Assembly (NCBI RefSeq): GCF_003095655.1
Contig: NZ_CP029151.1
Location: forward strand, 701,501 to 765,500
Origin: Dokdonia sp. Dokd-P16
Lineage (GTDB): Bacteria; Bacteroidota; Bacteroidia; Flavobacteriales; Flavobacteriaceae
Length of the DNA: 64,000 nucleotides
Direction: 5' to 3'
Positions 1 through 64,000 of this stretch are shown here, one piece after another. Made by a program: the position numbers and the translations under genes. The notes beneath the pieces were generated by a model. That model did no database searches. It was not told where the DNA came from and worked only from the letters and a program-made list of their open reading frames with translations. Numbering within the stretch: position 1 is the stretch's first letter; every line of letters starts with the position of its first letter.

Positions 1-113
1 TAATTTATTTTAAGCAAAGATACTTTAATTTGCCACGTTGCGCTTGCTCCTCAGTGAGAACTGAGGTAATAGATGAATAAATATATAATTGAAGTTTACA
101 AATTGTATAAGTA

Positions 114-129
114 CGCTTTCGCGAAAGCG
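114..129. repeat. GCTTTCGCGAAAGC palindrome, copy 1
   Basis: Exact 14-bp core at 115-128, extended to 16 bp by one C/G pair. It lies 8 bp beyond the stop codon of the minus-strand RNA methyltransferase, so it would form a hairpin in the 3' end of that transcript. No T-run follows it on the minus strand, so it is not a classical intrinsic terminator. The rest of 1-136 shows nothing else I can name. Confidence 0.9.
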
Positions 130-136
130 AAACTCG

Positions 137-598
137 CTAAGATCTAGGCTTATCCCTAGTTCTATCATATAGTACAATACTTCCCGCCACCGAAACATTG
201 AGACTCAATGTAGATGGGAATTTTATAAGAAAGTGAGACTTTTCTATTGCCTCATTAGTAAGACCATGATCCTCTGCACCCAGTAAGTAGACACAACGAC
301 GCGGATGATGAAAGCTTTCTAGCGTCTCTGCTCGATCATCAAGCTCTACTCCTACAATGCGTACACCCTTAGGAAGGTGCTTAAAAAAGTCGTCAAAGGT
401 ATCATAATGATAATACGGCATTGCTTTTACCGCATTATGCGTATCACTAGATTGCTTTGCATATCTATTGCCTATGGTAAAAATAAAACTAGCACCTAGA
501 TTTTGAGCAGAGCGCCATAAAACACCTAGATTCTCTGGTGTCTTACCATTCTGTATCCCGATACCAAAAAATTCGTTTGTAAAGTTGTCTGGTTGCAT
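137..598 (-). CDS. SpoU/TrmH-family RNA 2'-O-methyltransferase
   Basis: Short (about 153 residues) SPOUT-fold methyltransferase, expected to transfer a methyl group from S-adenosylmethionine to a ribose 2'-OH of tRNA or rRNA. The three family motifs are visible: an N-terminal NLGVLWRSAQNLGA (the N..R motif 1), a central YLLGAEDHGLT (motif 2) and a C-terminal LSLNVSVAGSIVLYDR (motif 3) that forms the knotted cofactor site. It lacks the N-terminal substrate-binding domain of larger TrmH/RlmB proteins. An upstream in-frame GTG at 604 is possible, but ATG at 598 fits the family start better. Substrate cannot be deduced from sequence alone. Confidence 0.85.
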   Translation of the reverse strand: MQPDNFTNEFFGIGIQNGKTPENLGVLWRSAQNLGASFIFTIGNRYAKQSSDTHNAVKAMPYYHYDTFDDFFKHLPKGVRIVGVELDDRAETLESFHHPRRCVYLLGAEDHGLTNEAIEKSHFLIKFPSTLSLNVSVAGSIVLYDRTRDKPRS

Positions 599-627
599 AG
601 CCACACGCTTAAAAAGGGGTTCAATAA

Positions 628-658
628 AAAAGAGACCGTCACAAGTGAGGCCTCTTTT
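628..658. terminator. Hairpin between two minus-strand genes
   Basis: Arms AAAAGAGAC (628-636) and GCCTCTTTT (650-658) pair with one mismatch around a 13-nt loop and have A- and T-rich outer ends, as an intrinsic terminator does. It sits between the small gene ending at 662 and the methyltransferase starting at 598, both minus strand, so it most likely terminates the former. Confidence 0.6.
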
Positions 659-661
659 ATT

Positions 662-898
662 TTACATACTATCAGGTCTACCCTTCAAGCGTTTTTCTAT
701 CTTTTTTTTCTTTTCGGTGAGACGCTTCATGGCGTCCATTATTTCAGAGTCTTTTGTCTCTTTAAAAATCTCATTCAGTGCAAGAATGAGTCGTTTAGCC
801 TCTCTTGAAGCAGCAACGCGATCACTGGTGGACATATTGCTCATTGAAGCATTTTCAAAAGCCACCGCTTCTTCCATTAATTTCATACAGTATTTCAA
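662..898 (-). CDS. Small conserved-looking helical protein, function unknown
   Basis: About 78 residues, almost entirely charged helix: after a start region MKYCMKLMEE comes a stretch with SDRVAASREAKRLILALNEI and then a Lys/Glu-rich C-terminus EKKKKIEKRLKGRP. No signal peptide, membrane segment or catalytic motif is visible. Composition and the terminator-like hairpin just after the stop favour a real gene over the two overlapping plus-strand frames, which have poor coding character. ATG codons at 898 and 883 are both plausible starts. I do not recognise a named family. Confidence 0.6.
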   Translation of the reverse strand: MKYCMKLMEEAVAFENASMSNMSTSDRVAASREAKRLILALNEIFKETKDSEIMDAMKRLTEKKKKIEKRLKGRPDSM

Positions 899-1045
899 AT
901 TTTGGCGAATATAAGCGAACCCATACTAATTTACAAGGATTTACGCAAATTTATACTCAATATTATGCAACTTTAGATGAAAAAAGCGTAGCTTAAGCTA
1001 TTCTTCACTCTTTTTATCATAAGCACTGTAACACAGTTAGATACC

Positions 1046-1264
1046 TTAGTCTTTCTTTATAAACAGGTAATATCCGTTTACAAATAGTATTGCAAGATTA
1101 GTAATAATGATAGGAATACTACCTAATAACACTCCATACGTTACAAATAATGCACAACCTATAGAGTTTACAATACGCAACTTGCGTAAATCTTTATTTA
1201 AAAATGATAGCAATACAAAAAGACTTGCTAAGTAACCGACAATTTCTGTAGGATTAATTTCCAT
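1046..1264 (-). CDS. Small three-helix membrane protein, YgjV/SemiSWEET-like
   Basis: 72 residues with three hydrophobic segments (about 8-22, 32-48 and 50-68) separated by short basic or asparagine-containing turns such as FLNKDLRKLRIVNSIG. The layout resembles the half-transporter SemiSWEET/PQ-loop and YgjV-type small inner-membrane proteins, which may dimerise. That family suggestion is from topology only. It stands alone between the DUF3570 operon and the small gene at 662-898. The gap 899-1045 holds no gene I can support. Confidence 0.65.
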   Translation of the reverse strand: MEINPTEIVGYLASLFVLLSFLNKDLRKLRIVNSIGCALFVTYGVLLGSIPIIITNLAILFVNGYYLFIKKD

Positions 1265-1326
1265 TATTTTTTATTGTTTTAGTACGTAACGCGCACTTAC
1301 ATGAACGCGCGAAGATACTTTACAAT

Positions 1327-2655
1327 CTAATCCATCACAAACTTAAAACCTGCGGTAATGATACTGGAGCTAAAAGTGGTGTCTCTATCATATCTATAAA
1401 ACTTTAAATCTATGCTCTTAAGTCCTAGTTTCCAGATATGAGCTTTTGCAAAAATATCTGTGTATGAAACACCAAAACCAAATTGATTTGCCGAATATTC
1501 TGAAAGATCATAATCAGAAGTATAAAACTCATCTGTAGATAAAGCCTCCTCATAAGGCCTAAAGTAGTCTGCCGCCGTCTGATTGTAAAATCTATATGAC
1601 GGATAGATGGTAAACTTATTTGTAATCTTTATAGGGATTTCTACACTTGCAGTATGTGAATTTATGCCCCAGTCATCAAAGTAATAACGATAATAGGTGC
1701 GCACAGAAACAGTCTCATTAACAAACCAATTTAAACGACCACCAGCAGCTACTTTAAATCTAGTATCCGGCAAACGCTCAATAGCATCTGCCAGTTGAAA
1801 ATTTTCTATAAATGAGTTTTGTACATCACCAAAATAAACCCTTTGGAAAGGCGTAGATAGTAAACCATCTTGTTGCACAAAATCTATGGCAAGTGATCCT
1901 TGTACATTTTTATGAAGTATCTGTGATAATCCAAAACCTAATGAGTAAGAGTTACGTCCCTCACTATCAAACTCCGTAAATCTAGGGTTATAATTAGTAT
2001 TACCAGTAATGGTATTTTCTGTAAATAATCTATTATTTAAGCCGTCACCACCTTCTCCAAAAGGTCTTAACTCTGTTGGGTAAATAGCATTCCATGTATC
2101 AATATAAACGTTTCCGTTTACACTTAGCTCGGTATTTTTCTCATTAAAGAGTTTTGTATAACTACCACCTACACCTACAGAAAAGTAATCATACTCAGAA
2201 GATACAGATAGCTTTGCAGACCAGATATCATTTCTATCGTCTGAGCTGTGACTATAGCTTCCCGTTATATTTGCCCATAAATCACCACTAGATGCTCCAG
2301 AGGAAGCCTGGAAAGGATCTGCTAGCCCTCCTCCGTCAAAAGGCCCTACGTTACTAGATGATGCAGAGGTATATGCAGAAACTCCAGCATCAATAGTAAG
2401 TACATCATCGTCGTTTAATGGAATAGAAATTACAAAGGTTCCTATGACATCTGTCAACTCCTCAGAACCTATACCTCCACTCACCGCAGCATTATCTCCA
2501 TCTTGAGAATAGTAGCTTGTCAGGAAGTCTACTTCTGTAGTTTCTAGTACACGTTTTTTGTAAACTTTTGTTTCGTCTTGTGCTGTTTGAGAATGCGCTT
2601 TCGCGAAAGCGAATACACACATACAGAGAATTATTTTTTTCAAGTGATTTATCAT
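1327..2655 (-). CDS. DUF3570 outer-membrane beta-barrel protein
   Basis: 442 residues from ATG at 2655, which lies one base after the stop of the DUF4266 gene; a longer in-frame start at 2700 would run back into that gene. A signal peptide ends near HSQ (about residue 23). The mature protein begins EVDFLTSYYSQDGDNAAVSG, a DUF3570-like N-terminus, and continues as alternating aromatic strands to a C-terminal phenylalanine-rich strand (AGFKFVMD), as in outer-membrane barrels. Residues about 89-125 hold two Ser/Ala/Gly-rich stretches (DAGVSAYTSASS and ASSGASSGD) that loosely resemble ApbE flavinylation sites. Last gene of the thioredoxin-apbE-DUF4266-DUF3570 operon. Its biochemical role is unknown. 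Its signal peptide AFAKA is encoded by a copy of the genome-wide palindrome. Confidence 0.85.
   Translation of the reverse strand: MINHLKKIILCMCVFAFAKAHSQTAQDETKVYKKRVLETTEVDFLTSYYSQDGDNAAVSGGIGSEELTDVIGTFVISIPLNDDDVLTIDAGVSAYTSASSSNVGPFDGGGLADPFQASSGASSGDLWANITGSYSHSSDDRNDIWSAKLSVSSEYDYFSVGVGGSYTKLFNEKNTELSVNGNVYIDTWNAIYPTELRPFGEGGDGLNNRLFTENTITGNTNYNPRFTEFDSEGRNSYSLGFGLSQILHKNVQGSLAIDFVQQDGLLSTPFQRVYFGDVQNSFIENFQLADAIERLPDTRFKVAAGGRLNWFVNETVSVRTYYRYYFDDWGINSHTASVEIPIKITNKFTIYPSYRFYNQTAADYFRPYEEALSTDEFYTSDYDLSEYSANQFGFGVSYTDIFAKAHIWKLGLKSIDLKFYRYDRDTTFSSSIITAGFKFVMD
2597..2610. repeat. GCTTTCGCGAAAGC palindrome, copy 2 (coding)
   Basis: Exact core, 16 bp with flanks, inside the signal-peptide codons of the DUF3570 gene, where it reads Ala-Phe-Ala-Lys-Ala on the minus strand. 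Confidence 0.95.
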
Positions 2656-2656
2656 A

Positions 2657-2869
2657 TTAGTTACAGCCGCAGCCTCCTCCTGTTTTTCCTCCATTTGCAC
2701 CTACCGCTGCTTCTCTATAAGAATGTGCCGTTGTCACATTACGGTCACATTTCTTTTCTGAAAGAATCATGTCTGGGTCGTTTATATTGACCTTTTCATA
2801 TTCCTTAACTACAACACAGCTAGTTAAACTAATAGCTATAAGTGCAGTACACACTATTTTTTTAATCAT
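2657..2869 (-). CDS. DUF4266 small lipoprotein with C-terminal GGGCGCN
   Basis: 70 residues. The N-terminus MIKKIVCTALIAISLTSC is a lipoprotein signal peptide with lipobox LTSC, so the mature protein should be anchored by Cys18. The rest is short (VVVKEYEKVNINDPDM...) and ends in a glycine-rich tail with two cysteines, GGKTGGGCGCN; a further Cys lies at SEKKCDRN. This is the DUF4266 pattern. The start codon overlaps the apbE stop by 4 bp (ATGA), which indicates translational coupling. Function unknown. The Cys-rich tail next to a thioredoxin-like and a flavin-transferase gene suggests metal, thiol or flavin chemistry at the envelope, but that is inference. Confidence 0.85.
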   Translation of the reverse strand: MIKKIVCTALIAISLTSCVVVKEYEKVNINDPDMILSEKKCDRNVTTAHSYREAAVGANGGKTGGGCGCN

Positions 2870-3864
2870 ATTTTATCTATTTCAATATTCTTGGACTTGG
2901 TAATAACTCCTCTATCATCTATGATAATGCATTCTATCTTTGGCAACTGATTTATTCTATCTAGACCCGCTTCTTTACCCATTACAAATACAGAAGTCGC
3001 AAGAGCATCTGCAAGCTCTGCTGTAGGCGCAAAAACTGTAACACTAATAATACCGCTAGAGGGGTATCCTGATCGTGGGTCTATAATATGCGTGTATCTT
3101 TTACCATTAAAGTTTACAAACTTCTCATAATTACCAGAAGTTACTACGGCACCGTCTGTTATAGGTAGTAATGCAAATACTTTATTTTTATTCATTGGGT
3201 TTGTAATGGCGACTTTCCACTCGCTTCCATTTGGTTGCTTCCCCCAGGTGTTCATGTCTCCAGATGCGTTTATAATTCCAGAAGGCACTCCTTGCGCAAT
3301 AAGTAACGCTTTTGCCTTATCTGCCGCATAACCTTTACCTATACCTCCAAAACCAATTTTCATTCCTTCTAGTTTGAGGAATACGGTACTCTCATTTTTA
3401 TCTAACACAATATTATTGAATCCCACCTTTGCTACAGAGGTCATAATTTCAACTTCTGAAGGCATTACGTCCATACTGCCATCAAACTTCCAAATACGAT
3501 CCATTGACGCATAACTAATATCAAAAGCTCCATCAGTAAGTTTTGAAATCTTGATTGCTCTTTCTATTAAATTGAATAACTCTGTATCTACGCGCACAGG
3601 TTTAATTCCCGCGTTTCTATTAATGCTAGAAGTTTCAGAATTTGGATCCCAAGAGGAAATGAGTTTTTCTATTCTTGTGATTTCGGCTATGGCAACAGCT
3701 ATGCTTGCATTGCCTTGTGCTTCATCATTTGCCACCACTGTTATATCAAAACGACTCCCCATAAGCTTGAGCGTACGTTTATATGGCTGTTGTGCTGAGC
3801 ATAGCATAGAAAACAGCACGACCAGCAAAGTGATTTGTACTTTCAAATTATTTTGTAAATGCAT
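2866..3864 (-). CDS. apbE: ApbE-family FAD:protein FMN transferase
   Basis: 332 residues, the usual length. ApbE enzymes use FAD to attach FMN covalently to Ser/Thr of exported electron-transfer proteins. Visible family features: MGSRFDITV near the N-terminus, the helix KLISSWDPNSETSSINR, GFGGIGKGYAADKA, ASGDMNTWG, TSGNYEKFV, and the Mg/FAD site YTHIIDPRSGYP. A hydrophobic N-terminus (ITLLVVLFSMLCSAQQ) indicates export. It overlaps the thioredoxin-like gene by 17 bp and the DUF4266 gene by 4 bp. No RnfG/NqrC-type target is nearby, so the substrate may be a neighbour; the DUF3570 barrel is the obvious candidate. Confidence 0.93.
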   Translation of the reverse strand: MHLQNNLKVQITLLVVLFSMLCSAQQPYKRTLKLMGSRFDITVVANDEAQGNASIAVAIAEITRIEKLISSWDPNSETSSINRNAGIKPVRVDTELFNLIERAIKISKLTDGAFDISYASMDRIWKFDGSMDVMPSEVEIMTSVAKVGFNNIVLDKNESTVFLKLEGMKIGFGGIGKGYAADKAKALLIAQGVPSGIINASGDMNTWGKQPNGSEWKVAITNPMNKNKVFALLPITDGAVVTSGNYEKFVNFNGKRYTHIIDPRSGYPSSGIISVTVFAPTAELADALATSVFVMGKEAGLDRINQLPKIECIIIDDRGVITKSKNIEIDKI

Positions 3865-4288
3865 TTAATTCCTTGATATAGTTTTCTGGCGTGGTCTTTT
3901 TATAACTAGTCTCTCCTAGTACTTTACCCTTACCATCTAGCACCACTACAAATGGAAATATCCCGTTTGTATTATATGTTTCTGCTAGATGAGCATTTGC
4001 CTTAACTTGACTCTCTGATAATGCATTATTTTTCCTTCTAGGAAAATCTGCTTGAAGCATTACATAATGTCCTTTTGCATAATTTTTAAAAGCATCTGTA
4101 CTCCAGACTTCACGATCAAGCTTTATACAAGGTGCACACCAATCTGAGCCCTGAAAAACGAGAACTATGGGCTTGCTTTCTTTTAATGCAATAGCTTTTG
4201 CTTTTACAAAATCAGTTTGCCATTCTTGAGCACTTGCAGTCACTACAGAAGCAATGACAATTATTAATATTGATAAAATTTTTTTCAT
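3848..4288 (-). CDS. Exported thioredoxin-family protein (CAPC)
   Basis: 146 residues. Signal peptide MKKILSILIIVIASVVTASA, then a thioredoxin fold with active site SDWCAPCIKLDREVW (about residues 49-63) and the cis-proline strand GIFPFVVVLDGKGKVLG. It belongs to the thioredoxin_7/DsbD-gamma-like group that reduces or oxidises envelope thiols. First gene of the operon continuing into apbE, DUF4266 and DUF3570; the DUF4266 tail cysteines are a possible substrate. An Fnr-like inverted repeat lies about 58 bp before its start. Confidence 0.88.
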   Translation of the reverse strand: MKKILSILIIVIASVVTASAQEWQTDFVKAKAIALKESKPIVLVFQGSDWCAPCIKLDREVWSTDAFKNYAKGHYVMLQADFPRRKNNALSESQVKANAHLAETYNTNGIFPFVVVLDGKGKVLGETSYKKTTPENYIKELNAFTK

Positions 4289-4317
4289 AGTTTCATAATT
4301 GAGATAATATAATCTAT

Positions 4318-4359
4318 TAAACGTATTCTAATTGCACATCTTACATTGACATTTATCAA
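4318..4359 (-). promoter_or_regulatory. Fnr-like box and -7 element before the thioredoxin-apbE operon
   Basis: TTGACATTTATCAA at 4346-4359 matches the Fnr half-sites (TTGAT-N4-ATCAA) with one deviation. On the minus strand it is followed after 20 bp by TACGTTTA (4318-4325), close to the Bacteroidota -7 consensus TAnnTTTG. The operon start codon is at 4288. A Crp/Fnr regulator gene ends just beside it (4377). The spacing suggests activation from near -40; this is an inference from geometry. Confidence 0.5.
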
Positions 4360-4376
4360 CTTGCAGGCATACATAT

Positions 4377-5072
4377 TCAGCTAAAGTTTGCTACTTTGAC
4401 TAGACCATTATAATCTTTAATAAAAATGCTACTTCGCTTTGTTGTAATAAGGTTTTCTTCTTTAAAATCTTTAAGCATTCTCACGACAGACTCCATCGCG
4501 GTACCCACCATACTTGCCAGGTCTTCTCTATGAATACTAATTTCTGTTTCTAAGTTCTCGCTCTGTTTAAACTTACTTTCTAAAACAAGAAGGTTTAAGG
4601 CTGTGCGCTCCCTTACTGTATACTTTGCAAGAATTCTTGTAGCATTAAGAAAAACCCCAAACTCGTGGCTCAAATTTTTTAATAAGCGTCGTGATAATTC
4701 ATGCGACTTATCTACAGCGTTCATAAAGTCTTCCTTGGATATAAATACCACCTCGCAATCTGTAAGAGCCGCTGCCGAATCTGGATATAGCTCCTCACTC
4801 AATAATGCATGATAACCTAAGTACTCACCTTCCTTACAGATATAGAAAATATGTTCACTCCTAAGATGAGTATCTGTAAACTTCTTTACTTTCCCATCAT
4901 TAATTCTATATATACCTTCTGGTCTATCACCTTCTTTAAAAATGAGTTCTCCTGCCTTAAAAAAACTTACAACGCAATTTTTAGTAATGTCCTCACATAG
5001 CGTTGCTGGTAGTCCACACAGTAAATCTTCATTATTAAAACTGAATTTGTCGTGTAGAAATAAATTAGTCAT
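4377..5072 (-). CDS. Crp/Fnr-family transcription regulator
   Basis: 231 residues: cyclic-nucleotide-binding-like beta barrel (about 25-115), long dimerisation helix (about 118-150) and C-terminal winged helix. The recognition helix GTAMESVVRMLKDF (about 190-203) keeps Glu194 and Arg198 at the positions that Fnr (E..SR) and Crp (E..GR) use to read TTGA or TGTGA half-sites. Five cysteines occur (19, 26, 33, 79, 106); C19-x6-C26-x6-C33 is not the E. coli Fnr iron-sulfur spacing, but ligand or redox sensing through them is possible. Encoded directly upstream of the operon with a TTGAC-N4-ATCAA box, its probable target. Confidence 0.85.
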   Translation of the reverse strand: MTNLFLHDKFSFNNEDLLCGLPATLCEDITKNCVVSFFKAGELIFKEGDRPEGIYRINDGKVKKFTDTHLRSEHIFYICKEGEYLGYHALLSEELYPDSAAALTDCEVVFISKEDFMNAVDKSHELSRRLLKNLSHEFGVFLNATRILAKYTVRERTALNLLVLESKFKQSENLETEISIHREDLASMVGTAMESVVRMLKDFKEENLITTKRSSIFIKDYNGLVKVANFS

Positions 5073-5152
5073 TATTAAACTTTAAGATTCTTTTACACGC
5101 TCCAGTTTTCGCTTGCCTATCGCTAGAAAGCGTTTTACATAACACGATCATA

Positions 5153-5857
5153 CTAAGCAATATTTATATTAAATAAATGTCCAATAACAGCTGTCAACCC
5201 CATAGCTAGCGTTCCCCAAAATGTAATTCTGAGCACAGCCTTTATAGGGTTAGACCCTCCAGCTCTAGCAGCTACTATTCCTAATATGATTAAAAACATG
5301 ATCGCAGCTACATATTGAATATACTCCATCCACTCTAAAGGGGCTAAGAATCCCACTAGCACTGGCAAAAAACCACCTACTGTAAAAGCTACACCAGAAG
5401 AAAGTGCTGCTTGCAATGGTTTTGCCTCCGTCATTTCATGTATCCCAAGTTCATCTCTTGCATGTGCTTCTAAGGCATTATGAGCTGTTAATTGGGTGGC
5501 GACCTCTAGAGCTGTCTCAACTGTAAGACCGCGACTCTCATAAATTTTGGCAAGTTCTAGCAGCTCTTCATCTGGAGTATCTATAAGTTCTTGTTGCTCT
5601 CGAGCAAGATCAGACTTCTCTACATCTGTTTGCGAACTAACAGATACATACTCACCAGCTGCCATAGACAATGCGCCTGCAACTAAGCCTGCAACACCGG
5701 CGATTAGTACTGGCTCCCGAGTACTACTAGCAGCAGCAACACCTATAATGATACTTGCAGTAGATAAAATCCCATCATTTGCGCCTAAGACTCCAGCTCT
5801 AAGCCAGCCACTACGATTTATGTAATGCTTTTCTAGTGTAAATTTCTCTTCATTCAT
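5153..5857 (-). CDS. VIT/CCC1-family iron or manganese transporter
   Basis: 234 residues. Five membrane segments in the VIT1 layout: the N-terminal pair contains RAGVLGANDGILSTASIIIG and AGALSMAAGEYVSVSSQTDVE, followed by a cytoplasmic acidic/His-containing loop (about 80-145, with ...LARE...HNALEAHARDELGI) that binds metal in the family, and three C-terminal helices. These transporters move Fe(II) or Mn(II) out of the cytosol. It lies 80 bp upstream of the Crp/Fnr gene on the same strand and divergent from the sulfur regulon. Confidence 0.9.
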   Translation of the reverse strand: MNEEKFTLEKHYINRSGWLRAGVLGANDGILSTASIIIGVAAASSTREPVLIAGVAGLVAGALSMAAGEYVSVSSQTDVEKSDLAREQQELIDTPDEELLELAKIYESRGLTVETALEVATQLTAHNALEAHARDELGIHEMTEAKPLQAALSSGVAFTVGGFLPVLVGFLAPLEWMEYIQYVAAIMFLIILGIVAARAGGSNPIKAVLRITFWGTLAMGLTAVIGHLFNINIA

Positions 5858-5907
5858 CTTTTGTATAGTATAAATACCAAAGGTTAAACTTTATTATCTT
5901 AAAATTA

Positions 5908-5921
5908 GCTTTCGCGAAAGC
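5908..5921. repeat. GCTTTCGCGAAAGC palindrome, copy 3
   Basis: Exact core in the 239-bp divergent intergenic region, 50 bp upstream of the VIT-family start codon. Confidence 0.95.
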
Positions 5922-6032
5922 GTAACTACAACATTAATATATCTTATTAATAATCCATGTTTAACCTAGGTGGTTTGCGCAACTCTAATTAATCTCTTTG
6001 ATGAAGATAACTAATTTCAAATACTACAGTAT

Positions 6033-6076
6033 GTAACATAAGTTACCGTGAGCATATTTTAATAGGTTTAATTTTA
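6033..6076 (+). promoter_or_regulatory. Sulfur-regulon operator A and -7 box (DUF983-crp operon)
   Basis: Operator GTAACATAAGTTAC at 6033-6046, exactly 22 bp, then -7 box TAATTTTA at 6069-6076. The first gene starts at 6097. Because the second gene of the unit is the Crp-family regulator, this would be an autoregulatory site. Confidence 0.8.
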
Positions 6077-6096
6077 CATAAAAAACTTAATTGTCC

Positions 6097-6480
6097 ATGG
6101 GTAAATCGATAATATATAGCATCTTATTTTTAAAGTGTCCTCAATGCAGAGAAGGCGAATTTCTGGAAGCACACCCTTATAAGCTTTCTAACATGAATAA
6201 GGTTAAAAAGAACTGTCCTAAATGCCAATTAAAATACAGCATTGAACCTAGTTTTTATACAGGCTCTATGTACGTATCTTACGGTGTAGGTATTGCGGTT
6301 GCCGTGGCCGTTTATGTTTTAACCCTTATTTTTGGTTTAGATTTTGGACCTACAGGTATTCTAACGAGTATCGTCATTGCATTAATCATCACAATGCCAT
6401 ACATAGGAGCCGTATCAAAATCTATTTGGGCTCATTTCTTTTTTAAATATGACCCTAACATTCTTAAAAAAGCCGCATAA
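6097..6480 (+). CDS. DUF983 membrane protein with zinc-ribbon cysteines
   Basis: About 127 residues from ATG at 6097 (a TTG six bases earlier is less likely). Two CxxC pairs near the N-terminus (LKCPQCREG and NCPKCQLKY) form a probable zinc ribbon; then SIEPSFYTGSMYVSYGVGIA leads into two or three membrane segments (about 56-78 and 86-106). This is the DUF983 pattern; function unknown. Its stop codon overlaps the regulator's ATG by one base (TAATG), so the two are co-translated. A paralogue with the same YKIEPSF...MYVSY core lies at 50070. Confidence 0.85.
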   Translation: MGKSIIYSILFLKCPQCREGEFLEAHPYKLSNMNKVKKNCPKCQLKYSIEPSFYTGSMYVSYGVGIAVAVAVYVLTLIFGLDFGPTGILTSIVIALIITMPYIGAVSKSIWAHFFFKYDPNILKKAA

Positions 6481-7112
6481 TGATTCAAGAACTAAAAGCC
6501 AGTTACGGTCATCTCTTTGAAGATGCACTTATCAATGAAATACTCCAGGTAGGCACTTACAAGGAGGTTCCTGAAGGTTTTAAACTCATGGAAATAGGTG
6601 GCTATGTAAAAGGAATGCCGCTACTGGTCTCTGGGGTAATAAAAGTATTGAGAGAAGATAAAAATGGAGACGAGCTTCTCCTCTACTATCTAGAAAAAGG
6701 AGATACCTGCTCTATGACAATGACTTGTTGCATGGGGCAGACTAAGAGTGAAATAGGAGCAATTGCAGAGACAGACACCAAGCTCATTATGGTGCCTGTA
6801 CAGAAAATGGAAGAATGGACGGCTAAGTACAAGTCTTGGAGAAATTTTGTTTTTGAGAGTTACCACAACCGCCTTAACGAGTTATTACAAACTCTTGACA
6901 GTATCGCTTTTGATAACATGGATGAACGCCTCTTAAACTACTTGAAAGAAAAGGCGAGAGTAAACGATGAACAAATTATTCATAACACACATCAAGAGAT
7001 CGCTTATGAATTACACACCTCAAGAGTAGTGGTATCAAGACTTCTTAAAAAATTAGAGAACTTAGGAAAAATTGAATTACACAGAAATAATATCCAAATT
7101 ATAGATTTATAA
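6480..7112 (+). CDS. Crp-family regulator, proposed master of the sulfur/oxidant regulon
   Basis: 210 residues: cupin-like sensor domain (about 20-115), dimer helix (about 118-145) and winged-helix domain with recognition helix TSRVVVSRLLKKLE (about 180-193). The Glu used by Fnr/Crp is replaced by Val183 while Ser186 and Arg187 remain, consistent with a half-site other than TTGAT. The sensor domain carries a cysteine cluster, DTCSMTMTCCMG (Cys77, Cys83, Cys84), a plausible sensor of persulfide or peroxide. The gene sits inside the set of six GTAAC-N4-GTTAC operators and its own operon carries one. Inference: it binds those sites and activates the cluster. Confidence 0.85.
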   Translation: MIQELKASYGHLFEDALINEILQVGTYKEVPEGFKLMEIGGYVKGMPLLVSGVIKVLREDKNGDELLLYYLEKGDTCSMTMTCCMGQTKSEIGAIAETDTKLIMVPVQKMEEWTAKYKSWRNFVFESYHNRLNELLQTLDSIAFDNMDERLLNYLKEKARVNDEQIIHNTHQEIAYELHTSRVVVSRLLKKLENLGKIELHRNNIQIIDL

Positions 7113-7119
7113 CCCTTAA

Positions 7120-7163
7120 GTAACTTGGGTTACACCTAGGTCGTTATAGCAAGTCTATTTTTG
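7120..7163 (+). promoter_or_regulatory. Sulfur-regulon operator B and -7 box (TauE)
   Basis: GTAACTTGGGTTAC at 7120-7133, 22-bp spacer, -7 box TATTTTTG at 7156-7163 (a perfect TAnnTTTG). The TauE gene starts 24 bp later. Confidence 0.85.
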
Positions 7164-7187
7164 TCTCTCAATACAAAGTAGTTTATA

Positions 7188-8000
7188 ATGGAGATACTAG
7201 AAATACTTGGATATATAAGCGCCTTAATCATCGGCATTTCTTTAGGTTTAATAGGTGGTGGTGGTTCTATACTCGCCGTTCCTGTTCTAGCTTACTTATT
7301 TTCTGTAAATGAAAAGGTTGCTACTGCATATTCGTTATTTATTGTAGGAGCAAGTGCGCTTGTAGGTGGTTTTAAACAACACCTTAAAGGCTATGTAGAC
7401 TGGAGAACGGCAATTGTTTTTGGACTACCCGCTATTGTAGGAGTTACCGTTGTGAGACATTATGTAGTACCTGCATTACCAGATATTTTATTTACCACGG
7501 GCGATTTTGAGTTTACACGTAGGATGGCAATGTTTGGCCTCTTTGCGGTACTAATGATTCCTGCAGCCTTTTCTATGCTCAAAAAAAGAAAGGATAATAA
7601 ACAAAAAGGGGACGGTACTGTCACATACAATTACTCACTTATTTTAATAGAAGGCCTCATCGTAGGAGGTATTACTGGAATGATAGGCGCTGGAGGAGGT
7701 TTTCTCATTATTCCCGCTCTTGTTATACTAGCAAATGTAGAAATGAAAGTTGCGGTAGGTACTTCTTTAATCATTATCGCTTTTAAATCATTAATGGGCT
7801 TCTTTCTAGGAGATGCATTAACCATGAATATAGATTGGCTATTTCTTTCCATATTTACAGGCATATCATTTATAGGGATTTTTATAGGCAGTTACCTCAG
7901 TAATTTTATAGATGGAGACAAATTAAAAAGAGGTTTTGGCTACTTCATATTTGTAATGGCAATCTTCATTTTTTATATGGAGTTTTTTGTGAAACATTAA
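7188..8000 (+). CDS. TauE/SafE-family sulfur-anion exporter
   Basis: 270 residues, seven or eight membrane segments in two homologous halves, each with the family's glycine-rich motif: GISLGLIGGGGSILAVPVLAYL (trimmed core GLIGGGGSILAVP) in the first and GMIGAGGGFLIIPALV in the second. TauE/SafE proteins export sulfite, sulfoacetate or related organosulfur anions. It has its own operator-promoter and precedes the CstB-like gene, the same pairing as tauE and cstB in the Staphylococcus aureus cst locus, where the transporter is thought to remove sulfite or thiosulfate made during persulfide clearance. Confidence 0.9.
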   Translation: MEILEILGYISALIIGISLGLIGGGGSILAVPVLAYLFSVNEKVATAYSLFIVGASALVGGFKQHLKGYVDWRTAIVFGLPAIVGVTVVRHYVVPALPDILFTTGDFEFTRRMAMFGLFAVLMIPAAFSMLKKRKDNKQKGDGTVTYNYSLILIEGLIVGGITGMIGAGGGFLIIPALVILANVEMKVAVGTSLIIIAFKSLMGFFLGDALTMNIDWLFLSIFTGISFIGIFIGSYLSNFIDGDKLKRGFGYFIFVMAIFIFYMEFFVKH

Positions 8001-8044
8001 TCATCGCCTCCCTTTTTTTTAAAAATTTAAAATACTACCCCTAT

Positions 8045-8088
8045 GTAACTTATGTTACTGAAAGAAACATTTTAATCGTCTAATTTTA
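8045..8088 (+). promoter_or_regulatory. Sulfur-regulon operator C and -7 box (CstB-like)
   Basis: GTAACTTATGTTAC at 8045-8058, 22 bp, -7 box TAATTTTA at 8081-8088. The start codon is at 8140, giving a leader of about 45 nt that contains palindrome copy 4. Confidence 0.85.
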
Positions 8089-8108
8089 CGTTATTAATAG
8101 TTGAGTCC

Positions 8109-8122
8109 GCTTTCGCGAAAGC
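8109..8122. repeat. GCTTTCGCGAAAGC palindrome, copy 4 (5' leader)
   Basis: Exact core (16 bp with flanks) between the promoter of the CstB-like gene and its ATG, ending 17 bp before the start codon. It must be transcribed as a leader hairpin. Confidence 0.95.
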
Positions 8123-8139
8123 GTAAAAAAATTAAAAAT

Positions 8140-9546
8140 ATGAAGGTTGAACAAATATATACTGGTTGTCTAGCTCAGGGAGCTTATTACATTGAAAGTA
8201 ATGGCGAAGTAGCAATTATTGATCCTTTGAGAGAGGTTACACCGTATTTAAATAGGGCAAAACAAGATGATGCAAAAATCAAATATATTTTTGAAACTCA
8301 TTTTCATGCAGACTTTGTAAGTGGTCACGTAACCTTATCAAAGGCGACAGGTGCTCCTATTGTTTTTGGACCAAATGCAAACCCAAGTTTTGATGCTATT
8401 ATCGCAACAGATAGACAAGAGTTTTCATTAGGAGATGTGACTATCATAGCCTTGCACACGCCTGGTCATACTATGGAGAGCACCACGTACCTTCTTAAGG
8501 ATAAAGATGGTAAGGATCATGCGATTTTTAGCGGAGACACCCTATTTCTAGGCGACGTGGGAAGACCTGATCTGGCTCAGAAAATGGGCGAACTCACAGA
8601 AAAAGATCTTGCTGGTTTTCTTTATGACAGTTTACGCAATAAAATTATGCCGCTAGCAGATGACGTTACGGTATACCCTGCGCATGGTGCTGGATCTGCT
8701 TGCGGAAAGAATATGATGAAAGAAACCGTAGACACACTAGGGAATCAAAAGCAAATGAATTATGCACTACGTGCAGATATGACAAAGGAAGAATTTATAG
8801 CAGAAGTGATAGATGGTTTATTACCACCGCCTCAGTACTTCCCTCTTAATGTCAAAATGAATAAAGAGGGTTATGAAGATATAGATGAAGTTCTAAAAAG
8901 AGGGACACAAGCATTATCTCCAGAAGCTTTTGAAGCTGCGGCAAATGAGACAGGAGCTATTGTACTAGACGTGCGTCATCAAGATAAGTTTGCCAAAGGG
9001 CATATCCCTAGATCTATATTTATAGGTATAGATGGTAGTTTTGCTCCATGGGTAGGCGCCTTAATTGCAGATGTAAAACAACCCTTATTACTAGTTACAG
9101 AACCGGGTCGCGAGAAAGAAACGATTACTAGATTATCTCGCGTAGGCTTTGATAACACCCTAGGATACTTAAAAGGTGGATTTGATGCATGGAGGGAAGC
9201 TGCCATGGAATATGATACCGTAAGCTCTATTACAGCAGCCACATTTAAAAGCGAATTAGAAAAAGGTGACAAATCTGTTTTTGATGTGCGCAAAGAAAGT
9301 GAGTACTTATCAGAACATGTACTTGGGGCAAATAACACGCCACTAGATTTCTTAAATGATCATCTAGCCGAGTTTCCAGATGAGCCATTTTATGTGCATT
9401 GTGCAGGAGGTTACAGAAGTATGATAGCCTCATCTATATTAAAAAGTAGAGGAATACATAACTTAATAGATGTGCAAGGCGGTTTTAAAGACATAAAAGA
9501 AACTGGAGCACCGGTGTCAGAATTTGTATGTCCTACTACGCTCTAG
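8140..9546 (+). CDS. CstB-like persulfide dioxygenase-rhodanese fusion
   Basis: 468 residues from ATG 8140; an in-frame TTG at 8101 would translate through the leader palindrome and is unlikely. Domain 1 (about 1-245) is a metallo-beta-lactamase-fold persulfide dioxygenase: THFHADFVSGH (His54, His56, Asp58), HTPGHTMES, FSGDTLFLGDVGRPDL and YPAHGAGSACG give the mononuclear-iron ligands. Domain 2 (about 265-355) is a rhodanese fold whose catalytic-loop Cys is replaced (VTEPGREKE), so inactive. Domain 3 (about 370-465) is an active rhodanese with VHCAGGYRS. This MBL/pseudo-rhodanese/rhodanese order is that of S. aureus CstB, which converts persulfides to thiosulfate. It has its own operator and promoter. 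Confidence 0.92.
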   Translation: MKVEQIYTGCLAQGAYYIESNGEVAIIDPLREVTPYLNRAKQDDAKIKYIFETHFHADFVSGHVTLSKATGAPIVFGPNANPSFDAIIATDRQEFSLGDVTIIALHTPGHTMESTTYLLKDKDGKDHAIFSGDTLFLGDVGRPDLAQKMGELTEKDLAGFLYDSLRNKIMPLADDVTVYPAHGAGSACGKNMMKETVDTLGNQKQMNYALRADMTKEEFIAEVIDGLLPPPQYFPLNVKMNKEGYEDIDEVLKRGTQALSPEAFEAAANETGAIVLDVRHQDKFAKGHIPRSIFIGIDGSFAPWVGALIADVKQPLLLVTEPGREKETITRLSRVGFDNTLGYLKGGFDAWREAAMEYDTVSSITAATFKSELEKGDKSVFDVRKESEYLSEHVLGANNTPLDFLNDHLAEFPDEPFYVHCAGGYRSMIASSILKSRGIHNLIDVQGGFKDIKETGAPVSEFVCPTTL

Positions 9547-9595
9547 GGTATTGTAAAACACGTATATCCTAGCTGCAAAATGATTATCTAGGGTG

Positions 9596-9664
9596 ATGAA
9601 AGAAAAATGCTGTTTAAGCAAAGACATTCATAGAGTGATGACTATGGTCTTATTGATTGGTTAG
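9596..9664 (+). CDS. Possible 22-residue small protein
   Basis: ATG at 9596 opens MKEKCCLSKDIHRVMTMVLLIG and stops at 9664, two bases before a strong hairpin. It lies 49 bp after the CstB-like gene and would be carried on the same transcript. A CC pair and a short hydrophobic tail are its only features. Length alone gives little support; it may be chance. Confidence 0.25.
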   Translation: MKEKCCLSKDIHRVMTMVLLIG

Positions 9665-9666
9665 TA

Positions 9667-9702
9667 AAAAACGAGGTTATCAGTAATGATAATCTCGTTT
9701 TT
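9667..9702 (+). terminator. Intrinsic terminator after the CstB-like gene
   Basis: 16-bp arms at 9667-9682 and 9687-9702 with a GTAA loop and a single G-T position; the right arm ends in five T residues. It separates the CstB-like unit from operator D, 16 bp further on. Confidence 0.85.
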
Positions 9703-9717
9703 AATTTAACACTGTAT

Positions 9718-9761
9718 GTAACTTAAGTTACTGGCAGTGGGAAACTAGAGGACTATCTTTA
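9718..9761 (+). promoter_or_regulatory. Sulfur-regulon operator D and -7 box (rhodanese)
   Basis: GTAACTTAAGTTAC at 9718-9731 (perfect palindrome), 22 bp, -7 box TATCTTTA at 9754-9761. The rhodanese ATG is at 9773. Confidence 0.85.
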
Positions 9762-9772
9762 ATAAAAAAATA

Positions 9773-10135
9773 ATGAAATCAACAATATTTATTATGTCCA
9801 TATTATCATTTCTCTTTGGAGGTAAGCCTCAACAAAATAATATCACTGTTCTAAGCACAGCCGACTTTAAAACCGCTATCACAGATAAAAAAGTACAGCT
9901 AGTAGATGTTAGAACTCAAAATGAGTTTGACAGTGGTCATATACAAAAGGCAGTAAACATTGATATTTTTGATAAAACCAATTTTATTTCTGCTTTCAAC
10001 TCTTATAATAAAGAAGAGCCAGTTTATATCTACTGTAGATCTGGAAACAGGAGTAAGAAAGCCTCACAGACTTTAGACAGCTTAGGGTTCAAGCAGATTT
10101 TTGATTTAAAAGGAGGATTTATGGCTTGGCATTAA
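9773..10135 (+). CDS. Single-domain rhodanese, exported or anchored
   Basis: 120 residues. A short hydrophobic N-terminus (FIMSILSFLFGG) precedes a compact rhodanese: VQLVDVRTQNEFDSGHI, active loop IYCRSGNRSKKA with the sulfur-carrying Cys, and FDLKGGFMAW at the end. Catalyses sulfane-sulfur transfer, for instance between thiosulfate or glutathione persulfide and thiols. It has its own operator and may read through into the HMA and DUF202 genes. The N-terminus could be an uncleaved anchor rather than a signal peptide. Confidence 0.9.
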   Translation: MKSTIFIMSILSFLFGGKPQQNNITVLSTADFKTAITDKKVQLVDVRTQNEFDSGHIQKAVNIDIFDKTNFISAFNSYNKEEPVYIYCRSGNRSKKASQTLDSLGFKQIFDLKGGFMAWH

Positions 10136-10184
10136 TGCTTATTCATCTGTTTAAAAACAGGTTTATTCTATTACATTTAATTAA

Positions 10185-10206
10185 TTACGCTTTCGCGAAA
10201 GCGTAA
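10185..10206. repeat. GCTTTCGCGAAAGC palindrome, copy 5
   Basis: Exact core at 10189-10202 extended to a perfect 22-bp palindrome by TTAC/GTAA flanks. It lies about 50 bp downstream of the rhodanese stop codon, in the 138-bp gap before the HMA gene. Confidence 0.95.
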
Positions 10207-10273
10207 CACAGAACTCTCAAGGCTCCTACATCAAGCTGCCTCTTTAGATAATTATTTACTCAATACATATCTC

Positions 10274-10540
10274 ATGAAAACATCAATTATAGTACAAAAC
10301 CTAAAATGCGGTGGTTGTGCAAAAACAATCACATCAAAAATATCTGAACTTGATTATATATCAAACGTACAAGTGAACACCGAAACTGCTACTGTTTCCT
10401 TTACTACCCAAGGGACAGAAGACGCATTAAGTGTAAAAGAAAAGCTCAAGTCATTAGGCTACCCATCTATTGAAGATGAAAATGGAATGCTCTCTAAGGC
10501 AAAATCTTTTGTAAGTTGCGCTACCGGAAAAATGAAATGA
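10274..10540 (+). CDS. Heavy-metal-associated (HMA) domain protein, copper-chaperone-like
   Basis: 88 residues: one ferredoxin-like HMA domain with metal motif LKCGGCAKTI (CxxC at about 12-15) and VQVNTETATVSF, followed by a short tail with another Cys (SFVSCATGKMK). Such proteins bind Cu(I) or other soft metals in the cytosol. In a sulfane-sulfur cluster it may buffer copper when thiol pools change, but that is inference. The DUF202 gene follows 3 bp later. No GTAAC operator lies directly before it. Confidence 0.85.
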   Translation: MKTSIIVQNLKCGGCAKTITSKISELDYISNVQVNTETATVSFTTQGTEDALSVKEKLKSLGYPSIEDENGMLSKAKSFVSCATGKMK

Positions 10541-10543
10541 CTT

Positions 10544-10804
10544 ATGAAAAAATTATCACTATCACTCACTGACAAACTAGCGATAGACAGAACAAAACTT
10601 GCAAATGAGCGTACTTTCCTAGCATACTTTAGAACTTTTATTGTGTTTTTGAGTTCTGGTCTAGCTATTATCAAACTTGACATTCTCACCGAAATAAAGT
10701 GGATAGGATCTATGCTTAACATCATAGCCCCCGTAGTGTTTTTAATAGGCCTGATACGTTTTTTATATGTGAAAAGAAGAATTAGGAAATACTACGCAGC
10801 ATAA
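10544..10804 (+). CDS. DUF202 membrane protein
   Basis: 86 residues. The DUF202 signature LANERTFLAYFRTFI (about 19-33) leads into two membrane helices (about 30-45 and 55-74) and a basic C-terminus KRRIRKYY. Function unknown. Probably co-transcribed with the HMA gene; the transcript ends at the hairpin at 10918-10945. Confidence 0.88.
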   Translation: MKKLSLSLTDKLAIDRTKLANERTFLAYFRTFIVFLSSGLAIIKLDILTEIKWIGSMLNIIAPVVFLIGLIRFLYVKRRIRKYYAA

Positions 10805-10917
10805 ACCAACAACTATTTTAGTAACATTGGATGCTTAAAAAATACATGTTACCCTACCTATACTGGAACAAAATGATGAAGGGAGACAACGTATAACCCC
10901 CTCCTATCGCGTTAAAA

Positions 10918-10945
10918 AAGAGACAAAATATCAATTTTGTCTCTT
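10918..10945 (+). terminator. Intrinsic terminator after DUF202
   Basis: Perfect 12-bp stem (arms 10918-10929 and 10934-10945, loop ATCA) with A-rich and T-rich outer ends. It isolates the rhodanese-HMA-DUF202 unit from cysE, which must then have its own promoter in 10946-10988; I could not identify one with confidence. Confidence 0.85.
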
Positions 10946-10988
10946 ATTCATTAACTAATGTTTTATAATTACCTACAGAGATATAAAA

Positions 10989-11774
10989 ATGAATTATACC
11001 GATTTAATTACATCTATCAATAAACAGAAAAAGGAAATAAAAGTTTCCATTCTCTTGAAGCAAGAATCGCAACGATTTACACAGTTGTTATTCAATACAC
11101 TGTTTGATAATGGAACCGATACAGAAAAGACTCTTGAGACTCTTGAAGCCTTGTTTATTACCATAAGAGATCTTGCTTGTCCAGAGGTTAAAGGTACACC
11201 GTGTAAAAAATGGGATGACTTTACTCTCGTAATACCTACGCTCTTTTGTAGTTTAAAAAAAGATGCAGAGGCTATTTATAGCAATGATCCCGCTGCACAA
11301 TCTCTAGAAGAAGTGTACCTAGCCTACCCTGGTTTTTTTGCTATTGCGATTTATAGAATGGCAAGAGAATTTTATGAGTTAGGTTTACCACTCATACCAC
11401 GACTAATGACAGAATATGCTCACCAACTCACAGGTATTGATATTCATCCGGGAGCGCAAATAGGAGAATCCTTTTTTATAGACCATGGTACTGGAGTCGT
11501 GATAGGCGAGACCGCAGAGATACGTAACAATGTAAAGTTATACCAAGGTGTAACTCTTGGCGCACTTACCGTAAATAAGGGATTAAAGAGCATAAAAAGA
11601 CACCCTACCATAGAAGACAATGTAACCATATATGCAAATGCAACAATTCTAGGTGGAATTACAGTTATAGGAAAAGATAGTATCATAGGAGGTAACACCT
11701 GGGTTACAAAAACAGTACCTCAGAACTCTATAGTACTCCACAATCCTAAAGTAGAAATTCGCAATAAAAAATAA
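10989..11774 (+). CDS. cysE: Serine O-acetyltransferase
   Basis: 261 residues. N-terminal helical domain (about 1-150), then left-handed beta-helix hexapeptide repeats with the SAT signature DIHPGAQIGESFFIDHGTG (His pair of the active site), GVVIGETAEIRNNVKLYQGVT and IGGNTWVTKTVPQNS. Makes O-acetylserine from serine and acetyl-CoA, the carbon acceptor for cysteine synthesis. The beginning resembles the SAT type with a long N-terminal helical bundle common in Bacteroidota. cysM follows after 7 bp. No GTAAC operator is seen before it. Confidence 0.93.
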   Translation: MNYTDLITSINKQKKEIKVSILLKQESQRFTQLLFNTLFDNGTDTEKTLETLEALFITIRDLACPEVKGTPCKKWDDFTLVIPTLFCSLKKDAEAIYSNDPAAQSLEEVYLAYPGFFAIAIYRMAREFYELGLPLIPRLMTEYAHQLTGIDIHPGAQIGESFFIDHGTGVVIGETAEIRNNVKLYQGVTLGALTVNKGLKSIKRHPTIEDNVTIYANATILGGITVIGKDSIIGGNTWVTKTVPQNSIVLHNPKVEIRNKK

Positions 11775-11781
11775 ATAAGCA

Positions 11782-12660
11782 ATGAATAAGACACTCTTAG
11801 ATCAAATAGGAAACACTCCCATAGTGAAGTCTATAGCATTAAATACCAACCCTAATGTGAGTTTGTATTTTAAACTAGAAGGTGATAACCCGGGAGGTAG
11901 TGTAAAAGACAGAGCTGCTTATAATATGATAAAAAGTGCGCTAGACAGCGGTGCTATAGATAAAAGCACAAAGCTTATTGAGGCCACTAGTGGTAATACC
12001 GGTATAGCACTTGCCATGATTGCTGCTATTTATGGGCTAGAAATAGAACTCGTAATGCCTTCAAAGGCAACTAAGGAACGTGTGCAAACCATGAGAGCAT
12101 ATGGAGCAAAAGTTACACTTCACCCTGACGGGATAGAAGGAGCAAGGGATTATGCTATTGATAAGGTTGAAAATGAAAGATACTTCTCTTTTAACCAGTT
12201 TTCAAATGATCATAACTGGCAAGCTCATTATAAAACCACAGGACCAGAAATATGGAGAGACACTCAAGGTGAGGTGACTCATTTTGTATCTTCTATGGGA
12301 ACTACGGGAACTATTATGGGAACCTCAACATTTTTAAAAGAGCAGAATAGTAACATCCAGATTGTAGGTGTACAACCCACAGATGGATCTAGCATACCTG
12401 GTATACGTAAATGGCCACAAGAATATTTACCAAAGATATTTAATGCGTCAAAAGTAGATAGAACAATCGAGGTAAGCCGTGACGAATCTATTGCCATGGC
12501 TAGAAGGCTAGCACAAGAAGAGGGAATACTAGCAGGCATGAGTAGCGGTGGCGCAACTACGGCTGCATTAAAACTAGCGAGCGAACTAGAAAGCGGAGTC
12601 ATAGTAAGTATTATTTGTGATCGCGGAGATAGATATCTTTCGTCAGAGTTATTTGAATAG
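11782..12660 (+). CDS. cysM: Cysteine synthase, CysM type
   Basis: 292 residues, PLP-dependent beta-family fold. PLP lysine in NPGGSVKDRAAYNM (about 39-44), cofactor loop EATSGNTGIALAM, GTTGTIMGTS phosphate loop and a C-terminal SGGATTAAL. The short length and the EGDNPGGSVKDRAA context favour CysM over CysK. CysM enzymes accept thiosulfate as well as sulfide, giving S-sulfocysteine, which would suit the nearby persulfide dioxygenase (thiosulfate maker) and YeeE/YedE-type importer. Operon with cysE. Confidence 0.9.
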   Translation: MNKTLLDQIGNTPIVKSIALNTNPNVSLYFKLEGDNPGGSVKDRAAYNMIKSALDSGAIDKSTKLIEATSGNTGIALAMIAAIYGLEIELVMPSKATKERVQTMRAYGAKVTLHPDGIEGARDYAIDKVENERYFSFNQFSNDHNWQAHYKTTGPEIWRDTQGEVTHFVSSMGTTGTIMGTSTFLKEQNSNIQIVGVQPTDGSSIPGIRKWPQEYLPKIFNASKVDRTIEVSRDESIAMARRLAQEEGILAGMSSGGATTAALKLASELESGVIVSIICDRGDRYLSSELFE

Positions 12661-12708
12661 TGATTGCTTACTTCATACTGTAATTTAAATAATGGTGATG
12701 GCAATTAC

Positions 12709-12722
12709 GCTTTCGCGAAAGC
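12709..12722. repeat. GCTTTCGCGAAAGC palindrome, copy 6
   Basis: Exact core, extended to about 26 bp with one mismatch by AATTA/TAATT flanks. It lies 48 bp after the cysM stop codon and 45 bp before operator E. Confidence 0.95.
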
Positions 12723-12767
12723 TTAATTGTCATCATTTGTTAAAATTATTTTAAAAAAATCAAGTAT

Positions 12768-12811
12768 GTAACATAGGTTACTAAGCCACCTGAATCTATA
12801 GCGTATCTTTA
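12768..12811 (+). promoter_or_regulatory. Sulfur-regulon operator E and -7 box (peroxiredoxin-dps)
   Basis: GTAACATAGGTTAC at 12768-12781, 22 bp, -7 box TATCTTTA at 12804-12811. The peroxiredoxin ATG is at 12845. Confidence 0.85.
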
Positions 12812-12844
12812 TATTACAAAACATAACGATAAATATATACTATT

Positions 12845-13510
12845 ATGGATAAAGAAAACCTATTGCCAGAACAAGTAATCTCAATGCCAAGAATAGGCGA
12901 TACTGCACCAGATTTTGAAGCAGTTACGACTAAGGGAACTATTAAAATGTCTGAGTTTGCAAAAGATAAGTGGACAGTGATGTTCTCTCACCCTGCAGAT
13001 TTTACTCCAGTGTGTACCACAGAAATGAGTGGTTTCGCAATTAGAAAACCAGAATTTGACGCCTTAAATACGGAGCTCCTAGGTCTTAGTATAGACAGTA
13101 TACACGCTCACTTAGGATGGGTTCAAAACGTAAGAGAAAATACAGGTGTTTACTTTGATTTTCCTATCATAGCAGATATTGATATGAAGGTATCAAAGCT
13201 ATACGGGATGTTACAGCCTAACGAGAGTGAGACTGCAGCAGTAAGAGCCGTTTTCTTTATCGATCCTGCCAAAAAAATTCGTCTTATTATGTATTATCCG
13301 CTTAATGTAGGTCGTAATATGGATGAAATTCTAAGAGCGCTAGATGCACTGCAAATGTCAGATAAGCATAAGGTATCTATGCCACTAGACTGGAAAAGAG
13401 GCGATCAAGTAATATGCTCTCCACCTAAAACATTAGATGCACTAAACGAAAGACTTGCAGACGATTCTGTAGAAAAAGTTACTTGGTATCTCGCAAAAAA
13501 GAGTATCTAA
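12845..13510 (+). CDS. 1-Cys peroxiredoxin (Prx6-like)
   Basis: 221 residues. Peroxidatic Cys57 in SHPADFTPVCTTEMSGFA; Arg in RAVFFIDPAKKIRLIMYYPLNVGRN; long C-terminal arm with DWKRGDQVICSPPKTLDA, as in the Prx6/AhpC_TSA plus 1-cysPrx_C architecture. Reduces H2O2, organic peroxides and possibly hydropersulfides. Its operator places it under the same control as the sulfane-sulfur genes, and dps follows 57 bp later. Confidence 0.93.
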   Translation: MDKENLLPEQVISMPRIGDTAPDFEAVTTKGTIKMSEFAKDKWTVMFSHPADFTPVCTTEMSGFAIRKPEFDALNTELLGLSIDSIHAHLGWVQNVRENTGVYFDFPIIADIDMKVSKLYGMLQPNESETAAVRAVFFIDPAKKIRLIMYYPLNVGRNMDEILRALDALQMSDKHKVSMPLDWKRGDQVICSPPKTLDALNERLADDSVEKVTWYLAKKSI

Positions 13511-13567
13511 ACCGTGATTATTCCCACTTTATAGTATAATAAAAAACAACTATACAATATTTACATT

Positions 13568-14041
13568 ATGAGCAATACAAACAACATAGGTTTAGACATT
13601 TCAACATCTCAAACCACAGCAACACAACTTAACGACTTACTTTCTAACTACCAGATCTTTTATATGAACCTAAGAGGTTTTCACTGGAATATTACCGGAA
13701 AGAAATTTTTTGAACTACACGTAAAGTTTGAAGAGTTATATAATGATGCACTTCTTAAAGTAGATGAAATCGCAGAACGTGTACTTACACTAAGTGCTAC
13801 ACCTACACATTCATTTAAGGATTACTTAAACAGCTCAGACATAGAAGCTGCCAAAAATGTAACTGATGGTGAAGAGGCTATAGATAACATCCTTGAATCT
13901 TTAAAGGTGTTATTACAAAAGGAAAGAACAATACTTACAACTGCTGGAGATGGTGGTGATGAAGGTACTGTTGCTTTAATGAGTGATTACATCACACAAC
14001 AAGAAAAGCTAGTGTGGATGCTCTCTGCATACCGTAACTAG
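13568..14041 (+). CDS. dps: Dps-family ferritin-like DNA-protection protein
   Basis: 157 residues, four-helix bundle. The intersubunit ferroxidase residues are visible in NLRGFHWNITGKKFFELHVKF (core FHWNITGKKFFELH) and EELYNDALLKVDEIAERV. Oxidises and stores Fe(II) with peroxide in a 12-mer. Probably co-transcribed with the peroxiredoxin; the transcript ends at the hairpin at 14093-14121. Confidence 0.95.
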   Translation: MSNTNNIGLDISTSQTTATQLNDLLSNYQIFYMNLRGFHWNITGKKFFELHVKFEELYNDALLKVDEIAERVLTLSATPTHSFKDYLNSSDIEAAKNVTDGEEAIDNILESLKVLLQKERTILTTAGDGGDEGTVALMSDYITQQEKLVWMLSAYRN

Positions 14042-14092
14042 ATGACCACAGTTATTAACAGTGTGTTTTAAAAAAGTATAATCCTCACATTA

Positions 14093-14121
14093 AAAGCACA
14101 CTAGATATCCTAGTGTGCTTT
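14093..14121 (+). terminator. Intrinsic terminator after dps
   Basis: Perfect 12-bp stem (14093-14104 with 14110-14121, loop ATATC) followed by a T-rich tract. It precedes operator F by 23 bp. Confidence 0.88.
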
Positions 14122-14144
14122 CTTTATTACAATCAGCTATTTGA

Positions 14145-14188
14145 GTAACCTAGGTTACAAATAAGCTTGCTTTAAAAGTTGATATTTG
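14145..14188 (+). promoter_or_regulatory. Sulfur-regulon operator F and -7 box (YeeE/YedE pair)
   Basis: GTAACCTAGGTTAC at 14145-14158 (perfect palindrome), 22 bp, -7 box GATATTTG at 14181-14188, which departs from TAnnTTTG only at its first base. The start codon is at 14203. Confidence 0.82.
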
Positions 14189-14202
14189 CACAAAATAATA
14201 AC

Positions 14203-14760
14203 ATGGATTGGATTTTCTCCCCCTGGCCTTGGTATGTATCAGGACCCATCATTGCTTTCATCATGTTTTTACTTATTATGGTAGGTAAGAATTTTGGAAT
14301 GTCTTCTAACTTAAGAACGATGTGCACTATCTGCGGCGCAGGAAATAAAGCAGATTTTTTCAAATTTGATTGGAAATCACAACGATGGAATCTTACTGTC
14401 GTTCTAGGTGCTATTATAGGCGGTTATATAGGGTCTCAAAAGCTATCTACAGACATTGCAGTAGCTATTAATCCAGATACAATAGAAAACCTCAACAACC
14501 TAGGCTTTAATAGTGCGGGAAAAGCCTACCTGCCTACAGAATTATTTGACACAAGCGCATTACTAAGTTTTAAAAATCTCGCCTTACTAACTATAGGTGG
14601 GTTTCTAGTGGGCTTCGGCGCTAGATATGCGGGTGGATGTACTTCTGGTCACGCTATCTCTGGTTTAAGTAATTTACAACTACCATCACTCATCGCCGTT
14701 ATAGGTTTTTTTATAGGCGGCCTGTTTATGATTCACGTGCTATTCCCCTTTATATTTTAA
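14203..14760 (+). CDS. YeeE/YedE-family transporter, subunit 1
   Basis: 185 residues from ATG 14203; the in-frame TTG at 14179 overlaps the -7 box and is excluded. Four or five membrane helices; the conserved cysteine motif RYAGGCTSGHAISGL (about 140-155) matches the thiosulfate-relaying Cys motifs of the TsuA/YeeE transporter. An N-terminal CTICGAGNKADFFKFDW holds two further cysteines. In single-chain YeeE both halves are fused; here they are separate genes 3 bp apart. Likely imports thiosulfate or another sulfane-sulfur compound. Confidence 0.88.
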   Translation: MDWIFSPWPWYVSGPIIAFIMFLLIMVGKNFGMSSNLRTMCTICGAGNKADFFKFDWKSQRWNLTVVLGAIIGGYIGSQKLSTDIAVAINPDTIENLNNLGFNSAGKAYLPTELFDTSALLSFKNLALLTIGGFLVGFGARYAGGCTSGHAISGLSNLQLPSLIAVIGFFIGGLFMIHVLFPFIF

Positions 14761-14763
14761 AAC

Positions 14764-15177
14764 ATGAGAACACTTATATATTTATTAATCGGTATTCTTT
14801 TTGGGATAACTATGTTTAAATCTGAAGCTGCTTCGTGGTTTCGTATTTATGAAATGTTCAAGTTTGAGTCATTTCACATGTATGGGATTATAGGGTCTGC
14901 ACTCGTTATAGGCATCATAGTAGTACAACTTATTAAACGTCTCAACATCAAATCATTTTATGGTGAGACGATTCATTTTCACCCTAAGGCAAAGAGTTTT
15001 AGTCGTTACATGATAGGTGGCGTTTTATTTGGTTTAGGCTGGGCACTAGCAGGAGCTTGCCCAGGACCTATGTTTACGCTAGTAGGAGCGGGATTTGTTC
15101 CTATTCTAGTAGTAATCGGTGCTTCTTTATTAGGCACCTATGTGTATGGATTAATAAAGGATAAACTACCTCACTAG
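14764..15177 (+). CDS. YeeE/YedE-family transporter, subunit 2 (DUF6691-like)
   Basis: 137 residues, four membrane helices. The second-half cysteine motif is GLGWALAGACPGPMFTLVGAG (core AGACPGP, about 100). It ends convergent to the aspartoacylase-like gene, with palindrome copy 7 between. Together with subunit 1 it should form one sulfur-compound transporter. Confidence 0.88.
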   Translation: MRTLIYLLIGILFGITMFKSEAASWFRIYEMFKFESFHMYGIIGSALVIGIIVVQLIKRLNIKSFYGETIHFHPKAKSFSRYMIGGVLFGLGWALAGACPGPMFTLVGAGFVPILVVIGASLLGTYVYGLIKDKLPH

Positions 15178-15217
15178 AGGTTGTTTATCCTTTATCTATA
15201 TTGAGTGTTGTTGTTAC

Positions 15218-15231
15218 GCTTTCGCGAAAGC
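15218..15231. repeat. GCTTTCGCGAAAGC palindrome, copy 7
   Basis: Exact core between two convergent genes, 41 bp from one stop codon and 22 bp from the other; TTA/TAA flanks extend it with one mismatch. Confidence 0.95.
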
Positions 15232-15252
15232 ATAATTACTTAAAAAAAGTTC

Positions 15253-16215
15253 TCATTTTGTAATATGCACAATAGCATCTCCTTGATTAACTATCGGAGC
15301 GTGATTGATACAGATGATATATCCTGAATTAGGTGCCTTTATATTTTTTTCAAAATCACCAAAAGGTCCAGAAACACTCGCAATTACATCTCCTTTTTCT
15401 ACAAAGGTTCCAGCTTTTACGTGAGGCCTATACATTCCAGAATATCGCGCTCTAATCCAAAATGACTTCTCGATAATAATAGACTCTGTTTCTAATCTCC
15501 AGCTATAATCATCTGCAAGCTCTTTTGTAAAGTCGCGCACACCAAGGTGCTGCATTACTTTTAATGCGCCTGTTACACCAGCATCTGTAATATCACTATT
15601 GATTGCAAGGGATTTTCCACCTTCAAAAAGCAAGACTTTCTTCCCCTTTTTAACACAAGAATCTCTAAAGGATTTCTCTCTGTTTTGTGATTTGAGTATA
15701 AATGGTGCGCCAAAGGCTTTTGCAAGCTCTAGCGTTTCATCATCTTCATTGATTCTTATCTGTGGAGCATTAAATCGCTCTCTACCACCTGTATGAAAAT
15801 CCATACAGTAATCAACGTGTGGTATAATCTCTGTCATTAAATTATAGGCATACCTGCTGGCTAGCGATCCCCTTATACTTCCTGGGAACACTCTATTGAG
15901 ATCTCTACCATCTGGAAACTCTCGCGTCTGATTAAGAAACCCAAAAACATTTACCACAGGGATACATATAATCGTCCCGTGTGTTGGTTTATTATATTTT
16001 TTTGAAACAATCTGCCTTACAATCTCTACTCCATTAACCTCATCACCGTGAATACCGCCAGTAATAAGAATACATGGACCGGGCTTTGGTGCTCGCTCAA
16101 TAATGATGGGCACTTCAATCTTTGTTCTAGTGTGAAGCTTTGCAATGTCTAGGTTTACTTGCAAACCTTTTCCTAAGGAAACCGCATTCCCTAGTATTTC
16201 AATATCATTAGGCAT
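15253..16215 (-). CDS. Succinylglutamate desuccinylase/aspartoacylase-family protein
   Basis: 320 residues, M14-like zinc amidohydrolase. Zinc ligands in [10 protein letters not shown] (His56, Glu59) and MDFHTGG; substrate Arg/Asn region [15 protein letters not shown]-terminal beta barrel ending IVHITK. Family members remove acyl groups from amino acids. It overlaps rimK by 8 bp, an arrangement seen in many marine bacteria where the pair handles S6 glutamylation or related peptides. Exact substrate unknown. Confidence 0.88.
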
Positions 16216-17080
16216 TTCTCTCTACGTACTTTATAATGTAGTTTGCAATATTTTTTCCTGTTGCAGATTCAATTCCCTCTAAACCTGGAGATGAGTTTAC
16301 TTCTAGTATTAATGGACCACGAGAAGATTGTAAGAGATCTACTCCTGCTATCCCTAATCCCATTGCTTTTGCTGCCTTAAGCGCTGCATTCTCCTCTTCA
16401 TCTGTAAGTTGAATCACGTTTGCACTTCCCCCTCGATGTAAGTTAGACCTAAATTCTCCTTCCTTTCCTTGTCTTTTCATAGCTCCTACTACCACACCGT
16501 CTACAATAAACACACGTACATCTGCTCCTCCAGCCTCTTTAATAAATTCTTGAGCAATTACTCTTGCTTGTAATCCATTAAAAGCTTCTAGTATAGACTC
16601 TGCAGAGTTCTTATTATCTGCTAGTACTACACCTAGGCCCTGCGTTCCTTCAAGTAGTTTAATTACAAGCGGCGCTCCTCCTACTGCATCTACAACCTGA
16701 CCAACATCCTTAGAGTAATTTGTAAATACTGTTTTAGGAAGTCCAAGACCAGCTCTGGATAATATTTGTAAGCTTCTTAATTTATCACGTGATCTTACTA
16801 GTGCTTGAGATTCTGTTGCAGAGAAGACCTTCATCATCTCAAATTGTCTCACTACAGCGGTGCCAAAAAATGTTACAGAAGCTCCTATTCTAGGGATTAC
16901 TCCATCAATATCCTTTATTTCCTTACCCTTATAAATAATGGTAGGATTTTTCTTTTCAATAACGAGGTTACACTTAGTGTGGTCAATAATGATCATCTCG
17001 TGACCTTTTTTCTCTCCCGCTTCGATAAGACGTTTTGTTGAATATAAATTTGGATTTTGTGATAACACTACAATTCTCAT
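16208..17080 (-). CDS. rimK: RimK-type ATP-grasp ligase (ribosomal S6 glutamate ligase)
   Basis: 290 residues. Pre-ATP-grasp domain [20 protein letters not shown], then ATP-grasp with [57 protein letters not shown] and the Mg site [15 protein letters not shown]. RimK adds glutamates to the C-terminus of ribosomal protein S6; paralogues make other peptide bonds. Upstream 17081-17246 is non-coding. Confidence 0.92.
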
Positions 17081-17246
17081 AATATGGATTTAGTTTCTTT
17101 TGCCGAGAAGATAATCTAATAAGTGGTTATTTAATATTATTTGAGGCAAATATTTATGCTCTATCGCTCAACTATTAATGCTTTTTTACAATAGCTACTA
17201 GATGAGGCGGTTAAACCTGTCACTTATCGCAAAATACGGCGCATAA

Positions 17247-17276
17247 AAAAAGCTCCACATTGATGTGAAGCTTTTT
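17247..17276 (-). terminator. Old terminator of the initiator tRNA gene
   Basis: Inverted repeat with arms AAAAAGCT..CACAT and ATGTG..AGCTTTTT; on the minus strand it ends in a T-run 2 bp beyond the tRNA 3' fragment at 17278-17324. It would have ended the tRNA transcript before the island inserted. Confidence 0.75.
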
Positions 17277-17277
17277 A

Positions 17278-17324
17278 CTTAGTAGCGGGAACTGGACTCG
17301 AACCAGTGACCTTCGGGTTATGAG
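17278..17324 (-). pseudogene. 3' fragment of tRNA-fMet (left attachment repeat)
   Basis: 47 bp identical to 38874-38920. It covers tRNA positions 32-73, from the first base of the anticodon loop to the discriminator base, plus 5 bp downstream. The 5' half is missing here, and the sequence diverges at once beyond 17324. This is the displaced chromosomal 3' end left by integration of the island. Confidence 0.95.
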
Positions 17325-17372
17325 TTTAACAAATAACCAAATAAAGCTTCCTAAATAGCTTCCGCTTGACAA

Positions 17373-17399
17373 AATCGTGTACGGTATAGTGTACTCTGA
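17373..17399 (+). repeat. Putative integrase arm site, left
   Basis: 27 bp matching 38773-38799 at 23 positions, with shared AATCGTGTACG and GTGTACT blocks. It lies 48 bp inside the left end of the island. The rest of 17325-17530 holds no gene I can support. Confidence 0.55.
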
Positions 17400-17530
17400 T
17401 TTATAAATTATTTGAAGCAAATATAATCTTTGCGCTACATATGATAACGCTAAGAACATGATTTACTTTACTATTGACTTTCAAGGTTAATAGAAGTTAT
17501 TATTATCAAAAAAAACAACACTACCAATGA

Positions 17531-18226
17531 TTAGGCTAGTAGGTTTTCTAATTTACTCTTCCATTTCTTCCATTCTGGAAACTCTTTTTGTTGTAAATCA
17601 AAAAATGCTTTGGTATGATCTCTATGAACAAGGTGACACAGCTCGTGAATAATCACATACTCAATACAGGCCTTTGGCGCTTTAATCAGGTCACTATTTA
17701 ATAATATCCTACCATTATTAGAACAAGAACCCCAGCGATTTTTCATCTTTCTAATTTCAAGTTTACTAGGTTGAACGTCATATTTTTCGAAAGTGCAAAT
17801 TAATGGTTGCGCTATCCTGTCAAACCATTTTCTAGCTTTCTCTAAATACCAGTCAGTCAGTAATTGTTCAGCATTAGATTTATTACTTGTTCTTACTTCG
17901 ATATGAGCTCCTGTGAGCTTCACACTTTCCTCCTCACTATTGACGACTAATAATTGGTATTGCCTTCCTAAGTAATAATGCGACTCCCCAGAAACGTATT
18001 TACGCACTGTATTTCTAGGCTCAAAGGATAAAAAATAGTCTTGCTGTTTTAAAATCCAAGAGGCTCTCTTACGCACTTTATCTTCTATCTTCTCTATCGT
18101 ACTTCCTATAGGTGCATTTACCTCTGTAGACCGATCTGGATGTACCGTTATTCCTAAGGTTTTTCTTTCGCGAAAGCGTAATTTGAAAACAATTTCTTCC
18201 GAACCATATTTAAGAGTATGTTCCAT
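17531..18226 (-). CDS. YgjP-like (DUF45) zinc metallopeptidase
   Basis: 231 residues. The C-terminal gluzincin-type site is VIIHELCHLVHRDHTKAF (HExxH plus a further His), preceded by MKNRWGSCSNNGRILLNSDL, the family's strand motif. N-terminal half is a beta-rich domain. This family is repeatedly found with type I R-M genes. It is last in the operon, and its ATG overlaps the hsdR stop (TAATG), so it is translationally coupled to hsdR. Role unproven; possibly processing or turnover of the restriction complex. Confidence 0.85.
   Translation of the reverse strand: MEHTLKYGSEEIVFKLRFRERKTLGITVHPDRSTEVNAPIGSTIEKIEDKVRKRASWILKQQDYFLSFEPRNTVRKYVSGESHYYLGRQYQLLVVNSEEESVKLTGAHIEVRTSNKSNAEQLLTDWYLEKARKWFDRIAQPLICTFEKYDVQPSKLEIRKMKNRWGSCSNNGRILLNSDLIKAPKACIEYVIIHELCHLVHRDHTKAFFDLQQKEFPEWKKWKSKLENLLA
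18165..18177. repeat. GCTTTCGCGAAAGC palindrome, copy 8 (coding, one mismatch)
   Basis: CTTTCGCGAAAGC with T instead of the first G, inside the peptidase gene, where it reads RFRER on the minus strand (residues about 17-21). Confidence 0.85.
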
Positions 18227-21200
18227 TACTTGTATCTAATTTTTGCTATCTCTACAATGCGCTCTGCAATGGTATCTATGTCTTTAAAGCTCAACTTAAG
18301 TTCATACTTGTCTCTTATGTAATCAATGATATAGTCACCTATTAAGAATATCATCTTTTTAGGGATATCAACACTCTTGAACCAATCTACTTGACGTAAT
18401 TCTAAAATAATTTCATCTGCTTTTAAAGCAAGCTCCTCGGATACAGAAACTACCAATTCCTTATCCGTTGAAAACCCTCCAAATTGCTCCATACTCACTC
18501 CGAAGAATGCTCGAGCTACCTCTTTATCTTCTAATGAACTTGGTATGCTGGAATCTGTTCTACTTAAAACAGCTTCCATAATATCTTTCATACTCTGAAG
18601 ATACTCTGACTCATTTATGCGTTTTTGAAGATAGTCCTCAATCGTTTCTTTAATGAGTTGTGAGAAACGTTTATAAAATGCTGGATCTTCATCCATCTTC
18701 TCTGCTATATGCTTTGAGGTTCTGGATTGGATCATATCAGCTTTAGCAGCCTTTCCTACAGTTTTAACAACTTCATCCTCAAACGCTTCTTTATCAAAAA
18801 TGTTGACTAATTCGGTTAGTGTAACAACCTCTGATGTCGGAATGTGAGTATCTATTAATTTTTGAATCTGTCCTTCATATTTCTTAAAATCAATTTTATC
18901 AGAATATCTTGAAGCTACTGCAGTTCTCAACTTCATAAAAAAGGATAGATCCTCTTTATACTTAGCAATACGCTTCTCTTCTGTTCTTTTGTGAAAGTCT
19001 ATTGATGATAAAGCTAACTTTAAGATACGTGCGTATTTAGCTAACTGATCATAAAACTTATTCCTCAATGCCTCGTCACGCAATAATTGCTGATATCCCT
19101 CTGCATCTTTTTTATTGGAAATTGATGAAAACAATTGCCATAGGTCACTATGAGTTTGGGCTAACTTTTCTACCTCTTCATTTATATTGCTATATGTTCC
19201 CTGCAACTCCTCTTCGTCAAAGTCTTCAAATGTAGAATAGGTTTTTAATGCACTATCTAGCTCCTCAAGTACACCATAATAATCTATAATATATCCATAA
19301 TCTTTATCTGGACTTACTCTGTTTACACGTGCGATTGCTTGCAATAAAGTGTGTCCTAAAAGCTTTCTAGTTAAATACAAAACGATATTATTAGGCGCAT
19401 CAAAACCAGTAAGCAGCTTATCTACAACTATAATTATTTCTGGTTCGTTATCATTTTTAAAACGGTTAACTATATTTTTTTGATACTTCTTTGATGAACC
19501 ATGTTCATCCATCATCTTATGCCAAAACTGTTTTACTAAAACATTTGTTTTTCCATATGCAAAATCTTCCCCTTCTCGTTCATCTGGTGGTGAGATAATA
19601 AGCTCTGATGTTACTTTTCCTATTTCATCAAGATACATCTTGTACTTAACTGCTGACTTTTTATCCTGACAAACCACCTGTCCTTTAAACTTAGTTTTCT
19701 GAAAGTTCTTCACGTAATGGTTTGAAATGTCCCATGCTATTGCATAAATTTTTTGATCTGCAATATTTAATTGATCTGCTCTAGAGAACTTCTTTTTAAG
19801 ATCTGCTTTCTCAAAATCATTTAGCGGTTCTGACACCATATTAAAGAAATTATCAAGTGGTGCAGCACTTACTTCTTGTAATGCATGTCGTCCTTCATAC
19901 AACAACGGAACAACTGCTTTATCTTTTACAGCTTGATCTACTGTATAACTGTCTATTAAAGTACCAAATTTAGAAAGTGTACTTCTATCCTTCTTAAACA
20001 ATGGTGTTCCTGTAAATGCAATAAAACAAGCATTTGGCAGGGTCTTTTGCATCTCAATATTAAAAGTACCGTGTTGCGTACGGTGACCTTCGTCTACTAA
20101 GACAAATATGTTATTACTTACTAAAGGCTCTTTTATCTTCTTAACGGCCGTTTCAAATTTATTAATGATAGTAGTGACCACCGCATCACTTTCTGTGTGT
20201 AATAACTGTACTAGTTGAGATCCAGTTGTTGCATTATCTACATCAATACCACATTTTCTGAAAGTGCCAGTAATTTGAGAATCTAAGTCGGTTCTATCTG
20301 TTACTAGAATAATCTTAGGATTCATTATACTAGGCTCCATTGCAATGGCTTGCGCAAGCATAACCATGGTCAAGGATTTACCACTACCTTGGGTATGCCA
20401 CACCACTCCTCCTGTACGCTGTCCATTATTTACTTTCTTAATCTGTTTCATTGCTTTTTTAATTGCAAAGAACTGTTGGTAACGTGCTATTTTCTTGGCG
20501 CCATTATCAAATAAAGTAAAATTATATGCTAGATCAAGTAAACGCTTTTTATCGCATAAATTAAATATATACTCATCCTGTGGTGTAGGCTTTATTTCTT
20601 CCTTTTCTAGAGAGTCAAAATGAGCTCTCACATAATAAAAACGTTCATTAAATAATCGCTTCTTTATAGACTCTTCTATGGGTGTATTCTTTAAACGATA
20701 TAAGCTTTCGCGAAAGCGTGCTTCCTTTTCTTTATCTACAACAGCATTAGGCTTTTTAAAATCCTCTTGCCATTGAGCCCAGAACTTCTCTGGTGTGCCT
20801 GTGGTAGCATAACTACCTTCATTTACTGTTACTGCCATGACTAATTGCGCCATCGCATATAACGGTCTTATACCATCTTCTTGCTGGTTGCGTAAGTTTT
20901 GTGAAATAGCTTGTGCTAGCGGCTCTTTCATATCTGGCCTCTTACATTCTATAACACAAAGAGGGATACCATTTACAAATAATACCACATCTGGTCTGTA
21001 ATGTTCTTTTAAGCCAGAACGGGAGACACTAAACTCCTCAGTAACATGAAATATGTTTTTTTCTGGTTGCTGCCAATTGATGTATTGCAAATCAAAACTT
21101 TTACTATCACCTTCTATACTTTGATCTAATGAGACACCTAAAGTAAGTAACTCATAAATACGCCCACTGGTAGTCATATAACCATCTACCATAGGAATAT

Positions 21201-21450
21201 CTCTTAAAGCTATAATAGCATTTTCTATATTACTTTCTGTAAACGGCACAGATTTACTAGAAGATACTCGTGCTCTATTAATGCTATGCAACTGTTTACG
21301 TAAAACATCTTCTAGAAGTATTCCTGAAGTTTTACCATCTCTAGCTTCTAGTGCTTCCTCTTGATTAAGATACTGATACCCCATATTAATCAATAGCTGC
21401 AATGCAGGTATTTGTGAGATGTGATCTTCTTTAAATGATGGTGTATCCAT
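18226..21450 (-). CDS. hsdR: Type I restriction endonuclease subunit R
   Basis: 1074 residues. N-terminal PD-(D/E)xK nuclease with YRPDVVLFVNGIPLCVIECKR (core PDVVLF...IECKR, about 150-170). Superfamily 2 translocase: Walker A HTQGSGKSLTMV (about 352-363), motif Ia VTDRTDLDSQI, DEGHRTQ (about 452) and AFTGTPLF; motif VI in LLQAIARVNRVSPDKDYGY. C-terminal helical region (about 760-1074) for assembly with the methyltransferase. It translocates DNA and cuts unmodified DNA. Start at 21450 follows an 82-bp gap after the AlbA_2 gene. Confidence 0.95.
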   Translation of the reverse strand: MDTPSFKEDHISQIPALQLLINMGYQYLNQEEALEARDGKTSGILLEDVLRKQLHSINRARVSSSKSVPFTESNIENAIIALRDIPMVDGYMTTSGRIYELLTLGVSLDQSIEGDSKSFDLQYINWQQPEKNIFHVTEEFSVSRSGLKEHYRPDVVLFVNGIPLCVIECKRPDMKEPLAQAISQNLRNQQEDGIRPLYAMAQLVMAVTVNEGSYATTGTPEKFWAQWQEDFKKPNAVVDKEKEARFRESLYRLKNTPIEESIKKRLFNERFYYVRAHFDSLEKEEIKPTPQDEYIFNLCDKKRLLDLAYNFTLFDNGAKKIARYQQFFAIKKAMKQIKKVNNGQRTGGVVWHTQGSGKSLTMVMLAQAIAMEPSIMNPKIILVTDRTDLDSQITGTFRKCGIDVDNATTGSQLVQLLHTESDAVVTTIINKFETAVKKIKEPLVSNNIFVLVDEGHRTQHGTFNIEMQKTLPNACFIAFTGTPLFKKDRSTLSKFGTLIDSYTVDQAVKDKAVVPLLYEGRHALQEVSAAPLDNFFNMVSEPLNDFEKADLKKKFSRADQLNIADQKIYAIAWDISNHYVKNFQKTKFKGQVVCQDKKSAVKYKMYLDEIGKVTSELIISPPDEREGEDFAYGKTNVLVKQFWHKMMDEHGSSKKYQKNIVNRFKNDNEPEIIIVVDKLLTGFDAPNNIVLYLTRKLLGHTLLQAIARVNRVSPDKDYGYIIDYYGVLEELDSALKTYSTFEDFDEEELQGTYSNINEEVEKLAQTHSDLWQLFSSISNKKDAEGYQQLLRDEALRNKFYDQLAKYARILKLALSSIDFHKRTEEKRIAKYKEDLSFFMKLRTAVASRYSDKIDFKKYEGQIQKLIDTHIPTSEVVTLTELVNIFDKEAFEDEVVKTVGKAAKADMIQSRTSKHIAEKMDEDPAFYKRFSQLIKETIEDYLQKRINESEYLQSMKDIMEAVLSRTDSSIPSSLEDKEVARAFFGVSMEQFGGFSTDKELVVSVSEELALKADEIILELRQVDWFKSVDIPKKMIFLIGDYIIDYIRDKYELKLSFKDIDTIAERIVEIAKIRYK
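20704..20717. repeat. GCTTTCGCGAAAGC palindrome, copy 9 (coding)
   Basis: Exact core inside hsdR, reading A-RFRES-L on the minus strand (about residue 246). Confidence 0.95.
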
Positions 21451-21532
21451 GATTTTAATTTTTTCATCCTTGATAAATGAATTACCACTTATGACGTTAA
21501 CTATAATTAATTTGAATATTTAAAACCTTCAT

Positions 21533-24500
21533 TTAATCCAAAAAGTTTTTTTGTTTTAGCTCTTCAACCAATTCTTTTATTTTTGATGAAGAGCTTTCTA
21601 TACCTAAAGTCTGTTTAGACATTTGCAATCTAGAATATTGAGGATTGATAATTTCAGTTAAATTAATTGGCTGAATACTAATTACACCATCATTATTACT
21701 ATCAATAAAATATGTCCCTTGCGAAGCAAGTCTGTTCCTTACCTCGCCGGCCTCAGATGAATTAATAATTTTTAAGTAGGTTGCTCCTGAAAAAGAAGTT
21801 TTCACTAAAAAATCTCTATCATTTTCAATTTCAAAAATGCTTACTATTTCTGAATCCGGTCTAAGAGCAAAAGTATTATGCTGTTTTTCATTTTTGTTTC
21901 TAGATAAGAATGATCTGGTCCTGAATTTGGCTAATCTACCTTCGCTAAAACATATTATTAAGTAAGAATCCCTATTTGCAATATTGAACTCAAATTGGGC
22001 TCCAAAATCAAAGTTTTTATCAGCATCCGACCAAACCCAAGTGCGATCATCAAAAATACTCAACTTATATTTTCCTTTTTGGTCTCTATAATTAGCAATA
22101 ACAAGTACTTTATCCTCATCATAAACTGTAGAACTTTCTGGTGAAAATTTTAATTCTGCTTGTGTGTTAGGTATATGTAACTCCTCATTTATTGTTGGTT
22201 GCGAACCTAATTTTTGTTGAAATAAACTAGTTAGATCCTGACCCTTTATCAATCGTGTTTCTGTTCCTTGCCTTTGGTAAAAATCTCCTTTAAAATCAAT
22301 AAGCTTATTGCTAGTAGGTATTTCAATTACAAGATATTCTAGGTTATTCTCTTTAAGGAAATTAAACTCGAGTAAACCATTTACTGTTACGCTTGTAAGT
22401 TTTACAATATACTTACGCAATACTCTTTCGTAACCATCAATGTTAACCTCTAGTTGCCTTAGATCTGAGTCCAGGCCTACTACATTACCATTATCTTTTA
22501 TCCCAATAAAAAGTTTTCCCCCGCGAGCATTTAAAAATCCAGTAATAACTTTAACTATTTGAGTAGCCTGTTTGTCTATTTCAGGTTCAGGAGAGCCAGG
22601 ATAGTAAACGATACTTGTTTTAAACTCAGTTACAATATCTTCTCTCCCTTCATTAATACGCGCGTCCTTACTAACGCTATATTTTTCGGTTAAGTTCAGT
22701 GACGGGCTATCTAAAAATAGAACTTTGTTTAATATTTTTTTCTGAATAAGCTCGAGCAAATTATGCTTCATATCCTGATGCTCAGGAAACTCATCCATAA
22801 TTAAATTATAAGCCATTACAATCTTGGCTATGGATTTGACATCTATTGTTGCGTTTTCAATTAAATAATCTACTTGATCATGGTTGTTTTTACCAATAGC
22901 ATTAATTAAAGAATGTATGTGTTGTATTTTTTCTAATACGGGAAATTTCTCTAAAGTCTCAGCATTAACAGGTTGAGCAAAATATTCGTTTTCTATATTT
23001 TGAGATAAACTATTGACTCGGTAATACAAACGTAACATCTCGTCGTAATAATAAGACTTATTATCTCTAAGTATAACCGTCATCAGTTTAGCTGCTTGTA
23101 GTGCTTCTATTTTTCGCTCAATACTTTCTTCAAGCGAAACTATATAATCAAGAGATTTGATAACACTTCTTATATACTGATATCTTTTTGAAAGAATTAC
23201 ATCTGATAATTCTTCATAGCTATCGTTTAAGGTTAATCGCTTATTGATGAAAGTTCCCCAAAAAACAGTTGAACTGGTGTTCATACCATCATAACTACTA
23301 GCAAAATCTACAGTAGTCACTACTTTTAATCGATCATCACAAAGCGATAAAATCGTCGCTATTTCATCTTTTGGTTTTAATGACTTATCAAACGATGAGA
23401 TCTGATTTGAAATTAACCAGCCATTATTGTTTGTGAGCAGTACACCCGATTTTTTATAGAAAAATAATTTTGGCTTAAATTTTTCTTTTGCTTCTAAAAT
23501 TTGCAACACATTCTCTTGAACCTGATTGAGATTAGTCAAGCAAGTCATGGGAAGCGAACCAATCGAACATTCTTTAATCACTAAATCTATAGAGCTTAAC
23601 AAAAAGGACTTTTTTTGCTGTAAAGTTGGAGATATAAGTGCCATATTTCTGACGAACTCCGCAGACTTCATTACTGCATATTGTTTCAATTGTAAAGATT
23701 CATTAAGTCTTATCTGAATAAAAAGATGTTTGTTCTCAATGAACAATTCTTCTACATCTTCTTCATTGAATTCCTGTACACCAGAAGTAAGAACAAAATT
23801 TCTACTTGAATAACTAGAGGCGTAAGCTCTTGATATGATTTGGTTTAAAAAGTTAAGATCTCCTTCTTCTATATCAATATTCTTATTATCTAATAAGACA
23901 TGTATAACGCTATAAACAAGTTCATAATTACTCTTTAAAAGCGTTGAATCCCATTTTAAAAACTGAATAGTTTTTTCAAAATCCCTTTTTGAAATAATAT
24001 TATGTTTACTAAGTCTAGTATATATTTTTTTTAGCTTGTTAACGTGTTTATTACTTTCTAAATCATCTATTAAAACCAGCAGTTCTTCTTGCTTATCCGC
24101 TATTGCTTCGGCATTATCTACGATATCTTGCTTCTTTGATTGCGAATACCCAGAAATGAATTCTGAATCAATTAACCACTCTTCTAACTGAATATAAAGA
24201 TTAATAAAATCTCTAGCTTTATCGTACTTTTTTTGTTTAATTAAGTCGTTGTTAAATTGTGTAAGAAGGCTTAAATAACTAAAAAACCAATTGTTATTTC
24301 TTCTCTCTATTTGCTCAAATAATTCAAGATAAGGAGGTTTAAAACCATCTTCATCTATGTTTTCCAACCTGCCATCGACATAATCTTGTAAGGCATAGAG
24401 ATGACTGTCGTAACTATAGTTCTCAATCCTATTAAAAATATCTTCTGGACTGTAAAACAAGCGCTGCACACCTATATCTTTTTGATACCAATCTAATCGT

Positions 24501-25549
24501 AAGTGCTTACTTTTCTCATTTATTTTAACTATGAATAAATCAACTCTATCCCCTATGCTAGGTGCTGTCCCAAGCGGGATTTGATTTTTGTAAAACCTAT
24601 GAATAAACCCTACTTTGTCCTTAACAACAAAGTAAGGTGCTTCATTGTGGTCTACTTTATCATCAATAATTTCAAAATTATAGACTTTTTGAGGTGTGAA
24701 CTCTTTCTTAAAAGAAGCTATAAAATTTTGATATAATTTTAAATTCTGATCTCTGTTTACAGTGCAAATAATCCATTTTGGAAGACCGTAATCTAATTGA
24801 AATCCCAAAGCTTTGGTGGTATATTCTTCACCATTTAATTCTAGGCTTACAAGATTCTTTTCTCCGTTATAATCTTCCTTAAACCCTAAAACGTTAAACG
24901 TATAATCTTGACCATTTTGTAAATCGGTTCTACCATGAGATGAATGGATATGCTGTTCTTTAAGAGAAGAATCATCAAATATAAGTTTGTTATTTGATGA
25001 ATCTATTCCGGCAACCTTCAATTTTATTGATCCGTCGTGTATTAAAGACTTAAAGATTGGAGGCACAAAGTGCTCGTGATATTCATTATTTTCTAGGATA
25101 TATCCATTATTACGCGGACTAGGTGAGACATCAAAACTGTAATTCTCATACAATACGTAACTATTCACAACAGAGAAAGTTAATACAGGCTCACCATTAT
25201 CTTTAAACTTTTTCACAAATAGCTTTACAACATCACCAGGCGGCTGATAAATACGCTGTGAAGTATACGTATAAGCAGTATTACCTACAATATTAACAAT
25301 AGTGAAATTGTCTCTATTTTCTTTAATTTCAAAATCATAGTGTAGGCCTATTTCAAAATCTGTTACCTCGCTATGAGTTATACCTTGTTTTTTACATTCT
25401 TTACGCAATATTTCTGCCTGAGAAAGTAAGATACTCGTCGTAGGATTAAGATCTATAAGATGCCCTTTGTTTGCAAGAATGTCTGCCGCATAGCTAGTGG
25501 TAATATCAAGCTCTCTTAGTATTTTATTGAGTCGTACTGTACTATCCAT
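21533..25549 (-). CDS. Giant Schlafen/AlbA_2-domain protein in the R-M operon
   Basis: 1338 residues. The first 55 residues (RLNKILRELDITTSYAADIL...) look like the small helical N-terminal domain of bacterial IF-2. Several beta-rich blocks follow (about 65-400), then a long helical region (about 400-960). A clear AlbA_2 (Schlafen-type) domain spans about 966-1110: EDIVTEFKTSI, then FLNARGGKLFIGIKDNGNVV and a C-terminal strand LEYLVIEIPTS. The last 200 residues are beta-rich with no recognised domain. AlbA_2 domains bind or cleave nucleic acid in several defence proteins. It overlaps hsdS by 8 bp and precedes hsdR, so it is embedded in the R-M operon. No named family covers the whole protein that I recognise. 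Confidence 0.75.
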   Translation of the reverse strand: MDSTVRLNKILRELDITTSYAADILANKGHLIDLNPTTSILLSQAEILRKECKKQGITHSEVTDFEIGLHYDFEIKENRDNFTIVNIVGNTAYTYTSQRIYQPPGDVVKLFVKKFKDNGEPVLTFSVVNSYVLYENYSFDVSPSPRNNGYILENNEYHEHFVPPIFKSLIHDGSIKLKVAGIDSSNNKLIFDDSSLKEQHIHSSHGRTDLQNGQDYTFNVLGFKEDYNGEKNLVSLELNGEEYTTKALGFQLDYGLPKWIICTVNRDQNLKLYQNFIASFKKEFTPQKVYNFEIIDDKVDHNEAPYFVVKDKVGFIHRFYKNQIPLGTAPSIGDRVDLFIVKINEKSKHLRLDWYQKDIGVQRLFYSPEDIFNRIENYSYDSHLYALQDYVDGRLENIDEDGFKPPYLELFEQIERRNNNWFFSYLSLLTQFNNDLIKQKKYDKARDFINLYIQLEEWLIDSEFISGYSQSKKQDIVDNAEAIADKQEELLVLIDDLESNKHVNKLKKIYTRLSKHNIISKRDFEKTIQFLKWDSTLLKSNYELVYSVIHVLLDNKNIDIEEGDLNFLNQIISRAYASSYSSRNFVLTSGVQEFNEEDVEELFIENKHLFIQIRLNESLQLKQYAVMKSAEFVRNMALISPTLQQKKSFLLSSIDLVIKECSIGSLPMTCLTNLNQVQENVLQILEAKEKFKPKLFFYKKSGVLLTNNNGWLISNQISSFDKSLKPKDEIATILSLCDDRLKVVTTVDFASSYDGMNTSSTVFWGTFINKRLTLNDSYEELSDVILSKRYQYIRSVIKSLDYIVSLEESIERKIEALQAAKLMTVILRDNKSYYYDEMLRLYYRVNSLSQNIENEYFAQPVNAETLEKFPVLEKIQHIHSLINAIGKNNHDQVDYLIENATIDVKSIAKIVMAYNLIMDEFPEHQDMKHNLLELIQKKILNKVLFLDSPSLNLTEKYSVSKDARINEGREDIVTEFKTSIVYYPGSPEPEIDKQATQIVKVITGFLNARGGKLFIGIKDNGNVVGLDSDLRQLEVNIDGYERVLRKYIVKLTSVTVNGLLEFNFLKENNLEYLVIEIPTSNKLIDFKGDFYQRQGTETRLIKGQDLTSLFQQKLGSQPTINEELHIPNTQAELKFSPESSTVYDEDKVLVIANYRDQKGKYKLSIFDDRTWVWSDADKNFDFGAQFEFNIANRDSYLIICFSEGRLAKFRTRSFLSRNKNEKQHNTFALRPDSEIVSIFEIENDRDFLVKTSFSGATYLKIINSSEAGEVRNRLASQGTYFIDSNNDGVISIQPINLTEIINPQYSRLQMSKQTLGIESSSSKIKELVEELKQKNFLD

Positions 25550-26786
25550 TTATTCTCAATCTCTTCTTACCAGTAAGCAATTGCTGCATGAGTCCTTTCT
25601 TTTGAAGCTGTAGCTGGTTGCGCTGGGTGGTTAATAATGCTATTTCTTGGTCTGCGGTGTTTAATACTTGGGCGATGGCGGTTTGTTCTTCGTAACTAGG
25701 AATTGTAATTTTTAACTTATTTAATTCTTTTTTACTTAAAACACGGTTTCTACCAGCACCACCTGGTGAAATTAACTCTAATAAAAATCGGAATTTTTTA
25801 GTCTGAATAAACTGTCTAAAATATTCGACGTGACTTAAGTCTTTTTTGAAGGTATAAGTAGGGAATCGGTGTGATACTAATGCACCTTTATCGACATCCT
25901 TAACAATTGCAATAGCTCCTTCCCAAGCAAAAGTGATATTGACTATCAAATCATCTGGTTCAACTAGGTATAATGTAGTGATTGCAATATCCTCAGGTTT
26001 GAAATCATTGTTTTGAAATGTTCCTTTACAATGACTTCTAATACCCAATTTCGTAAAAGGTTCAAATGGTTTTTCTACAGGTCTCGGATTGTAGCCTAAA
26101 AAGTAATCAAACCGATTTGTTTCCCATTCCCCAACAAAACCAGGCAAGCGTTTTTCACCACTTAACAGCTGTTGCATCAGGGCTTTTTTAAGCTGTTGCT
26201 TTGCTTTTATAAGGGTATCTAGTTTTGTGATGGCGGTGTCCCAAGTACTGAGACAGTTGGCGATGGCTTTTTGTTCTGGAAGTGGTGGGACTGGCAAAGT
26301 TACATTTCGAAAATCATTAGTTCCTAACTCCAAAAAAGTACTTCCTGACGATAACCTTATCAGTCTTTGCTTAGAATTGAGAATTACGTAATAAAGAAAA
26401 TTAGTATCATTAAACTGATCAACAATAAGATTTTTAAATCCCTGATTTGTACATGCTTCACTAGATGCAATTGCTAATTCACCAATTGTAGCCCTTGTAC
26501 ACACCATAATGGTGCCTTTTGGGAATAATGTCGCGGAAGAGTTTTCTAAACCTAATTTTGAAATCTGTCTTTTAGAAAGATTTGCATATTTTCCAAAATT
26601 TGAAATATCCGTTGGAGTATACCAAGTAAAATCATCTTTCCAATAATTCCCAACTGAGGTAGATGGTGTACCACCAGTAACTACTTTTCCTAATTGAACT
26701 ACTTTTTTTATGTTCCAATCCTCAGGAATCCAACCTAGTTTTGTTATTTTAAAGCCTTCTATCTTTTCTACAATTATTTCTTTCAT
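25542..26786 (-). CDS. hsdS: Type I restriction specificity subunit S (two target domains)
   Basis: 414 residues. Two target-recognition domains (about 15-160 and 220-370), each followed by a coiled-coil spacer with nearly repeated ends, LKKALMQQLLSGEKRLPGF (about 200) and QKKGLMQQLLTGKKRL (C-terminus). The typical TRD phrases LPVPPLPEQKAIANCL and ITIPSYEEQTAIAQVL are present. It sets the bipartite DNA target shared by methylation and restriction. Gap of 6 bp after the Z1 gene. Confidence 0.93.
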   Translation of the reverse strand: MKEIIVEKIEGFKITKLGWIPEDWNIKKVVQLGKVVTGGTPSTSVGNYWKDDFTWYTPTDISNFGKYANLSKRQISKLGLENSSATLFPKGTIMVCTRATIGELAIASSEACTNQGFKNLIVDQFNDTNFLYYVILNSKQRLIRLSSGSTFLELGTNDFRNVTLPVPPLPEQKAIANCLSTWDTAITKLDTLIKAKQQLKKALMQQLLSGEKRLPGFVGEWETNRFDYFLGYNPRPVEKPFEPFTKLGIRSHCKGTFQNNDFKPEDIAITTLYLVEPDDLIVNITFAWEGAIAIVKDVDKGALVSHRFPTYTFKKDLSHVEYFRQFIQTKKFRFLLELISPGGAGRNRVLSKKELNKLKITIPSYEEQTAIAQVLNTADQEIALLTTQRNQLQLQKKGLMQQLLTGKKRLRING

Positions 26787-26792
26787 AATTTT

Positions 26793-28910
26793 CTACTCGT
26801 GGTTTGTCGCTACGATAGCTGGTGGCGTAGCACTTGGCGCGATAAGAACTGGCCACCAAAATGGTGTGTTTTTCCATCCTTTTTCTTTATCGCCATTTTG
26901 TTCTAATAATATTAAGGCACAGGTATCGTTGGCAAGTTGTCGTGCTAATGGTGTGTCTTTATTACCATCATCTGGGTTATCAGTATAAGCACCACTGGCT
27001 TTTATGCGACTTATATTGCGGTCGTGTTTGATCAATACTTTAACTTTTTCTCTATTTTCAGCCTGATTTGCCCTATGAGAAAAACGTTTCATCATTGCTA
27101 CATAGGTAGTAACGTCCCAGTTGTATCCTTCTTCAAAATCTAGCGTATGAATTATAAGTGATAAAATTTCCTTTGCCAGACCATAGCTTATAGTCGCAGT
27201 TCCTCTATCATCTAATGGTATCGCATCTATTAAATTATTTAAATTTTTACGTACCGCCTTAAGAGTTTGTATCGGGCCTGTAGTAAAACCTATTGGTAAA
27301 AAACGTTTGCCCGGTCGAATGACCTCTATGTCAGAGATTAATATTTTATTAGGTGCACAAGGTCTTATTTCATTTTGTGGATCTCTTTCTACAAAAGCAA
27401 CACCGTCGTGATGCTCACCTCTTACATATGCCTCTCTAGTAACTGCATCTAAATGATGCATCCGAGCCATAGCCCTATGTATGCGATTTGTGGTATAAAG
27501 CCTGGTCACAGACACATCATCTTTTGCTCGTGCTCCATACATACGACTGTGCTGTAGAACAGTATCTTGTTGAAATATTCTTGGATTACGACCATAGAAA
27601 AAGCCTAATAAATTTGCAATAGTGATACCTCTATCTAAGGTGTAACCACCCACAAAAATGTTATAGGGATTATCTAATCTTAACTGACCATCAGAACCCA
27701 AAATACTCATAATATCATTATCACTATTCACTTTTACAATACCATAATATTCTTTGGTCAAATAGTCTTTTACAAAGTCATAAACTTCTTGATAACTAGG
27801 TACCTTTTCACGAGTTAATCTTGCAGAAACTTTAATAGCTTCATAATTTGATTTTATAATTTCGTCAAAATATAGGCTATCCTTTTTTGCTTCATTTTGT
27901 AATTGGCTTAAAAACTCTGTGATAAGTGTCATTTGCCAATCGTGCCTCGCTTTCGATATTTCTGTATGAAACAAGAAACTAGACTTATAGACTTTACCTA
28001 ATTCTATATTCCTTATTGCACCAGCTACAAAGTAACTCGTTACTGCATTCCTTAAAGTAGCTAATCTTGGAGTGTACAAAACGTTTCTTAAAATCGTAGC
28101 GTGACTTCTACTTAAAGCCTCTAGCTCATCTATAGTAACAGGAGCGTGTATAAAGTTAGCCGGATTGCCTTCTAACTCACTATCTTCAAAATATACCTTA
28201 CCACCTACATACTTATCGTGTATAGGAACTAATGAGGTAAATTTAGGTCTCATAGGCGCATATGTCTCTCCATTGAGGTGTATAACCTCTGGTTGCAAAT
28301 ACAGATTATAAGGAGTTGCAGTAACTTGTAGGAAGTCATATTGTTTATCAAAAAGCTGTCTTATATCACTTATTTTGACTGCAAGCGTGTTCATAGAAAC
28401 TCCATCATCTGCATTTTTATCTCTTTTAAAGCCATTTGATGCAAAGTCTGCTTCATCGTCTATAAAAAGAGTTTTTTTATTTTTAAAGGCACTATATTCT
28501 TCAAATAAGTTTTGCAACCTGTCCAAATTATTAGTTTCCTTTTTAACGACAATAATGAGCTTTTGATTAAGTAACCATGGTGTAAGAGTAGGCATATTTA
28601 AAATATCATAGACCTTTACTTCATCCGCTAGTAACTGTTCTTCAAATTCACTTTCTAATCTTCTTATTGTTTGATTTGCTAGTGCACGAGTTCCTTTGGT
28701 AAGAATAATAGTCATGTCATAGCCTTGATCAAATGCTAGCGCCATTATACCTATAAAACACCTGGTTTTACCACTTTGTATATTACCTAAAAGTAAAGCT
28801 GGATGCCTAACGTCAGTTTCCATCTTTTGCAACTTGTCTACTGTGTCTATGATACAACTTTCTAATGCTGGGTCGTAGCCTTTGGTCTTTTTAAATTTTG
28901 GAAATATCAT
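26793..28910 (-). CDS. Z1-domain P-loop ATPase
   Basis: 705 residues. Walker A LGNIQSGKTRC (residues 42-49) and Walker B TLFIDDEADF (148-156), then VTATPYNLYL (a helicase-like motif III) and GGYTLDRGITIANLLGFFYG with SRMYGARAKDD (motifs V and VI). This is the Z1 ATPase layout known from restriction-associated operons. It sits between hsdM and hsdS with 3-bp and 6-bp gaps, so it is made with the methyltransferase complex. Probably a DNA-dependent motor or remodeler; not part of a standard type I system. Confidence 0.85.
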   Translation of the reverse strand: MIFPKFKKTKGYDPALESCIIDTVDKLQKMETDVRHPALLLGNIQSGKTRCFIGIMALAFDQGYDMTIILTKGTRALANQTIRRLESEFEEQLLADEVKVYDILNMPTLTPWLLNQKLIIVVKKETNNLDRLQNLFEEYSAFKNKKTLFIDDEADFASNGFKRDKNADDGVSMNTLAVKISDIRQLFDKQYDFLQVTATPYNLYLQPEVIHLNGETYAPMRPKFTSLVPIHDKYVGGKVYFEDSELEGNPANFIHAPVTIDELEALSRSHATILRNVLYTPRLATLRNAVTSYFVAGAIRNIELGKVYKSSFLFHTEISKARHDWQMTLITEFLSQLQNEAKKDSLYFDEIIKSNYEAIKVSARLTREKVPSYQEVYDFVKDYLTKEYYGIVKVNSDNDIMSILGSDGQLRLDNPYNIFVGGYTLDRGITIANLLGFFYGRNPRIFQQDTVLQHSRMYGARAKDDVSVTRLYTTNRIHRAMARMHHLDAVTREAYVRGEHHDGVAFVERDPQNEIRPCAPNKILISDIEVIRPGKRFLPIGFTTGPIQTLKAVRKNLNNLIDAIPLDDRGTATISYGLAKEILSLIIHTLDFEEGYNWDVTTYVAMMKRFSHRANQAENREKVKVLIKHDRNISRIKASGAYTDNPDDGNKDTPLARQLANDTCALILLEQNGDKEKGWKNTPFWWPVLIAPSATPPAIVATNHE

Positions 28911-28913
28911 AGC

Positions 28914-30440
28914 TTATAAATTTAATTCTTTTAAATACTCTTGCATTTTTGCCTGTATACCTTTCAGCCCTTCTTCTAACTGCTGGATCTCTGTCTGTAC
29001 CTGTGTAATATCTACTTCAGCATCTTCTTCAAATGTATCTACATAACGCGGTATGTTGAGGTTGTACTCGTTCTCTTCCAGCTCTTCCCGTGTAGCAACA
29101 TAACTGTATTTATCTTCTACTACGCCTGTAGTGATTTTGCTTTCGCGAAAGCGTACATAACTATCTACTATATGATCTAAATGAGCTGTAGATAGTACAT
29201 TTTGATTCTTGCCACTGTCATATTCTTCACTGGCATCTATAAATAGCGTTTCTGTAAGGTCTCCTTTACCTTTATTAAATATGAGAACCGCTGCTGGAAT
29301 ACCTGTACCAAAAAACAGATTTGCAGGTAAACCTATAACGGCATCTAGCAAGTTATCTTCTATGACTCTGCGACGTATGCGACCTTCGGCACCGCCGCGA
29401 AAAAGCACACCATGAGGCACGACAACGCCTATCTTACCAGTATCTTCATAAGCACTTTCTATCATATGCAATATAAATGCCCAGTCGCCTTTACTCTTAG
29501 GCGGTACCCCACGAGAGAAACGGTTGTATTTATCAGTCTCAGCATTTTCTTGTCCCCATTTATCTAGGGAAAAAGGAGGATTTGCCACTACGGTATCAAA
29601 TTTCATTAAGTGATCACCTTCGGTATGTTTAGGAGTACGTAACGTATCACCCCAACGTATAGAGGCATTATCAAAACCATGCAAAAACATATTCATTACT
29701 GCAAGTGCCCACGTACTGCCATTTGCTTCCTGACCGTATAAAGAGAAGTCGCCAGAATCTACTTGTTTCCCTGCTTTAATCAATAAAGAGGCACTTCCAC
29801 ATGTAGGATCGTATATACGCGCTCCAGACTTAGACTTGGTGAGTCTAGCTAGTAGAATAGATACTTCTTTAGGCGTGTAAAATTCTCCCGCTTTTTTACC
29901 AGCGTCACTGGCAAAGTTACTGATCAAGTATTCATAAGTATCCCCTAGAACATCTTGACCTTCTAAAGCAGATGGTCTAAGGTTTAGTTTATTAAAGTCA
30001 GTAAGCAGGTTTTTAAGTCTTGCGTTCTTATCCTTTTTCTCACCAAGATTACTGCTATTAAAACTGATGTTTCTAAAGATACCTGCACCATCGCTACTAG
30101 TTAGTTTTTCACGGTTTGCTTCTTCCAGATCTTTAAGAGCAATATCTATAAGCTCACCTATGTTAGGCTCGTTACGTTTGTCATATAAATCGGCAAAATG
30201 ACTGTGCTCAGGAACCATGAAACGTTCTGATGCCATAGCACGTTCTGCACGTTCTATATTACCATCATAGTTTTTTAAATGTGCCTCATAACGTTCTGTA
30301 TAGGTGTCAGAAACGTATTTAAGAAATAGCATCACAAGAATATAGTCTTTATACTGACTAGGATCTATGACTCCTCTAAAGGTATCGCAGGCTTGCCATA
30401 CGACTCTATTAATATCTGTGGTTGAAATTTTATCACTCAT
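28914..30440 (-). CDS. hsdM: Type I DNA methyltransferase subunit M
   Basis: 508 residues. N-terminal helical domain (VVWQACDTFRGVIDPSQYKD), then an N6-adenine methyltransferase: AGEFYTPKEVSILLARL, SAM motif YDPTCGSASLLIKAG (about 210-224) and catalytic VVANPPFSLDKWG (NPPF, about 285). C-terminal coiled coil QTEIQQLEEGLKGIQAKMQE. It starts one base after the half-size S gene and is the second gene of the operon. Confidence 0.96.
   Translation of the reverse strand: MSDKISTTDINRVVWQACDTFRGVIDPSQYKDYILVMLFLKYVSDTYTERYEAHLKNYDGNIERAERAMASERFMVPEHSHFADLYDKRNEPNIGELIDIALKDLEEANREKLTSSDGAGIFRNISFNSSNLGEKKDKNARLKNLLTDFNKLNLRPSALEGQDVLGDTYEYLISNFASDAGKKAGEFYTPKEVSILLARLTKSKSGARIYDPTCGSASLLIKAGKQVDSGDFSLYGQEANGSTWALAVMNMFLHGFDNASIRWGDTLRTPKHTEGDHLMKFDTVVANPPFSLDKWGQENAETDKYNRFSRGVPPKSKGDWAFILHMIESAYEDTGKIGVVVPHGVLFRGGAEGRIRRRVIEDNLLDAVIGLPANLFFGTGIPAAVLIFNKGKGDLTETLFIDASEEYDSGKNQNVLSTAHLDHIVDSYVRFRESKITTGVVEDKYSYVATREELEENEYNLNIPRYVDTFEEDAEVDITQVQTEIQQLEEGLKGIQAKMQEYLKELNL
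29139..29152. repeat. GCTTTCGCGAAAGC palindrome, copy 10 (coding)
   Basis: Exact core inside hsdM, reading RFRES on the minus strand (about residues 430-434). Confidence 0.95.
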
Positions 30441-30441
30441 G

Positions 30442-30996
30442 TTATATTGTTTTACTTTTAAGTTGAAGTTCTAATTTGGTTGTTTTTAGTTGATCTAGTT
30501 GTTTTATAATCCTGGTTTCTTGTTTTTTGAGCTGGTCTAGTGTAACAATTATATGTTGAGTTTTTAAATCAGGCACATCGATAGTAAGGTCACCTAAAAT
30601 AGTTTTATTAATTGCGGGTAATACAGAACCACGTCCATATTTAATGAGTTCATTTTGAGTAGTACTCAAATTAATAAACCACACTAGGTATTTAGGCATA
30701 ACCGTAGATTCTATGTTTTTCAACACCATAAAAATAGAAGAAGCAACCGCTGGTTGTTTCTCCCCTTGATAAGTATGTGCTGTAAAACCATGATGCCCTT
30801 TTGAAAGCACCAATACGTCTCCTTTCTCAAGAAAGTGTCTATCCATTTTAGAGGAGGGCATCAAACTAGGTGCTGTCTGAGTATCTATCTCATGAGAACT
30901 AATAAAATCCCGAGCGCTCAAGTAATAAATACTTCCCTCAGGATTTCTACGGCCATTAATACCAGATGTTATTTTCGCAATATTGCTTAACTTCAT
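30442..30996 (-). CDS. Half-size specificity subunit (single target domain)
   Basis: 184 residues, about half an HsdS. One target-recognition domain: NIAKITSGINGRRNPEGSIY start, LEKGDVLVLSKGHHGF, GRGSVLPAINKTILGDLTIDVP, then a single coiled coil DQLKKQETRIIKQLDQLKTTKLE. It heads the operon, one base before hsdM. It may dimerise to give a symmetric target, or swap with full-length HsdS. It could also be a truncated remnant, but the frame is intact and tightly coupled. Confidence 0.8.
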   Translation of the reverse strand: MKLSNIAKITSGINGRRNPEGSIYYLSARDFISSHEIDTQTAPSLMPSSKMDRHFLEKGDVLVLSKGHHGFTAHTYQGEKQPAVASSIFMVLKNIESTVMPKYLVWFINLSTTQNELIKYGRGSVLPAINKTILGDLTIDVPDLKTQHIIVTLDQLKKQETRIIKQLDQLKTTKLELQLKSKTI

Positions 30997-31018
30997 TTTA
31001 TTTGTTGTTATTCGATTA

Positions 31019-31026
31019 CAAAGATA
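31019..31026 (-). promoter_or_regulatory. -7 box of the R-M operon
   Basis: TATCTTTG on the minus strand, a perfect TAnnTTTG, 22 bp before the start of the half-size S gene. No convincing -33 TTG is visible. The remaining non-coding stretch 31027-31379 is AT-rich and shows no gene I can support. Confidence 0.55.
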
Positions 31027-31379
31027 TAAGTTTTATTTGATATTATAAATTTATTTTATTGTTATAGATGTACAAAAATTAATTTTTTCTAAATTCTCTT
31101 AGTATTCACAGTAGTTAAGAGTGTCTAAAAAAAATTAAAAAATATTGTAATGAACTAAAAATCTATATGCTACCACAATATTTAAGTCAATATCCTAGCC
31201 TATCAGACATTAAAAAGAACCATAAGGCGCAAATTCCATCTAAGTACTCTAATTAAAATTACTCATGTTTTCAATTATCGATTAAAATTTGACAAACTGA
31301 TTTTATATAACCTATAAATTGCACCCAGATTGGTGTTTGAGCTACCAACAAATGCTCTTATTTATAAAAATTAGTAATT

Positions 31380-31508
31380 ATGTCAAAAAAACCAATGACT
31401 TCAAGTGCAGCAAGTAGAATACAATCATCAACTGCAAAAACATCAGGAACCGTATCTAAAAATAGCTTTGCTGCACGCGCGACAAGTGCAGCTACTAAAA
31501 CAAAATAA
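31380..31508 (+). CDS. Small Ser/Ala/Thr/Lys-rich protein
   Basis: 42 residues from ATG 31380: MSKKPMTSSAASRIQSSTAK and then TSGTVSKNSFAARATSAATK. Basic, disordered-looking, without hydrophobic segments; it resembles the small 'seed-maturation/YmdF-like' proteins often seen on mobile elements. Followed 2 bp later by another small gene on the same strand. Confidence 0.55.
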   Translation: MSKKPMTSSAASRIQSSTAKTSGTVSKNSFAARATSAATKTK

Positions 31509-31510
31509 TT

Positions 31511-31615
31511 ATGAGCGCATTTAAAGAAGATTACCAGCCCACGCAAGATGACTTGGATAATAGATCTGATCAACTTAACCCTAACAATGATGAGTATAAG
31601 GGAGATAATGATTAA
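31511..31615 (+). CDS. Small acidic protein
   Basis: 34 residues: MSAFKEDYQPTQDDLDNRSD then QLNPNNDEYKGDND. Strongly acidic, whereas the gene before it is strongly basic; they may be co-expressed as a charge-complementary pair, which is only a suggestion. A hairpin with T-run follows at 31643. Confidence 0.45.
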   Translation: MSAFKEDYQPTQDDLDNRSDQLNPNNDEYKGDND

Positions 31616-31642
31616 CGTAAAATGATAATTAACTACATTTAT

Positions 31643-31668
31643 CCCGCTCACTAAGAGCGGGTTTTTTT
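31643..31668 (+). terminator. Intrinsic terminator after the two small genes
   Basis: CCCGCTC (31643-31649) and GAGCGGG (31655-31661) form a 7-bp GC-rich stem with loop ACTAA, followed by seven T. The next gene's nominal ATG follows the T-run at once, so either that gene starts further in or it has a promoter inside its first codons. Confidence 0.85.
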
Positions 31669-32478
31669 ATGAAAGCTATCCTACCACATTTATTCGAATT
31701 TATAAATTCTAAGATGCCTCATTACATAGGTGTTTTTGAAAAACTAGCCATACAAAGAAGTGGATCTAAGGAGGTATTTAAAGCTAAACTTGCGGAGCGC
31801 ATTGAATCTGACGGCGAAGCCAAAGCTACCTTAGATATTCTTTTTCCAGTAAGAGAATGGAATGAAGAGAGCATAGAGCTCATTCAGCAAGCTGAACACA
31901 TGAGGGGACTAAATGACTTTATAACTGGCGTCGTACAAACTGACTTGATGAATACCTTTATAGATCTAGACGCATTATTTAAGCATACCCACCCCCTAGC
32001 ATTAGTATTGGCAGGCTTTGGAATATTTGAATGGTTGAATACGAATATGCTATCCATGGAGTCACTGGAACATGACATTAATATGAGTAAGAACACTCGT
32101 CGCACTTGGCTTAAGTTCTTTTTTGAAAAGCCAACTGATAGCTTAGAAATTACAACTAAGCCACACAAGTTCTACAAGGTGCGTAAAATAAGCCCAAAGG
32201 ATTACTTTCATATATGGGGTAAATTCATCACAGTAGACATGGACTATTTTGATGATGACTTTAAAGAGAGAATAGCTGCACTAAAACAAGGATGGGTTGT
32301 TTCTAAAAAAGATCTAAAGAATAAATACAACAAAAGATCTGAAGATATTAAAATAGCGTTAGAAGACGCAGTTGAACAGCCAGACTATCCAAGCTCATGG
32401 CCAAAGGTAATCCCAGATAAAGACAAATTTCCTTATAGTGTTTCTCTTTTTATTGCTCGAGAATTAAGCTTGATGTAA
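31669..32478 (+). CDS. Hypothetical island protein
   Basis: 269 residues, no signal peptide; helical with aromatic clusters (FGIFEWLNTNMLSM) and a Lys-rich middle (TTKPHKFYKVRKISPKDYFH). I recognise no domain. The nominal start directly abuts a terminator T-run; Met16 (31714) is a possible alternative. It is the only sizeable plus-strand island gene other than the IS and converges on the primase-like gene. A weak CCATTT/AAATGG hairpin lies in the 94-bp gap after it. Confidence 0.6.
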   Translation: MKAILPHLFEFINSKMPHYIGVFEKLAIQRSGSKEVFKAKLAERIESDGEAKATLDILFPVREWNEESIELIQQAEHMRGLNDFITGVVQTDLMNTFIDLDALFKHTHPLALVLAGFGIFEWLNTNMLSMESLEHDINMSKNTRRTWLKFFFEKPTDSLEITTKPHKFYKVRKISPKDYFHIWGKFITVDMDYFDDDFKERIAALKQGWVVSKKDLKNKYNKRSEDIKIALEDAVEQPDYPSSWPKVIPDKDKFPYSVSLFIARELSLM

Positions 32479-32572
32479 TTACCACTTATTCCATTTACTT
32501 TGAAATGGCACATATTAATACTTTTCTATTCATAGGAGTGATGTATTAGATATTTCAGTTTCTCTACGAAAC

Positions 32573-33433
32573 TTACATAGAAATTACTAAATCAACAAGA
32601 TCACCTCCCTCTTTCAAAACTTGACTTTCTAATAGATCACTACAATTTATATGATAACCTTGCCCGTTCAGGTCTTTACATTTGTTATTCCAATCATTAA
32701 ACTCTGTCTTATCAGGATATGCAATGATATTATATTCCTTTAGAGGTTGTAGTAAAGATTCCTTAAAATTAGATTTGCTGCCAGTTGCCAGCCATGTATA
32801 CTCAGGAAACATTAAACTCATAACGATTGCTGTCTTTTCTGACTCTGTAATACAAACTGTTGAGAATGTGTTACAGTCAATTATATTATGTAATCCAAAT
32901 AGACATTGATGTAATATAAAGTTATCAAGCTGTAATACTTTGTGCATCCAGCTTATGCGGTTGTACGGTTTCTTGACTCGTTTACCAGTATGCTCAGTAT
33001 ACTGCATTACTTTTCCACCTCTAAGGCGTTTTTCCATATCCATTTGAAAGAATACAGTTGCTCCTTTCCAATATGAACACGTACCTATATGATAGTTTTT
33101 AAAAACTTCTAGTACTTGACCGAAATTAAAATGTTTCAATAGGTAATTAAACAGATTATTAGATGCATAATTATTACAGTATTTAAAGAGAAGATCATCG
33201 TCATGGTATGTTGGCTTCTGAGGTACTATTTTATGTATTACATCATATGACAAAACACTATTTCCATAAGGCTTACTAAAATAGCCGCATTTACTTTCTC
33301 TATCACATCGTCCTAAAGTAGATTTCAGATAGCCACCATCTTGCTTATCGAGATATCTCACAAAACTTTTCTTTGAGCACTTAGGGCAAACATATTTCTT
33401 ACTAGAGCCATCTAATACGTATCTATAATTCAT
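32573..33433 (-). CDS. Primase-like protein with zinc finger and toprim-like domain
   Basis: 286 residues. N-terminal zinc-binding site with four cysteines (Cys16, Cys19 in VCPKCSKKSF; Cys43, Cys49 in RCDRESKCGYF). Toprim-like core at about 192-260: VCITESEKTAIVMSLMF carries the catalytic Glu, and IIAYPDKTEF carries the following Asp; this is the DUF6371 type of phage/plasmid primase. Likely primes replication of the island or a plasmid ancestor. It is downstream of the RecA-fold ATPase and the small gene at 33508, with a complex inverted repeat in between. Confidence 0.78.
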   Translation of the reverse strand: MNYRYVLDGSSKKYVCPKCSKKSFVRYLDKQDGGYLKSTLGRCDRESKCGYFSKPYGNSVLSYDVIHKIVPQKPTYHDDDLLFKYCNNYASNNLFNYLLKHFNFGQVLEVFKNYHIGTCSYWKGATVFFQMDMEKRLRGGKVMQYTEHTGKRVKKPYNRISWMHKVLQLDNFILHQCLFGLHNIIDCNTFSTVCITESEKTAIVMSLMFPEYTWLATGSKSNFKESLLQPLKEYNIIAYPDKTEFNDWNNKCKDLNGQGYHINCSDLLESQVLKEGGDLVDLVISM

Positions 33434-33450
33434 GAGCTGATAGTTTATAC

Positions 33451-33490
33451 TCGTACCAATCGTACTAATAAAATGGTACGATTGGTACGA
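33451..33490. repeat. 15-bp inverted repeat with four TCGTAC units
   Basis: Perfect 15-bp arms TCGTACCAATCGTAC (33451-33465) and its complement (33476-33490) with a 10-bp loop. Each arm itself contains two TCGTAC separated by CAA, so the unit has four hexamers. It lies 17 bp before the primase-like start codon: operator, replication hairpin or transcript-processing site. Confidence 0.85.
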
Positions 33491-33507
33491 ATAGCTTTTT
33501 GTGTAGT

Positions 33508-33705
33508 TTACTTCTTGTTAAAATGATTTTCAATCAAATAAATCTCCATTTCCCTAACAGTAATATCTGGGAAGTGTTTTTTACTTCTTTTAGGCTCTCG
33601 AGCACTAGTTTGAACATTAAATTCATTCTTCATCATGTGGTACAACTTCTCAAACTCTTCCTTAGGAAGTGTTTTAACAAGGTTATATACCACTTGAGCA
33701 TTCAT
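33508..33705 (-). CDS. Small helical island protein
   Basis: 65 residues: MNAQVVYNLVKTLPKEEFEK, a basic linker SAREPKRSKKHFPD, then REMEIYLIENHFNKK. It starts 3 bp after the ATPase stop and looks like the small conserved proteins of flavobacterial mobile elements. No enzymatic motif. Function unknown. Confidence 0.65.
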   Translation of the reverse strand: MNAQVVYNLVKTLPKEEFEKLYHMMKNEFNVQTSAREPKRSKKHFPDITVREMEIYLIENHFNKK

Positions 33706-33708
33706 AGA

Positions 33709-34734
33709 TTAGCAGTTGAGCTTATTTCTTCTTTTTCTTATAGCTCCTTCACTCAATCCTAATTCCTTCCCTATCTCAACATTATTTTTCCCTTGCTGTA
33801 TCAAGTCTACCATCTTTGCATCCCTAGTATCAATAGAAGCAGTTGTCGCAGTCTTTAAATGTTCAAGCTCATTCGTATACTCCAGAAAATTAAATTTTAA
33901 GAAATTGAGCTCTTTGCGTATCTCGCATAGAATCACATTTTCACCATGATAAATATGCTCTGTATTACGTTGTTTTATTTGCTTTATATACCTGTGAGAC
34001 ACTTCTAAAGTACTCGCGCCTATAGCAAAACAACTGTCACAAAAATTCATAAGCATTTTGCTTCCTGCTAGATCATTTTTAGTGAGAGGTACAGAATTAT
34101 CCCTCTTAGGAGTATGTGCAAGCACTAAAATTGAAACAGTGGTAGACTTAGTTATTTTTTTCAGAAGCTTCATTAGGTTAAGTGCATACTTAGCCTTCTC
34201 GCTATCTGAATTTAGATACGTTAGATTATCTATGATTATGACATCAGCACCGTTACCTACAATTGTAGCCTCAAGAGTCCCACAGAGATAATCCTCTATG
34301 GATTTATATTCTTTTGGTAGGTCTAATTCCGGATTTAGCTCTGCTCTATGAAATAAGTTGTCAAATGTGTAATGACTAGAATACTCTACAGAGTATCTAT
34401 TTTCAAATTGTTTATCCGAAAGTTCAAAATCTAGGTATAAGACTTTTTTAGGTTCACACTCTAGTTTGAATCCATCAATAGCAACTCCTCTACTAAGACT
34501 ATCAGCTATTTGTACTGCAAGTATTGACTTTCCCTGATTTGTATCTGCAAACAATATGGCTAGCTCATTCTCATACCACAATTCACTAAACAACATGTTT
34601 GGAATAGGCCTAGATTTGGCATCATCAATCCACTTATTTACAGGCTTAATAATTAAACAATTGTTTGTAGTTCTTTCATCTTCTAGATCTTCTTTCCTTC
34701 GCTGGAGATCATCAGCAATGATGGATCTATTCAT
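33709..34734 (-). CDS. RecA-fold (RepA-like) ATPase with C-terminal helix-turn-helix
   Basis: 341 residues from ATG 34734, which overlaps the preceding stop by 8 bp. Walker A LFADTNQGKSILAVQ (about 61-75), Walker B DVIIIDNLTYL (about 165-175) and VLVLAHTPKRD, a RepA/DnaB-type hexameric helicase-like arrangement. C-terminal DLIQQGKNNVEIGKELGLSE with GAIRKRRNKL is a helix-turn-helix. Probably the replication or DNA-loading ATPase of the element. Confidence 0.8.
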   Translation of the reverse strand: MNRSIIADDLQRRKEDLEDERTTNNCLIIKPVNKWIDDAKSRPIPNMLFSELWYENELAILFADTNQGKSILAVQIADSLSRGVAIDGFKLECEPKKVLYLDFELSDKQFENRYSVEYSSHYTFDNLFHRAELNPELDLPKEYKSIEDYLCGTLEATIVGNGADVIIIDNLTYLNSDSEKAKYALNLMKLLKKITKSTTVSILVLAHTPKRDNSVPLTKNDLAGSKMLMNFCDSCFAIGASTLEVSHRYIKQIKQRNTEHIYHGENVILCEIRKELNFLKFNFLEYTNELEHLKTATTASIDTRDAKMVDLIQQGKNNVEIGKELGLSEGAIRKRRNKLNC

Positions 34735-34900
34735 CACCCTGATAGTAATAGAAAGGTAGCTCACAATCTTCTAGGGCATCTACAAGAAAATCTCTTATAA
34801 ATTCTGAGACAGTGACCTCATAGTGCGCTGCGAGTTTCTCTAAATAAGTTTTATATTCAGCATCAACTCTGAATATTACTGTTGCTTTCTTTTTGTCCAT
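34727..34900 (-). CDS. Ribbon-helix-helix-like small protein
   Basis: 57 residues: MDKKKATVIFRVDAEYKTYL then EKLAAHYEVTVSEFIRDFLV and an acidic tail. A short beta strand followed by two helices is the ribbon-helix-helix pattern of repressors and plasmid copy-control or partition proteins. It heads the operon of ATPase, small protein and primase-like protein and is downstream of phased repeats (34931-35059), a likely binding region. Confidence 0.7.
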   Translation of the reverse strand: MDKKKATVIFRVDAEYKTYLEKLAAHYEVTVSEFIRDFLVDALEDCELPFYYYQGDE

Positions 34901-34930
34901 AATGTTTAGTTCTAATTAAAAAATAGTTAG

Positions 34931-35059
34931 AGTAAACACCGAGAAAAGAATAATAGATTCCTACACCTGATCAGTAGTGTTTACTGGGCGCAAGATTGTG
35001 AAAGCCAAAGAGTTGAACTAGGGTATATTTAAGGGTAGAAAAGGGGTAGACATGGGGTA
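34931..35059. promoter_or_regulatory. Phased repeats and inverted repeat upstream of the replication-like module
   Basis: Inverted repeat AGTAAACAC (34931-34939) and GTGTTTACT (34977-34985). Then four GGGTA motifs at 35021, 35033, 35044 and 35055, spaced 12, 11 and 11 bp, i.e. on one face of the helix. Such iterons upstream of a RepA-like operon suggest an origin or an operator for the ribbon-helix-helix protein. Confidence 0.5.
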
Positions 35060-35079
35060 ATTTGTTGAAATTTAAAATT

Positions 35080-36045
35080 CTAGTGATCTTCAAAGAATTT
35101 ATCCCACTCATTTCTGAAAAGATTTTTCTTTTCATCGTGAGCATCACTTTTATCTCGGTGTTTCAATTTGTTAAAATTAGAAGGGAAATTTTCTACTATC
35201 AAATCTGAAAATTCTCTCATAGACAAGTAAATTGTTTTCACCTCATGTTTTAAAAAATCAAAAAGCGCTATCCCATACGCTTGTGATCTATAATCTTCTA
35301 TAGATAAAATATAGTCTATAAAGAGAATGGTATCGAAAGAATCTATTTTAGTTCTATTCTTCTTATAGATCTTATCTAAGATAAGATTGCGATCATTACT
35401 TTTCTGATTCTCAAAACCGAATAAATCATTTAAGTATTGTAGTATTAAATATTCATTTTCAAACTTGAGTATTTGTTTTAAGTTCTTGGAGCTGTTCAAT
35501 AGATTCCCATTAAAAAAATCTCTCTCTCCAAACAAATATTTACGAATGATATCTGACTCATTTACTAAATCCTCGCCAAGAAACCCGCGCTCAATAAATA
35601 AATTGCTCATTCTAGGTGCACTTGGGTCTGTACCTGGCAGACCACTATAGTTATACTCTTTACTTATATCAATCCAATTATCGTAGTACTTATTAAAATA
35701 ACTTAATCCTTTTTTTTTCTTATATGTGAGTTTCCGACCAAAACATTTCCTCTTGAATTTCATCTTGAACAGTTCTAAATCACCTCCCACATATCCTTTA
35801 TAATTTTCCAAAAGATAATCTCTTAATTCAAGTCCTAAACTAGTCGCAATTTTTTTTCCATAACTGTTTTGATTCAATTCAGGCTTAAGAGATAAATTTC
35901 CACCCATGGACATATTACCCAAAGAAAAATTTCCTAATGAAATAGTATTTTGAATTAATTTTTTTTCTTTCAAAAACTTAATGTAGCACTCCTCCGTTTT
36001 AATGGCTTCTGTATCACTGATTAAACCAAAATTTTTAAATTGCAT
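35080..36045 (-). CDS. Hypothetical island protein next to the integrase
   Basis: 321 residues, soluble, rich in Lys, Asn and aromatic residues. The N-terminal third has a short Ser/Leu/Gly repeat (ISLGNFSLGNMSMGGNLSL). No domain recognised. Its ATG overlaps the integrase stop (TAATG), so it is translated from the integrase transcript; it might assist excision or serve another island function. IS insertion upstream in the integrase gene is likely polar on it. Confidence 0.65.
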   Translation of the reverse strand: MQFKNFGLISDTEAIKTEECYIKFLKEKKLIQNTISLGNFSLGNMSMGGNLSLKPELNQNSYGKKIATSLGLELRDYLLENYKGYVGGDLELFKMKFKRKCFGRKLTYKKKKGLSYFNKYYDNWIDISKEYNYSGLPGTDPSAPRMSNLFIERGFLGEDLVNESDIIRKYLFGERDFFNGNLLNSSKNLKQILKFENEYLILQYLNDLFGFENQKSNDRNLILDKIYKKNRTKIDSFDTILFIDYILSIEDYRSQAYGIALFDFLKHEVKTIYLSMREFSDLIVENFPSNFNKLKHRDKSDAHDEKKNLFRNEWDKFFEDH

Positions 36046-37342
36046 TATTTCAACATGTTAGAGTAATCCTGAGGTAGCACTGCGTCAATATCTCTTAAAT
36101 ATTGCTCTAGTGCTTTCATTGTAGAATGACCCGTGATTAGCATTAATTTACTTTTTACTTCATTTGGAGTTAGTTTTATGGCAAGTTTTTTATAAAGCTT
36201 AGTTATAAATGTGTGCCTAAAACTATACAAACCGTAGTCTGTACCTAAAGAAAAATGATCTTTAACTGTTTTAAAACGTTTTGAAAAGTGACCACTCCTA
36301 TTGCCTTCTTTTGCCTCCCAGAGACCACCTATTCTGTCTGGCGTAAATAAAAGAGCATTACTATCAAGTTTCTCCAATCCAGAAAGCTTATCTAATAAGA
36401 TATCTGGGATAATTTTAGTTTTGACAGGTTGATTCTTAGCTCTCACATAGAGTTTTTTATCTTTTAAGTCTAAATCACCTATTCTTAATCTACATACTTC
36501 AATAGGCCTTAAGAAATTATAAGAAATGAATTGAACAAAGAGTAACAAAATGGGATCATTAACTTTCATATAATGAAAGACATCTTCTACCTGTTTAGGA
36601 GTGTACGTCTTGTTTCTCTCAGGCACAGATTTAAGTACATTAATCTTTTTGACAAAATTTTCTTGTACTACATCATTATCCTCCAAAACTTGAAATAATG
36701 AGGAAATAGCAGTCCTTGTATTGTTTCGATTGCGTGCGCTGGTTAGTTGTAACACACTGTTCAAATATTGTATTACAGACTTCTTCTGTATAGTTGTGAT
36801 GCAGTTTTCTTCCGTATAGCTATTATCGCTTAACCATACTTCAAACCTTTTGATCCTACTTTTAAATTTCGGAAAAGAATTTTCATTAAGAATACGCTGC
36901 TTAGTCTCTAGACCTAATTGAAAAGCGTCTTTAATAGACATCTGGATAGCATTATCAACTTGTAATACAGGATTAGATTGTTGTATTACACTAGTAACTG
37001 TAGCATTTATAGCTTGACCAATTTTTTCTTTCTCTTGTGATTGAAGGTATTCCTTTACGGATTTGTTGTCTACAAATGGATTATATCCTGCTTCGAGAAG
37101 ATTCTCTATTGCTGATTTTACAATCTTTAGCATTTTCCACCTCCTAGCCTTGTCATGATAAGTGTTCACACTTGCCTTTAGATTAGTCTGTCTTTCGAGT
37201 TTTCCTGTTTGAGGATTTCTATAGGAGTAGTATACGTACCAATTTTTAGATAAAGCAACTTCTTTCTGCTCCTTTGAGGGATCATTCTCAAAAGTTGTGT
37301 GTGAATTGGATAATTTTTAGATTTTTGTAATAAAGCCTAGCC

Positions 37343-37696
37343 TTGGACAACTATCTAGAATTACTAAAACTCATTCTCCCAGAATTTCTCATTAACCACT
37401 TCGATCTGGTCAGAAACACCAAGAATGGTGAAGTAATGCATCTTTATTTTGAGGAGCGTAACGAGACTCCAAAAGAAGAATATATCCGCATACTTATTGC
37501 ACACGGTTTTCACAAAGAGGTCACGATTCAAGATTTTCCTCTACGTGGCAATACTGTTTATCTCCACGTAAAGCGACGCAGGTGGATTGACAAGCAAACC
37601 AAAGAGATAGTTCAAAGAGACTGGAACCTAGTAGCACAGGGAACACGGATGACCGCCGAGTTTGCTGATTTTTTAAAAGAAATTAGTCAATACTAG
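37343..37696 (+). CDS. Transposase N-terminal ORF (ISAon1-type)
   Basis: 117 residues from a TTG start. Contains MHLYFEERNETPKEEYIRIL and YLHVKRRRWIDKQTKEIVQ, the N-terminal region seen before ISAon1-type transposases. It ends TAC-TAG just where the catalytic frame opens one base out of register, so the two are probably joined by +1 slippage or translated separately. Confidence 0.85.
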   Translation: MDNYLELLKLILPEFLINHFDLVRNTKNGEVMHLYFEERNETPKEEYIRILIAHGFHKEVTIQDFPLRGNTVYLHVKRRRWIDKQTKEIVQRDWNLVAQGTRMTAEFADFLKEISQY

Positions 37697-38669
37697 AGCC
37701 TCGGACTGTCATACTATCGGGCGTTTTTATGGCGTTAATGGAAAGAAGCTACAGCGCCAGTACAAAGATTATCTAAGTGACTTTAAAAACTGGGATCAAA
37801 AGAAGCACGCAAAACAGTACCTGATTTTTCCAGAGAATATAGGACCTTACTTATCTATAGACGAGACCGCATTATCCAAAGGAGAACTCTATACGATTAT
37901 TACCAATAAAAAAGCCAAAGGAAAGAAAGGCAGTATTGTTGCCATCTTCAAGGGAACAAAAGCAGAACCAATCATAGCACAACTGCTGAAAATATCTGCT
38001 AAGAAAAGAGCCAAGGTAATAGAGATAACCCTTGATATGGCTAACACTATGAAAACTATTTGTAAAAAATGTTTCCCGAAAGCTATACAGGTTACAGACC
38101 GATTCCATGTACAAAAACTAGCACTAGAGGCGCTACAAGACATTCGTGTCAAACATAGATGGGAAGCAATAGACCTAGAGAATGAAAACATAAAACTAGC
38201 ACGAGTCAACAACACACCCCATCAACCTGAAATCTTTGAAAATGGTGATACCAGAAAGCAGCTTTTAGCAAGAAGTAGATATCTACTTTATAAAGCACCC
38301 AGCAAATGGACAAAAAATCAACACCACAGAAGTAAAGTTCTCTTCAAGGAATATCCAGATATAAAAACTGCATTTAATCTAGTACAAGGTCTAATAAATA
38401 TCTTTAATACAGGAAGATCAATAGAAACAGCATATACCAAATTAGCACACTGGTACAGTGACGTCGAAAAAACAGGTTACAAAGCATTTAATTCAATCGT
38501 AAACACGATAAGCCTTAACTATAGATCAATATTAAACTACTTTATAAATAGAAGCACAAACGCGTCAGCAGAATCATTCAATGCGAAAATCAAGGCGTTT
38601 AGAGCTCAATTTAGAGGTGTGAAAAATGTAGAATTCTTTCTTTATAGATTAACAACAATATTTGCATAA
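37677..38669 (+). CDS. Transposase catalytic ORF (ISL3/ISAon1-type)
   Basis: About 330 residues; the frame is open from 37677 but has no ATG before 38037, which would miss the first catalytic Asp. DDE residues: Asp in YLSIDETALSKGE, Asp in ITLDMANTMK with VTDRFHVQKLALEAL, and a C-terminal NASAESFNAKIKAFRAQFRG carrying the Glu. It therefore depends on frameshifting from the preceding frame, or on a non-standard start. No stop codons interrupt it, so the IS may still be active. Confidence 0.85.
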   Translation, partial: KKLVNTRASDCHTIGRFYGVNGKKLQRQYKDYLSDFKNWDQKKHAKQYLIFPENIGPYLSIDETALSKGELYTIITNKKAKGKKGSIVAIFKGTKAEPIIAQLLKISAKKRAKVIEITLDMANTMKTICKKCFPKAIQVTDRFHVQKLALEALQDIRVKHRWEAIDLENENIKLARVNNTPHQPEIFENGDTRKQLLARSRYLLYKAPSKWTKNQHHRSKVLFKEYPDIKTAFNLVQGLINIFNTGRSIETAYTKLAHWYSDVEKTGYKAFNSIVNTISLNYRSILNYFINRSTNASAESFNAKIKAFRAQFRGVKNVEFFLYRLTTIFA

Positions 38670-38772
38670 ACACAACAATTGGTCTTGATCCCCTTTGAGA
38701 GCTTTGACCAATTAAAAATATCCACTCCTCCAGTATAAAATTTAGGCTCAGAATAATTAAGTTTCATGGTCG

Positions 38773-38799
38773 AATCGTGTACGTTAGCGTGTACTTTGA
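38773..38799 (+). repeat. Putative integrase arm site, right
   Basis: 27 bp matching 17373-17399 in the same orientation at 23 positions; CGTGTAC/GTGTACT blocks are conserved. Lies between the integrase start and the right attachment repeat. Confidence 0.55.
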
Positions 38800-38830
38800 G
38801 TAAATGTAAAAAAAGTGAAGGCATAAAAAA

Positions 38831-38855
38831 AACGGATAGTGAAACACTATCCGTT
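38831..38855 (-). terminator. Island-borne terminator for the tRNA
   Basis: Perfect 11-bp stem (38831-38841 with 38845-38855, loop AAA), followed on the minus strand by a run of T. It replaces the terminator displaced to 17247-17276 by integration. Confidence 0.88.
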
Positions 38856-38873
38856 GATTTTGTTGGCGTTAGC

Positions 38874-38920
38874 CTTAGTAGCGGGAACTGGACTCGAACC
38901 AGTGACCTTCGGGTTATGAG
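38874..38920. repeat. Right attachment repeat (attR side)
   Basis: 47 bp identical to 17278-17324; supplies the 3' part of the tRNA from the anticodon loop onward, so the island rebuilds the essential initiator tRNA at its right end. Confidence 0.95.
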
Positions 38921-38951
38921 CCCGACGAGCTGCCTACTGCTCTATCCCGCG
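38879..38951 (-). tRNA. Initiator tRNA-fMet (CAT)
   Basis: 73 nt folding into a complete cloverleaf: 7-bp acceptor with an unpaired first position (C1 opposite T72), D stem GAGC/GCTC with A11-T24, anticodon stem with three G-C pairs next to the loop CTCATAA, and T arm ACTGG-TTCGAGT-CCAGT. The C1 mismatch, A11-T24 and GGG/CCC are initiator hallmarks. CCA is not encoded. The 3' 42 nt come from the island repeat. Confidence 0.97.
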
Positions 38952-39010
38952 ATATATGTTCCAGTAACACGTTTCTTGATTAGGCCATCAGTACTGCGTT
39001 AATTGGAGTG

Positions 39011-39018
39011 CAAATATA
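39011..39018 (-). promoter_or_regulatory. -7 box upstream of tRNA-fMet
   Basis: TATATTTG on the minus strand, a perfect TAnnTTTG, 59 bp before the tRNA 5' end. It is on the chromosomal side of the insertion, so the promoter was not displaced. Confidence 0.5.
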
Positions 39019-39114
39019 CAACAAACTTTTCCTTATTACCAAATCACAAAGGGCATATTTAACAAGAAATCACAAACTTTTTTCTCAGCCATTACTGCAT
39101 ACTATATTTAACCT

Positions 39115-40671
39115 ATGAATAAAAAAACAAGAACAATTCTCATCTCGCTAGTAATCTTAACACTAGCGCTACTTACAGCTCAAATTCTTATAAATCGAGT
39201 TGTAAAAAATAAAGCAGAATTCTTTTTAAAAAATAGGCTGCCAGAACATTTTACTGTCTCATATAGCGATATAAATCTAAAAAGCTTCTCTGGAACCATC
39301 ACTATTGTAGATCCAGAAGTGCATATTCAGAACAAAACGGATACTATAACGCACACAATTGTTAAGGCAACCTCATTTACAATTGAAGATGTAAGCTATT
39401 GGAGTTATCTAGTGAATAAAGAAATCAATATAGAAGATATTAAACTTGATGGCGCAGCAATTACTTACAGCAAGCATAAATTCAAGAAATCAACAGATAC
39501 GGTAAGAAAACCTCTTGCCAAAGTTTTTAAACCTATCCTGGTTGAAGGGTTAAGTATAGAGAATGCCTCATTGACAATTTATGATGGAACAAAAGATTCA
39601 ATATCCGTTAGCGTAGGAGATATCGCTTTAGAAATAGACGACATCTATATAGATAGTAAAACTCTTTCAAGAAAGTTACCTCTAGATTACTCGGACTACA
39701 ATGCTAATGGTTCTGACATATCTCTAAAAGTAGGCAAATACGAACGACTCACTCTTGAAGATTTTACCATAACTAATAGAAAAGGACGTTTCAACAATGT
39801 CACACTGAAAACAAAATATAGTAAGGCTGACCTCTCAAATATAACTCCAATAGAAAAAGATCATTTCAATCTCGCAATAGCAGCGATTGAAATAGATAAT
39901 CCCACTTTTGGATTTGAAAATAGTGAGTTATTTGCAGGAGCTAACTCAATTACCATTAGCAAGCCTACTTTAGAGGTTTATAGAGACAAGCTAGTTACTG
40001 ATGATAATAGTTACAAGCCTCTTTATAGTAAAATGCTCAGGGACGCTCCTATTAACCTCCTAGTAGATGATGTTACTATTAAAAATGGTAGTATTGTTTA
40101 TCAAGAAAAATTAAAGGATGATAATCAAGGAGGACGCATTGAATTTTCTGCTCTTAATGCATCTATAAACAAACTAGGAAACACATATCCCGCTGGAGAT
40201 CAAACATCCTTAAACATCACCGCTACTTTTATGGATAACACTCCTATTGAAGTAGATTGGTCTTTTGATGTAAATGATAAAAATGATCTGTTTCTATTTA
40301 AAGGAAGTATAGGCAAATTACCAGGAGAACAGATGAATCAATTTACCGCTCCCAATCTAAATATTAAACTCACAGGTGAAACTTACCAAACCTACTTTAC
40401 CATAGACGGTAATGCTAGCAAATCTAGCATTGATATGCGTATGAAATATGACGATTTTGAGATTGAAATAATGCGCAAAAGAGGAAAAGGCATTAACAAG
40501 TTACTATCTAAGGTTGTAAACCTGTTTATTAAAGAAGATAGTGATGACAAACCTACAGATTTTAGAGAAGGCTCTGGTGAGACAGAAAGAGACACAACGA
40601 AGTCATTCTTCAATTATCTCTGGCTTAACCTTAAGTCTGGATTAATAGCAACACTAGCAGGAAAAGGATAA
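39115..40671 (+). CDS. AsmA/DUF748-like envelope protein
   Basis: 518 residues. One N-terminal membrane anchor (TILISLVILTLALLTAQILI), then long repeats of beta strands in the style of AsmA/DUF748 proteins: SYSDINLKSFSGTITIVDPE, FTIEDVSYWSYLVNKEINIE and IEDIKLDGAAITYSKHKF. These proteins lie in the periplasm and are linked to outer-membrane lipid homeostasis. The -7-like box TATATTTA (39103-39110) is only 4 bp from the ATG, so the mRNA may be leaderless. Confidence 0.8.
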   Translation: MNKKTRTILISLVILTLALLTAQILINRVVKNKAEFFLKNRLPEHFTVSYSDINLKSFSGTITIVDPEVHIQNKTDTITHTIVKATSFTIEDVSYWSYLVNKEINIEDIKLDGAAITYSKHKFKKSTDTVRKPLAKVFKPILVEGLSIENASLTIYDGTKDSISVSVGDIALEIDDIYIDSKTLSRKLPLDYSDYNANGSDISLKVGKYERLTLEDFTITNRKGRFNNVTLKTKYSKADLSNITPIEKDHFNLAIAAIEIDNPTFGFENSELFAGANSITISKPTLEVYRDKLVTDDNSYKPLYSKMLRDAPINLLVDDVTIKNGSIVYQEKLKDDNQGGRIEFSALNASINKLGNTYPAGDQTSLNITATFMDNTPIEVDWSFDVNDKNDLFLFKGSIGKLPGEQMNQFTAPNLNIKLTGETYQTYFTIDGNASKSSIDMRMKYDDFEIEIMRKRGKGINKLLSKVVNLFIKEDSDDKPTDFREGSGETERDTTKSFFNYLWLNLKSGLIATLAGKG

Positions 40672-40675
40672 ATTC

Positions 40676-41032
40676 TTATTTTTTCATAACCCAGCACAGA
40701 GCATCTACACGTTTTTTTGACGGGTAAGCCTTCACATCTGAGGTCATTAATAAATCCTTGAGACGCACTACGCGGCGTATCCATGATCTGTTAGATACAA
40801 TCACTAATCTATTGATACGCTTAGCATAAGAAATATCAAAAAATGTATGGTCAATAAATGCTCTTATTTCAATCTCATCCACATCGTCCTCCTCAAGGTA
40901 AATATTGATTTTATCGTGACTCTCAAGCTTTTTCTCTATCGCTGCCTTCACTTGGTTAACACCATCTTGAGCGATTTTGTTTTCATAAACAAATCCTAGG
41001 GTGTCATCTGCGATATTAAGTTCTATTATCAT
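40676..41032 (-). CDS. SpoIIAA-like (STAS-fold) protein
   Basis: 118 residues: ELNIADDTLGFVYENKIAQD start, acidic strand KINIYLEEDDVDEIEIRAFI, then RLVIVSNRSWIRRVVRLKDL, matching the SpoIIAA-like family of small soluble proteins. Binding of lipid or nucleotide is proposed for some members. Convergent with the AsmA-like gene; 4 bp between stop codons. Confidence 0.8.
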   Translation of the reverse strand: MIIELNIADDTLGFVYENKIAQDGVNQVKAAIEKKLESHDKINIYLEEDDVDEIEIRAFIDHTFFDISYAKRINRLVIVSNRSWIRRVVRLKDLLMTSDVKAYPSKKRVDALCWVMKK

Positions 41033-41101
41033 AAACTATTTATTGATAGAAATATAAATATTTAATAAATAAAAAATAACGCCCAAATGTAAGAAAATGG
41101 G

Positions 41102-41281
41102 CTATTGTTCAATGTCTATAGCAGAGAATGAAGTTAACGTTCCATCCTCAAAACCTACTTGTAATTCAATAGGATTACAGCACACTTCACAATCTTCTAC
41201 ATAAACACTACTTATGGATGGATCTAAGAGCATAGAAATCTCTTCCCAACAGTAAGGGCATTGAAAAAAATGTTCGTACAT
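41102..41281 (-). CDS. CPXCG small cysteine-rich protein
   Basis: 59 residues, MYEHFFQCPYCWEEISMLLD then CEVCCNPIEL. CPYC and CEVCC are the two zinc-knuckle halves of the CPXCG family. Function unknown. It lies between the SpoIIAA-like gene and the tolC-like gene, all on the minus strand. Confidence 0.85.
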   Translation of the reverse strand: MYEHFFQCPYCWEEISMLLDPSISSVYVEDCEVCCNPIELQVGFEDGTLTSFSAIDIEQ

Positions 41282-41306
41282 GATGATCTAATTTATAGAG
41301 GGGTAC

Positions 41307-41320
41307 GCTTTCGCGAAAGC
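41307..41320. repeat. GCTTTCGCGAAAGC palindrome, copy 11
   Basis: Exact core, 16 bp with flanks, 13 bp beyond the stop codon of the TolC-like gene. Confidence 0.95.
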
Positions 41321-41333
41321 GCCACCTACATCT

Positions 41334-42668
41334 TTAAAAATCTACATTAAGCAATTGACCTGTAAGCTGTAATAACTGTATCTCTGCAAGCTTTGCTGTA
41401 TACTTTGCTGCGTTCTTGGTAGTCTGCGCGTTAAGAAGATTTAATTGCGCCTGACGAAATTCTATGCTAGTAATTTGACCTAACTTAAAACGCTCCTCAG
41501 ATCTATCAAAGTTTGCTTTGCTCGTGATTACATTTTGTTCTTGTAAGTTATAGATAGCAAGTGCATTATAGTAATTACCCTTTGCATTCGAAATATCACG
41601 TTCTACTTGTTGTTTGAGCTGTTCTTTGATATACTCTTGACTATCAAGTGCAATTTTAGCATTCTTAATACCTACAATAGATCTACCTCCATCAAATAAA
41701 TTCCATCGTAAAGTCGCACCCGTTTGAAAACCTGTAGATGTACTTGAAGCAAGAAAGTTAGTCGCCGGAAAATTCCCTTCATTCCACCCATAACTACCTG
41801 TGATTCCCACAGTAGGAAGTAACAGTGATTTAGCCTGCTTTATCTGGTAATCACTTATGATTATATTTTGTTCTGACTGCAAAAGCGAAATATTATTTAC
41901 AGTCCCTTCATTAATATACTCCTCTATACTTATAGGATTTATAAAAGCAACTGTGGTGTCTGCCACTTTCAGGTCTTCTAGCTCTCTTGCAAGAACCACA
42001 TTAAGATCACGCTGTGCATTGCGCAGCTGCTGTCTTGCATTGAGAATATTTGTACTATCAGTTACAATATCTACTTGTGCGTTGAGTACCTCAAGCTTAT
42101 TTACTTGCCCGTAATCAAATTGATATTGCGCTCTAAGCTCACGCTCTTTTGATATCTCAAGTGCATTTTCTAGGACACCCAGATTCTCCTCAACACGTGC
42201 AACCTCATAATACACTGTAAAGAGCTGCACCATCACATTCTCTATAGTCTCCCTAGCCTGCAACTTAGATAAACCATATTGTTCTTTGAGAGTTTTATAG
42301 TTATAATACCTTCCTAAACCATCAAATAGGGTGTAGTCAAGATTTACAGATGCGTTGTATCTTGTCGTCTCTGCTCCATTTACAGACCTTGATGTACCGT
42401 CTTGAAAAGTAGCTTCTTGATTATCTACATTATAATTAATACCCGCCGTAGTACTTATCGTAGGTAAATATCCTGTATTCAAAATCCCCGTATTATTTTC
42501 GGCAACTGCCACTTGATTATTGGCAAGTAGAATCCCAAAATTATTCTCAAGCATAGTACGCACTGCCTCTTCCTTAGTAAGTAATGAAGTGGGAGTTTCT
42601 TGAGAGTACGCTTTCGCGAAAGCAAACATTAAAATAAATACTGCTATATGTTGTACTGAAAGTTTCAT
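41334..42668 (-). CDS. TolC-family outer-membrane efflux channel
   Basis: 444 residues. Signal peptide (MKLSVQHIAVFILMFAFAKA, cleaved after YSQ), then two homologous coiled-coil/barrel halves typical of OEP/TolC: NYNVDNQEATF..., ARVEENLGVLENALEISKER, and QAKSLLLPTVGITGSYGWNE, LGQITSIEFRQAQLNLLNAQ. Final gene of the RND operon; overlaps the preceding stop by one base. AFAKA in the signal peptide comes from palindrome copy 12. Confidence 0.92.
   Translation of the reverse strand: MKLSVQHIAVFILMFAFAKAYSQETPTSLLTKEEAVRTMLENNFGILLANNQVAVAENNTGILNTGYLPTISTTAGINYNVDNQEATFQDGTSRSVNGAETTRYNASVNLDYTLFDGLGRYYNYKTLKEQYGLSKLQARETIENVMVQLFTVYYEVARVEENLGVLENALEISKERELRAQYQFDYGQVNKLEVLNAQVDIVTDSTNILNARQQLRNAQRDLNVVLARELEDLKVADTTVAFINPISIEEYINEGTVNNISLLQSEQNIIISDYQIKQAKSLLLPTVGITGSYGWNEGNFPATNFLASSTSTGFQTGATLRWNLFDGGRSIVGIKNAKIALDSQEYIKEQLKQQVERDISNAKGNYYNALAIYNLQEQNVITSKANFDRSEERFKLGQITSIEFRQAQLNLLNAQTTKNAAKYTAKLAEIQLLQLTGQLLNVDF
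42610..42623. repeat. GCTTTCGCGAAAGC palindrome, copy 12 (coding)
   Basis: Exact core in the signal-peptide codons of the TolC-like gene, reading AFAKA on the minus strand, the same frame as copy 2. Confidence 0.95.
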
Positions 42669-43351
42669 TATTGATTCCTTAATATGTTATGCAATAGCGC
42701 TTCCATCGTGAGTTTTTGAACTAAATTATGTGGGGAAGTACGCATAATCTCAATCTCGCCAGCACTTAAAATAAGTTCATCTTCTCCTTCTTCTTCTAGT
42801 TTTAAATCGGCTGTATTAAATGTTTGCTCATCCTTAATATCACCTTTTTTAATGGTTACAGTATCTTGTTGTTGTACAAGTAAAAACGAGTTATAATCTA
42901 AGAAACGATTTATGCCTCCTAGCATTTTAAAACCTATGAGACCCAAACTTATCATGAAAGCGTAGGTGAATAGTTTTGTAAGTGTAAATTCATTACTTCC
43001 AGTAAAAATAGCAAGTAACAACCAGCAATGAATGAGTCCTACAAGTGATAAAATCACTCCTACGACAACTGCTGCTATGTCCATTAATTTTGCGCCAGAA
43101 GCTCTGCGTATGGTGATAGTACCGCTTTGCTCGTCCTTCACATGTGTGAACCCAATATCCTTTAAATAGTCTAGGTTATTAATTGCAACTTCTTTTTGAG
43201 CGATTTGCGACTGTAGCTCATCTATCGCAACGTTTATAGAACGCTTGTCTATCTCCTTAAGCAAGTTAAGCTTTGCCTCGTACGTAAGTTTCTCACTTTG
43301 CTCTAGTACTGCTAGTATCTCTCGACGGGTATGATTTTTATACAAATTCAT
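42668..43351 (-). CDS. Membrane protein of unknown function in the RND operon
   Basis: About 227 residues from ATG 43351, one base after the RND stop; an upstream ATG at 43405 would lie inside the pump gene. N-terminal coiled coil (REILAVLEQSEKLTYEAKLN), a central pair of membrane helices (IAAVVVGVILSLVGLIHCWL and YAFMISLGLIGFKML), then a hydrophilic domain ending LTMEALLHNILRNQ. No named family recognised. Position suggests a role with the pump. Confidence 0.75.
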   Translation of the reverse strand: MNLYKNHTRREILAVLEQSEKLTYEAKLNLLKEIDKRSINVAIDELQSQIAQKEVAINNLDYLKDIGFTHVKDEQSGTITIRRASGAKLMDIAAVVVGVILSLVGLIHCWLLLAIFTGSNEFTLTKLFTYAFMISLGLIGFKMLGGINRFLDYNSFLLVQQQDTVTIKKGDIKDEQTFNTADLKLEEEGEDELILSAGEIEIMRTSPHNLVQKLTMEALLHNILRNQ

Positions 43352-43352
43352 A

Positions 43353-46300
43353 TTAAACGATGTCTGTATTATGTGGTAAAGCTGCATGATCTTCTTGAGC
43401 ATCATTCTCTGCCTCTTCTTCCATCTCTTTTACTGCTCGCTCTTGATTTTCTCTAGGAGTTTTACGCCCCTTAATCAATCTATCTGTAGTAGTCTTTGCC
43501 CAGTTACTAAAGGAAAGAAAGATAGGCAACATCACGAGAGTAAGTATTGTGGCAAAACCAATTCCATAAGCAATAGAAATCGCCATTGGTATTAAAAATT
43601 GCGCTTGCCTACTTTCTTCAAAAATAAGCGGTGCAAGTCCTGCTATCGTTGTTATCGATGTCAAGAATATTGCTCTAAAACGTGAACGCCCAGCATCAAA
43701 AATAGCATCATCAAAAGTCATCCCCTCTCTAAGGTTAGTATTGAACTTACCTATGAGCACGAGGCCATCATTCACCATAATCCCTACCAGTGCAATAATA
43801 CCTAACATAGATAATATATTAAGCGGGAAATCGTGTATCCAGTGTCCCCACGCTACTGCAGGAAGACTTAAGGGAATTAAAAGCAATAACATTAATGGCT
43901 GACTATAACTTCTAAAGGTAAAGGCAATCACAATGTATATAAGCGCGAGTACAGTAAGTCCTACAGGCTTTAAAGAGCCTGTTAATTTACCAGCTTCTCT
44001 ATTCTGACCTTCATAAGATGGCGTTACCGTAGGATACTTTGATAAGATGTCTGGCATTACATTAGATTGTAAATCTGCCATAACATCTGTAGCACTTACC
44101 TCTTTCGGGTTTTTAAGATCTGCTAGTATTTGTATCTCTCTCCTTCCTTCTAGGTGGTTTACAGCAACATCACCTCTTTCTATGGTATAGCTCGCTATTT
44201 CATTAAGAGGCACTTTTGATCCGCTAGGAGTAAGGATGCGCATATCATCTAGATTTGTAATAGAAGACCTATTATCACGATCATAACGTACCCACACTCT
44301 TATCTCATCCTGCCCTCTTTGAAAACGCTGCGCTTGTGATCCAAAGAATCCTGCGCGCACTTGCGTCATTACTGTTTGTAAGTTAAGACCAAGTGCATAA
44401 GCAGACTCGTTAAGCTGGAGTCTTATTTCCTTAATTCCCGCTGGATCATTATCTGTTATATCCTTAAGCACAGGATTGGACTCAAGTGATTGTTTTAATT
44501 CTGCCTTTGCTGCTTTAAGCTCTGCAATATTATTTCCAAGTAAAGAAACTGCTACTGGACTTCCTCCAAAGTTTCCTCCACCACCATACACGAGACTTTC
44601 ATTTCCTATTACTGGACCTACTTTCTCACGAATCATATTACCCACTAGAATGGAAGTAATATCATTAGGCCTTTCCTCACCAGGTAGTAAGTTTACACTC
44701 AATGTTGCTGTAGAAGTTCCAGGACCTAAAGTTTTTATGATATTCTCAAATAATGGTCCGTCTATTTCACTTTTATATTTTTCAGAGAGCTCTTTGTTTA
44801 CTTCGACAGCTCTCATTTCAATCATAGAGATAATACTATCTGTAACACCCGCATTTGTACCGTTAGGCATGTTGAGTGTTATACGCACATTATCACTTGC
44901 AACGTTAGGAAAGAATGCTCCTCTTATAATTCCTGCTTGAAAACTCCCAGATGTTAATAGTATAAAAACTATAAAGAAAGAGAACATCAAAAACTTATAA
45001 TCAAGTGCAAAACGCAATGTAGGGCTGTACACTTTATCACGTAACCATACCATTATACGGTCACCAAACTCATTGATATATCGCAGCTTTGAAAATAAAT
45101 TTGCAATTCCTTTTTTAGGGCGATTATCTTGTTTTTTTAATGCTTTAGAATGTGCCAGGTGTGCTGGAAGAATAATAAGGGCCTCTACAAGTGATACTGC
45201 TAGAGTAAGCATTACAATAACAGAAACCTCTCCAAAAAACTCCCCTATTCTACCATCTAAGAATAAGAAAATACCAAAAGCAAGAATAGTTGTTAATATC
45301 GCCGAAATAATAGGAGGCAATACTTCCATGGTACCATCTACCGCAGCTTGAACTGGTGATTTACCTCGCTCATAATGCTGGTAGATATTTTCGGCAATTA
45401 CGATACCATCATCTACTAGAATACCAATAACGATAATCATCCCAAATAATGATAGCACGTTTATGGTTACATTAAAATATCCCGCAAGCATAAACATTCC
45501 TAAAAAGGCTACAGGAAGTCCGAAGGCTACCCAAAATGCAAGACGCGTATTTAAAAATAATGAGAGAAATATAAGCACTAGTATCATCCCTACTACCGCA
45601 TTCTCTGTAAGTAAGGCAGTACGCTGCACAAGTGTTATGGACAAATCATTTACAACGGCGAGTTGCACGTTGTTGTATTTGTCATTAAAATCTGCGATGT
45701 ATTCTTTTGCTTTCTCTGCAGCACCTATGAGATCTTCTGTGTTTGTAGAGGTAATAGATACATTTACAGCAAGATTTCCATTAAAGTAATTTGCATTAGG
45801 AGTTTCAGAAAAGCGATCTCTTACGGTTGCAACATCTTTAAGACGTATTGTTCTTCCGCTAGGGTCAGATCTTACAATCACGTTTGAGAGTTCGTCGCCA
45901 TAATAAGCTCTATTATTTGCTCTTATGAGATACTCCTCTGCTTCTGTTTTAATAGATCCTCCAGTAGTGAGGATATTTGATCTACTTACTGCTTGAGAAA
46001 CATCTGCAAATGAAAGATTATAAGCTAGCAAGCTATTTTCGTTTACAGCGATTTCGATTTCCTCATCAGGATAACCTGATACGTTTATTTGTGAGATACC
46101 CTCAATTGCTCTTAGGTCATTCTCAACCTGCCTCCCTATCTGCTTAAGCGTAGCTAGTGTCACATCTTCTCCACTTATAGAAAAAGATATGGTCTGGCGT
46201 ATCGCTTCTTGTTTTGCCACTACTAGTGGCTCCATACCAGAAGGAAATGATGGCACTCGATCTACAGCATTCTTAACTTCAAGAAGCATAAAGTCAATAT

Positions 46301-46601
46301 CCTTTCCCTTCTCGATCTCTACATTTATATTTCCGCTATTCTCTCTTGAAGTAGAAGTTACACGCTCTACACCATCCAGCCCTTTAAGGTTATCTTCTAT
46401 TTTGAGTACAATACCTTCTTCAACTTCCTGAGGAGATGCTCCAGGGTAAACAACGGTAATGTTTATGTTTTTTGAATCTACAAGTGGAAAGAATGAAGAC
46501 TTTAATGATAAGGCTCCAAATATCCCAAAAACCACAAACATTAATACCACTACGTTTACGGCTACGTGGTACTTTATGAAGTACTCTATAATTTTACGCA
46601 T
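43353..46601 (-). CDS. RND-family efflux permease (HAE1-like)
   Basis: 1082 residues, two halves each with a large periplasmic loop. First helix VAVNVVVLMFVVFGIFGALS; loop VVYPGASPQEVEEGI; proton-relay helix IGILVDDGIVIAENIYQH with paired Asp; second-half helix ALVGIMVNDGLVLIGKF. C-terminal Glu-rich tail. Transports substrate out with H+ through the MFP and TolC partners encoded beside it. It starts 1 bp after the MFP stop. Confidence 0.94.
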   Translation of the reverse strand: MRKIIEYFIKYHVAVNVVVLMFVVFGIFGALSLKSSFFPLVDSKNINITVVYPGASPQEVEEGIVLKIEDNLKGLDGVERVTSTSRENSGNINVEIEKGKDIDFMLLEVKNAVDRVPSFPSGMEPLVVAKQEAIRQTISFSISGEDVTLATLKQIGRQVENDLRAIEGISQINVSGYPDEEIEIAVNENSLLAYNLSFADVSQAVSRSNILTTGGSIKTEAEEYLIRANNRAYYGDELSNVIVRSDPSGRTIRLKDVATVRDRFSETPNANYFNGNLAVNVSITSTNTEDLIGAAEKAKEYIADFNDKYNNVQLAVVNDLSITLVQRTALLTENAVVGMILVLIFLSLFLNTRLAFWVAFGLPVAFLGMFMLAGYFNVTINVLSLFGMIIVIGILVDDGIVIAENIYQHYERGKSPVQAAVDGTMEVLPPIISAILTTILAFGIFLFLDGRIGEFFGEVSVIVMLTLAVSLVEALIILPAHLAHSKALKKQDNRPKKGIANLFSKLRYINEFGDRIMVWLRDKVYSPTLRFALDYKFLMFSFFIVFILLTSGSFQAGIIRGAFFPNVASDNVRITLNMPNGTNAGVTDSIISMIEMRAVEVNKELSEKYKSEIDGPLFENIIKTLGPGTSTATLSVNLLPGEERPNDITSILVGNMIREKVGPVIGNESLVYGGGGNFGGSPVAVSLLGNNIAELKAAKAELKQSLESNPVLKDITDNDPAGIKEIRLQLNESAYALGLNLQTVMTQVRAGFFGSQAQRFQRGQDEIRVWVRYDRDNRSSITNLDDMRILTPSGSKVPLNEIASYTIERGDVAVNHLEGRREIQILADLKNPKEVSATDVMADLQSNVMPDILSKYPTVTPSYEGQNREAGKLTGSLKPVGLTVLALIYIVIAFTFRSYSQPLMLLLLIPLSLPAVAWGHWIHDFPLNILSMLGIIALVGIMVNDGLVLIGKFNTNLREGMTFDDAIFDAGRSRFRAIFLTSITTIAGLAPLIFEESRQAQFLIPMAISIAYGIGFATILTLVMLPIFLSFSNWAKTTTDRLIKGRKTPRENQERAVKEMEEEAENDAQEDHAALPHNTDIV

Positions 46602-46602
46602 C

Positions 46603-47739
46603 TTACTCTGCTGGTGCTTGTGATGAATCTTTCTCTTGGTATATTTTTACAAGCATACCTGCATATGCTCCTGGAACTGGCTTGCTTACTAGCTTTGTCC
46701 CATTAGGCACTCCTTTTACAACAACTTCTTTATCTGAGAAGTACACTGGTTTTACATCGATAATGTCAAGAATAGAATCTCTTACTGTAAAGACTTGATT
46801 ATTTGGCTGCAACAATCCTCTCGCTATTGCAATCGCATCTGTCTCTTCTTTAGCTTGGAGCACAGCCTCAAGATAAACACCTTCTCTAAGAGCACTGTCT
46901 TTTACTTCTATGTATGCATTTATAGTTTGTGAAGCTTGATCTATATTTCCGTTTACTCTTGTTACCTTACCAGTGTAAGATTGATCTCCATCTATCGTTG
47001 TAAGTGCTACTTCATTACCTACTTTTAGCAAATCTGCATAATTCTTACTTATTGCAACTTCAAGCTCATAAACACTTGTGTCAATAAATTCACCTAGTTT
47101 TTGACCTGGACGTACTAGAGTTCCCTCAGTAACCAATGCCTCGGTTAGTATTCCTGTAAAAGGTGCTACTATATTGTACTTCCCAAGTCGTTGCTCGAGG
47201 TTCTTCACATTATAGTAAGAAGTCTGAATGTTACGCCCTGATATAAAATAACCTTCCTTTTCTGATGTAATTTCTGGAAGTTCAGGAGTAGATTTATTTA
47301 CATCAAAGTTGTTGATATACTTCTGCCACTTCGGGTAAGCCTCTGGATAGTCTAATCTCAAATCTGGCATGATAGCAGTAATTTGATTAAACAAAGCACT
47401 TTTTTGTGATTGCACAGATGCATAATACTCTGCGCTATTTAAACGTAATATGGTTTCTCCTCTTCTATAGGTTTGACCAGGCTTGAAAAGTTTGCTGCCT
47501 TTTTGTAATATACCTTGCACCTCAGAGAACACCTCTAACCTGCGCTGTGCTACAAGATTACCATTTGCCGAAATCTCAATAGGCACTACCCCATTAACAA
47601 CATCTTCTACAAAGACTGTTTTAACCACCTTTTCTGGTTTTGGTCGTGTACGTTGGTTACTAGCAACAATTGCCTCAGAAGCAAAGAAAGCGCCTATTAT
47701 GAGTACTACTCCTAATAGAGAAAGGATGATTTTACGCAT
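46603..47739 (-). CDS. RND periplasmic adaptor (membrane fusion protein)
   Basis: 378 residues from ATG 47739; a longer frame from 47775 is less likely. N-terminal helix IILSLLGVVLIIGAFFASEA, then VPIEISANGNLVAQRRLEVF (barrel-sandwich strand), short coiled coil, YNIVAPFTGILTEALVTEGT and a C-terminal beta domain. Connects the permease at 43353 with the TolC-like channel. First gene of the operon. Confidence 0.92.
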   Translation of the reverse strand: MRKIILSLLGVVLIIGAFFASEAIVASNQRTRPKPEKVVKTVFVEDVVNGVVPIEISANGNLVAQRRLEVFSEVQGILQKGSKLFKPGQTYRRGETILRLNSAEYYASVQSQKSALFNQITAIMPDLRLDYPEAYPKWQKYINNFDVNKSTPELPEITSEKEGYFISGRNIQTSYYNVKNLEQRLGKYNIVAPFTGILTEALVTEGTLVRPGQKLGEFIDTSVYELEVAISKNYADLLKVGNEVALTTIDGDQSYTGKVTRVNGNIDQASQTINAYIEVKDSALREGVYLEAVLQAKEETDAIAIARGLLQPNNQVFTVRDSILDIIDVKPVYFSDKEVVVKGVPNGTKLVSKPVPGAYAGMLVKIYQEKDSSQAPAE

Positions 47740-48000
47740 CGTAATTTTTTTGGTTGAAAATGACCTAATGATCAAAACGCAAAGCTAACCATGTCAAGGC
47801 GCGACAGTTGTTAACGATGTCTTAAAAAATCTCACAGCTCGTTAAACGACAAAAAACACTAGCTACACCTAAAATACTGATTCCATAGCGGATACAACAC
47901 AGAGAGTCTTGAAGCGACTTCTCAACCCTAACACTCTCATTCTTAATAAAAACCAAAATAACAACAGACAACACCTTAAAAAAAACATACTCTAAAAACA

Positions 48001-48025
48001 AAACCCCACTTTAATAGTGGGGTTT
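48001..48025 (-). terminator. Intrinsic terminator after the ABC-F gene
   Basis: Perfect 10-bp stem (48001-48010 with 48016-48025, loop TTAAT), followed on the minus strand by a T-rich tract. It lies 52 bp beyond the ABC-F stop. The rest of 47740-48000 has no gene I can support. Confidence 0.85.
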
Positions 48026-48038
48026 ATGAGTTATGTAG

Positions 48039-48076
48039 TATTGTAAATACGCTTTCGCGAAAGCGTATTTACAATA
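48039..48076. repeat. 38-bp perfect palindrome built on copy 13
   Basis: The exact 14-bp core at 48051-48064 is extended on both sides by complementary TATTGTAAATAC/GTATTTACAATA, giving 38 bp without a mismatch. It directly abuts the stop codon of the ABC-F gene. Confidence 0.97.
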
Positions 48077-49987
48077 TTAATTTAAAGCGTCGAGCTCTTC
48101 TGTGATTTTGCCCCAATCTTCCATATAGCCGTCTAGCTTCTTTTTCTTGCCGTTGTAATTATCAAAGAAGTCTGGCTTCGCCACGGTCTCATCATAATTA
48201 GTTGCAAGCTCTGCATCAAGTTGCTTCACTTCTCTTTCAAGCTTGTTGATATTAGACTCCACCTTACTCAACCTATTATTAAGTGATTTAAGCTTCTTCT
48301 GATCTTCGTATGATTTTTTAGAGCTTTTTACTGGCGCCTCTTTTTTGATGACATCTCTCTTTTCTATCTCCCGTAAGTTTGACACCTCGCGCTGTTCAAG
48401 ATAATAATCTACATCACCTAGAAACTCACGTATACGGTGGTCTTTAAATTCATAAACGCGATCTGTAAGACCTTGTAAGAAATCACGATCGTGAGATACT
48501 ACGATAAGCGTCCCTTCAAACTGCTTAAGACTATCCTTTAAAACATTCTTAGATTTTATGTCGAGGTGGTTAGTAGGTTCATCCATCACAAGCACATTAA
48601 AAGGCTGCAACATCAATTTTGCCAGTGCAAGTCTGTTACGTTCACCTCCAGAAAGTACGCGCACATATTTATCTACTTCCTCTCCTCTAAAGAGAAAAGA
48701 ACCTAAAATATTACGCACAAGCGGTCTAGTGCGCTCATCTGCCGCATCGATCATTGTTTCCTCCACAGTTTTTGAACCGTCTAAGTATTCTGCTTGATTT
48801 TGAGCAAAGTATCCTATTTGCACATTGTGCCCTAACTTTACATCACCTTGGTGTGCTAGTTCTCCTACTATAATTTTGGCAAGTGTAGATTTACCTTGAC
48901 CATTTTGCCCTACAAAGGCAGTCTTTGTATTGCGCTCTACAAGCAAATCTATCCCCTGTAGTACTGTCTTATCTCCATAGCTTTTCTCAACATCGTTTGC
49001 CTCTACCACAACTTTTCCTGGAGTAATAGATACTGGAAATTTTAACGTCATCACACTATTATCATCTTCATCTACTTCAATGCGATCTATCTTATCAAGC
49101 TTCTTAATAAGAGATTGTGCCATAGTAGCCTTAGATGCTTTTGCACGAAACTTCTCGATAAGTTTCTCCGTTTGCTCTATTTGCTTTTGCTGGTTTTTTT
49201 GAGAAGCAAGTTGCTGCTCTCTTAATTCTTTACGTAAGACTAGGTACTCTGTGTATGGCTTTGGATAATCATAAATACGACCTAAAGAAATCTCAATGGT
49301 TCGATTTGTAACGTTATCTAAGAACATTTTATCGTGCGACACAATTGCCACAGCTCCAGAATATCCTTTTAGGAAGGTCTCAAGCCATATAATAGATTCT
49401 ATATCTAAGTGATTGGTAGGCTCATCCAGCAATAGGATGTCATGGTTTTGAAGTAATAGCTTTGCAAGCTCAATACGCATGCGCCATCCTCCAGAAAAGG
49501 TATCTGTGAGCTTATCAAAATCTTCACGTTTAAAACCTAGTCCCTGAAGAATACGTTCTGTCTCTCCTTTATAATTATAGCCACCATGCACCTCATATTG
49601 ATGTTGAACATCATTAATATCAATCATTAATTGGTTATACCCCTCACTCTCATAATCTGTACGAGTAGCTAGCTGACTATTAATCTCATCAAGTTTACCT
49701 TCTAGCTCTTTAATTTCTTTAAAAGCCTCATAAGATTCTTGAAGGACAGTTCTTCCTTCTACAAAGTCAATATCTTGCTTAAGAAAACCTATACTTATCT
49801 CTTTTTCAATAGCTATAGATCCAGTATCATAAGGTTGCTCGCCAGAAATAATGCGCAACATGGTAGATTTACCCGCGCCGTTTTTACCTACGAGTCCCAC
49901 ACGATCTCCTCCATTAAGACGGAAGGTGATTTCTTCAAAAAGATATTCGCCTTGAAATGAGACAGAAAGGTTATGAATATTAAGCAT
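48077..49987 (-). CDS. ABC-F-family ATPase
   Basis: 636 residues, two ABC domains and no membrane segment. Walker A VGKNGAGKSTMLRI (about 35) and VGQNGQGKSTLAKI (about 355); signatures FSGGWRMRIELA and LSGGERNRLALA; Walker B LLLDEPTNHLDIES and LVMDEPTNHLDIKS. C-terminal coiled coil KLKSLNNRLSKVESNINKLE. ABC-F proteins act at the ribosomal E site. The C-terminal arm suggests the Uup/YheS group. Confidence 0.92.
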   Translation of the reverse strand: MLNIHNLSVSFQGEYLFEEITFRLNGGDRVGLVGKNGAGKSTMLRIISGEQPYDTGSIAIEKEISIGFLKQDIDFVEGRTVLQESYEAFKEIKELEGKLDEINSQLATRTDYESEGYNQLMIDINDVQHQYEVHGGYNYKGETERILQGLGFKREDFDKLTDTFSGGWRMRIELAKLLLQNHDILLLDEPTNHLDIESIIWLETFLKGYSGAVAIVSHDKMFLDNVTNRTIEISLGRIYDYPKPYTEYLVLRKELREQQLASQKNQQKQIEQTEKLIEKFRAKASKATMAQSLIKKLDKIDRIEVDEDDNSVMTLKFPVSITPGKVVVEANDVEKSYGDKTVLQGIDLLVERNTKTAFVGQNGQGKSTLAKIIVGELAHQGDVKLGHNVQIGYFAQNQAEYLDGSKTVEETMIDAADERTRPLVRNILGSFLFRGEEVDKYVRVLSGGERNRLALAKLMLQPFNVLVMDEPTNHLDIKSKNVLKDSLKQFEGTLIVVSHDRDFLQGLTDRVYEFKDHRIREFLGDVDYYLEQREVSNLREIEKRDVIKKEAPVKSSKKSYEDQKKLKSLNNRLSKVESNINKLEREVKQLDAELATNYDETVAKPDFFDNYNGKKKKLDGYMEDWGKITEELDALN

Positions 49988-50040
49988 AAGGAGATAAGTA
50001 AATATTATGATTTATAAAGTTTGAGGACTGCAAAGATGCT

Positions 50041-50048
50041 TAAATTTG
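50041..50048 (+). promoter_or_regulatory. -7 box of the DUF983 gene
   Basis: TAAATTTG, a perfect TAnnTTTG, 21 bp before the ATG. On the opposite strand CATCTTTG at 50029-50036 could serve the divergent ABC-F gene. Confidence 0.5.
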
Positions 50049-50069
50049 TACTCATAAACCAAGGAGATT

Positions 50070-50462
50070 ATGGGAATTCTAAAAGGCACTAAACTTAACA
50101 GTATTATTAATGGTAAATGCCCTGTTTGCCATAATGAGTCTATGTACAAAAACCCAAATCCGTACATACTTTCACAAACGCTCAAAATGCATGAGCGATG
50201 CTCACATTGCAACACAAAATATAAGATAGAACCTTCTTTCTTTTATGGAGCCATGTACGTGAGTTACCCTGTTGGCATTGCTTTTGCAACAGCTGCCTTT
50301 GTCATAACATATCTGTTCTTTGAGGCAAATCTTGTAAATTCTTTTATAGCGATTGTAGGAACTATGATTGTTTTCATGCCTGTAATCATGAGACTATCAC
50401 GCAACATATGGATCAATTTCTTCATGAAGTATGACCCAGCCAAAGATCAACTGTCAAGCTAA
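50070..50462 (+). CDS. DUF983 membrane protein (paralogue of the gene at 6097)
   Basis: 130 residues. CxxC pairs in GKCPVCHNES and RCSHCNTKY, then YKIEPSFFYGAMYVSYPVGI and two or three membrane helices, ending IWINFFMKYDPAK. It keeps all cysteines of the 6097 paralogue but has no GTAAC operator before it. Function unknown. Confidence 0.85.
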   Translation: MGILKGTKLNSIINGKCPVCHNESMYKNPNPYILSQTLKMHERCSHCNTKYKIEPSFFYGAMYVSYPVGIAFATAAFVITYLFFEANLVNSFIAIVGTMIVFMPVIMRLSRNIWINFFMKYDPAKDQLSS

Positions 50463-50475
50463 TTACCAAAACCGA

Positions 50476-51531
50476 CTATTTGAATTTTTTAGGAAAGCGC
50501 ATCACATCCACTTCAGCGGGAAGTGCTTCTTGATGATCTAAAAAGTTATAAAGATACTTAGCTAGCAAAGGACCTGCCATGATTCCTCTTGTGCCTAATC
50601 CATTTAATATTGCTAGCTGATTGTAGATAGGGTGAACACCGAGCAATGGCCTTCTATCGCCCGTCGTAGGACGCACGCCAGCCTCTTGATCGACGACTTC
50701 ATAAGAAACATTAATTAGTGCGTCAAGCTTCTCTAAAAGCTCTTCACGAGCTTCTGTTGTAGCTTCCCAATCTTTATCTGTCCAATTATAAGTCGCTCCT
50801 ACTTTATAAAGACCGTTTCCTAATGGAACGATAAAGAATGAAGATTTAATTGCTGCATTTAATTGTAATTGTGGAGCACTGATAATTATATATTCTCCCT
50901 TATTGCCAACTAATGGCAATTTCCCGAAGTAAGGGTTTTGCTTCACTCCATAACCTTCGGCAAAGACAATTCGAGAGGCTTTGTAGCCATCATATGTTAC
51001 TGATGAGTCTTGTAATTGTAATAAGTCATAATCAAATACCGCTTTCGCGAAAGCGGACTTACCAGCAAGGTATTGCTCATAACAGGATTGAAGTTTTGTG
51101 ATTGCAACTCTACCCGTCTCTAGCACTTCTCCATAATGAAATGGCGCCGAAATCTCCTCACGCTCTTCCTTTACTATCGCAGTTTTCACAAACCGATTCA
51201 ACCCAGGCTTATCACTTGCTGTAAACCAATTATTTTGATCTTCGATAGAGTAGAATACTTTGCGCACAGGTAATTCATACATGAACGACTCGCCAAGTTT
51301 CTCTTCTAAAGTTCTGAAATACGGCATTGCAAGATCAAATTGCTCAATAGCCTTCCAAGGCAGTGAGTATCGCTTTAAAATTACTGGGTTATACAACCCA
51401 GCTGCTACACGGCTTGCGCCTTCTGTGCCTTTGTCTATGACAATAAAAGACTTCCCATTGCGCTCGCACTCTTCACAAAATGCGATACCTGCCAGCCCAA
51501 GACCCACGATAATATAATCTACTTCTTTCAC
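50476..51531 (-). CDS. FAD-dependent (DAO-type) amine/amino-acid oxidoreductase
   Basis: About 351 residues from GTG 51531; a GTG at 51561 would add MSLLFLYFCK. N-terminal Rossmann motif DYIIVGLGLAGIAFCEECER, glycine-rich ending AGVRPTTGDRRPLLGVHP and LNGLGTRGIMAGPLLAKYL. Typical of glycine/D-amino-acid oxidase-like enzymes; substrate unknown. A perfect -7 box TATTTTTG (51536-51543) lies 4 bp before the 51531 GTG, so a leaderless mRNA is possible. Contains palindrome copy 14. Confidence 0.85.
   Translation of the reverse strand: MKEVDYIIVGLGLAGIAFCEECERNGKSFIVIDKGTEGASRVAAGLYNPVILKRYSLPWKAIEQFDLAMPYFRTLEEKLGESFMYELPVRKVFYSIEDQNNWFTASDKPGLNRFVKTAIVKEEREEISAPFHYGEVLETGRVAITKLQSCYEQYLAGKSAFAKAVFDYDLLQLQDSSVTYDGYKASRIVFAEGYGVKQNPYFGKLPLVGNKGEYIIISAPQLQLNAAIKSSFFIVPLGNGLYKVGATYNWTDKDWEATTEAREELLEKLDALINVSYEVVDQEAGVRPTTGDRRPLLGVHPIYNQLAILNGLGTRGIMAGPLLAKYLYNFLDHQEALPAEVDVMRFPKKFK
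51041..51054. repeat. GCTTTCGCGAAAGC palindrome, copy 14 (coding)
   Basis: Exact core, 18 bp with flanks, inside the oxidoreductase gene, reading S-AFAKA-V on the minus strand (about residues 160-164). Confidence 0.95.
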
Positions 51532-51611
51532 CTTACAAAAATACAAGAATAGTAGGCTCACAAAGTGCGCATCGCCTTCCTATTTATGGGTCTGAAGTTT
51601 ATAAAATAAAA

Positions 51612-51642
51612 AAGCCACCTAAACGTATTGCTTAGGTGGCTT
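51612..51642 (-). terminator. Intrinsic terminator after gldN
   Basis: Perfect 11-bp stem (51612-51622 with 51632-51642, 9-nt loop), followed on the minus strand by TTTTTTATTTTAT. It ends the gldKLMN transcript and lies before the oxidoreductase start. Confidence 0.9.
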
Positions 51643-51663
51643 ATAATATAATTGGAAATTAAT

Positions 51664-52554
51664 CTAGTAATTCCAAAGATCTTGTTCAATATCTCTAATG
51701 CGTTCTTTGATACGATCTGACTCTAGTAATTGCATCATTGAGTTATCATTGATGTACTCCTTAACCTTACGGTCACCTTGTACGTTATCCTCTTTATAAA
51801 TAGTCGCGTTAAAACGCCTACTATTTAACAAGTGATCAAATGATATAGGCATTGATGTGTTCTTACGGTTAAATGCTTTTGCATTGTGCAGTACTTCACG
51901 CGCTCCTGGAAACCATATCCAGAAAAGCTCAATATCTGCAGCACTTGAATCATCTAAGAAGTTAACATCGCCAGAAACTGGAGCAATACCTAATAATCGG
52001 TATTTAAGTTCTCCTTGACGCTTATCGATATACCAGTAACCACGTATGTGGTATGCGTTGATATCATAAGCAGTAATTTCTGTACGCTCAATGTTATAAT
52101 CAGAAATCGATTCTCCAGCATTTAATTGATCATATCCAGCATCAGAAGTATCAATCTTTACCATTGCGGCAGAAAGATCTCCTAGTTGGATTTTTTCTGT
52201 AAAGTATGAATCTCTGTAAATAGCATCAATCTTTCCATTTTTAATATTCTTAACAAGAACATCAAAAAGTGAACGACGATCTGACCCCATATTGATAGTA
52301 TCAATAGGATAGTACAGTGGGAAATTTACGCGTTCATCAAGATCAACAACCTCCCACGTGTTTTTTGCCCATAACACGTCACGCTTTTCTACGTAACCAT
52401 ATGGCAATGGATTGTCATTGTCCTTTGCTTTTTGCTCTTCGGTAACTTCAAACATTTCATCCGGCGTTTTTGCATTAAGGATATTTCCTTGTGCAAATGC
52501 TGGAACTGCCATCAATAGACCGAGTGCAACAAAAATTAAACGTTTAAGACTCAT
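51664..52554 (-). CDS. gldN: Gliding motility/type IX secretion protein GldN
   Basis: 296 residues. Signal peptide MSLKRLIFVALGLLMAVPAFA, then the GldN/PorN core: WAKNTWEVVDLDERVNFPLY, GSDRRSLFDVLVKNIKNG, AYHIRGYWYIDKRQGELKYR and FWIWFPGAREVLHNAKAFNR. Forms the periplasmic ring with GldK. Downstream of gldM by 13 bp. Confidence 0.96.
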   Translation of the reverse strand: MSLKRLIFVALGLLMAVPAFAQGNILNAKTPDEMFEVTEEQKAKDNDNPLPYGYVEKRDVLWAKNTWEVVDLDERVNFPLYYPIDTINMGSDRRSLFDVLVKNIKNGKIDAIYRDSYFTEKIQLGDLSAAMVKIDTSDAGYDQLNAGESISDYNIERTEITAYDINAYHIRGYWYIDKRQGELKYRLLGIAPVSGDVNFLDDSSAADIELFWIWFPGAREVLHNAKAFNRKNTSMPISFDHLLNSRRFNATIYKEDNVQGDRKVKEYINDNSMMQLLESDRIKERIRDIEQDLWNY

Positions 52555-52567
52555 AATTACTTTTATT

Positions 52568-54133
52568 TTAGTTTGCTAACTCAATGATGATTGGAGAAAC
52601 TGTCTTCAATCTATATCCTGAGTTACCTTGTATACTTGCTTTAATATCAAAGATCTGTACTGTAGATCCTCTCTTTGCACGTTGTAATGCTGATTGTGCT
52701 GCCCCATTAAGCTTATTTCCTTGTACAGAAACCGTAGCCGCATCTCCTGCTCTAAATTTGAAACTATTAACTCTCAAGTTAAGATCAAAGTCAAAATCTG
52801 GAAGACTAGCTCCTATTGGTGCCGCTGCAACTGTGTTTCTAGGCTTCTTTAAGTTACCGCCATCATCACCTCCTAAAGTTCCCACTGGACGTGGAATATC
52901 TTTAATACGGAAAACAGCTTTATCAGAAGCACTACCTCCGTCAGGAAGCTTTGCAGTCACATTAATCGTTACTTCGCGTCCTTGACCAGGAGTCATTGAA
53001 TAGCTAGTTCCAGATCTTTTAGAAAGACCTGCTCCAGATGCAGAAACTGCATTATCTGATACACCAGCAAATGATATCGTCATTGGGTTTGCAACACCAC
53101 GATAAACAACATTCATCTTATCTGCAGCGATAGTAGCAGAGTTAGGCTTATTAATCGTAGTAAAAGCTTGTTCAACTGGAACTTCGATCTCCTTACCATC
53201 TTGAGGGTAAAATAATGATCCCGTAATTTTGTGATCACCTACACCTCCAGTGTTTACACCTAAAACAAGTTTACCACCATCATAAGAAACTTTATCTGCC
53301 GGGATTGCACGACCATCTAATTTTAATTCTACTCTAGAAGGTTTTGTAGAAGAATCTACACGACCTAAAGAAAGAACACCATCAAATGTAGAACCTGTAT
53401 AATAAGCTCCTTTTGAGGTTGTCATTACCGTCTCATAGTTATTTAAAGAAGCAAGTTCTTTAAGATTACCAGAAAGTAACTTAGTTAATAGTTCATTCTC
53501 AACAACTTTAATGTCATTCTGTAATTGAGACATCTTGGTTAAAGAAGAAACTGATGGGAAACCTACAAAGTGATAAGAAATATAGTCTTGAGTTTTCTTA
53601 ACATCATCACCTTCACCCCCAGTTACTACATCACTAGTACTAAAGTCATTTTTAATTTGAGTTGCCAATGCTTCATTATCACCGACTAATTTCAACATAC
53701 CTTCACGGTAAGTGTCCATTTGACTTAGATACTCACTTCCTTTTGGCGTGATTTTTCCTCCAGCATAGTATCTCTCATCTATGAAAGTCGTTTTATCCAT
53801 TGCCTCATAATCTGTAGGATCTTCCATATCGCCAGTAAGCGCGGCTTTCTCCTCTTCTAAAAATGAAAACAACGTGTTTCCAAGTTCTTTAGCATTCTTA
53901 GCCGTAACTGCAGCTGCTTTAAACTCTTCATTCTCATTTGCTTTTTTTGATATATCTGCAAATGCTAGGTCGTTTTTAGCTTCAAATGAAACATTTGAAC
54001 GCTCAAACTTTTCATTTATTGATCCGAAAGCAGATAATACTTCTCTTGACATCTGTAGTGCTAGCATCGCTATAAACACCAAGTACATCAAGTTTATCAT
54101 CTTCTGCCTTGCGGTTTGTTTTCCTCCTGCCAT
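52568..54133 (-). CDS. gldM: Gliding motility/type IX secretion motor protein GldM
   Basis: 521 residues. N-terminal membrane helix MINLMYLVFIAMLALQMSRE with the charged residue that engages the GldL proton channel, then a long periplasmic domain series ending LKTVSPIIIELAN. GldLM is the proton-driven rotary motor of the type IX secretion system. gldL lies upstream by 47 bp. Confidence 0.96.
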   Translation of the reverse strand: MAGGKQTARQKMINLMYLVFIAMLALQMSREVLSAFGSINEKFERSNVSFEAKNDLAFADISKKANENEEFKAAAVTAKNAKELGNTLFSFLEEEKAALTGDMEDPTDYEAMDKTTFIDERYYAGGKITPKGSEYLSQMDTYREGMLKLVGDNEALATQIKNDFSTSDVVTGGEGDDVKKTQDYISYHFVGFPSVSSLTKMSQLQNDIKVVENELLTKLLSGNLKELASLNNYETVMTTSKGAYYTGSTFDGVLSLGRVDSSTKPSRVELKLDGRAIPADKVSYDGGKLVLGVNTGGVGDHKITGSLFYPQDGKEIEVPVEQAFTTINKPNSATIAADKMNVVYRGVANPMTISFAGVSDNAVSASGAGLSKRSGTSYSMTPGQGREVTINVTAKLPDGGSASDKAVFRIKDIPRPVGTLGGDDGGNLKKPRNTVAAAPIGASLPDFDFDLNLRVNSFKFRAGDAATVSVQGNKLNGAAQSALQRAKRGSTVQIFDIKASIQGNSGYRLKTVSPIIIELAN

Positions 54134-54180
54134 TTTTTAAATTTTAGTTGTTAGTTTATTAATTGTGTAAACAACTAAAA

Positions 54181-54816
54181 TTAGTTTTTGTTCATTGCAG
54201 AAAGCATTCCACCATATACTCCGTTTAAAGAAGAAAGGTTTGTTGCAAGACTCTCCATTTGATCTTTAAGCTTTCCAGCATTTTGAGTTACTTGCTCGTT
54301 GATTTCTGCTTGACGGCTAGAAGACTCAACTTGTACTTTGTAAAGGCTATTTAAAGACTCCATTTGAGCCGCAGCAAGTGCCATCTCTTCAGAATATTTC
54401 TTAGTAGAAGACATTGCATCTGCTGTAGGCGCAATTCCTTTCGCAGCACCTTCAAAGCTACGGATGCTAGTTCCTAAGCTTGTCATAAGCTCAGAATCAA
54501 TTTTTGCCTCTTTAAGCATGTTATCTAATTTTTTAGATAATTGAGCTTCTGCCTCAACAGGAGCTACTGCTTTTTTCTTTGATACACTTGCACCACCTGC
54601 AAGTTCAGGATACACTAATGCCCAGTCAAGATCTGAATCAACTGGTTCAAAAGCAGAGATAAAGAAAACTAGTGCTTCAGTTACAAGCCCTATAATAAGC
54701 ATTAAATCTCCACCTGTCCAGTGCATTAATTTAAAAAGTGCTCCAATGATAACTACAGCTGCTCCAATACCGTAAACGGCATTCATTATTTTTTTTCTTG
54801 TTTGAGATTGTGCCAT
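54181..54816 (-). CDS. gldL: Gliding motility/type IX secretion motor protein GldL
   Basis: 211 residues. Two membrane helices near the N-terminus (IMNAVYGIGAAVVIIGALFK and LMLIIGLVTEALVFFISAFE) carrying the Glu of the proton path, then a cytoplasmic coiled coil. Five copies surround the GldM dimer. Preceded by gldK with an 80-bp gap. Confidence 0.96.
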   Translation of the reverse strand: MAQSQTRKKIMNAVYGIGAAVVIIGALFKLMHWTGGDLMLIIGLVTEALVFFISAFEPVDSDLDWALVYPELAGGASVSKKKAVAPVEAEAQLSKKLDNMLKEAKIDSELMTSLGTSIRSFEGAAKGIAPTADAMSSTKKYSEEMALAAAQMESLNSLYKVQVESSSRQAEINEQVTQNAGKLKDQMESLATNLSSLNGVYGGMLSAMNKN

Positions 54817-54896
54817 GATAATTTCTTTTAGTTTAGTTTAGTTAAGTAAGTTAATTAGATTAAGTAATTGTTATAATTTGGGAATTATTCAATTCG

Positions 54897-56267
54897 TTAT
54901 TTCTTCGGCTTTCTAAGGTTGATTTTTTCATCAACACCCATAAAGTCCTGCACGGTTCTAAAACCGATATAACTACGAGCAGAGTCTTGATACTCATAGT
55001 CACGTGAGCTCACCTGTAGGAAGTAAGCAACATCTTTCCATGAACCACCACGTATAACTTTACGACGATTGTCTTTGTCATTTACGTTAGGATTAATAGT
55101 AGACATATATTCATAAGAAGCTGGATCGTAAGAAGAAGCTACCCACTCTGATACATTTCCTGCCATGTTGTACAGGTTGTAATCATTAGGTTCGTAAGCA
55201 TCTGCTTCTACTGTATACAACGCTTGATCTGCGCCATAATCACCTCTTAAAGGTTTAAAGTTTGCAAGGAAGCAACCTCTATCATTCTTTGCGTATGGAC
55301 CACCCCAAGGATAATCACCACTTTCGAGTCCGCCACGAGCGGCATACTCCCACTCGGCTTCACCAGGAAGTCTAAAACGGTTTACAAATTGCCTTTTCTT
55401 TGATTTTTGATGAGAATTCTTGTACATCGTTCTCCACTCACAAAAAGCTTTTGCTTGCATCCATGTAACTCCAACAACTGGATACTCTCCGTATGCATCA
55501 TGCCAGAAATAGTCATTATGCATAGGCTCATTATATGAGTATGCAAAATCTTTAATCCACACCGTGGTGTCTGGATAGATTTTCACTGTTTCTGTTTTGA
55601 TATGATCTTTACGACGACCGCCGTTTTTCTTTGCAGCTTCCTGAATATCAAGATACGTATAACGGAATTCTAATTTATCAACGTCAATAGTGCGCTGTCC
55701 ATTATAAGCCTCCTCCATAGGGATGTACATCGTATCCATCACCTCAGCATAATACTCATCTGGATATTCTGAAGTATCCCAAATGATATCAATGTCTCTG
55801 TTAAGTTTACGACCTTCAAAACCAGTCTCTCCTAGCCCGAAATAGTTGTCATACATGTATTGCTCGTAAGGGGTCATATTATCAGGATCTGCATCGCTAA
55901 ATGCAAACTCACCTATACCTCCATTACCAGGGGTCTCCCCAAGCTCATCAGCTAAGATTGCAAGCTTCGTGAGCACTGTAGAATCACGCACCCACTCCAC
56001 AAACTGTCTGTATTCCGCGTTAGTAATTTCTGTTTCGTCCATGTAGAAAGAGCGCACAGTCACCGTTTTAGTAGGAGCGTCATTTACCGCAGCAAAGTCA
56101 TCATCACTCTTACCCATTATGTAAGCACCTCCAGAAACAAGGGTCATTCCATAAGGTTTTTCAGGGTTCCATCGCTTGCCTTTGGCACCGACGAGTTCCC
56201 CTCGATCGCCTTTGCCACAACTAGACAGCAAAGCTACTATCGCAATAAATGCAATATACTTTTTCAT
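54897..56267 (-). CDS. gldK: Gliding motility/type IX secretion lipoprotein GldK
   Basis: 456 residues. Lipoprotein signal with lipobox (IAIVALLSSCGKG), then a formylglycine-generating-enzyme-like (SUMF1) fold: GGAYIMGKSDDDFA, FYMDETEITNAEYRQFVEWV, VVGVTWMQAKAFCEWR, RLPGEAEWEYAARGG and a C-terminal VIRGGSWKDVAYFLQ. Used structurally in the outer-membrane-associated GldKN ring. First gene of the block. Confidence 0.95.
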   Translation of the reverse strand: MKKYIAFIAIVALLSSCGKGDRGELVGAKGKRWNPEKPYGMTLVSGGAYIMGKSDDDFAAVNDAPTKTVTVRSFYMDETEITNAEYRQFVEWVRDSTVLTKLAILADELGETPGNGGIGEFAFSDADPDNMTPYEQYMYDNYFGLGETGFEGRKLNRDIDIIWDTSEYPDEYYAEVMDTMYIPMEEAYNGQRTIDVDKLEFRYTYLDIQEAAKKNGGRRKDHIKTETVKIYPDTTVWIKDFAYSYNEPMHNDYFWHDAYGEYPVVGVTWMQAKAFCEWRTMYKNSHQKSKKRQFVNRFRLPGEAEWEYAARGGLESGDYPWGGPYAKNDRGCFLANFKPLRGDYGADQALYTVEADAYEPNDYNLYNMAGNVSEWVASSYDPASYEYMSTINPNVNDKDNRRKVIRGGSWKDVAYFLQVSSRDYEYQDSARSYIGFRTVQDFMGVDEKINLRKPKK

Positions 56268-56342
56268 AGGATATTAGGTTAAGTATTCTAAAGTTAAGGG
56301 CGTAAACCTATTTATTTTATTTGTAATAAACAATTTATTCGC

Positions 56343-56350
56343 CAAAAATA
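56343..56350 (-). promoter_or_regulatory. Candidate -7 box of gldKLMN
   Basis: TATTTTTG on the minus strand (perfect TAnnTTTG), about 75 bp before gldK. No clear -33 TTG at the usual distance. The 108-bp gap holds nothing else. Confidence 0.4.
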
Positions 56351-56375
56351 ATCATTTCATCGTTGAAACACATAG

Positions 56376-57542
56376 TCAAATTTCGTTTTTCTTCCTTGCT
56401 TTGAACCAACGTTCAGGGATATTTTGATTACAAGCATCCAGATAATCTTGGTACGTGCAAGGTAATAACGTGTGCCTTTTTAATTTATTATTCAAGCCCA
56501 TAATAAATGGAATCTCGATCCACCATCTCGCTGTTTTTTCACTTTTGTAAAATGTTAACACTTCATCTTCTATTGGAACTTGGTACGTAAGAAAATTTCC
56601 TTTCTCAATATCCATGTTTTCGCTTGCGCGAAAATTTACTCCCTCAATAAAGTACCACATCATTTGAGCAACGAGCATCGCTGCTTTTTCCTCGTGGACG
56701 TCATTCTTATACTCAAAAACTCCAAAAGAAGTCACTTTATCGCTTATACCTGCATATCGAGCAATAGTACATATCTCCTTTCCATCAAACCCGTTAGGCA
56801 TTTTATTGTACCTAGTACTTAGCTCACTACTGCGCACAGCATTTAAGTCTATCGCAACAAGATCTGCATCTCTCATTACGGGCTCTACAATACTCATCAT
56901 AGCCGAAACATTTCCTAATCGGTAACTATCAAAGTATAACTTATCCATCAAATCTATTTCCTCCTGAGGATTAAAATAGGTTTGATACCCTATATTTGAG
57001 TAGTTGAAAAGGTTGTATGGTTTTTCAACAATAATCTTCCCTACGTAGGATTTATTATGGATAGGCTGGCTCGCATCTCCTAAGTCAAAACGACTATCTA
57101 CATTCACCACATTTACCATTTGATCCAACTTATCATAGGATCTGTAAATAGGATACACCAAATCTTGGCTTCCCCCTATATACATAGGTACAATTCCCTT
57201 CTTAAAAAGAGCTTCGTTAACAGTTCTGATGGCAAAATAGGTGTCATCTACACTTTCTCCTCCATGAATGTCACCCAAATCGGCAATTGTTGTGTGCCAG
57301 TTACCAGGGAAAAGTTCGTAAAAAGTGGTTCTAAGCTCTGTAAATGATAATGATTCTCCGAGATTATTTTGATCACGCCTATTTTCGCGCAAGCAAATAA
57401 TAGCTACTTGCACACCTTCTAGATCTGGCATTCCCAACTCCTCACTGTGTAATCTAATGTTATTACCTAGTGATTGATGATGTTGCAATTGTATATGCGC
57501 AAGCGCAATTTCTGGTATAGGGCTTAGCACCTCAAAGGCCAT
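56376..57542 (-). CDS. Arginase/formimidoylglutamase-fold protein with degenerate metal site
   Basis: 388 residues. The ureohydrolase fold is recognisable: ADLGDIHGGESVDDTYFAIR, GIVPMYIGGSQDLVYPIYRS, VNVVNVDSRFDLGDASQPI and LVAIDLNAVRSSELS. At the usual metal ligands the arginase GGDHS reads GGSQD, DAHxD reads DSRFD, and SxDxDxxDP reads AIDLNAVRSSE, so several ligands are lost and catalysis is doubtful. It lies 3 bp from topA, between topA and the gld genes, an order seen in Flavobacteriia. May be a structural or regulatory protein. Confidence 0.85.
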   Translation of the reverse strand: MAFEVLSPIPEIALAHIQLQHHQSLGNNIRLHSEELGMPDLEGVQVAIICLRENRRDQNNLGESLSFTELRTTFYELFPGNWHTTIADLGDIHGGESVDDTYFAIRTVNEALFKKGIVPMYIGGSQDLVYPIYRSYDKLDQMVNVVNVDSRFDLGDASQPIHNKSYVGKIIVEKPYNLFNYSNIGYQTYFNPQEEIDLMDKLYFDSYRLGNVSAMMSIVEPVMRDADLVAIDLNAVRSSELSTRYNKMPNGFDGKEICTIARYAGISDKVTSFGVFEYKNDVHEEKAAMLVAQMMWYFIEGVNFRASENMDIEKGNFLTYQVPIEDEVLTFYKSEKTARWWIEIPFIMGLNNKLKRHTLLPCTYQDYLDACNQNIPERWFKARKKNEI

Positions 57543-57545
57543 ATA

Positions 57546-60092
57546 TTACTTCTTTTTTGCAGTCGTTTTCTTCTTTACAGGCGCCTTTTTCTTTGCTGGA
57601 GCTTTCTTTTTGGCCGGAGCCTTCTTCTTTGCTGCTGCTTTTTTCTTAGGTGCTTTTTTCTCTATGTAGGCCTTGATTTCATCTAAGGTTAACGCTGCTG
57701 CGTCTATATCCTTACTTAGCTCAATTTTAGTCTTCCCTTTAATAATATTAGAACGACCCCATCTTGCTTTTTCTACACGTATACCTTCTTCTGGGAAGTC
57801 TTGAAGTACTTTATCTATTTCCTTCTGCTTCTTCACTTCAATAAGCTCTACGATATCATCGTCAGAAAGGTTATCAAAGTCGTACTTCTTATTGACATTA
57901 ATAAACATTCCGTTCCATTTTATAAATGGCCCGAAACGCCCTGTTCCTTTTTGAACTGGAAGGTCTTCATAGGTATAAATAGGAGCATCTGCCTTTTGCT
58001 TCTCTTTAATATAAACAATAGCTTCATCAAGATCTACATCCATAGGGTCACGGCCTTTAGGCAATGAAACAAAGGTTGCCCCAAACTTCACATAAGGACC
58101 AAAACGACCATTATTTACAGATACTTCTTCTTCTTCAAAAGTCCCTAAATCTTTAGGCAACTTAAACAAGTCCATCGCTTGCTCATAAGTAAGGTTTGCC
58201 AGCGTTTGATCTGGACCTAAACTTGCAAAACGTGGTTTCTCTTCATCCTCTACAGAACCTATTTGCACCATAGGTCCAAATTTCCCTAGACGAACACTTA
58301 CCGGTTTACCGCTTTCTGGATCTTTACCTAAAATACGCTCACCTACTTCACGCTCTGCATTTTTCTCTACATCTTTTACATGAGGATGAAAATCTGTGTA
58401 AAAGTCTTTCATCATCTTTGTCCACTCCTGCTTTCCCTCTGCAATATCATCAAAGTCTGCTTCGACTTTTGCAGTAAAGTTGTAATCAAGAATATTTTCA
58501 AAGTGCTGTACCAAGAAATCATTTACCACCATTCCCACATCTGTAGGCACTAGCTTTCCTTTATCTGAACCTACCATCTCCGTTAAGGTTCTATCTTTTA
58601 TCTCGTTGTTCTCAAGACTCAACACATCATAAGATCGCTCTTTACCATCTACAGTGCCCTTCTCAACATACTTACGATTTTGTATCGTAGTAATAGTAGG
58701 CGCATATGTAGACGGACGACCGATACCAAGCTCCTCTAATTTCTTCACTAGAGATGCTTCCGTATATCTATATGGTGGTCTTGTAAAACGTTCTGTTGCG
58801 GTAATGTAAGAATTGAGTAATGTTTCTCCTGTTTTAAGATCTGGAAGTAATCCAGTCTCTTCTTCATCTTCATCATCATGACCCTCAAGGTATACCTTTA
58901 AGAATCCTTCAAATTTTAAAATCTCTCCATTTGCAGTAAAGTTATCTGTTCCTGCGCTTGAAGCTATCTGCACATTAGTACGCTCTAGTTGCGCCTCACT
59001 CATTTGTGATGCAATAGCTCGTTTCCATATTAATTCATACAGACGCATTTGATCGCGATCCATATTAACTGAATGCTTAGAAAAATCTGTTGGACGTATA
59101 GCTTCGTGAGCTTCTTGTGCTCCTTTTGACTTTCCTTTATAGTTACGTTCTTTATGAAATTCTTTACCGTAAGCAGCTAGTATTTCTGCTTGCGCACCAG
59201 CTTTTGCATCTTTAGATAGGTTTACACTATCTGTTCTCATATATGTAATGTGCCCTGCCTCATAGAGACGCTGCGCCATATTCATCGTTTTACTAACAGA
59301 GAAGTATAACTTTCTACTTGCTTCTTGTTGTAGTGTAGAAGTTGTAAATGGTGGTGCTGGTGATTTTTTGGCTGGCTTTTTTGTAAGCGCATCTACTTTA
59401 AAAGTCGCCTTCAAGTTTTTCTCAAGAAATTCTTGTGCTTTTTTCTTAGTAGTAATATTTTTAGGAAGTTTTGCTCTAAAAGATTTTCCATCTTCTGTAG
59501 TAAACTCTGCATCTACTCTGTATGATGCTTGTGGCTCAAAGTTTAAAACCTCGCGCTCACGCTCTACAATAAGTCTCACAGAAACAGATTGCACACGCCC
59601 TGCCGAAAGACCTCCTTTTACCTTTCTCCATAACACTGGCGAAAGTTCATAACCTACAAGTCTATCTAAAACTCTACGCGCTTGTTGCGCATTTACAAGA
59701 TCATAATCAATCTGTCGCGGATTATCGATTGCTCTTAAGATTGCAGTTTTAGTAATCTCATGAAAAACAATACGCTTAGTACGGTCTGGTGTTAAGCCGA
59801 GCTCTTGCTCGAGGTGCCATGCAATGGCCTCACCCTCGCGATCCTCATCACTTGCTAGCCAAACCATATCGGCTTTTGCGGCTAGTGACTTTAGATTTTT
59901 TACTACCTTTTTCTTATCGTCAGAGACTTTATATTTAGGAGTGAAATCTCCATCTACATCAACACCTAACTCTTTAGAGGGAAGGTCTGCTATGTGTCCA
60001 AAACTACTCTCAACTTTATAGTCAGAGCCTAGAAATTTTTCTATTGTTTTAGCCTTTGCAGGTGACTCCACAATGACGAGATTCTTTGCCAT
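57546..60092 (-). CDS. topA: DNA topoisomerase I with lysine-rich tail
   Basis: 848 residues. Toprim domain MAKNLVIVESPAKAKTIEKF and DMVWLASDEDREGEAIAWHL; active-site Tyr in GHITYMRTDSVNLS; further ARCHs to about 590; three C-terminal zinc-ribbon-like repeat regions (FGPMVQIG, FGPYVKFG, FGPFIKW). The last about 40 residues are an Ala/Lys/Pro repeat (KKKAPAKKKAPAKKK), histone-H1-like. Relaxes negative supercoils. Promoter at 60113-60141. Confidence 0.97.
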   Translation of the reverse strand: MAKNLVIVESPAKAKTIEKFLGSDYKVESSFGHIADLPSKELGVDVDGDFTPKYKVSDDKKKVVKNLKSLAAKADMVWLASDEDREGEAIAWHLEQELGLTPDRTKRIVFHEITKTAILRAIDNPRQIDYDLVNAQQARRVLDRLVGYELSPVLWRKVKGGLSAGRVQSVSVRLIVEREREVLNFEPQASYRVDAEFTTEDGKSFRAKLPKNITTKKKAQEFLEKNLKATFKVDALTKKPAKKSPAPPFTTSTLQQEASRKLYFSVSKTMNMAQRLYEAGHITYMRTDSVNLSKDAKAGAQAEILAAYGKEFHKERNYKGKSKGAQEAHEAIRPTDFSKHSVNMDRDQMRLYELIWKRAIASQMSEAQLERTNVQIASSAGTDNFTANGEILKFEGFLKVYLEGHDDEDEEETGLLPDLKTGETLLNSYITATERFTRPPYRYTEASLVKKLEELGIGRPSTYAPTITTIQNRKYVEKGTVDGKERSYDVLSLENNEIKDRTLTEMVGSDKGKLVPTDVGMVVNDFLVQHFENILDYNFTAKVEADFDDIAEGKQEWTKMMKDFYTDFHPHVKDVEKNAEREVGERILGKDPESGKPVSVRLGKFGPMVQIGSVEDEEKPRFASLGPDQTLANLTYEQAMDLFKLPKDLGTFEEEEVSVNNGRFGPYVKFGATFVSLPKGRDPMDVDLDEAIVYIKEKQKADAPIYTYEDLPVQKGTGRFGPFIKWNGMFINVNKKYDFDNLSDDDIVELIEVKKQKEIDKVLQDFPEEGIRVEKARWGRSNIIKGKTKIELSKDIDAAALTLDEIKAYIEKKAPKKKAAAKKKAPAKKKAPAKKKAPVKKKTTAKKK

Positions 60093-60112
60093 ACATCTTA
60101 TTTTTCAGGGTA

Positions 60113-60141
60113 CAAAAGTAGATGTTTTATTTATATCGCAA
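60113..60141 (-). promoter_or_regulatory. topA promoter
   Basis: -7 box TACTTTTG (60113-60120) and -33 TTG (60139-60141) with an 18-bp spacer, fitting TTG-N17-23-TAnnTTTG. 20 bp from the start codon. Confidence 0.65.
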
Positions 60142-60214
60142 TCCGCAAGGGCATTATTTCTGTGATATTTCAGTTTTAAAAGCTAGATAAACGGCGGTTT
60201 TGCGGGGTTATTAC

Positions 60215-60228
60215 GCTTTCGCGAAAGC
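60215..60228. repeat. GCTTTCGCGAAAGC palindrome, copy 15
   Basis: Exact core, 18 bp with flanks, between topA and the first barrel gene. It starts the conserved leader region of the barrel duplication. Confidence 0.95.
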
Positions 60229-60250
60229 GTGATAAAAAAAAATAAAAAAA

Positions 60251-60279
60251 ACGTTCAAAAAAAGGAAATCCTTTAGGAA
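60251..60279 (+). repeat. Leader repeat, copy 1
   Basis: 29 bp differing from 61242-61270 at one base. Contains AAAGGAAATCCTTT, a short hairpin, 64 bp before the barrel gene; probably part of the mRNA leader. Confidence 0.85.
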
Positions 60280-60342
60280 CCAACATAATAAACACCTAGT
60301 TTGGCGGTTATTACGAACAAAGCAAATAAAACCTGAATTAAC

Positions 60343-61188
60343 TTGATAAACAAGTCTCGATTTACAAAAGTCTTAATAGCTATTCTTCTCATTTTTGTAA
60401 CAAAACAACAGATCTACGCTCAAAGCAGTAAAAATAAATTTCCAGAGTTTGCTAGTTATAAAACTTGGGGACTCACCTTTAATCCCGTATTAAACAGAGC
60501 CCCTAACTACACTAGAACATTAGGAAACATCGATATTAAAGGAAATAGCATTCCTGGAGTAAATTTTGGTTTTAATAAAGTAATTCAACCAGAAAGAGAG
60601 CTTTCATTTAGATATGGTGTACATCTTAATTTACTACCTATAGAAAGTTCTCAATTTAGACTACCAGATGGGAATATACCAGGATTTACAAATTTTGAAT
60701 TTAACGAGCGCACTTTAGGTCAACTCATAATTTCAGTGCCACTTGAAATGGAACTGAAAAAGCAGATGGGATCTAGAATCTATTTTTCTGCTAGAATTGG
60801 CGTAAACTTAACCTTATTACGGGAAGGTTCGGTAGAAGGAACAGTAAGCGCTTTTGTAGAAGATCTAAACGAGAGAAGAGAGATTTTTGGAATAAGAGGG
60901 CAAACACGTAAATTTCCTATTTATCCAAATTTAAAGATTAGTCCTGGTTTTTATTATATAACTAAACCTATTTTATATCAAGTGTCTATCATTTACCAGA
61001 AGGCAATACCCAATTATTTTACTGGAGAATATCTTTTTGACAACCTAGATATATCTGAACGCATAGAAGGAACTTATACTCTAAGTGGTGATCAACTAGG
61101 TATTGGTATTACTCTATTTCTAAGAAAAAGCAAAAAAAAACTTAAGAAGCTTGAAGAGAAGGCTGTCAAGAATGTTTACATTAATTAA
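60343..61188 (+). CDS. PorT-like outer-membrane beta-barrel protein, paralogue 1
   Basis: 281 residues from TTG 60343 (no ATG in position). Signal peptide to IYAQ, then FPEFASYKTWGLTFNPVLNR and alternating strands; ends in a basic Lys-rich tail with FLRKSKKKLKKLEEKAVKNV. Shares EFSYKxxG..., RELSFRYGVHLNLLPIE..., PNYFTGEYLFDNLDISERIE with the gene at 62451. Probably an 8-stranded barrel. Function unknown. Confidence 0.8.
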   Translation: MINKSRFTKVLIAILLIFVTKQQIYAQSSKNKFPEFASYKTWGLTFNPVLNRAPNYTRTLGNIDIKGNSIPGVNFGFNKVIQPERELSFRYGVHLNLLPIESSQFRLPDGNIPGFTNFEFNERTLGQLIISVPLEMELKKQMGSRIYFSARIGVNLTLLREGSVEGTVSAFVEDLNERREIFGIRGQTRKFPIYPNLKISPGFYYITKPILYQVSIIYQKAIPNYFTGEYLFDNLDISERIEGTYTLSGDQLGIGITLFLRKSKKKLKKLEEKAVKNVYIN

Positions 61189-61232
61189 TTGCTTTTTATG
61201 TTAATCATAAGGAACTGATAATAGCACGTTTT
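61168..61232 (+). repeat. 3' flank repeat, copy 1
   Basis: 65 bp closely matching 63231-63295, covering the last codons of the barrel gene and its downstream region to GCACGTTTT, where copy 2 continues into the palindrome. Confidence 0.85.
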
Positions 61233-61241
61233 GGTAAAAAA

Positions 61242-61270
61242 ACGCTCAAAAAAAGGAAATCCTTTAGGAA
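61242..61270 (+). repeat. Leader repeat, copy 2
   Basis: 29 bp, one mismatch to 60251-60279, here 69 bp before the lipoprotein gene. Confidence 0.85.
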
Positions 61271-61338
61271 TGGGAATACTAAACCACTAGTTTAGCGCTT
61301 GGTACCAATCTAATTTTATAATTCTAAAACAAAAACGA

Positions 61339-62412
61339 ATGAAATTTACAAGCAATTACTTGCAATTACTTGCAATTACAATGATAACCACTTTCGCTAT
61401 CACTTCATGTAGCAAAGAGGAAATAGAATTAACAAATGAATCCCAGTCAATCGATGCTACATTTTTTATGAATCAAGTTCCAGAAACAAATGTTATTTCG
61501 TTTAATTTACCTTCTAATGGTAGATCCCAAGCTGGAAATGCAACTATGCTATCTTTTAATACTATAGAAGACTTTGTAAAAGCGAGCGAACTACTTGAAA
61601 ATGCTATTGAAACACACGAAGATAAATTTGTAGCAAAATATGATTATTTGACGGATGACGAACTTGATGATATGGAAGAAAGCACCCAATTTGATAGTAG
61701 AGCGCCTCTACGCCAATTCCAACAAACAAGAAGTTTTTCTAATTCTTTATTTACTGACTTTGAGACAAAAGAAGCTTTATGGCTAGGAAAATCTGATCTG
61801 GATGATCGCCAAGATCCTTCTTTGGACAATTTATTTGAAGAAGAAGAGATGGTGCTACTTAACCAAGATCAAGAAGTGATGATAGAGGGCAAAGTCTTTA
61901 ATTTTGGAAGACCCTTATTAAACTATGAAATTATCGGAAATTTCGAGGAATCAATATTAAAAGTACGAAATGATCAAGATGTTTCAAATGATCCAAATAT
62001 AATTACTACTTCTAAAGCATCTTCTTCTTGTACTTCTTGGAGGAGTAGAAATGATAAGATAGATTTTGGTAGCGGCAATAACAGAAGAGTTAAAAGAACT
62101 GTAACTTTGAGAAGCTTACCTTGGTTTACGAAATCTAAAGCAAAAATAGAATCATTTAAAAAAAGAAAAAATAGATGGAGAAGATCTAGAATTAGACTAG
62201 GTGTGGGAGTGCAAACTCGTCTTACTAAAAATGAATGTGGAAGTAATCCTACTCACAGCGGTTATGTATCAAAATCACGTAAAAGAAGAAAAACTAGAAA
62301 GAAAATTTTAACAGATCATCCAGGAGCAGTATTAAAAGCACAAAATGGCGTTGGGGTTATAGGTGATTATTATTACTCAGGCAATACAAGCTCAAAAGCA
62401 TTATCGTGGTAA
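61339..62412 (+). CDS. Lipoprotein with strongly basic C-terminal domain
   Basis: 357 residues. Lipobox ITSC (signal MKFTSNYLQLLAITMITTFA, lipid on Cys24). The N-terminal two thirds are acidic (DELDDMEESTQFD, LFEEEEMVLL); from residue 225 the protein turns very basic with RRVKRTVTLRSL, FKKRKNRWRRSRIRLG and SRKRRKTRKKIL and a pair of cysteines (SSSC and KNEC). Ends DYYYSGNTSSKALSW. Looks like a surface protein with a charged adhesin-like or nucleic-acid-binding tail. No family recognised. Between the two barrel paralogues. Confidence 0.75.
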   Translation: MKFTSNYLQLLAITMITTFAITSCSKEEIELTNESQSIDATFFMNQVPETNVISFNLPSNGRSQAGNATMLSFNTIEDFVKASELLENAIETHEDKFVAKYDYLTDDELDDMEESTQFDSRAPLRQFQQTRSFSNSLFTDFETKEALWLGKSDLDDRQDPSLDNLFEEEEMVLLNQDQEVMIEGKVFNFGRPLLNYEIIGNFEESILKVRNDQDVSNDPNIITTSKASSSCTSWRSRNDKIDFGSGNNRRVKRTVTLRSLPWFTKSKAKIESFKKRKNRWRRSRIRLGVGVQTRLTKNECGSNPTHSGYVSKSRKRRKTRKKILTDHPGAVLKAQNGVGVIGDYYYSGNTSSKALSW

Positions 62413-62450
62413 TTAAAATATTAAACAAAATAGGAAGGGTGAGAACTAAA

Positions 62451-63251
62451 ATGCTCATCCTTTTCTTTATCACAAGTTCCTTATTATGTTATAGTCAAGA
62501 GTATCCAGAGTTTTTAGAGTATAAAAAAATGGGATATAGCATTGCTCCAGTAACAACAAGACCTGCTCAGTTTAATCCCACAATAGGAGATATAAAAGTT
62601 ACAGGCAGTTGGACACCGTCTCTAAGTTTCGGATTAAATTGGACTGCCCACGCTGACCGCGAAGTAAGCTTCAGATATGGCTTACACTTTAACATCTTAC
62701 CCATTTATGATTTTAAATACGAACTTCCAGATGGAGATTTACCCAACTCTACAAACTTTTTTTCTAATGATAGGAATTGGGGACCTCTTTACATTTCTGT
62801 TCCATTGCAGGTAGAACTAAAAAAACAATTAGGACCTCGTCTGTACGCCTCGGCGATGGGAGGAGTAAATATCGCCTGGATACCAGAGGGTAGCGTTGAA
62901 GTTGGAGCTAGTGTCTTAGTAGAAGAACTTAATGAAGTTCGAGAATTTTTTGAACTCCGCTCTCAAACAAGAGAATTTCCGCTATATCCTAACTTGAGAC
63001 TCTCTTTAGGATTATATTTTATGTGGGATAAATTATTACTACAAACTAATGTAGTTTACCAAAAATCTATCCCAAATTATTTTACTGGAGAATATCTATT
63101 CGATAATTTAGAAATCTCAGATCGTACAGAAGGAACGTATTCTTACAGGGGAGACTATATTGGTCTTGAGTTTGTTTTCTTTTTAAAAAAGAGAAAACAA
63201 CGAAAAACTAAGAAAAAAGAAAAAACGCTAAAGAATGTTTACATTAATTAA
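62451..63251 (+). CDS. PorT-like outer-membrane beta-barrel protein, paralogue 2
   Basis: 266 residues from ATG 62451; the GTG at 62406 would overlap the lipoprotein gene. Signal MLILFFITSSLLCYS, then EYPEFLEYKKMGYSIAPVTT, REVSFRYGLHFNILPIYDF, and SIPNYFTGEYLFDNLEISDR as in paralogue 1, with the same Lys-rich tail ending KTLKNVYIN. Function unknown. Confidence 0.8.
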   Translation: MLILFFITSSLLCYSQEYPEFLEYKKMGYSIAPVTTRPAQFNPTIGDIKVTGSWTPSLSFGLNWTAHADREVSFRYGLHFNILPIYDFKYELPDGDLPNSTNFFSNDRNWGPLYISVPLQVELKKQLGPRLYASAMGGVNIAWIPEGSVEVGASVLVEELNEVREFFELRSQTREFPLYPNLRLSLGLYFMWDKLLLQTNVVYQKSIPNYFTGEYLFDNLEISDRTEGTYSYRGDYIGLEFVFFLKKRKQRKTKKKEKTLKNVYIN

Positions 63252-63295
63252 TTGCTTTTTATTTTAGCCATAAGAAACTGATAATAGCACGTTTT
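63231..63295 (+). repeat. 3' flank repeat, copy 2
   Basis: 65 bp closely matching 61168-61232; here it runs into palindrome copy 16. Confidence 0.85.
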
Positions 63296-63304
63296 CGCGA
63301 AAGC
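63291..63304. repeat. GTTTTCGCGAAAGC palindrome, copy 16 (one mismatch)
   Basis: Core with T for C at position 2. Outer arms ATAATAGC and GCTATTAT extend the hairpin across 63281-63314 with two gaps. It lies between the convergent barrel and DUF-type membrane genes, a bidirectional terminator position. Confidence 0.88.
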
Positions 63305-63313
63305 GGGCTATTA

Positions 63314-64000
63314 TTACACTCCTATCTGAGCAATCATATCATCATCTTCTGTAAAACCAACCACCTCTTTATATATTAGGTATACTGGCAAATAAACAAC
63401 AGAAATAGTTGCATACACTCCTATAAAACAAGCGATAAATCCCACAATCATAGCTAGAATGCCAATAACGAGACACGTTCCAAAAGTGATTCCCCACTTT
63501 CTATTCCCTAGTGCAAAAGCTGCTTTGTAAATATCATTTACAGACCAGTCCGGATTAAAAGCAAATATCACAATGGCAAATTGTAACGGCACCAACACAT
63601 AAAACAATGGAATTATAAAAATCAAAGCGGCTAGTACGGCAATACCCACCTGCATCATTGAAAGCACTAACACCTTCTTGAGATACTTTTTCTTGATAAA
63701 CATCCCAAAACCTACCCCACGATCTCCACTTCGGTTGCGGTCTTTCATGCGTATGATTCTGTAAAAAGCTGCCTGAAGTGTAAAGTTGACTACAGACATA
63801 ACCACTAGAATCACTAAGTACATCACCATCATAAGAATTAAAGCAATCACACCTACCTCATCATCATTATAGGAGACATCGCCATATTCTATAAATGCAC
63901 CACCTAAGCTCATAGGCAACATGACCGCCATAGACACTCCCCAAGAAACAGCAATCGTTAACACTTGCATAAGTAAGCCCTGCAGCCATACTTTTTGAAA
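63314..64000 (-). CDS. Polytopic membrane protein, incomplete at window edge
   Basis: At least 229 residues; the frame is open through 64000 (FQKVWLQGLL precedes Met at 63970), so the true start is outside. Five or six membrane helices with IIRMKDRNRSGDRGVGFGMF (cytoplasmic loop), and an Asn/Gly/Lys-containing NRKWGITFGTCLVIGILAMI near the C-terminus. Resembles the DUF4013/'beta-carotene-like' membrane proteins of Bacteroidota. Function unknown. Confidence 0.75.
   Translation of the reverse strand, partial: FQKVWLQGLLMQVLTIAVSWGVSMAVMLPMSLGGAFIEYGDVSYNDDEVGVIALILMMVMYLVILVVMSVVNFTLQAAFYRIIRMKDRNRSGDRGVGFGMFIKKKYLKKVLVLSMMQVGIAVLAALIFIIPLFYVLVPLQFAIVIFAFNPDWSVNDIYKAAFALGNRKWGITFGTCLVIGILAMIVGFIACFIGVYATISVVYLPVYLIYKEVVGFTEDDDMIAQIGV

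Follow-up and report, generated by a model that had tools for sequence, protein, structure and literature searches.

The targets of the CstR/CstB system of Staphylococcus are a persulfide dioxygenase/rhodanese and related sulfur genes, and CstR, SqrR/BigR and YrkD are repressors of the CsoR or ArsR type. Within the Crp/Fnr family, FNR possesses four cysteines for a 4Fe-4S cluster. The -7 box of the Bacteroidota, which are widespread as heterotrophs in sea water and sediments, is TAnnTTTG. In canonical NtcA promoters, the GTA-N8-TAC box is described as lying at about -41.5 and as being followed by a -10 box of the form TAN3T, in one case with 22 nt between the two (PMC3898017). For HcpR2, the motif GTAACnnnnGTTAC and a correlation between residues 180/181 and the motif have already been reported (PMC1274295). 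In Crp, Arg185 and Glu181 are reported to read the G4:C4 pair, and residues 180, 181 and 185 to read the half-site (PMC11253593).

Here I analyze a window of 64,000 nt from Dokdonia sp. Dokd-P16 (Flavobacteriaceae; GCF_003095655.1, NZ_CP029151.1, forward strand, 701,501 to 765,500), in which six palindromic operators precede a Crp/Fnr-type regulator and a set of sulfur-related genes.

Materials and Methods

The genome scanned is 3.62 Mb. The family survey covers 199 genomes, in which a Reg1-type regulator is a match at E <= 1e-30 to the protein of 6480-7112 (Reg1), paralogues of such similarity being counted in. Eighty family loci were fetched, one of which (L127), cut without its regulator, was left out of the regulator counts, leaving 79. 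The co-variation set contains 120 regulators: 40 of the 79 from the family, 62 from 60 phylum loci, and 18 Reg2 regulators, Reg2 being the Glu-type paralogue that the Dokd-P16 genome also encodes. Residue 181 follows Crp numbering. The full pattern is the exact 44-bp sequence GTAAC-N4-GTTAC, 22 bp, TAnnTTTR.

Results

The first-pass annotation had placed GTAAC-N4-GTTAC at 6033, 7120, 8045, 9718, 12768 and 14145, each at one distance from a -7 box; all coordinates proved correct, with zero mismatches in the palindromes and exactly 22 bp to the box in six of six. The operators, all on the forward strand, are GTAACATAAGTTAC (6033..6046), GTAACTTGGGTTAC (7120..7133), GTAACTTATGTTAC (8045..8058), GTAACTTAAGTTAC (9718..9731), GTAACATAGGTTAC (12768..12781) and GTAACCTAGGTTAC (14145..14158). 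Their boxes also read as had been claimed, namely TAATTTTA (6069-6076), TATTTTTG (7156-7163), TAATTTTA (8081-8088), TATCTTTA (9754-9761), TATCTTTA (12804-12811) and GATATTTG (14181-14188); the first five match TAnnTTTR, and the sixth has one mismatch.

These six sites fall within 8.1 kb, where dinucleotide shuffles give 0.05 expected and one at most. The window contains 243 perfect 5-N4-5 palindromes (both strands, each site counted on each strand), and TAnnTTTR is found at 22 bp only for five of the six operators, with no other distance from 10 to 40 bp represented more than twice. Given how densely the box occurs in the six intergenic regions, and allowing for 61 distances, five of six at one distance has P ~3e-9. 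A chance origin of the six sites is ruled out by the shuffles, the palindrome count, this probability and the co-occurrence with the regulator described below.

Genome-wide, the palindrome occurs 13 times. The seven copies beyond the six each fall within a stop-to-stop frame (195 to 999 codons) and lack a box 22 bp away on both strands, so the many equal sites at random spacing that the first-pass annotation had named as contrary evidence are absent. A search allowing up to one mismatch to the 44-bp pattern revealed no further regulon member elsewhere in the genome. A scan at 3 mismatches gave noise (47 and 53 matches, versus 74 and 51 for the reversed-pattern control), and only exact or near-exact sites were therefore used in this genome. 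A highly iterated palindrome of different sequence, GCTTTCGCGAAAGC, is present in 808 copies.

All genes behind the operators are on the forward strand. Operator 1 precedes an operon whose first gene encodes a DUF983 small membrane protein (6097..6480; PF06170, 24.3 bits, cut-off 22.6), with the regulator (6480..7112) second and a stop/start overlap at 6480; the regulator, which had been named as the target itself, is thus a target as part of this operon and not as its first gene. In other loci, DUF983 ORFs are preceded by a site with box in 5 of 5 cases. The identities proposed for the remaining targets are backed by Pfam profile matches. Operator 2 precedes a TauE/SafE-family exporter (7188..8000; PF01925, E 7e-39), and TauE ORFs follow a site with box in 28/51 cases in the family loci. 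Behind operator 3 is a CstB-like fusion (8140..9546) of a metallo-beta-lactamase domain (PF00753) and two rhodanese stretches (PF00581), which matches PDB entries 3tp9 (E 8.6e-65) and 3r2u (E 5.7e-51); the CstB-type order, metallo-beta-lactamase then rhodanese domains, holds over its full length, and it is a predicted persulfide dioxygenase (48/76 such ORFs follow a site with box).

Operator 4 precedes a single-domain rhodanese (9773..10135; PF00581, E 1.2e-22; 6/25 ORFs), 3' of which are a heavy-metal-associated domain protein (10274..10540; PF00403), a DUF202 membrane protein (10544..10804; PF02656) and a relic of a lost sulfide:quinone oxidoreductase (SQR) gene. This relic (10828..10893) comprises its last 22 codons, with 90.9% identity to SQR residues 415-436, and ~4.0 kb with SQR and its operator are present in locus L177 and missing from Dokd-P16. 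Operator 5 precedes a peroxiredoxin of the AhpC/TSA type with a 1-cysPrx C-terminal domain (12845..13510; PF00578, PF10417; NF009668, 273 bits, cut-off 211), and a Dps/ferritin-like protein (13568..14041; PF00210) lies 3' of it with no operator of its own. Operator 6 precedes the two halves of a YeeE/YedE sulfur transport protein (14203..14760, PF04143, E 2.4e-16; 14764..15177, PF20398 (DUF6691) and PF04143), the first of which follows a site with box in 23/44 cases. The start codons of the rhodanese and YeeE are only 11 and 14 nt 3' of their boxes, so that either the leaders are very short or the true starts lie further on. In the family, each target class has such a site with box at only some of its ORFs, for instance at 12/79 for Reg1.

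Additional targets in relatives include SQR and a sulfite-dehydrogenase-like enzyme, along with five outer-membrane efflux and two fatty-acid-hydroxylase-like proteins that have no plain sulfur link, and, in some relatives, cytochrome bd and others. The sulfur part of the "sulfur/oxidant regulon" that had been proposed is strengthened by the first two. The case for the oxidant part is less strong: 10/11 peroxiredoxin-like ORFs follow a site with box, so that this site is conserved, but Dps is found in 0/79 family loci and in the window just follows the peroxiredoxin. In 4/60 phylum loci, a Dps gene lies ~1.8 kb behind a Glu-type regulator.

Across the 80 family loci, TAnnTTTR occurs 22 bp from the operator 103 times, at 21 bp 12 times and at 23 bp twice, with none of the remaining distances between 0 and 80 bp seen more than twice; the length of the spacer is kept, its letters are not. 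A -33 TTG, taken as a TTG that starts the 17 to 22 nt interval ahead of the box, is nearly absent: 3/103 promoters have it and 100/103 do not. Reg1-type matches, such paralogues included, are found in 166/199 genomes, and the full pattern has 394 sites in 136 of these 166, versus 2 sites in 2 of the 33 genomes without; the reversed-pattern control gave 6 sites in total. Three loci (L104, L116, L134) contain single palindromes that are flanked on each side by a box exactly 22 bp away. Around L145-L168 lies a clade whose loci mostly retain imperfect sites with a spacing of 21 or 22 bp, GTAAC-N4-ATTAC and GTAAC-N4-ATCAC being frequent forms; for some of its loci, no site adjoins the regulator. 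Judging from these genomes, the same operator-promoter arrangement appears to recur over much of the Flavobacteriaceae.

Reg1 belongs to the Crp/Fnr superfamily, with PF00027 (30.2 bits, cut-off 27.5) and PF13545 (38.9 bits, cut-off 27) both above threshold, and its recognition helix reads SRVVVSR. A profile search of solved structures returned 3dv8, a Crp/Fnr protein of unknown function, first, followed by NtcA and CRP. Several better-known identities were rejected: Reg1 is not a cAMP-activated CRP proper (PRK11753, 50.1 bits versus 266), and in Val/Ile regulators the cAMP residues are not kept (Crp 127 is Leu/Met in 107/110, 128 is Leu in 104/110, and E72 is lost); it is not NtcA (NCBIfam model, 32.1 bits versus a cut-off of 244.95), nor FNR, since its only cysteines are C77, C83 and C84, nor HcpR2, having Val and not Pro at 181 and no hcp behind the six operators. 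The three cysteines (CX5CC), invariant in 15 aligned sequences, stand at the position of the cAMP phosphate-binding cassette of Crp. A Cys at the Crp 70 position is present in 110/110 Val/Ile rows and 49/50 Glu rows; the full CX5CC is found in only 85/110 Val/Ile regulators, and Reg2-type paralogues keep the first of the three alone. This conserved cysteine at the cassette position suggests that Reg1 may act by thiol sensing.

Residue 181 co-varies with the operator base. A nearby site was found for 78/120 regulators (42/120 were without by the criterion used). The sites of the 42 Val/Ile-181 regulators among these are AA (GTAA half-sites) in 39, mixed in 3 and GG in none, while those of the 36 with Glu-181 are GG (GTGA half-sites) in 30, mixed in 6 and AA in none. 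A tree inferred with the recognition helix excluded shows about five Val/Glu switches, and the three well-supported independent pairs all agree; the number of independent switches is small, a sign test for these pairs gives p 0.25, and by independent events alone the co-variation is not strong. Both types coexist in Dokd-P16, where Reg2 (Glu) is directly followed by GTGAC-N4-GTCAC with a box at 22 bp. The 79 Val/Ile loci also contain 7 perfect GTGAC sites at 22 bp, versus 99 GTAAC, so that either residue 181 gives a preference or further regulators are active in these loci. The exact GTGAC pattern in 26 of the 181 genomes without a Reg2 match suggests that other GTGAC-reading regulators may be present in them.

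Discussion

Taken together, these comparisons give strong support to a sulfur regulon activated in the class II manner by a Crp/Fnr-type protein. The operator-box spacing and missing -33 TTG agree with a site centred near -41.5, counted from the expected starts, and the class II geometry put forward in the first-pass annotation is supported in sequence by its conservation across genera, the fixed spacer length, the scarcity of the -33 TTG and the residue/base co-variation. Reg1 is probably the class II activator of a sulfane-sulfur regulon at the six promoters, where I infer binding, activation, enzyme functions and Cys77 sensing. A Reg1 dimer would bind GTAAC-N4-GTTAC at each promoter, the operator, ending 22 bp before the -7 box, would replace the -33 element, and Reg1 would activate from the class II position, also turning on its own operon. 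This compact regulon, all in ~9.2 kb, would handle reactive sulfur: YeeE/YedE may take up or exchange sulfur compounds, the rhodaneses and CstB-like persulfide dioxygenase would transfer and oxidize sulfane sulfur, TauE would export sulfite, and the peroxiredoxin, perhaps with Dps via read-through, would provide peroxide defence. Residue 181 would set the half-site base, Val reading A and Glu reading G, and the signal would be sensed through Cys77 (with Cys83-Cys84), most likely a persulfide or other thiol oxidant.

It is quite conceivable, if less probable, that Reg1 is a class II activator of these genes that responds to another signal (NO, peroxide, heme and small metabolites are examples), an explanation that overlaps the preferred one except in the signal. 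Crp/Fnr proteins have many effectors, HcpR being described as a heme/NO regulator (PMC12750200), and the retention of the first cysteine alone in Reg2-type paralogues, the conserved peroxiredoxin target and the cytochrome bd of some relatives also fit; however, most of the nameable targets handle reduced or sulfane sulfur, SQR and the sulfite-dehydrogenase-like enzyme of relatives included, and the only cysteines of Reg1 sit in the former cAMP cassette.

That Reg1 is mainly a repressor released by sulfane sulfur, in the manner of CstR, BigR/SqrR and SoxR-type proteins, is unlikely. A repressor would not need one exact spacing, whereas a site centred near -41, set at a fixed distance and unaccompanied by a -33 element, matches the layout of class II activation described for NtcA (PMC3898017), and the two-sided boxes at exactly 22 bp could be used by a class II activator. 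The operator does cover the -33 region, and several sulfane-sulfur regulators are called repressors in published accounts (YrkD, BigR, ArsR-type SoxR and sHdrR, MarR-family proteins, PerR), but some are not plain repressors, OxyR being reported to activate.

Binding of the six operators by another Crp-family paralogue is improbable. The Dokd-P16 genome does encode an HcpR2-like regulator with an Arg-Pro helix (C1:2904470), and for HcpR2, which has Pro at 181, exactly GTAACnnnnGTTAC has been predicted as the binding motif, Bacteroides included (Rodionov et al., 2005, PMC1274295). This paralogue, however, has its own palindrome 3' of it, GTAAG-N4-CTTAC at 22 bp, while GTAAC sites adjoin Reg1 in many genera and track Reg1-type genes, with GTGA-type sites where the neighbouring regulator has Glu-181. 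Finally, an explanation of the palindromes as iterated or structural sequences has next to no likelihood, as it is favoured only by the presence of an iterated palindrome of other sequence (GCTTTCGCGAAAGC) and contradicted by the rarity of GTAAC-N4-GTTAC, the confinement of the boxed six to one locus before genes, the conservation of spacer length and not letters, and the co-occurrence with Reg1-type genes.

Beyond Dokd-P16, I propose tentatively, at somewhat below an even chance, that the Reg1 branch is Bacteroidota-wide, that the conserved Cys, part of a CX5CC in the majority of its flavobacterial members, replaces the cAMP cassette as a sulfane-sulfur sensor, that sulfide/persulfide oxidation is directly activated and not derepressed, and that the paralogues are separated by the Val/Glu-181 and A/G operator switch. 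The locus represents a ready-made, testable regulon from a genus that is not known to be pathogenic, its promoter rule (operator, 22 bp, TAnnTTTG) can be scanned for in any flavobacterial genome, and it offers, within the Crp/Fnr family, a naturally occurring set of specificity changes that each involve one residue and one base. A literature search for the operator pattern returned nothing related by title among the matches listed, precedent being reached via HcpR, and no Bacteroidota sulfane-sulfur regulator stood out among the open-licence PMC titles and abstract starts listed.

NtcA and HcpR2 provide precedents for this type of operator, for its geometry and for the 181 code; the regulon and sensor motif appear new. 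The NtcA box GTA-N8-TAC is contained in GTAAC-N4-GTTAC, the six operators lie at the ~22 nt from the downstream box that is described for one NtcA promoter, and the 2xgx chain has Arg-Val in its recognition helix, but NtcA is cyanobacterial and acts in nitrogen/2-oxoglutarate control. To my knowledge, it has no cysteine motif of the Reg1 kind. HcpR2 shares the predicted motif, and differs in its Pro at 181, where Reg1 has Val, and in its predicted hcp targets, absent behind the six operators. E. coli CRP at class II promoters is similar in domain make-up, palindrome and expected centre near -41, but has Glu181, a GTGA half-site, cAMP residues not kept in Reg1, and promoters with a sigma-70 -10 element in place of the Bacteroidota -7 box. 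SqrR/BigR-Blh and YrkD are alike in their persulfide dioxygenase/rhodanese and related sulfur targets (PMC5823870, PMC9918477). These proteins and CstR are, however, repressors, whereas Reg1 is of the Crp/Fnr type, with the geometry of an activator.

Operators and promoter spacing

The first-pass annotation had placed six GTAAC-N4-GTTAC palindromes in the window (operators 1–6, at 6033, 7120, 8045, 9718, 12768 and 14145), each 22 bp from a TAnnTTTG-like −7 box. All six are exact, with no mismatch, and the 22-bp gap to the proposed box is present at every one. Five of the boxes match TAnnTTTR, the sixth being GATATTTG, and the distance from box to start codon is 11–51 nt. Of the 243 perfect 5-N4-5 palindromes of the window (both strands counted), just five show TAnnTTTR 22 bp away, every one of them among operators 1–6. 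The genome (3.62 Mb, one contig, C1, of which the window is 701501–765500) was also scanned for random sites of equal quality. Outside the window set there are seven more copies of the palindrome, all of which lie in open frames and lack a box at 22 bp. When the complete 44-bp pattern (palindrome, 22 bp, box) is searched with up to three mismatches, the six operators rank at the top, five with no mismatch and one with a single mismatch, and nothing elsewhere in the genome has fewer than two.

Operator 1 is followed by a DUF983 gene, the end of which overlaps the start of the gene for the Crp/Fnr-family regulator (Reg1, 6480–7112, plus strand). Operator 2 precedes TauE, operator 3 a CstB-like MBL-rhodanese fusion, operator 4 a rhodanese, an HMA gene and a DUF202 gene, operator 5 a peroxiredoxin and Dps, and operator 6 a split YeeE/YedE. 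A hexapeptide transferase (10989–11774) and a PALP enzyme (11782–12660), which I take to be a serine acetyltransferase and a cysteine synthase, have no operator. In four of the phylum loci (L323, L335, L340, L342), a Dps gene lies ∼1.8 kb behind a regulator of Reg1's kind with Glu at residue 181 (Crp numbering, recognition helix), which independently hints at a connection with Dps.

At YeeE promoters the −7 box is often weak in its first half (TTnnTTTG, GATATTTG, CATCTTTG) with the gap still at 22 bp, both in the window (14181–14188) and in L102, L103, L105, L107, L110, L123, L126 and L140. Eight of the 12 exact-palindrome sites before YeeE1 are of this kind, as if the box were kept weak.

Upstream of the CstB-like gene, the stretch from box to start codon contains one copy of a highly iterated palindrome, GCTTTCGCGAAAGC, present 808 times in this genome and 369–905 times in each of 12 further genomes of the genus (reversed control: 0); no copy was found in eight genomes from other families of the order. 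With up to three mismatches to the 18-mer it occupies 16 places in the window, among them 112–129, 2594–2611, 8106–8125 and 10186–10205.

Conservation across the family

Taking one genome per genus of the family, probably Flavobacteriaceae, Reg1-type regulators (E ≤ 1e-30, paralogues of equal similarity counted) were found in 166 of 199 genomes. A search for the 44-bp pattern without mismatch gave 396 sites, spread over 138 of the 199 genomes, and six for its reversed control. Genomes with the regulator account for 394 sites (136/166 genomes) and those without it for two (2/33), a contrast that is partly confounded because many of the regulator-less genomes are small or incomplete.

In 80 fetched loci, 143 palindromes were counted, 112 of which have TAnnTTTR 21–23 bp away on at least one side (100 at exactly 22 bp); all but one of these 112 are intergenic. 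Counted per strand, the box lies at 22 bp 103 times, at 21 bp 12 times and at 23 bp twice, and no other distance in the 0–80 range is seen more than twice. The spacer sequence itself carries little information, and 3 of 103 promoters have a TTG 17–22 nt upstream of the box. Three palindromes (L104 16612, L116 3151 and L134 17069, locus plus strand) are flanked on either side by a box at exactly 22 bp, each apparently serving two divergent promoters; two more, in L114 and L170, are so flanked at 21–23 bp. In the clade around L145–L168, many loci carry imperfect sites such as GTAACAATTATTAC, 21 or 22 bp from the box, and in some no operator site was seen.

Targets in relatives

A target was counted when a palindrome (≤1 mismatch) with a box (≤1 mismatch) at 21–23 bp lay within 260 bp upstream of an ORF. 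By this rule, sites precede 48/76 CstB-like, 28/51 TauE, 23/44 YeeE1, 12/79 Reg1, 10/11 Prx-like, 6/25 rhodanese, 1/16 HMA and 5/5 DUF983 ORFs of the family loci, and none of the 43 YeeE2 and five CysK ORFs. Shuffled upstream regions gave one site in total, and the remaining ORFs 42 in 910, overlapping false frames and other targets among them.

With the box criterion relaxed, 131 sites could be traced onward to the next gene: 89 lead to counterparts of the window genes, nine to no gene and 33 to other ORFs, forming 13 clusters, for 10 of which one representative each was scanned. These other targets include seven sulfide:quinone oxidoreductases (SQR; E 2e-104 to mitochondrial SQR in the PDB, below the cut-off of the NCBIfam SQR model), five outer-membrane efflux proteins, four molybdopterin oxidoreductases closest to the sulfite dehydrogenases SorA/SorT/SoxC (under model cut-offs), three SulP permeases, three proteins with a Tll0287-like heme-type domain, two cytochrome bd subunits I, two fatty-acid-hydroxylase-like proteins, two FeS/NrfD proteins, one thioredoxin and one ORF without a family match. 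Combined, SQR, the CstB-like protein, rhodanese, TauE and sulfite dehydrogenase would form a route that leads from sulfide via persulfide to sulfite and sulfate.

SQR was found in 22 of the 80 named loci. The window retains a relic, the final 22 codons, at 10828–10893. In L177, from a MAG labelled uncultured Dokdonia sp. with a regulator 99% identical to Reg1, the SQR frame is open over 438 amino acids (10156–11472) and is preceded by GTAACTTGAGTTAC, 22 bp and TATTTTTA. The two loci align in four blocks of the same order, and L177 also has three stretches missing from the window. The first, between 2726 and 4396, measures ∼1.6 kb and includes another CstB-like copy; the second, between 5889 and 6222, measures ∼0.25 kb; the third, between 7397 and 11400, measures ∼4.0 kb and contains SQR together with its operator. 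Because the relic remains, the 4.0-kb difference is a loss in the window's line, and a seventh operator and SQR have therefore probably been lost from this genome.

Recognition helix and operator base

I compared residue 181 (Val183 in Reg1) with the operator in the family set and 60 loci across the phylum, the latter contributing 31 Val and 31 Glu regulators. Nearby sites (GTRA-N6-TYAC, box at 21–23 bp with ≤1 mismatch) were counted as site-box pairs, a palindrome with two flanking boxes scoring twice. Near Val-181 regulators, 78 sites have two GTAA half-sites, 14 are mixed and none has two GTGA half-sites; the one site near an Ile-181 regulator is GTAA/GTAA. Near Glu-181 regulators, 33 are GTGA/GTGA, eight mixed and two GTAA/GTAA, both at L338, which also holds a Val-type regulator. 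A single best site was found for 78 of 120 regulators: 39 GTAA/GTAA and three mixed for Val/Ile, 30 GTGA/GTGA and six mixed for Glu, with no contrary symmetric case among the 78.

On a tree computed without the recognition helix, Val and Glu switch six times over all 120 rows; when just the 69 rows whose site is symmetric are taken, there are six changes of the residue (one Val/Ile) and five of the operator. Well-supported branches alone require at least three switches and yield three independent pairs (five over all branches); all three agree, which alone is too few for significance. Within 20-kb loci of 79 Val/Ile regulators there are 99 perfect GTAAC against seven GTGAC sites with a box at 22 bp.

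Five Crp-type HTH proteins of the genome exceed the Pfam cut-off. Reg2 (contig C1, 130235–130849; with its site 130235–130895, L047 4236–4896) is 39% identical to Reg1 and has an Arg-Glu recognition helix, as does E. coli Crp. Directly 3′ of it lie GTGAC-N4-GTCAC, 22 bp and TACATTTG, the next ORF of at least 80 aa on the same strand being a SulP permease ∼0.4 kb further on. A site stands right behind the Reg2 gene in all 18 Reg2 loci (16 GTGA/GTGA, two mixed), and these loci, with the L047 duplicate removed, hold 12 GTGAC against one GTAAC site with a box at 22 bp. Behind a third regulator, with an Arg-Pro helix (C1:2904320–2905040, L048), are GTAAG-N4-CTTAC, 22 bp and TAGATTTA. This looks as though the 22-bp spacing applied to Crp-type activators of this phylum in general.

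In L109, L110, L112, L113, L114, L118, L119, L121, L135 and L150, a −7 box also stands 22 bp from perfect palindromes built of ATGAC or ATGAT half-sites; an FNR-like paralogue, for instance the one at window 4377–5072, possibly uses these as operators.

A candidate cysteine sensor

The only cysteines of Reg1, C77, C83 and C84, fall at the place of the Crp cassette (around G71-E72 to R82-S83), and the cAMP-holding residues of Crp are mostly absent from the aligned regulators. A cysteine at the Crp 70 position is found in 110/110 aligned Val/Ile regulators and 49/50 Glu rows, the exception being a truncated ORF; this placement follows an ungapped reading of G-D-x-C against Crp G67-D68-F69-I70, where the aligner puts a gap at 72. 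The CX5CC motif is present in 85/110 Val/Ile regulators and 12/50 Glu rows. I infer that sulfane sulfur may be sensed through the Reg1 thiols.

Comparison with known systems

The first-pass observation is confirmed, its interpretation as a class II Crp/Fnr-type sulfur regulon is supported, and Reg1 is now well argued as the binding protein. The regulon appears new, and the sensor type is possibly so; the operator class and geometry are known already. Crp mutants at Glu181 with altered specificity were reportedly described by Ebright and co-workers in 1984. The pairing of residue 181 with the operator base is what would be predicted from earlier work: one account of Crp has Arg185 and Glu181 reading the fourth G:C pair of the half-site (PMC11253593), and without Glu181 the cytosine contact is gone. 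Rodionov and co-workers describe how, in this superfamily, the DNA motif correlates with residues 180 and 181, and give GTAACnnnnGTTAC as the HcpR2 motif (PMC1274295). Both the operator and the residue code are thus established already, and the present regulon is another instance of them.
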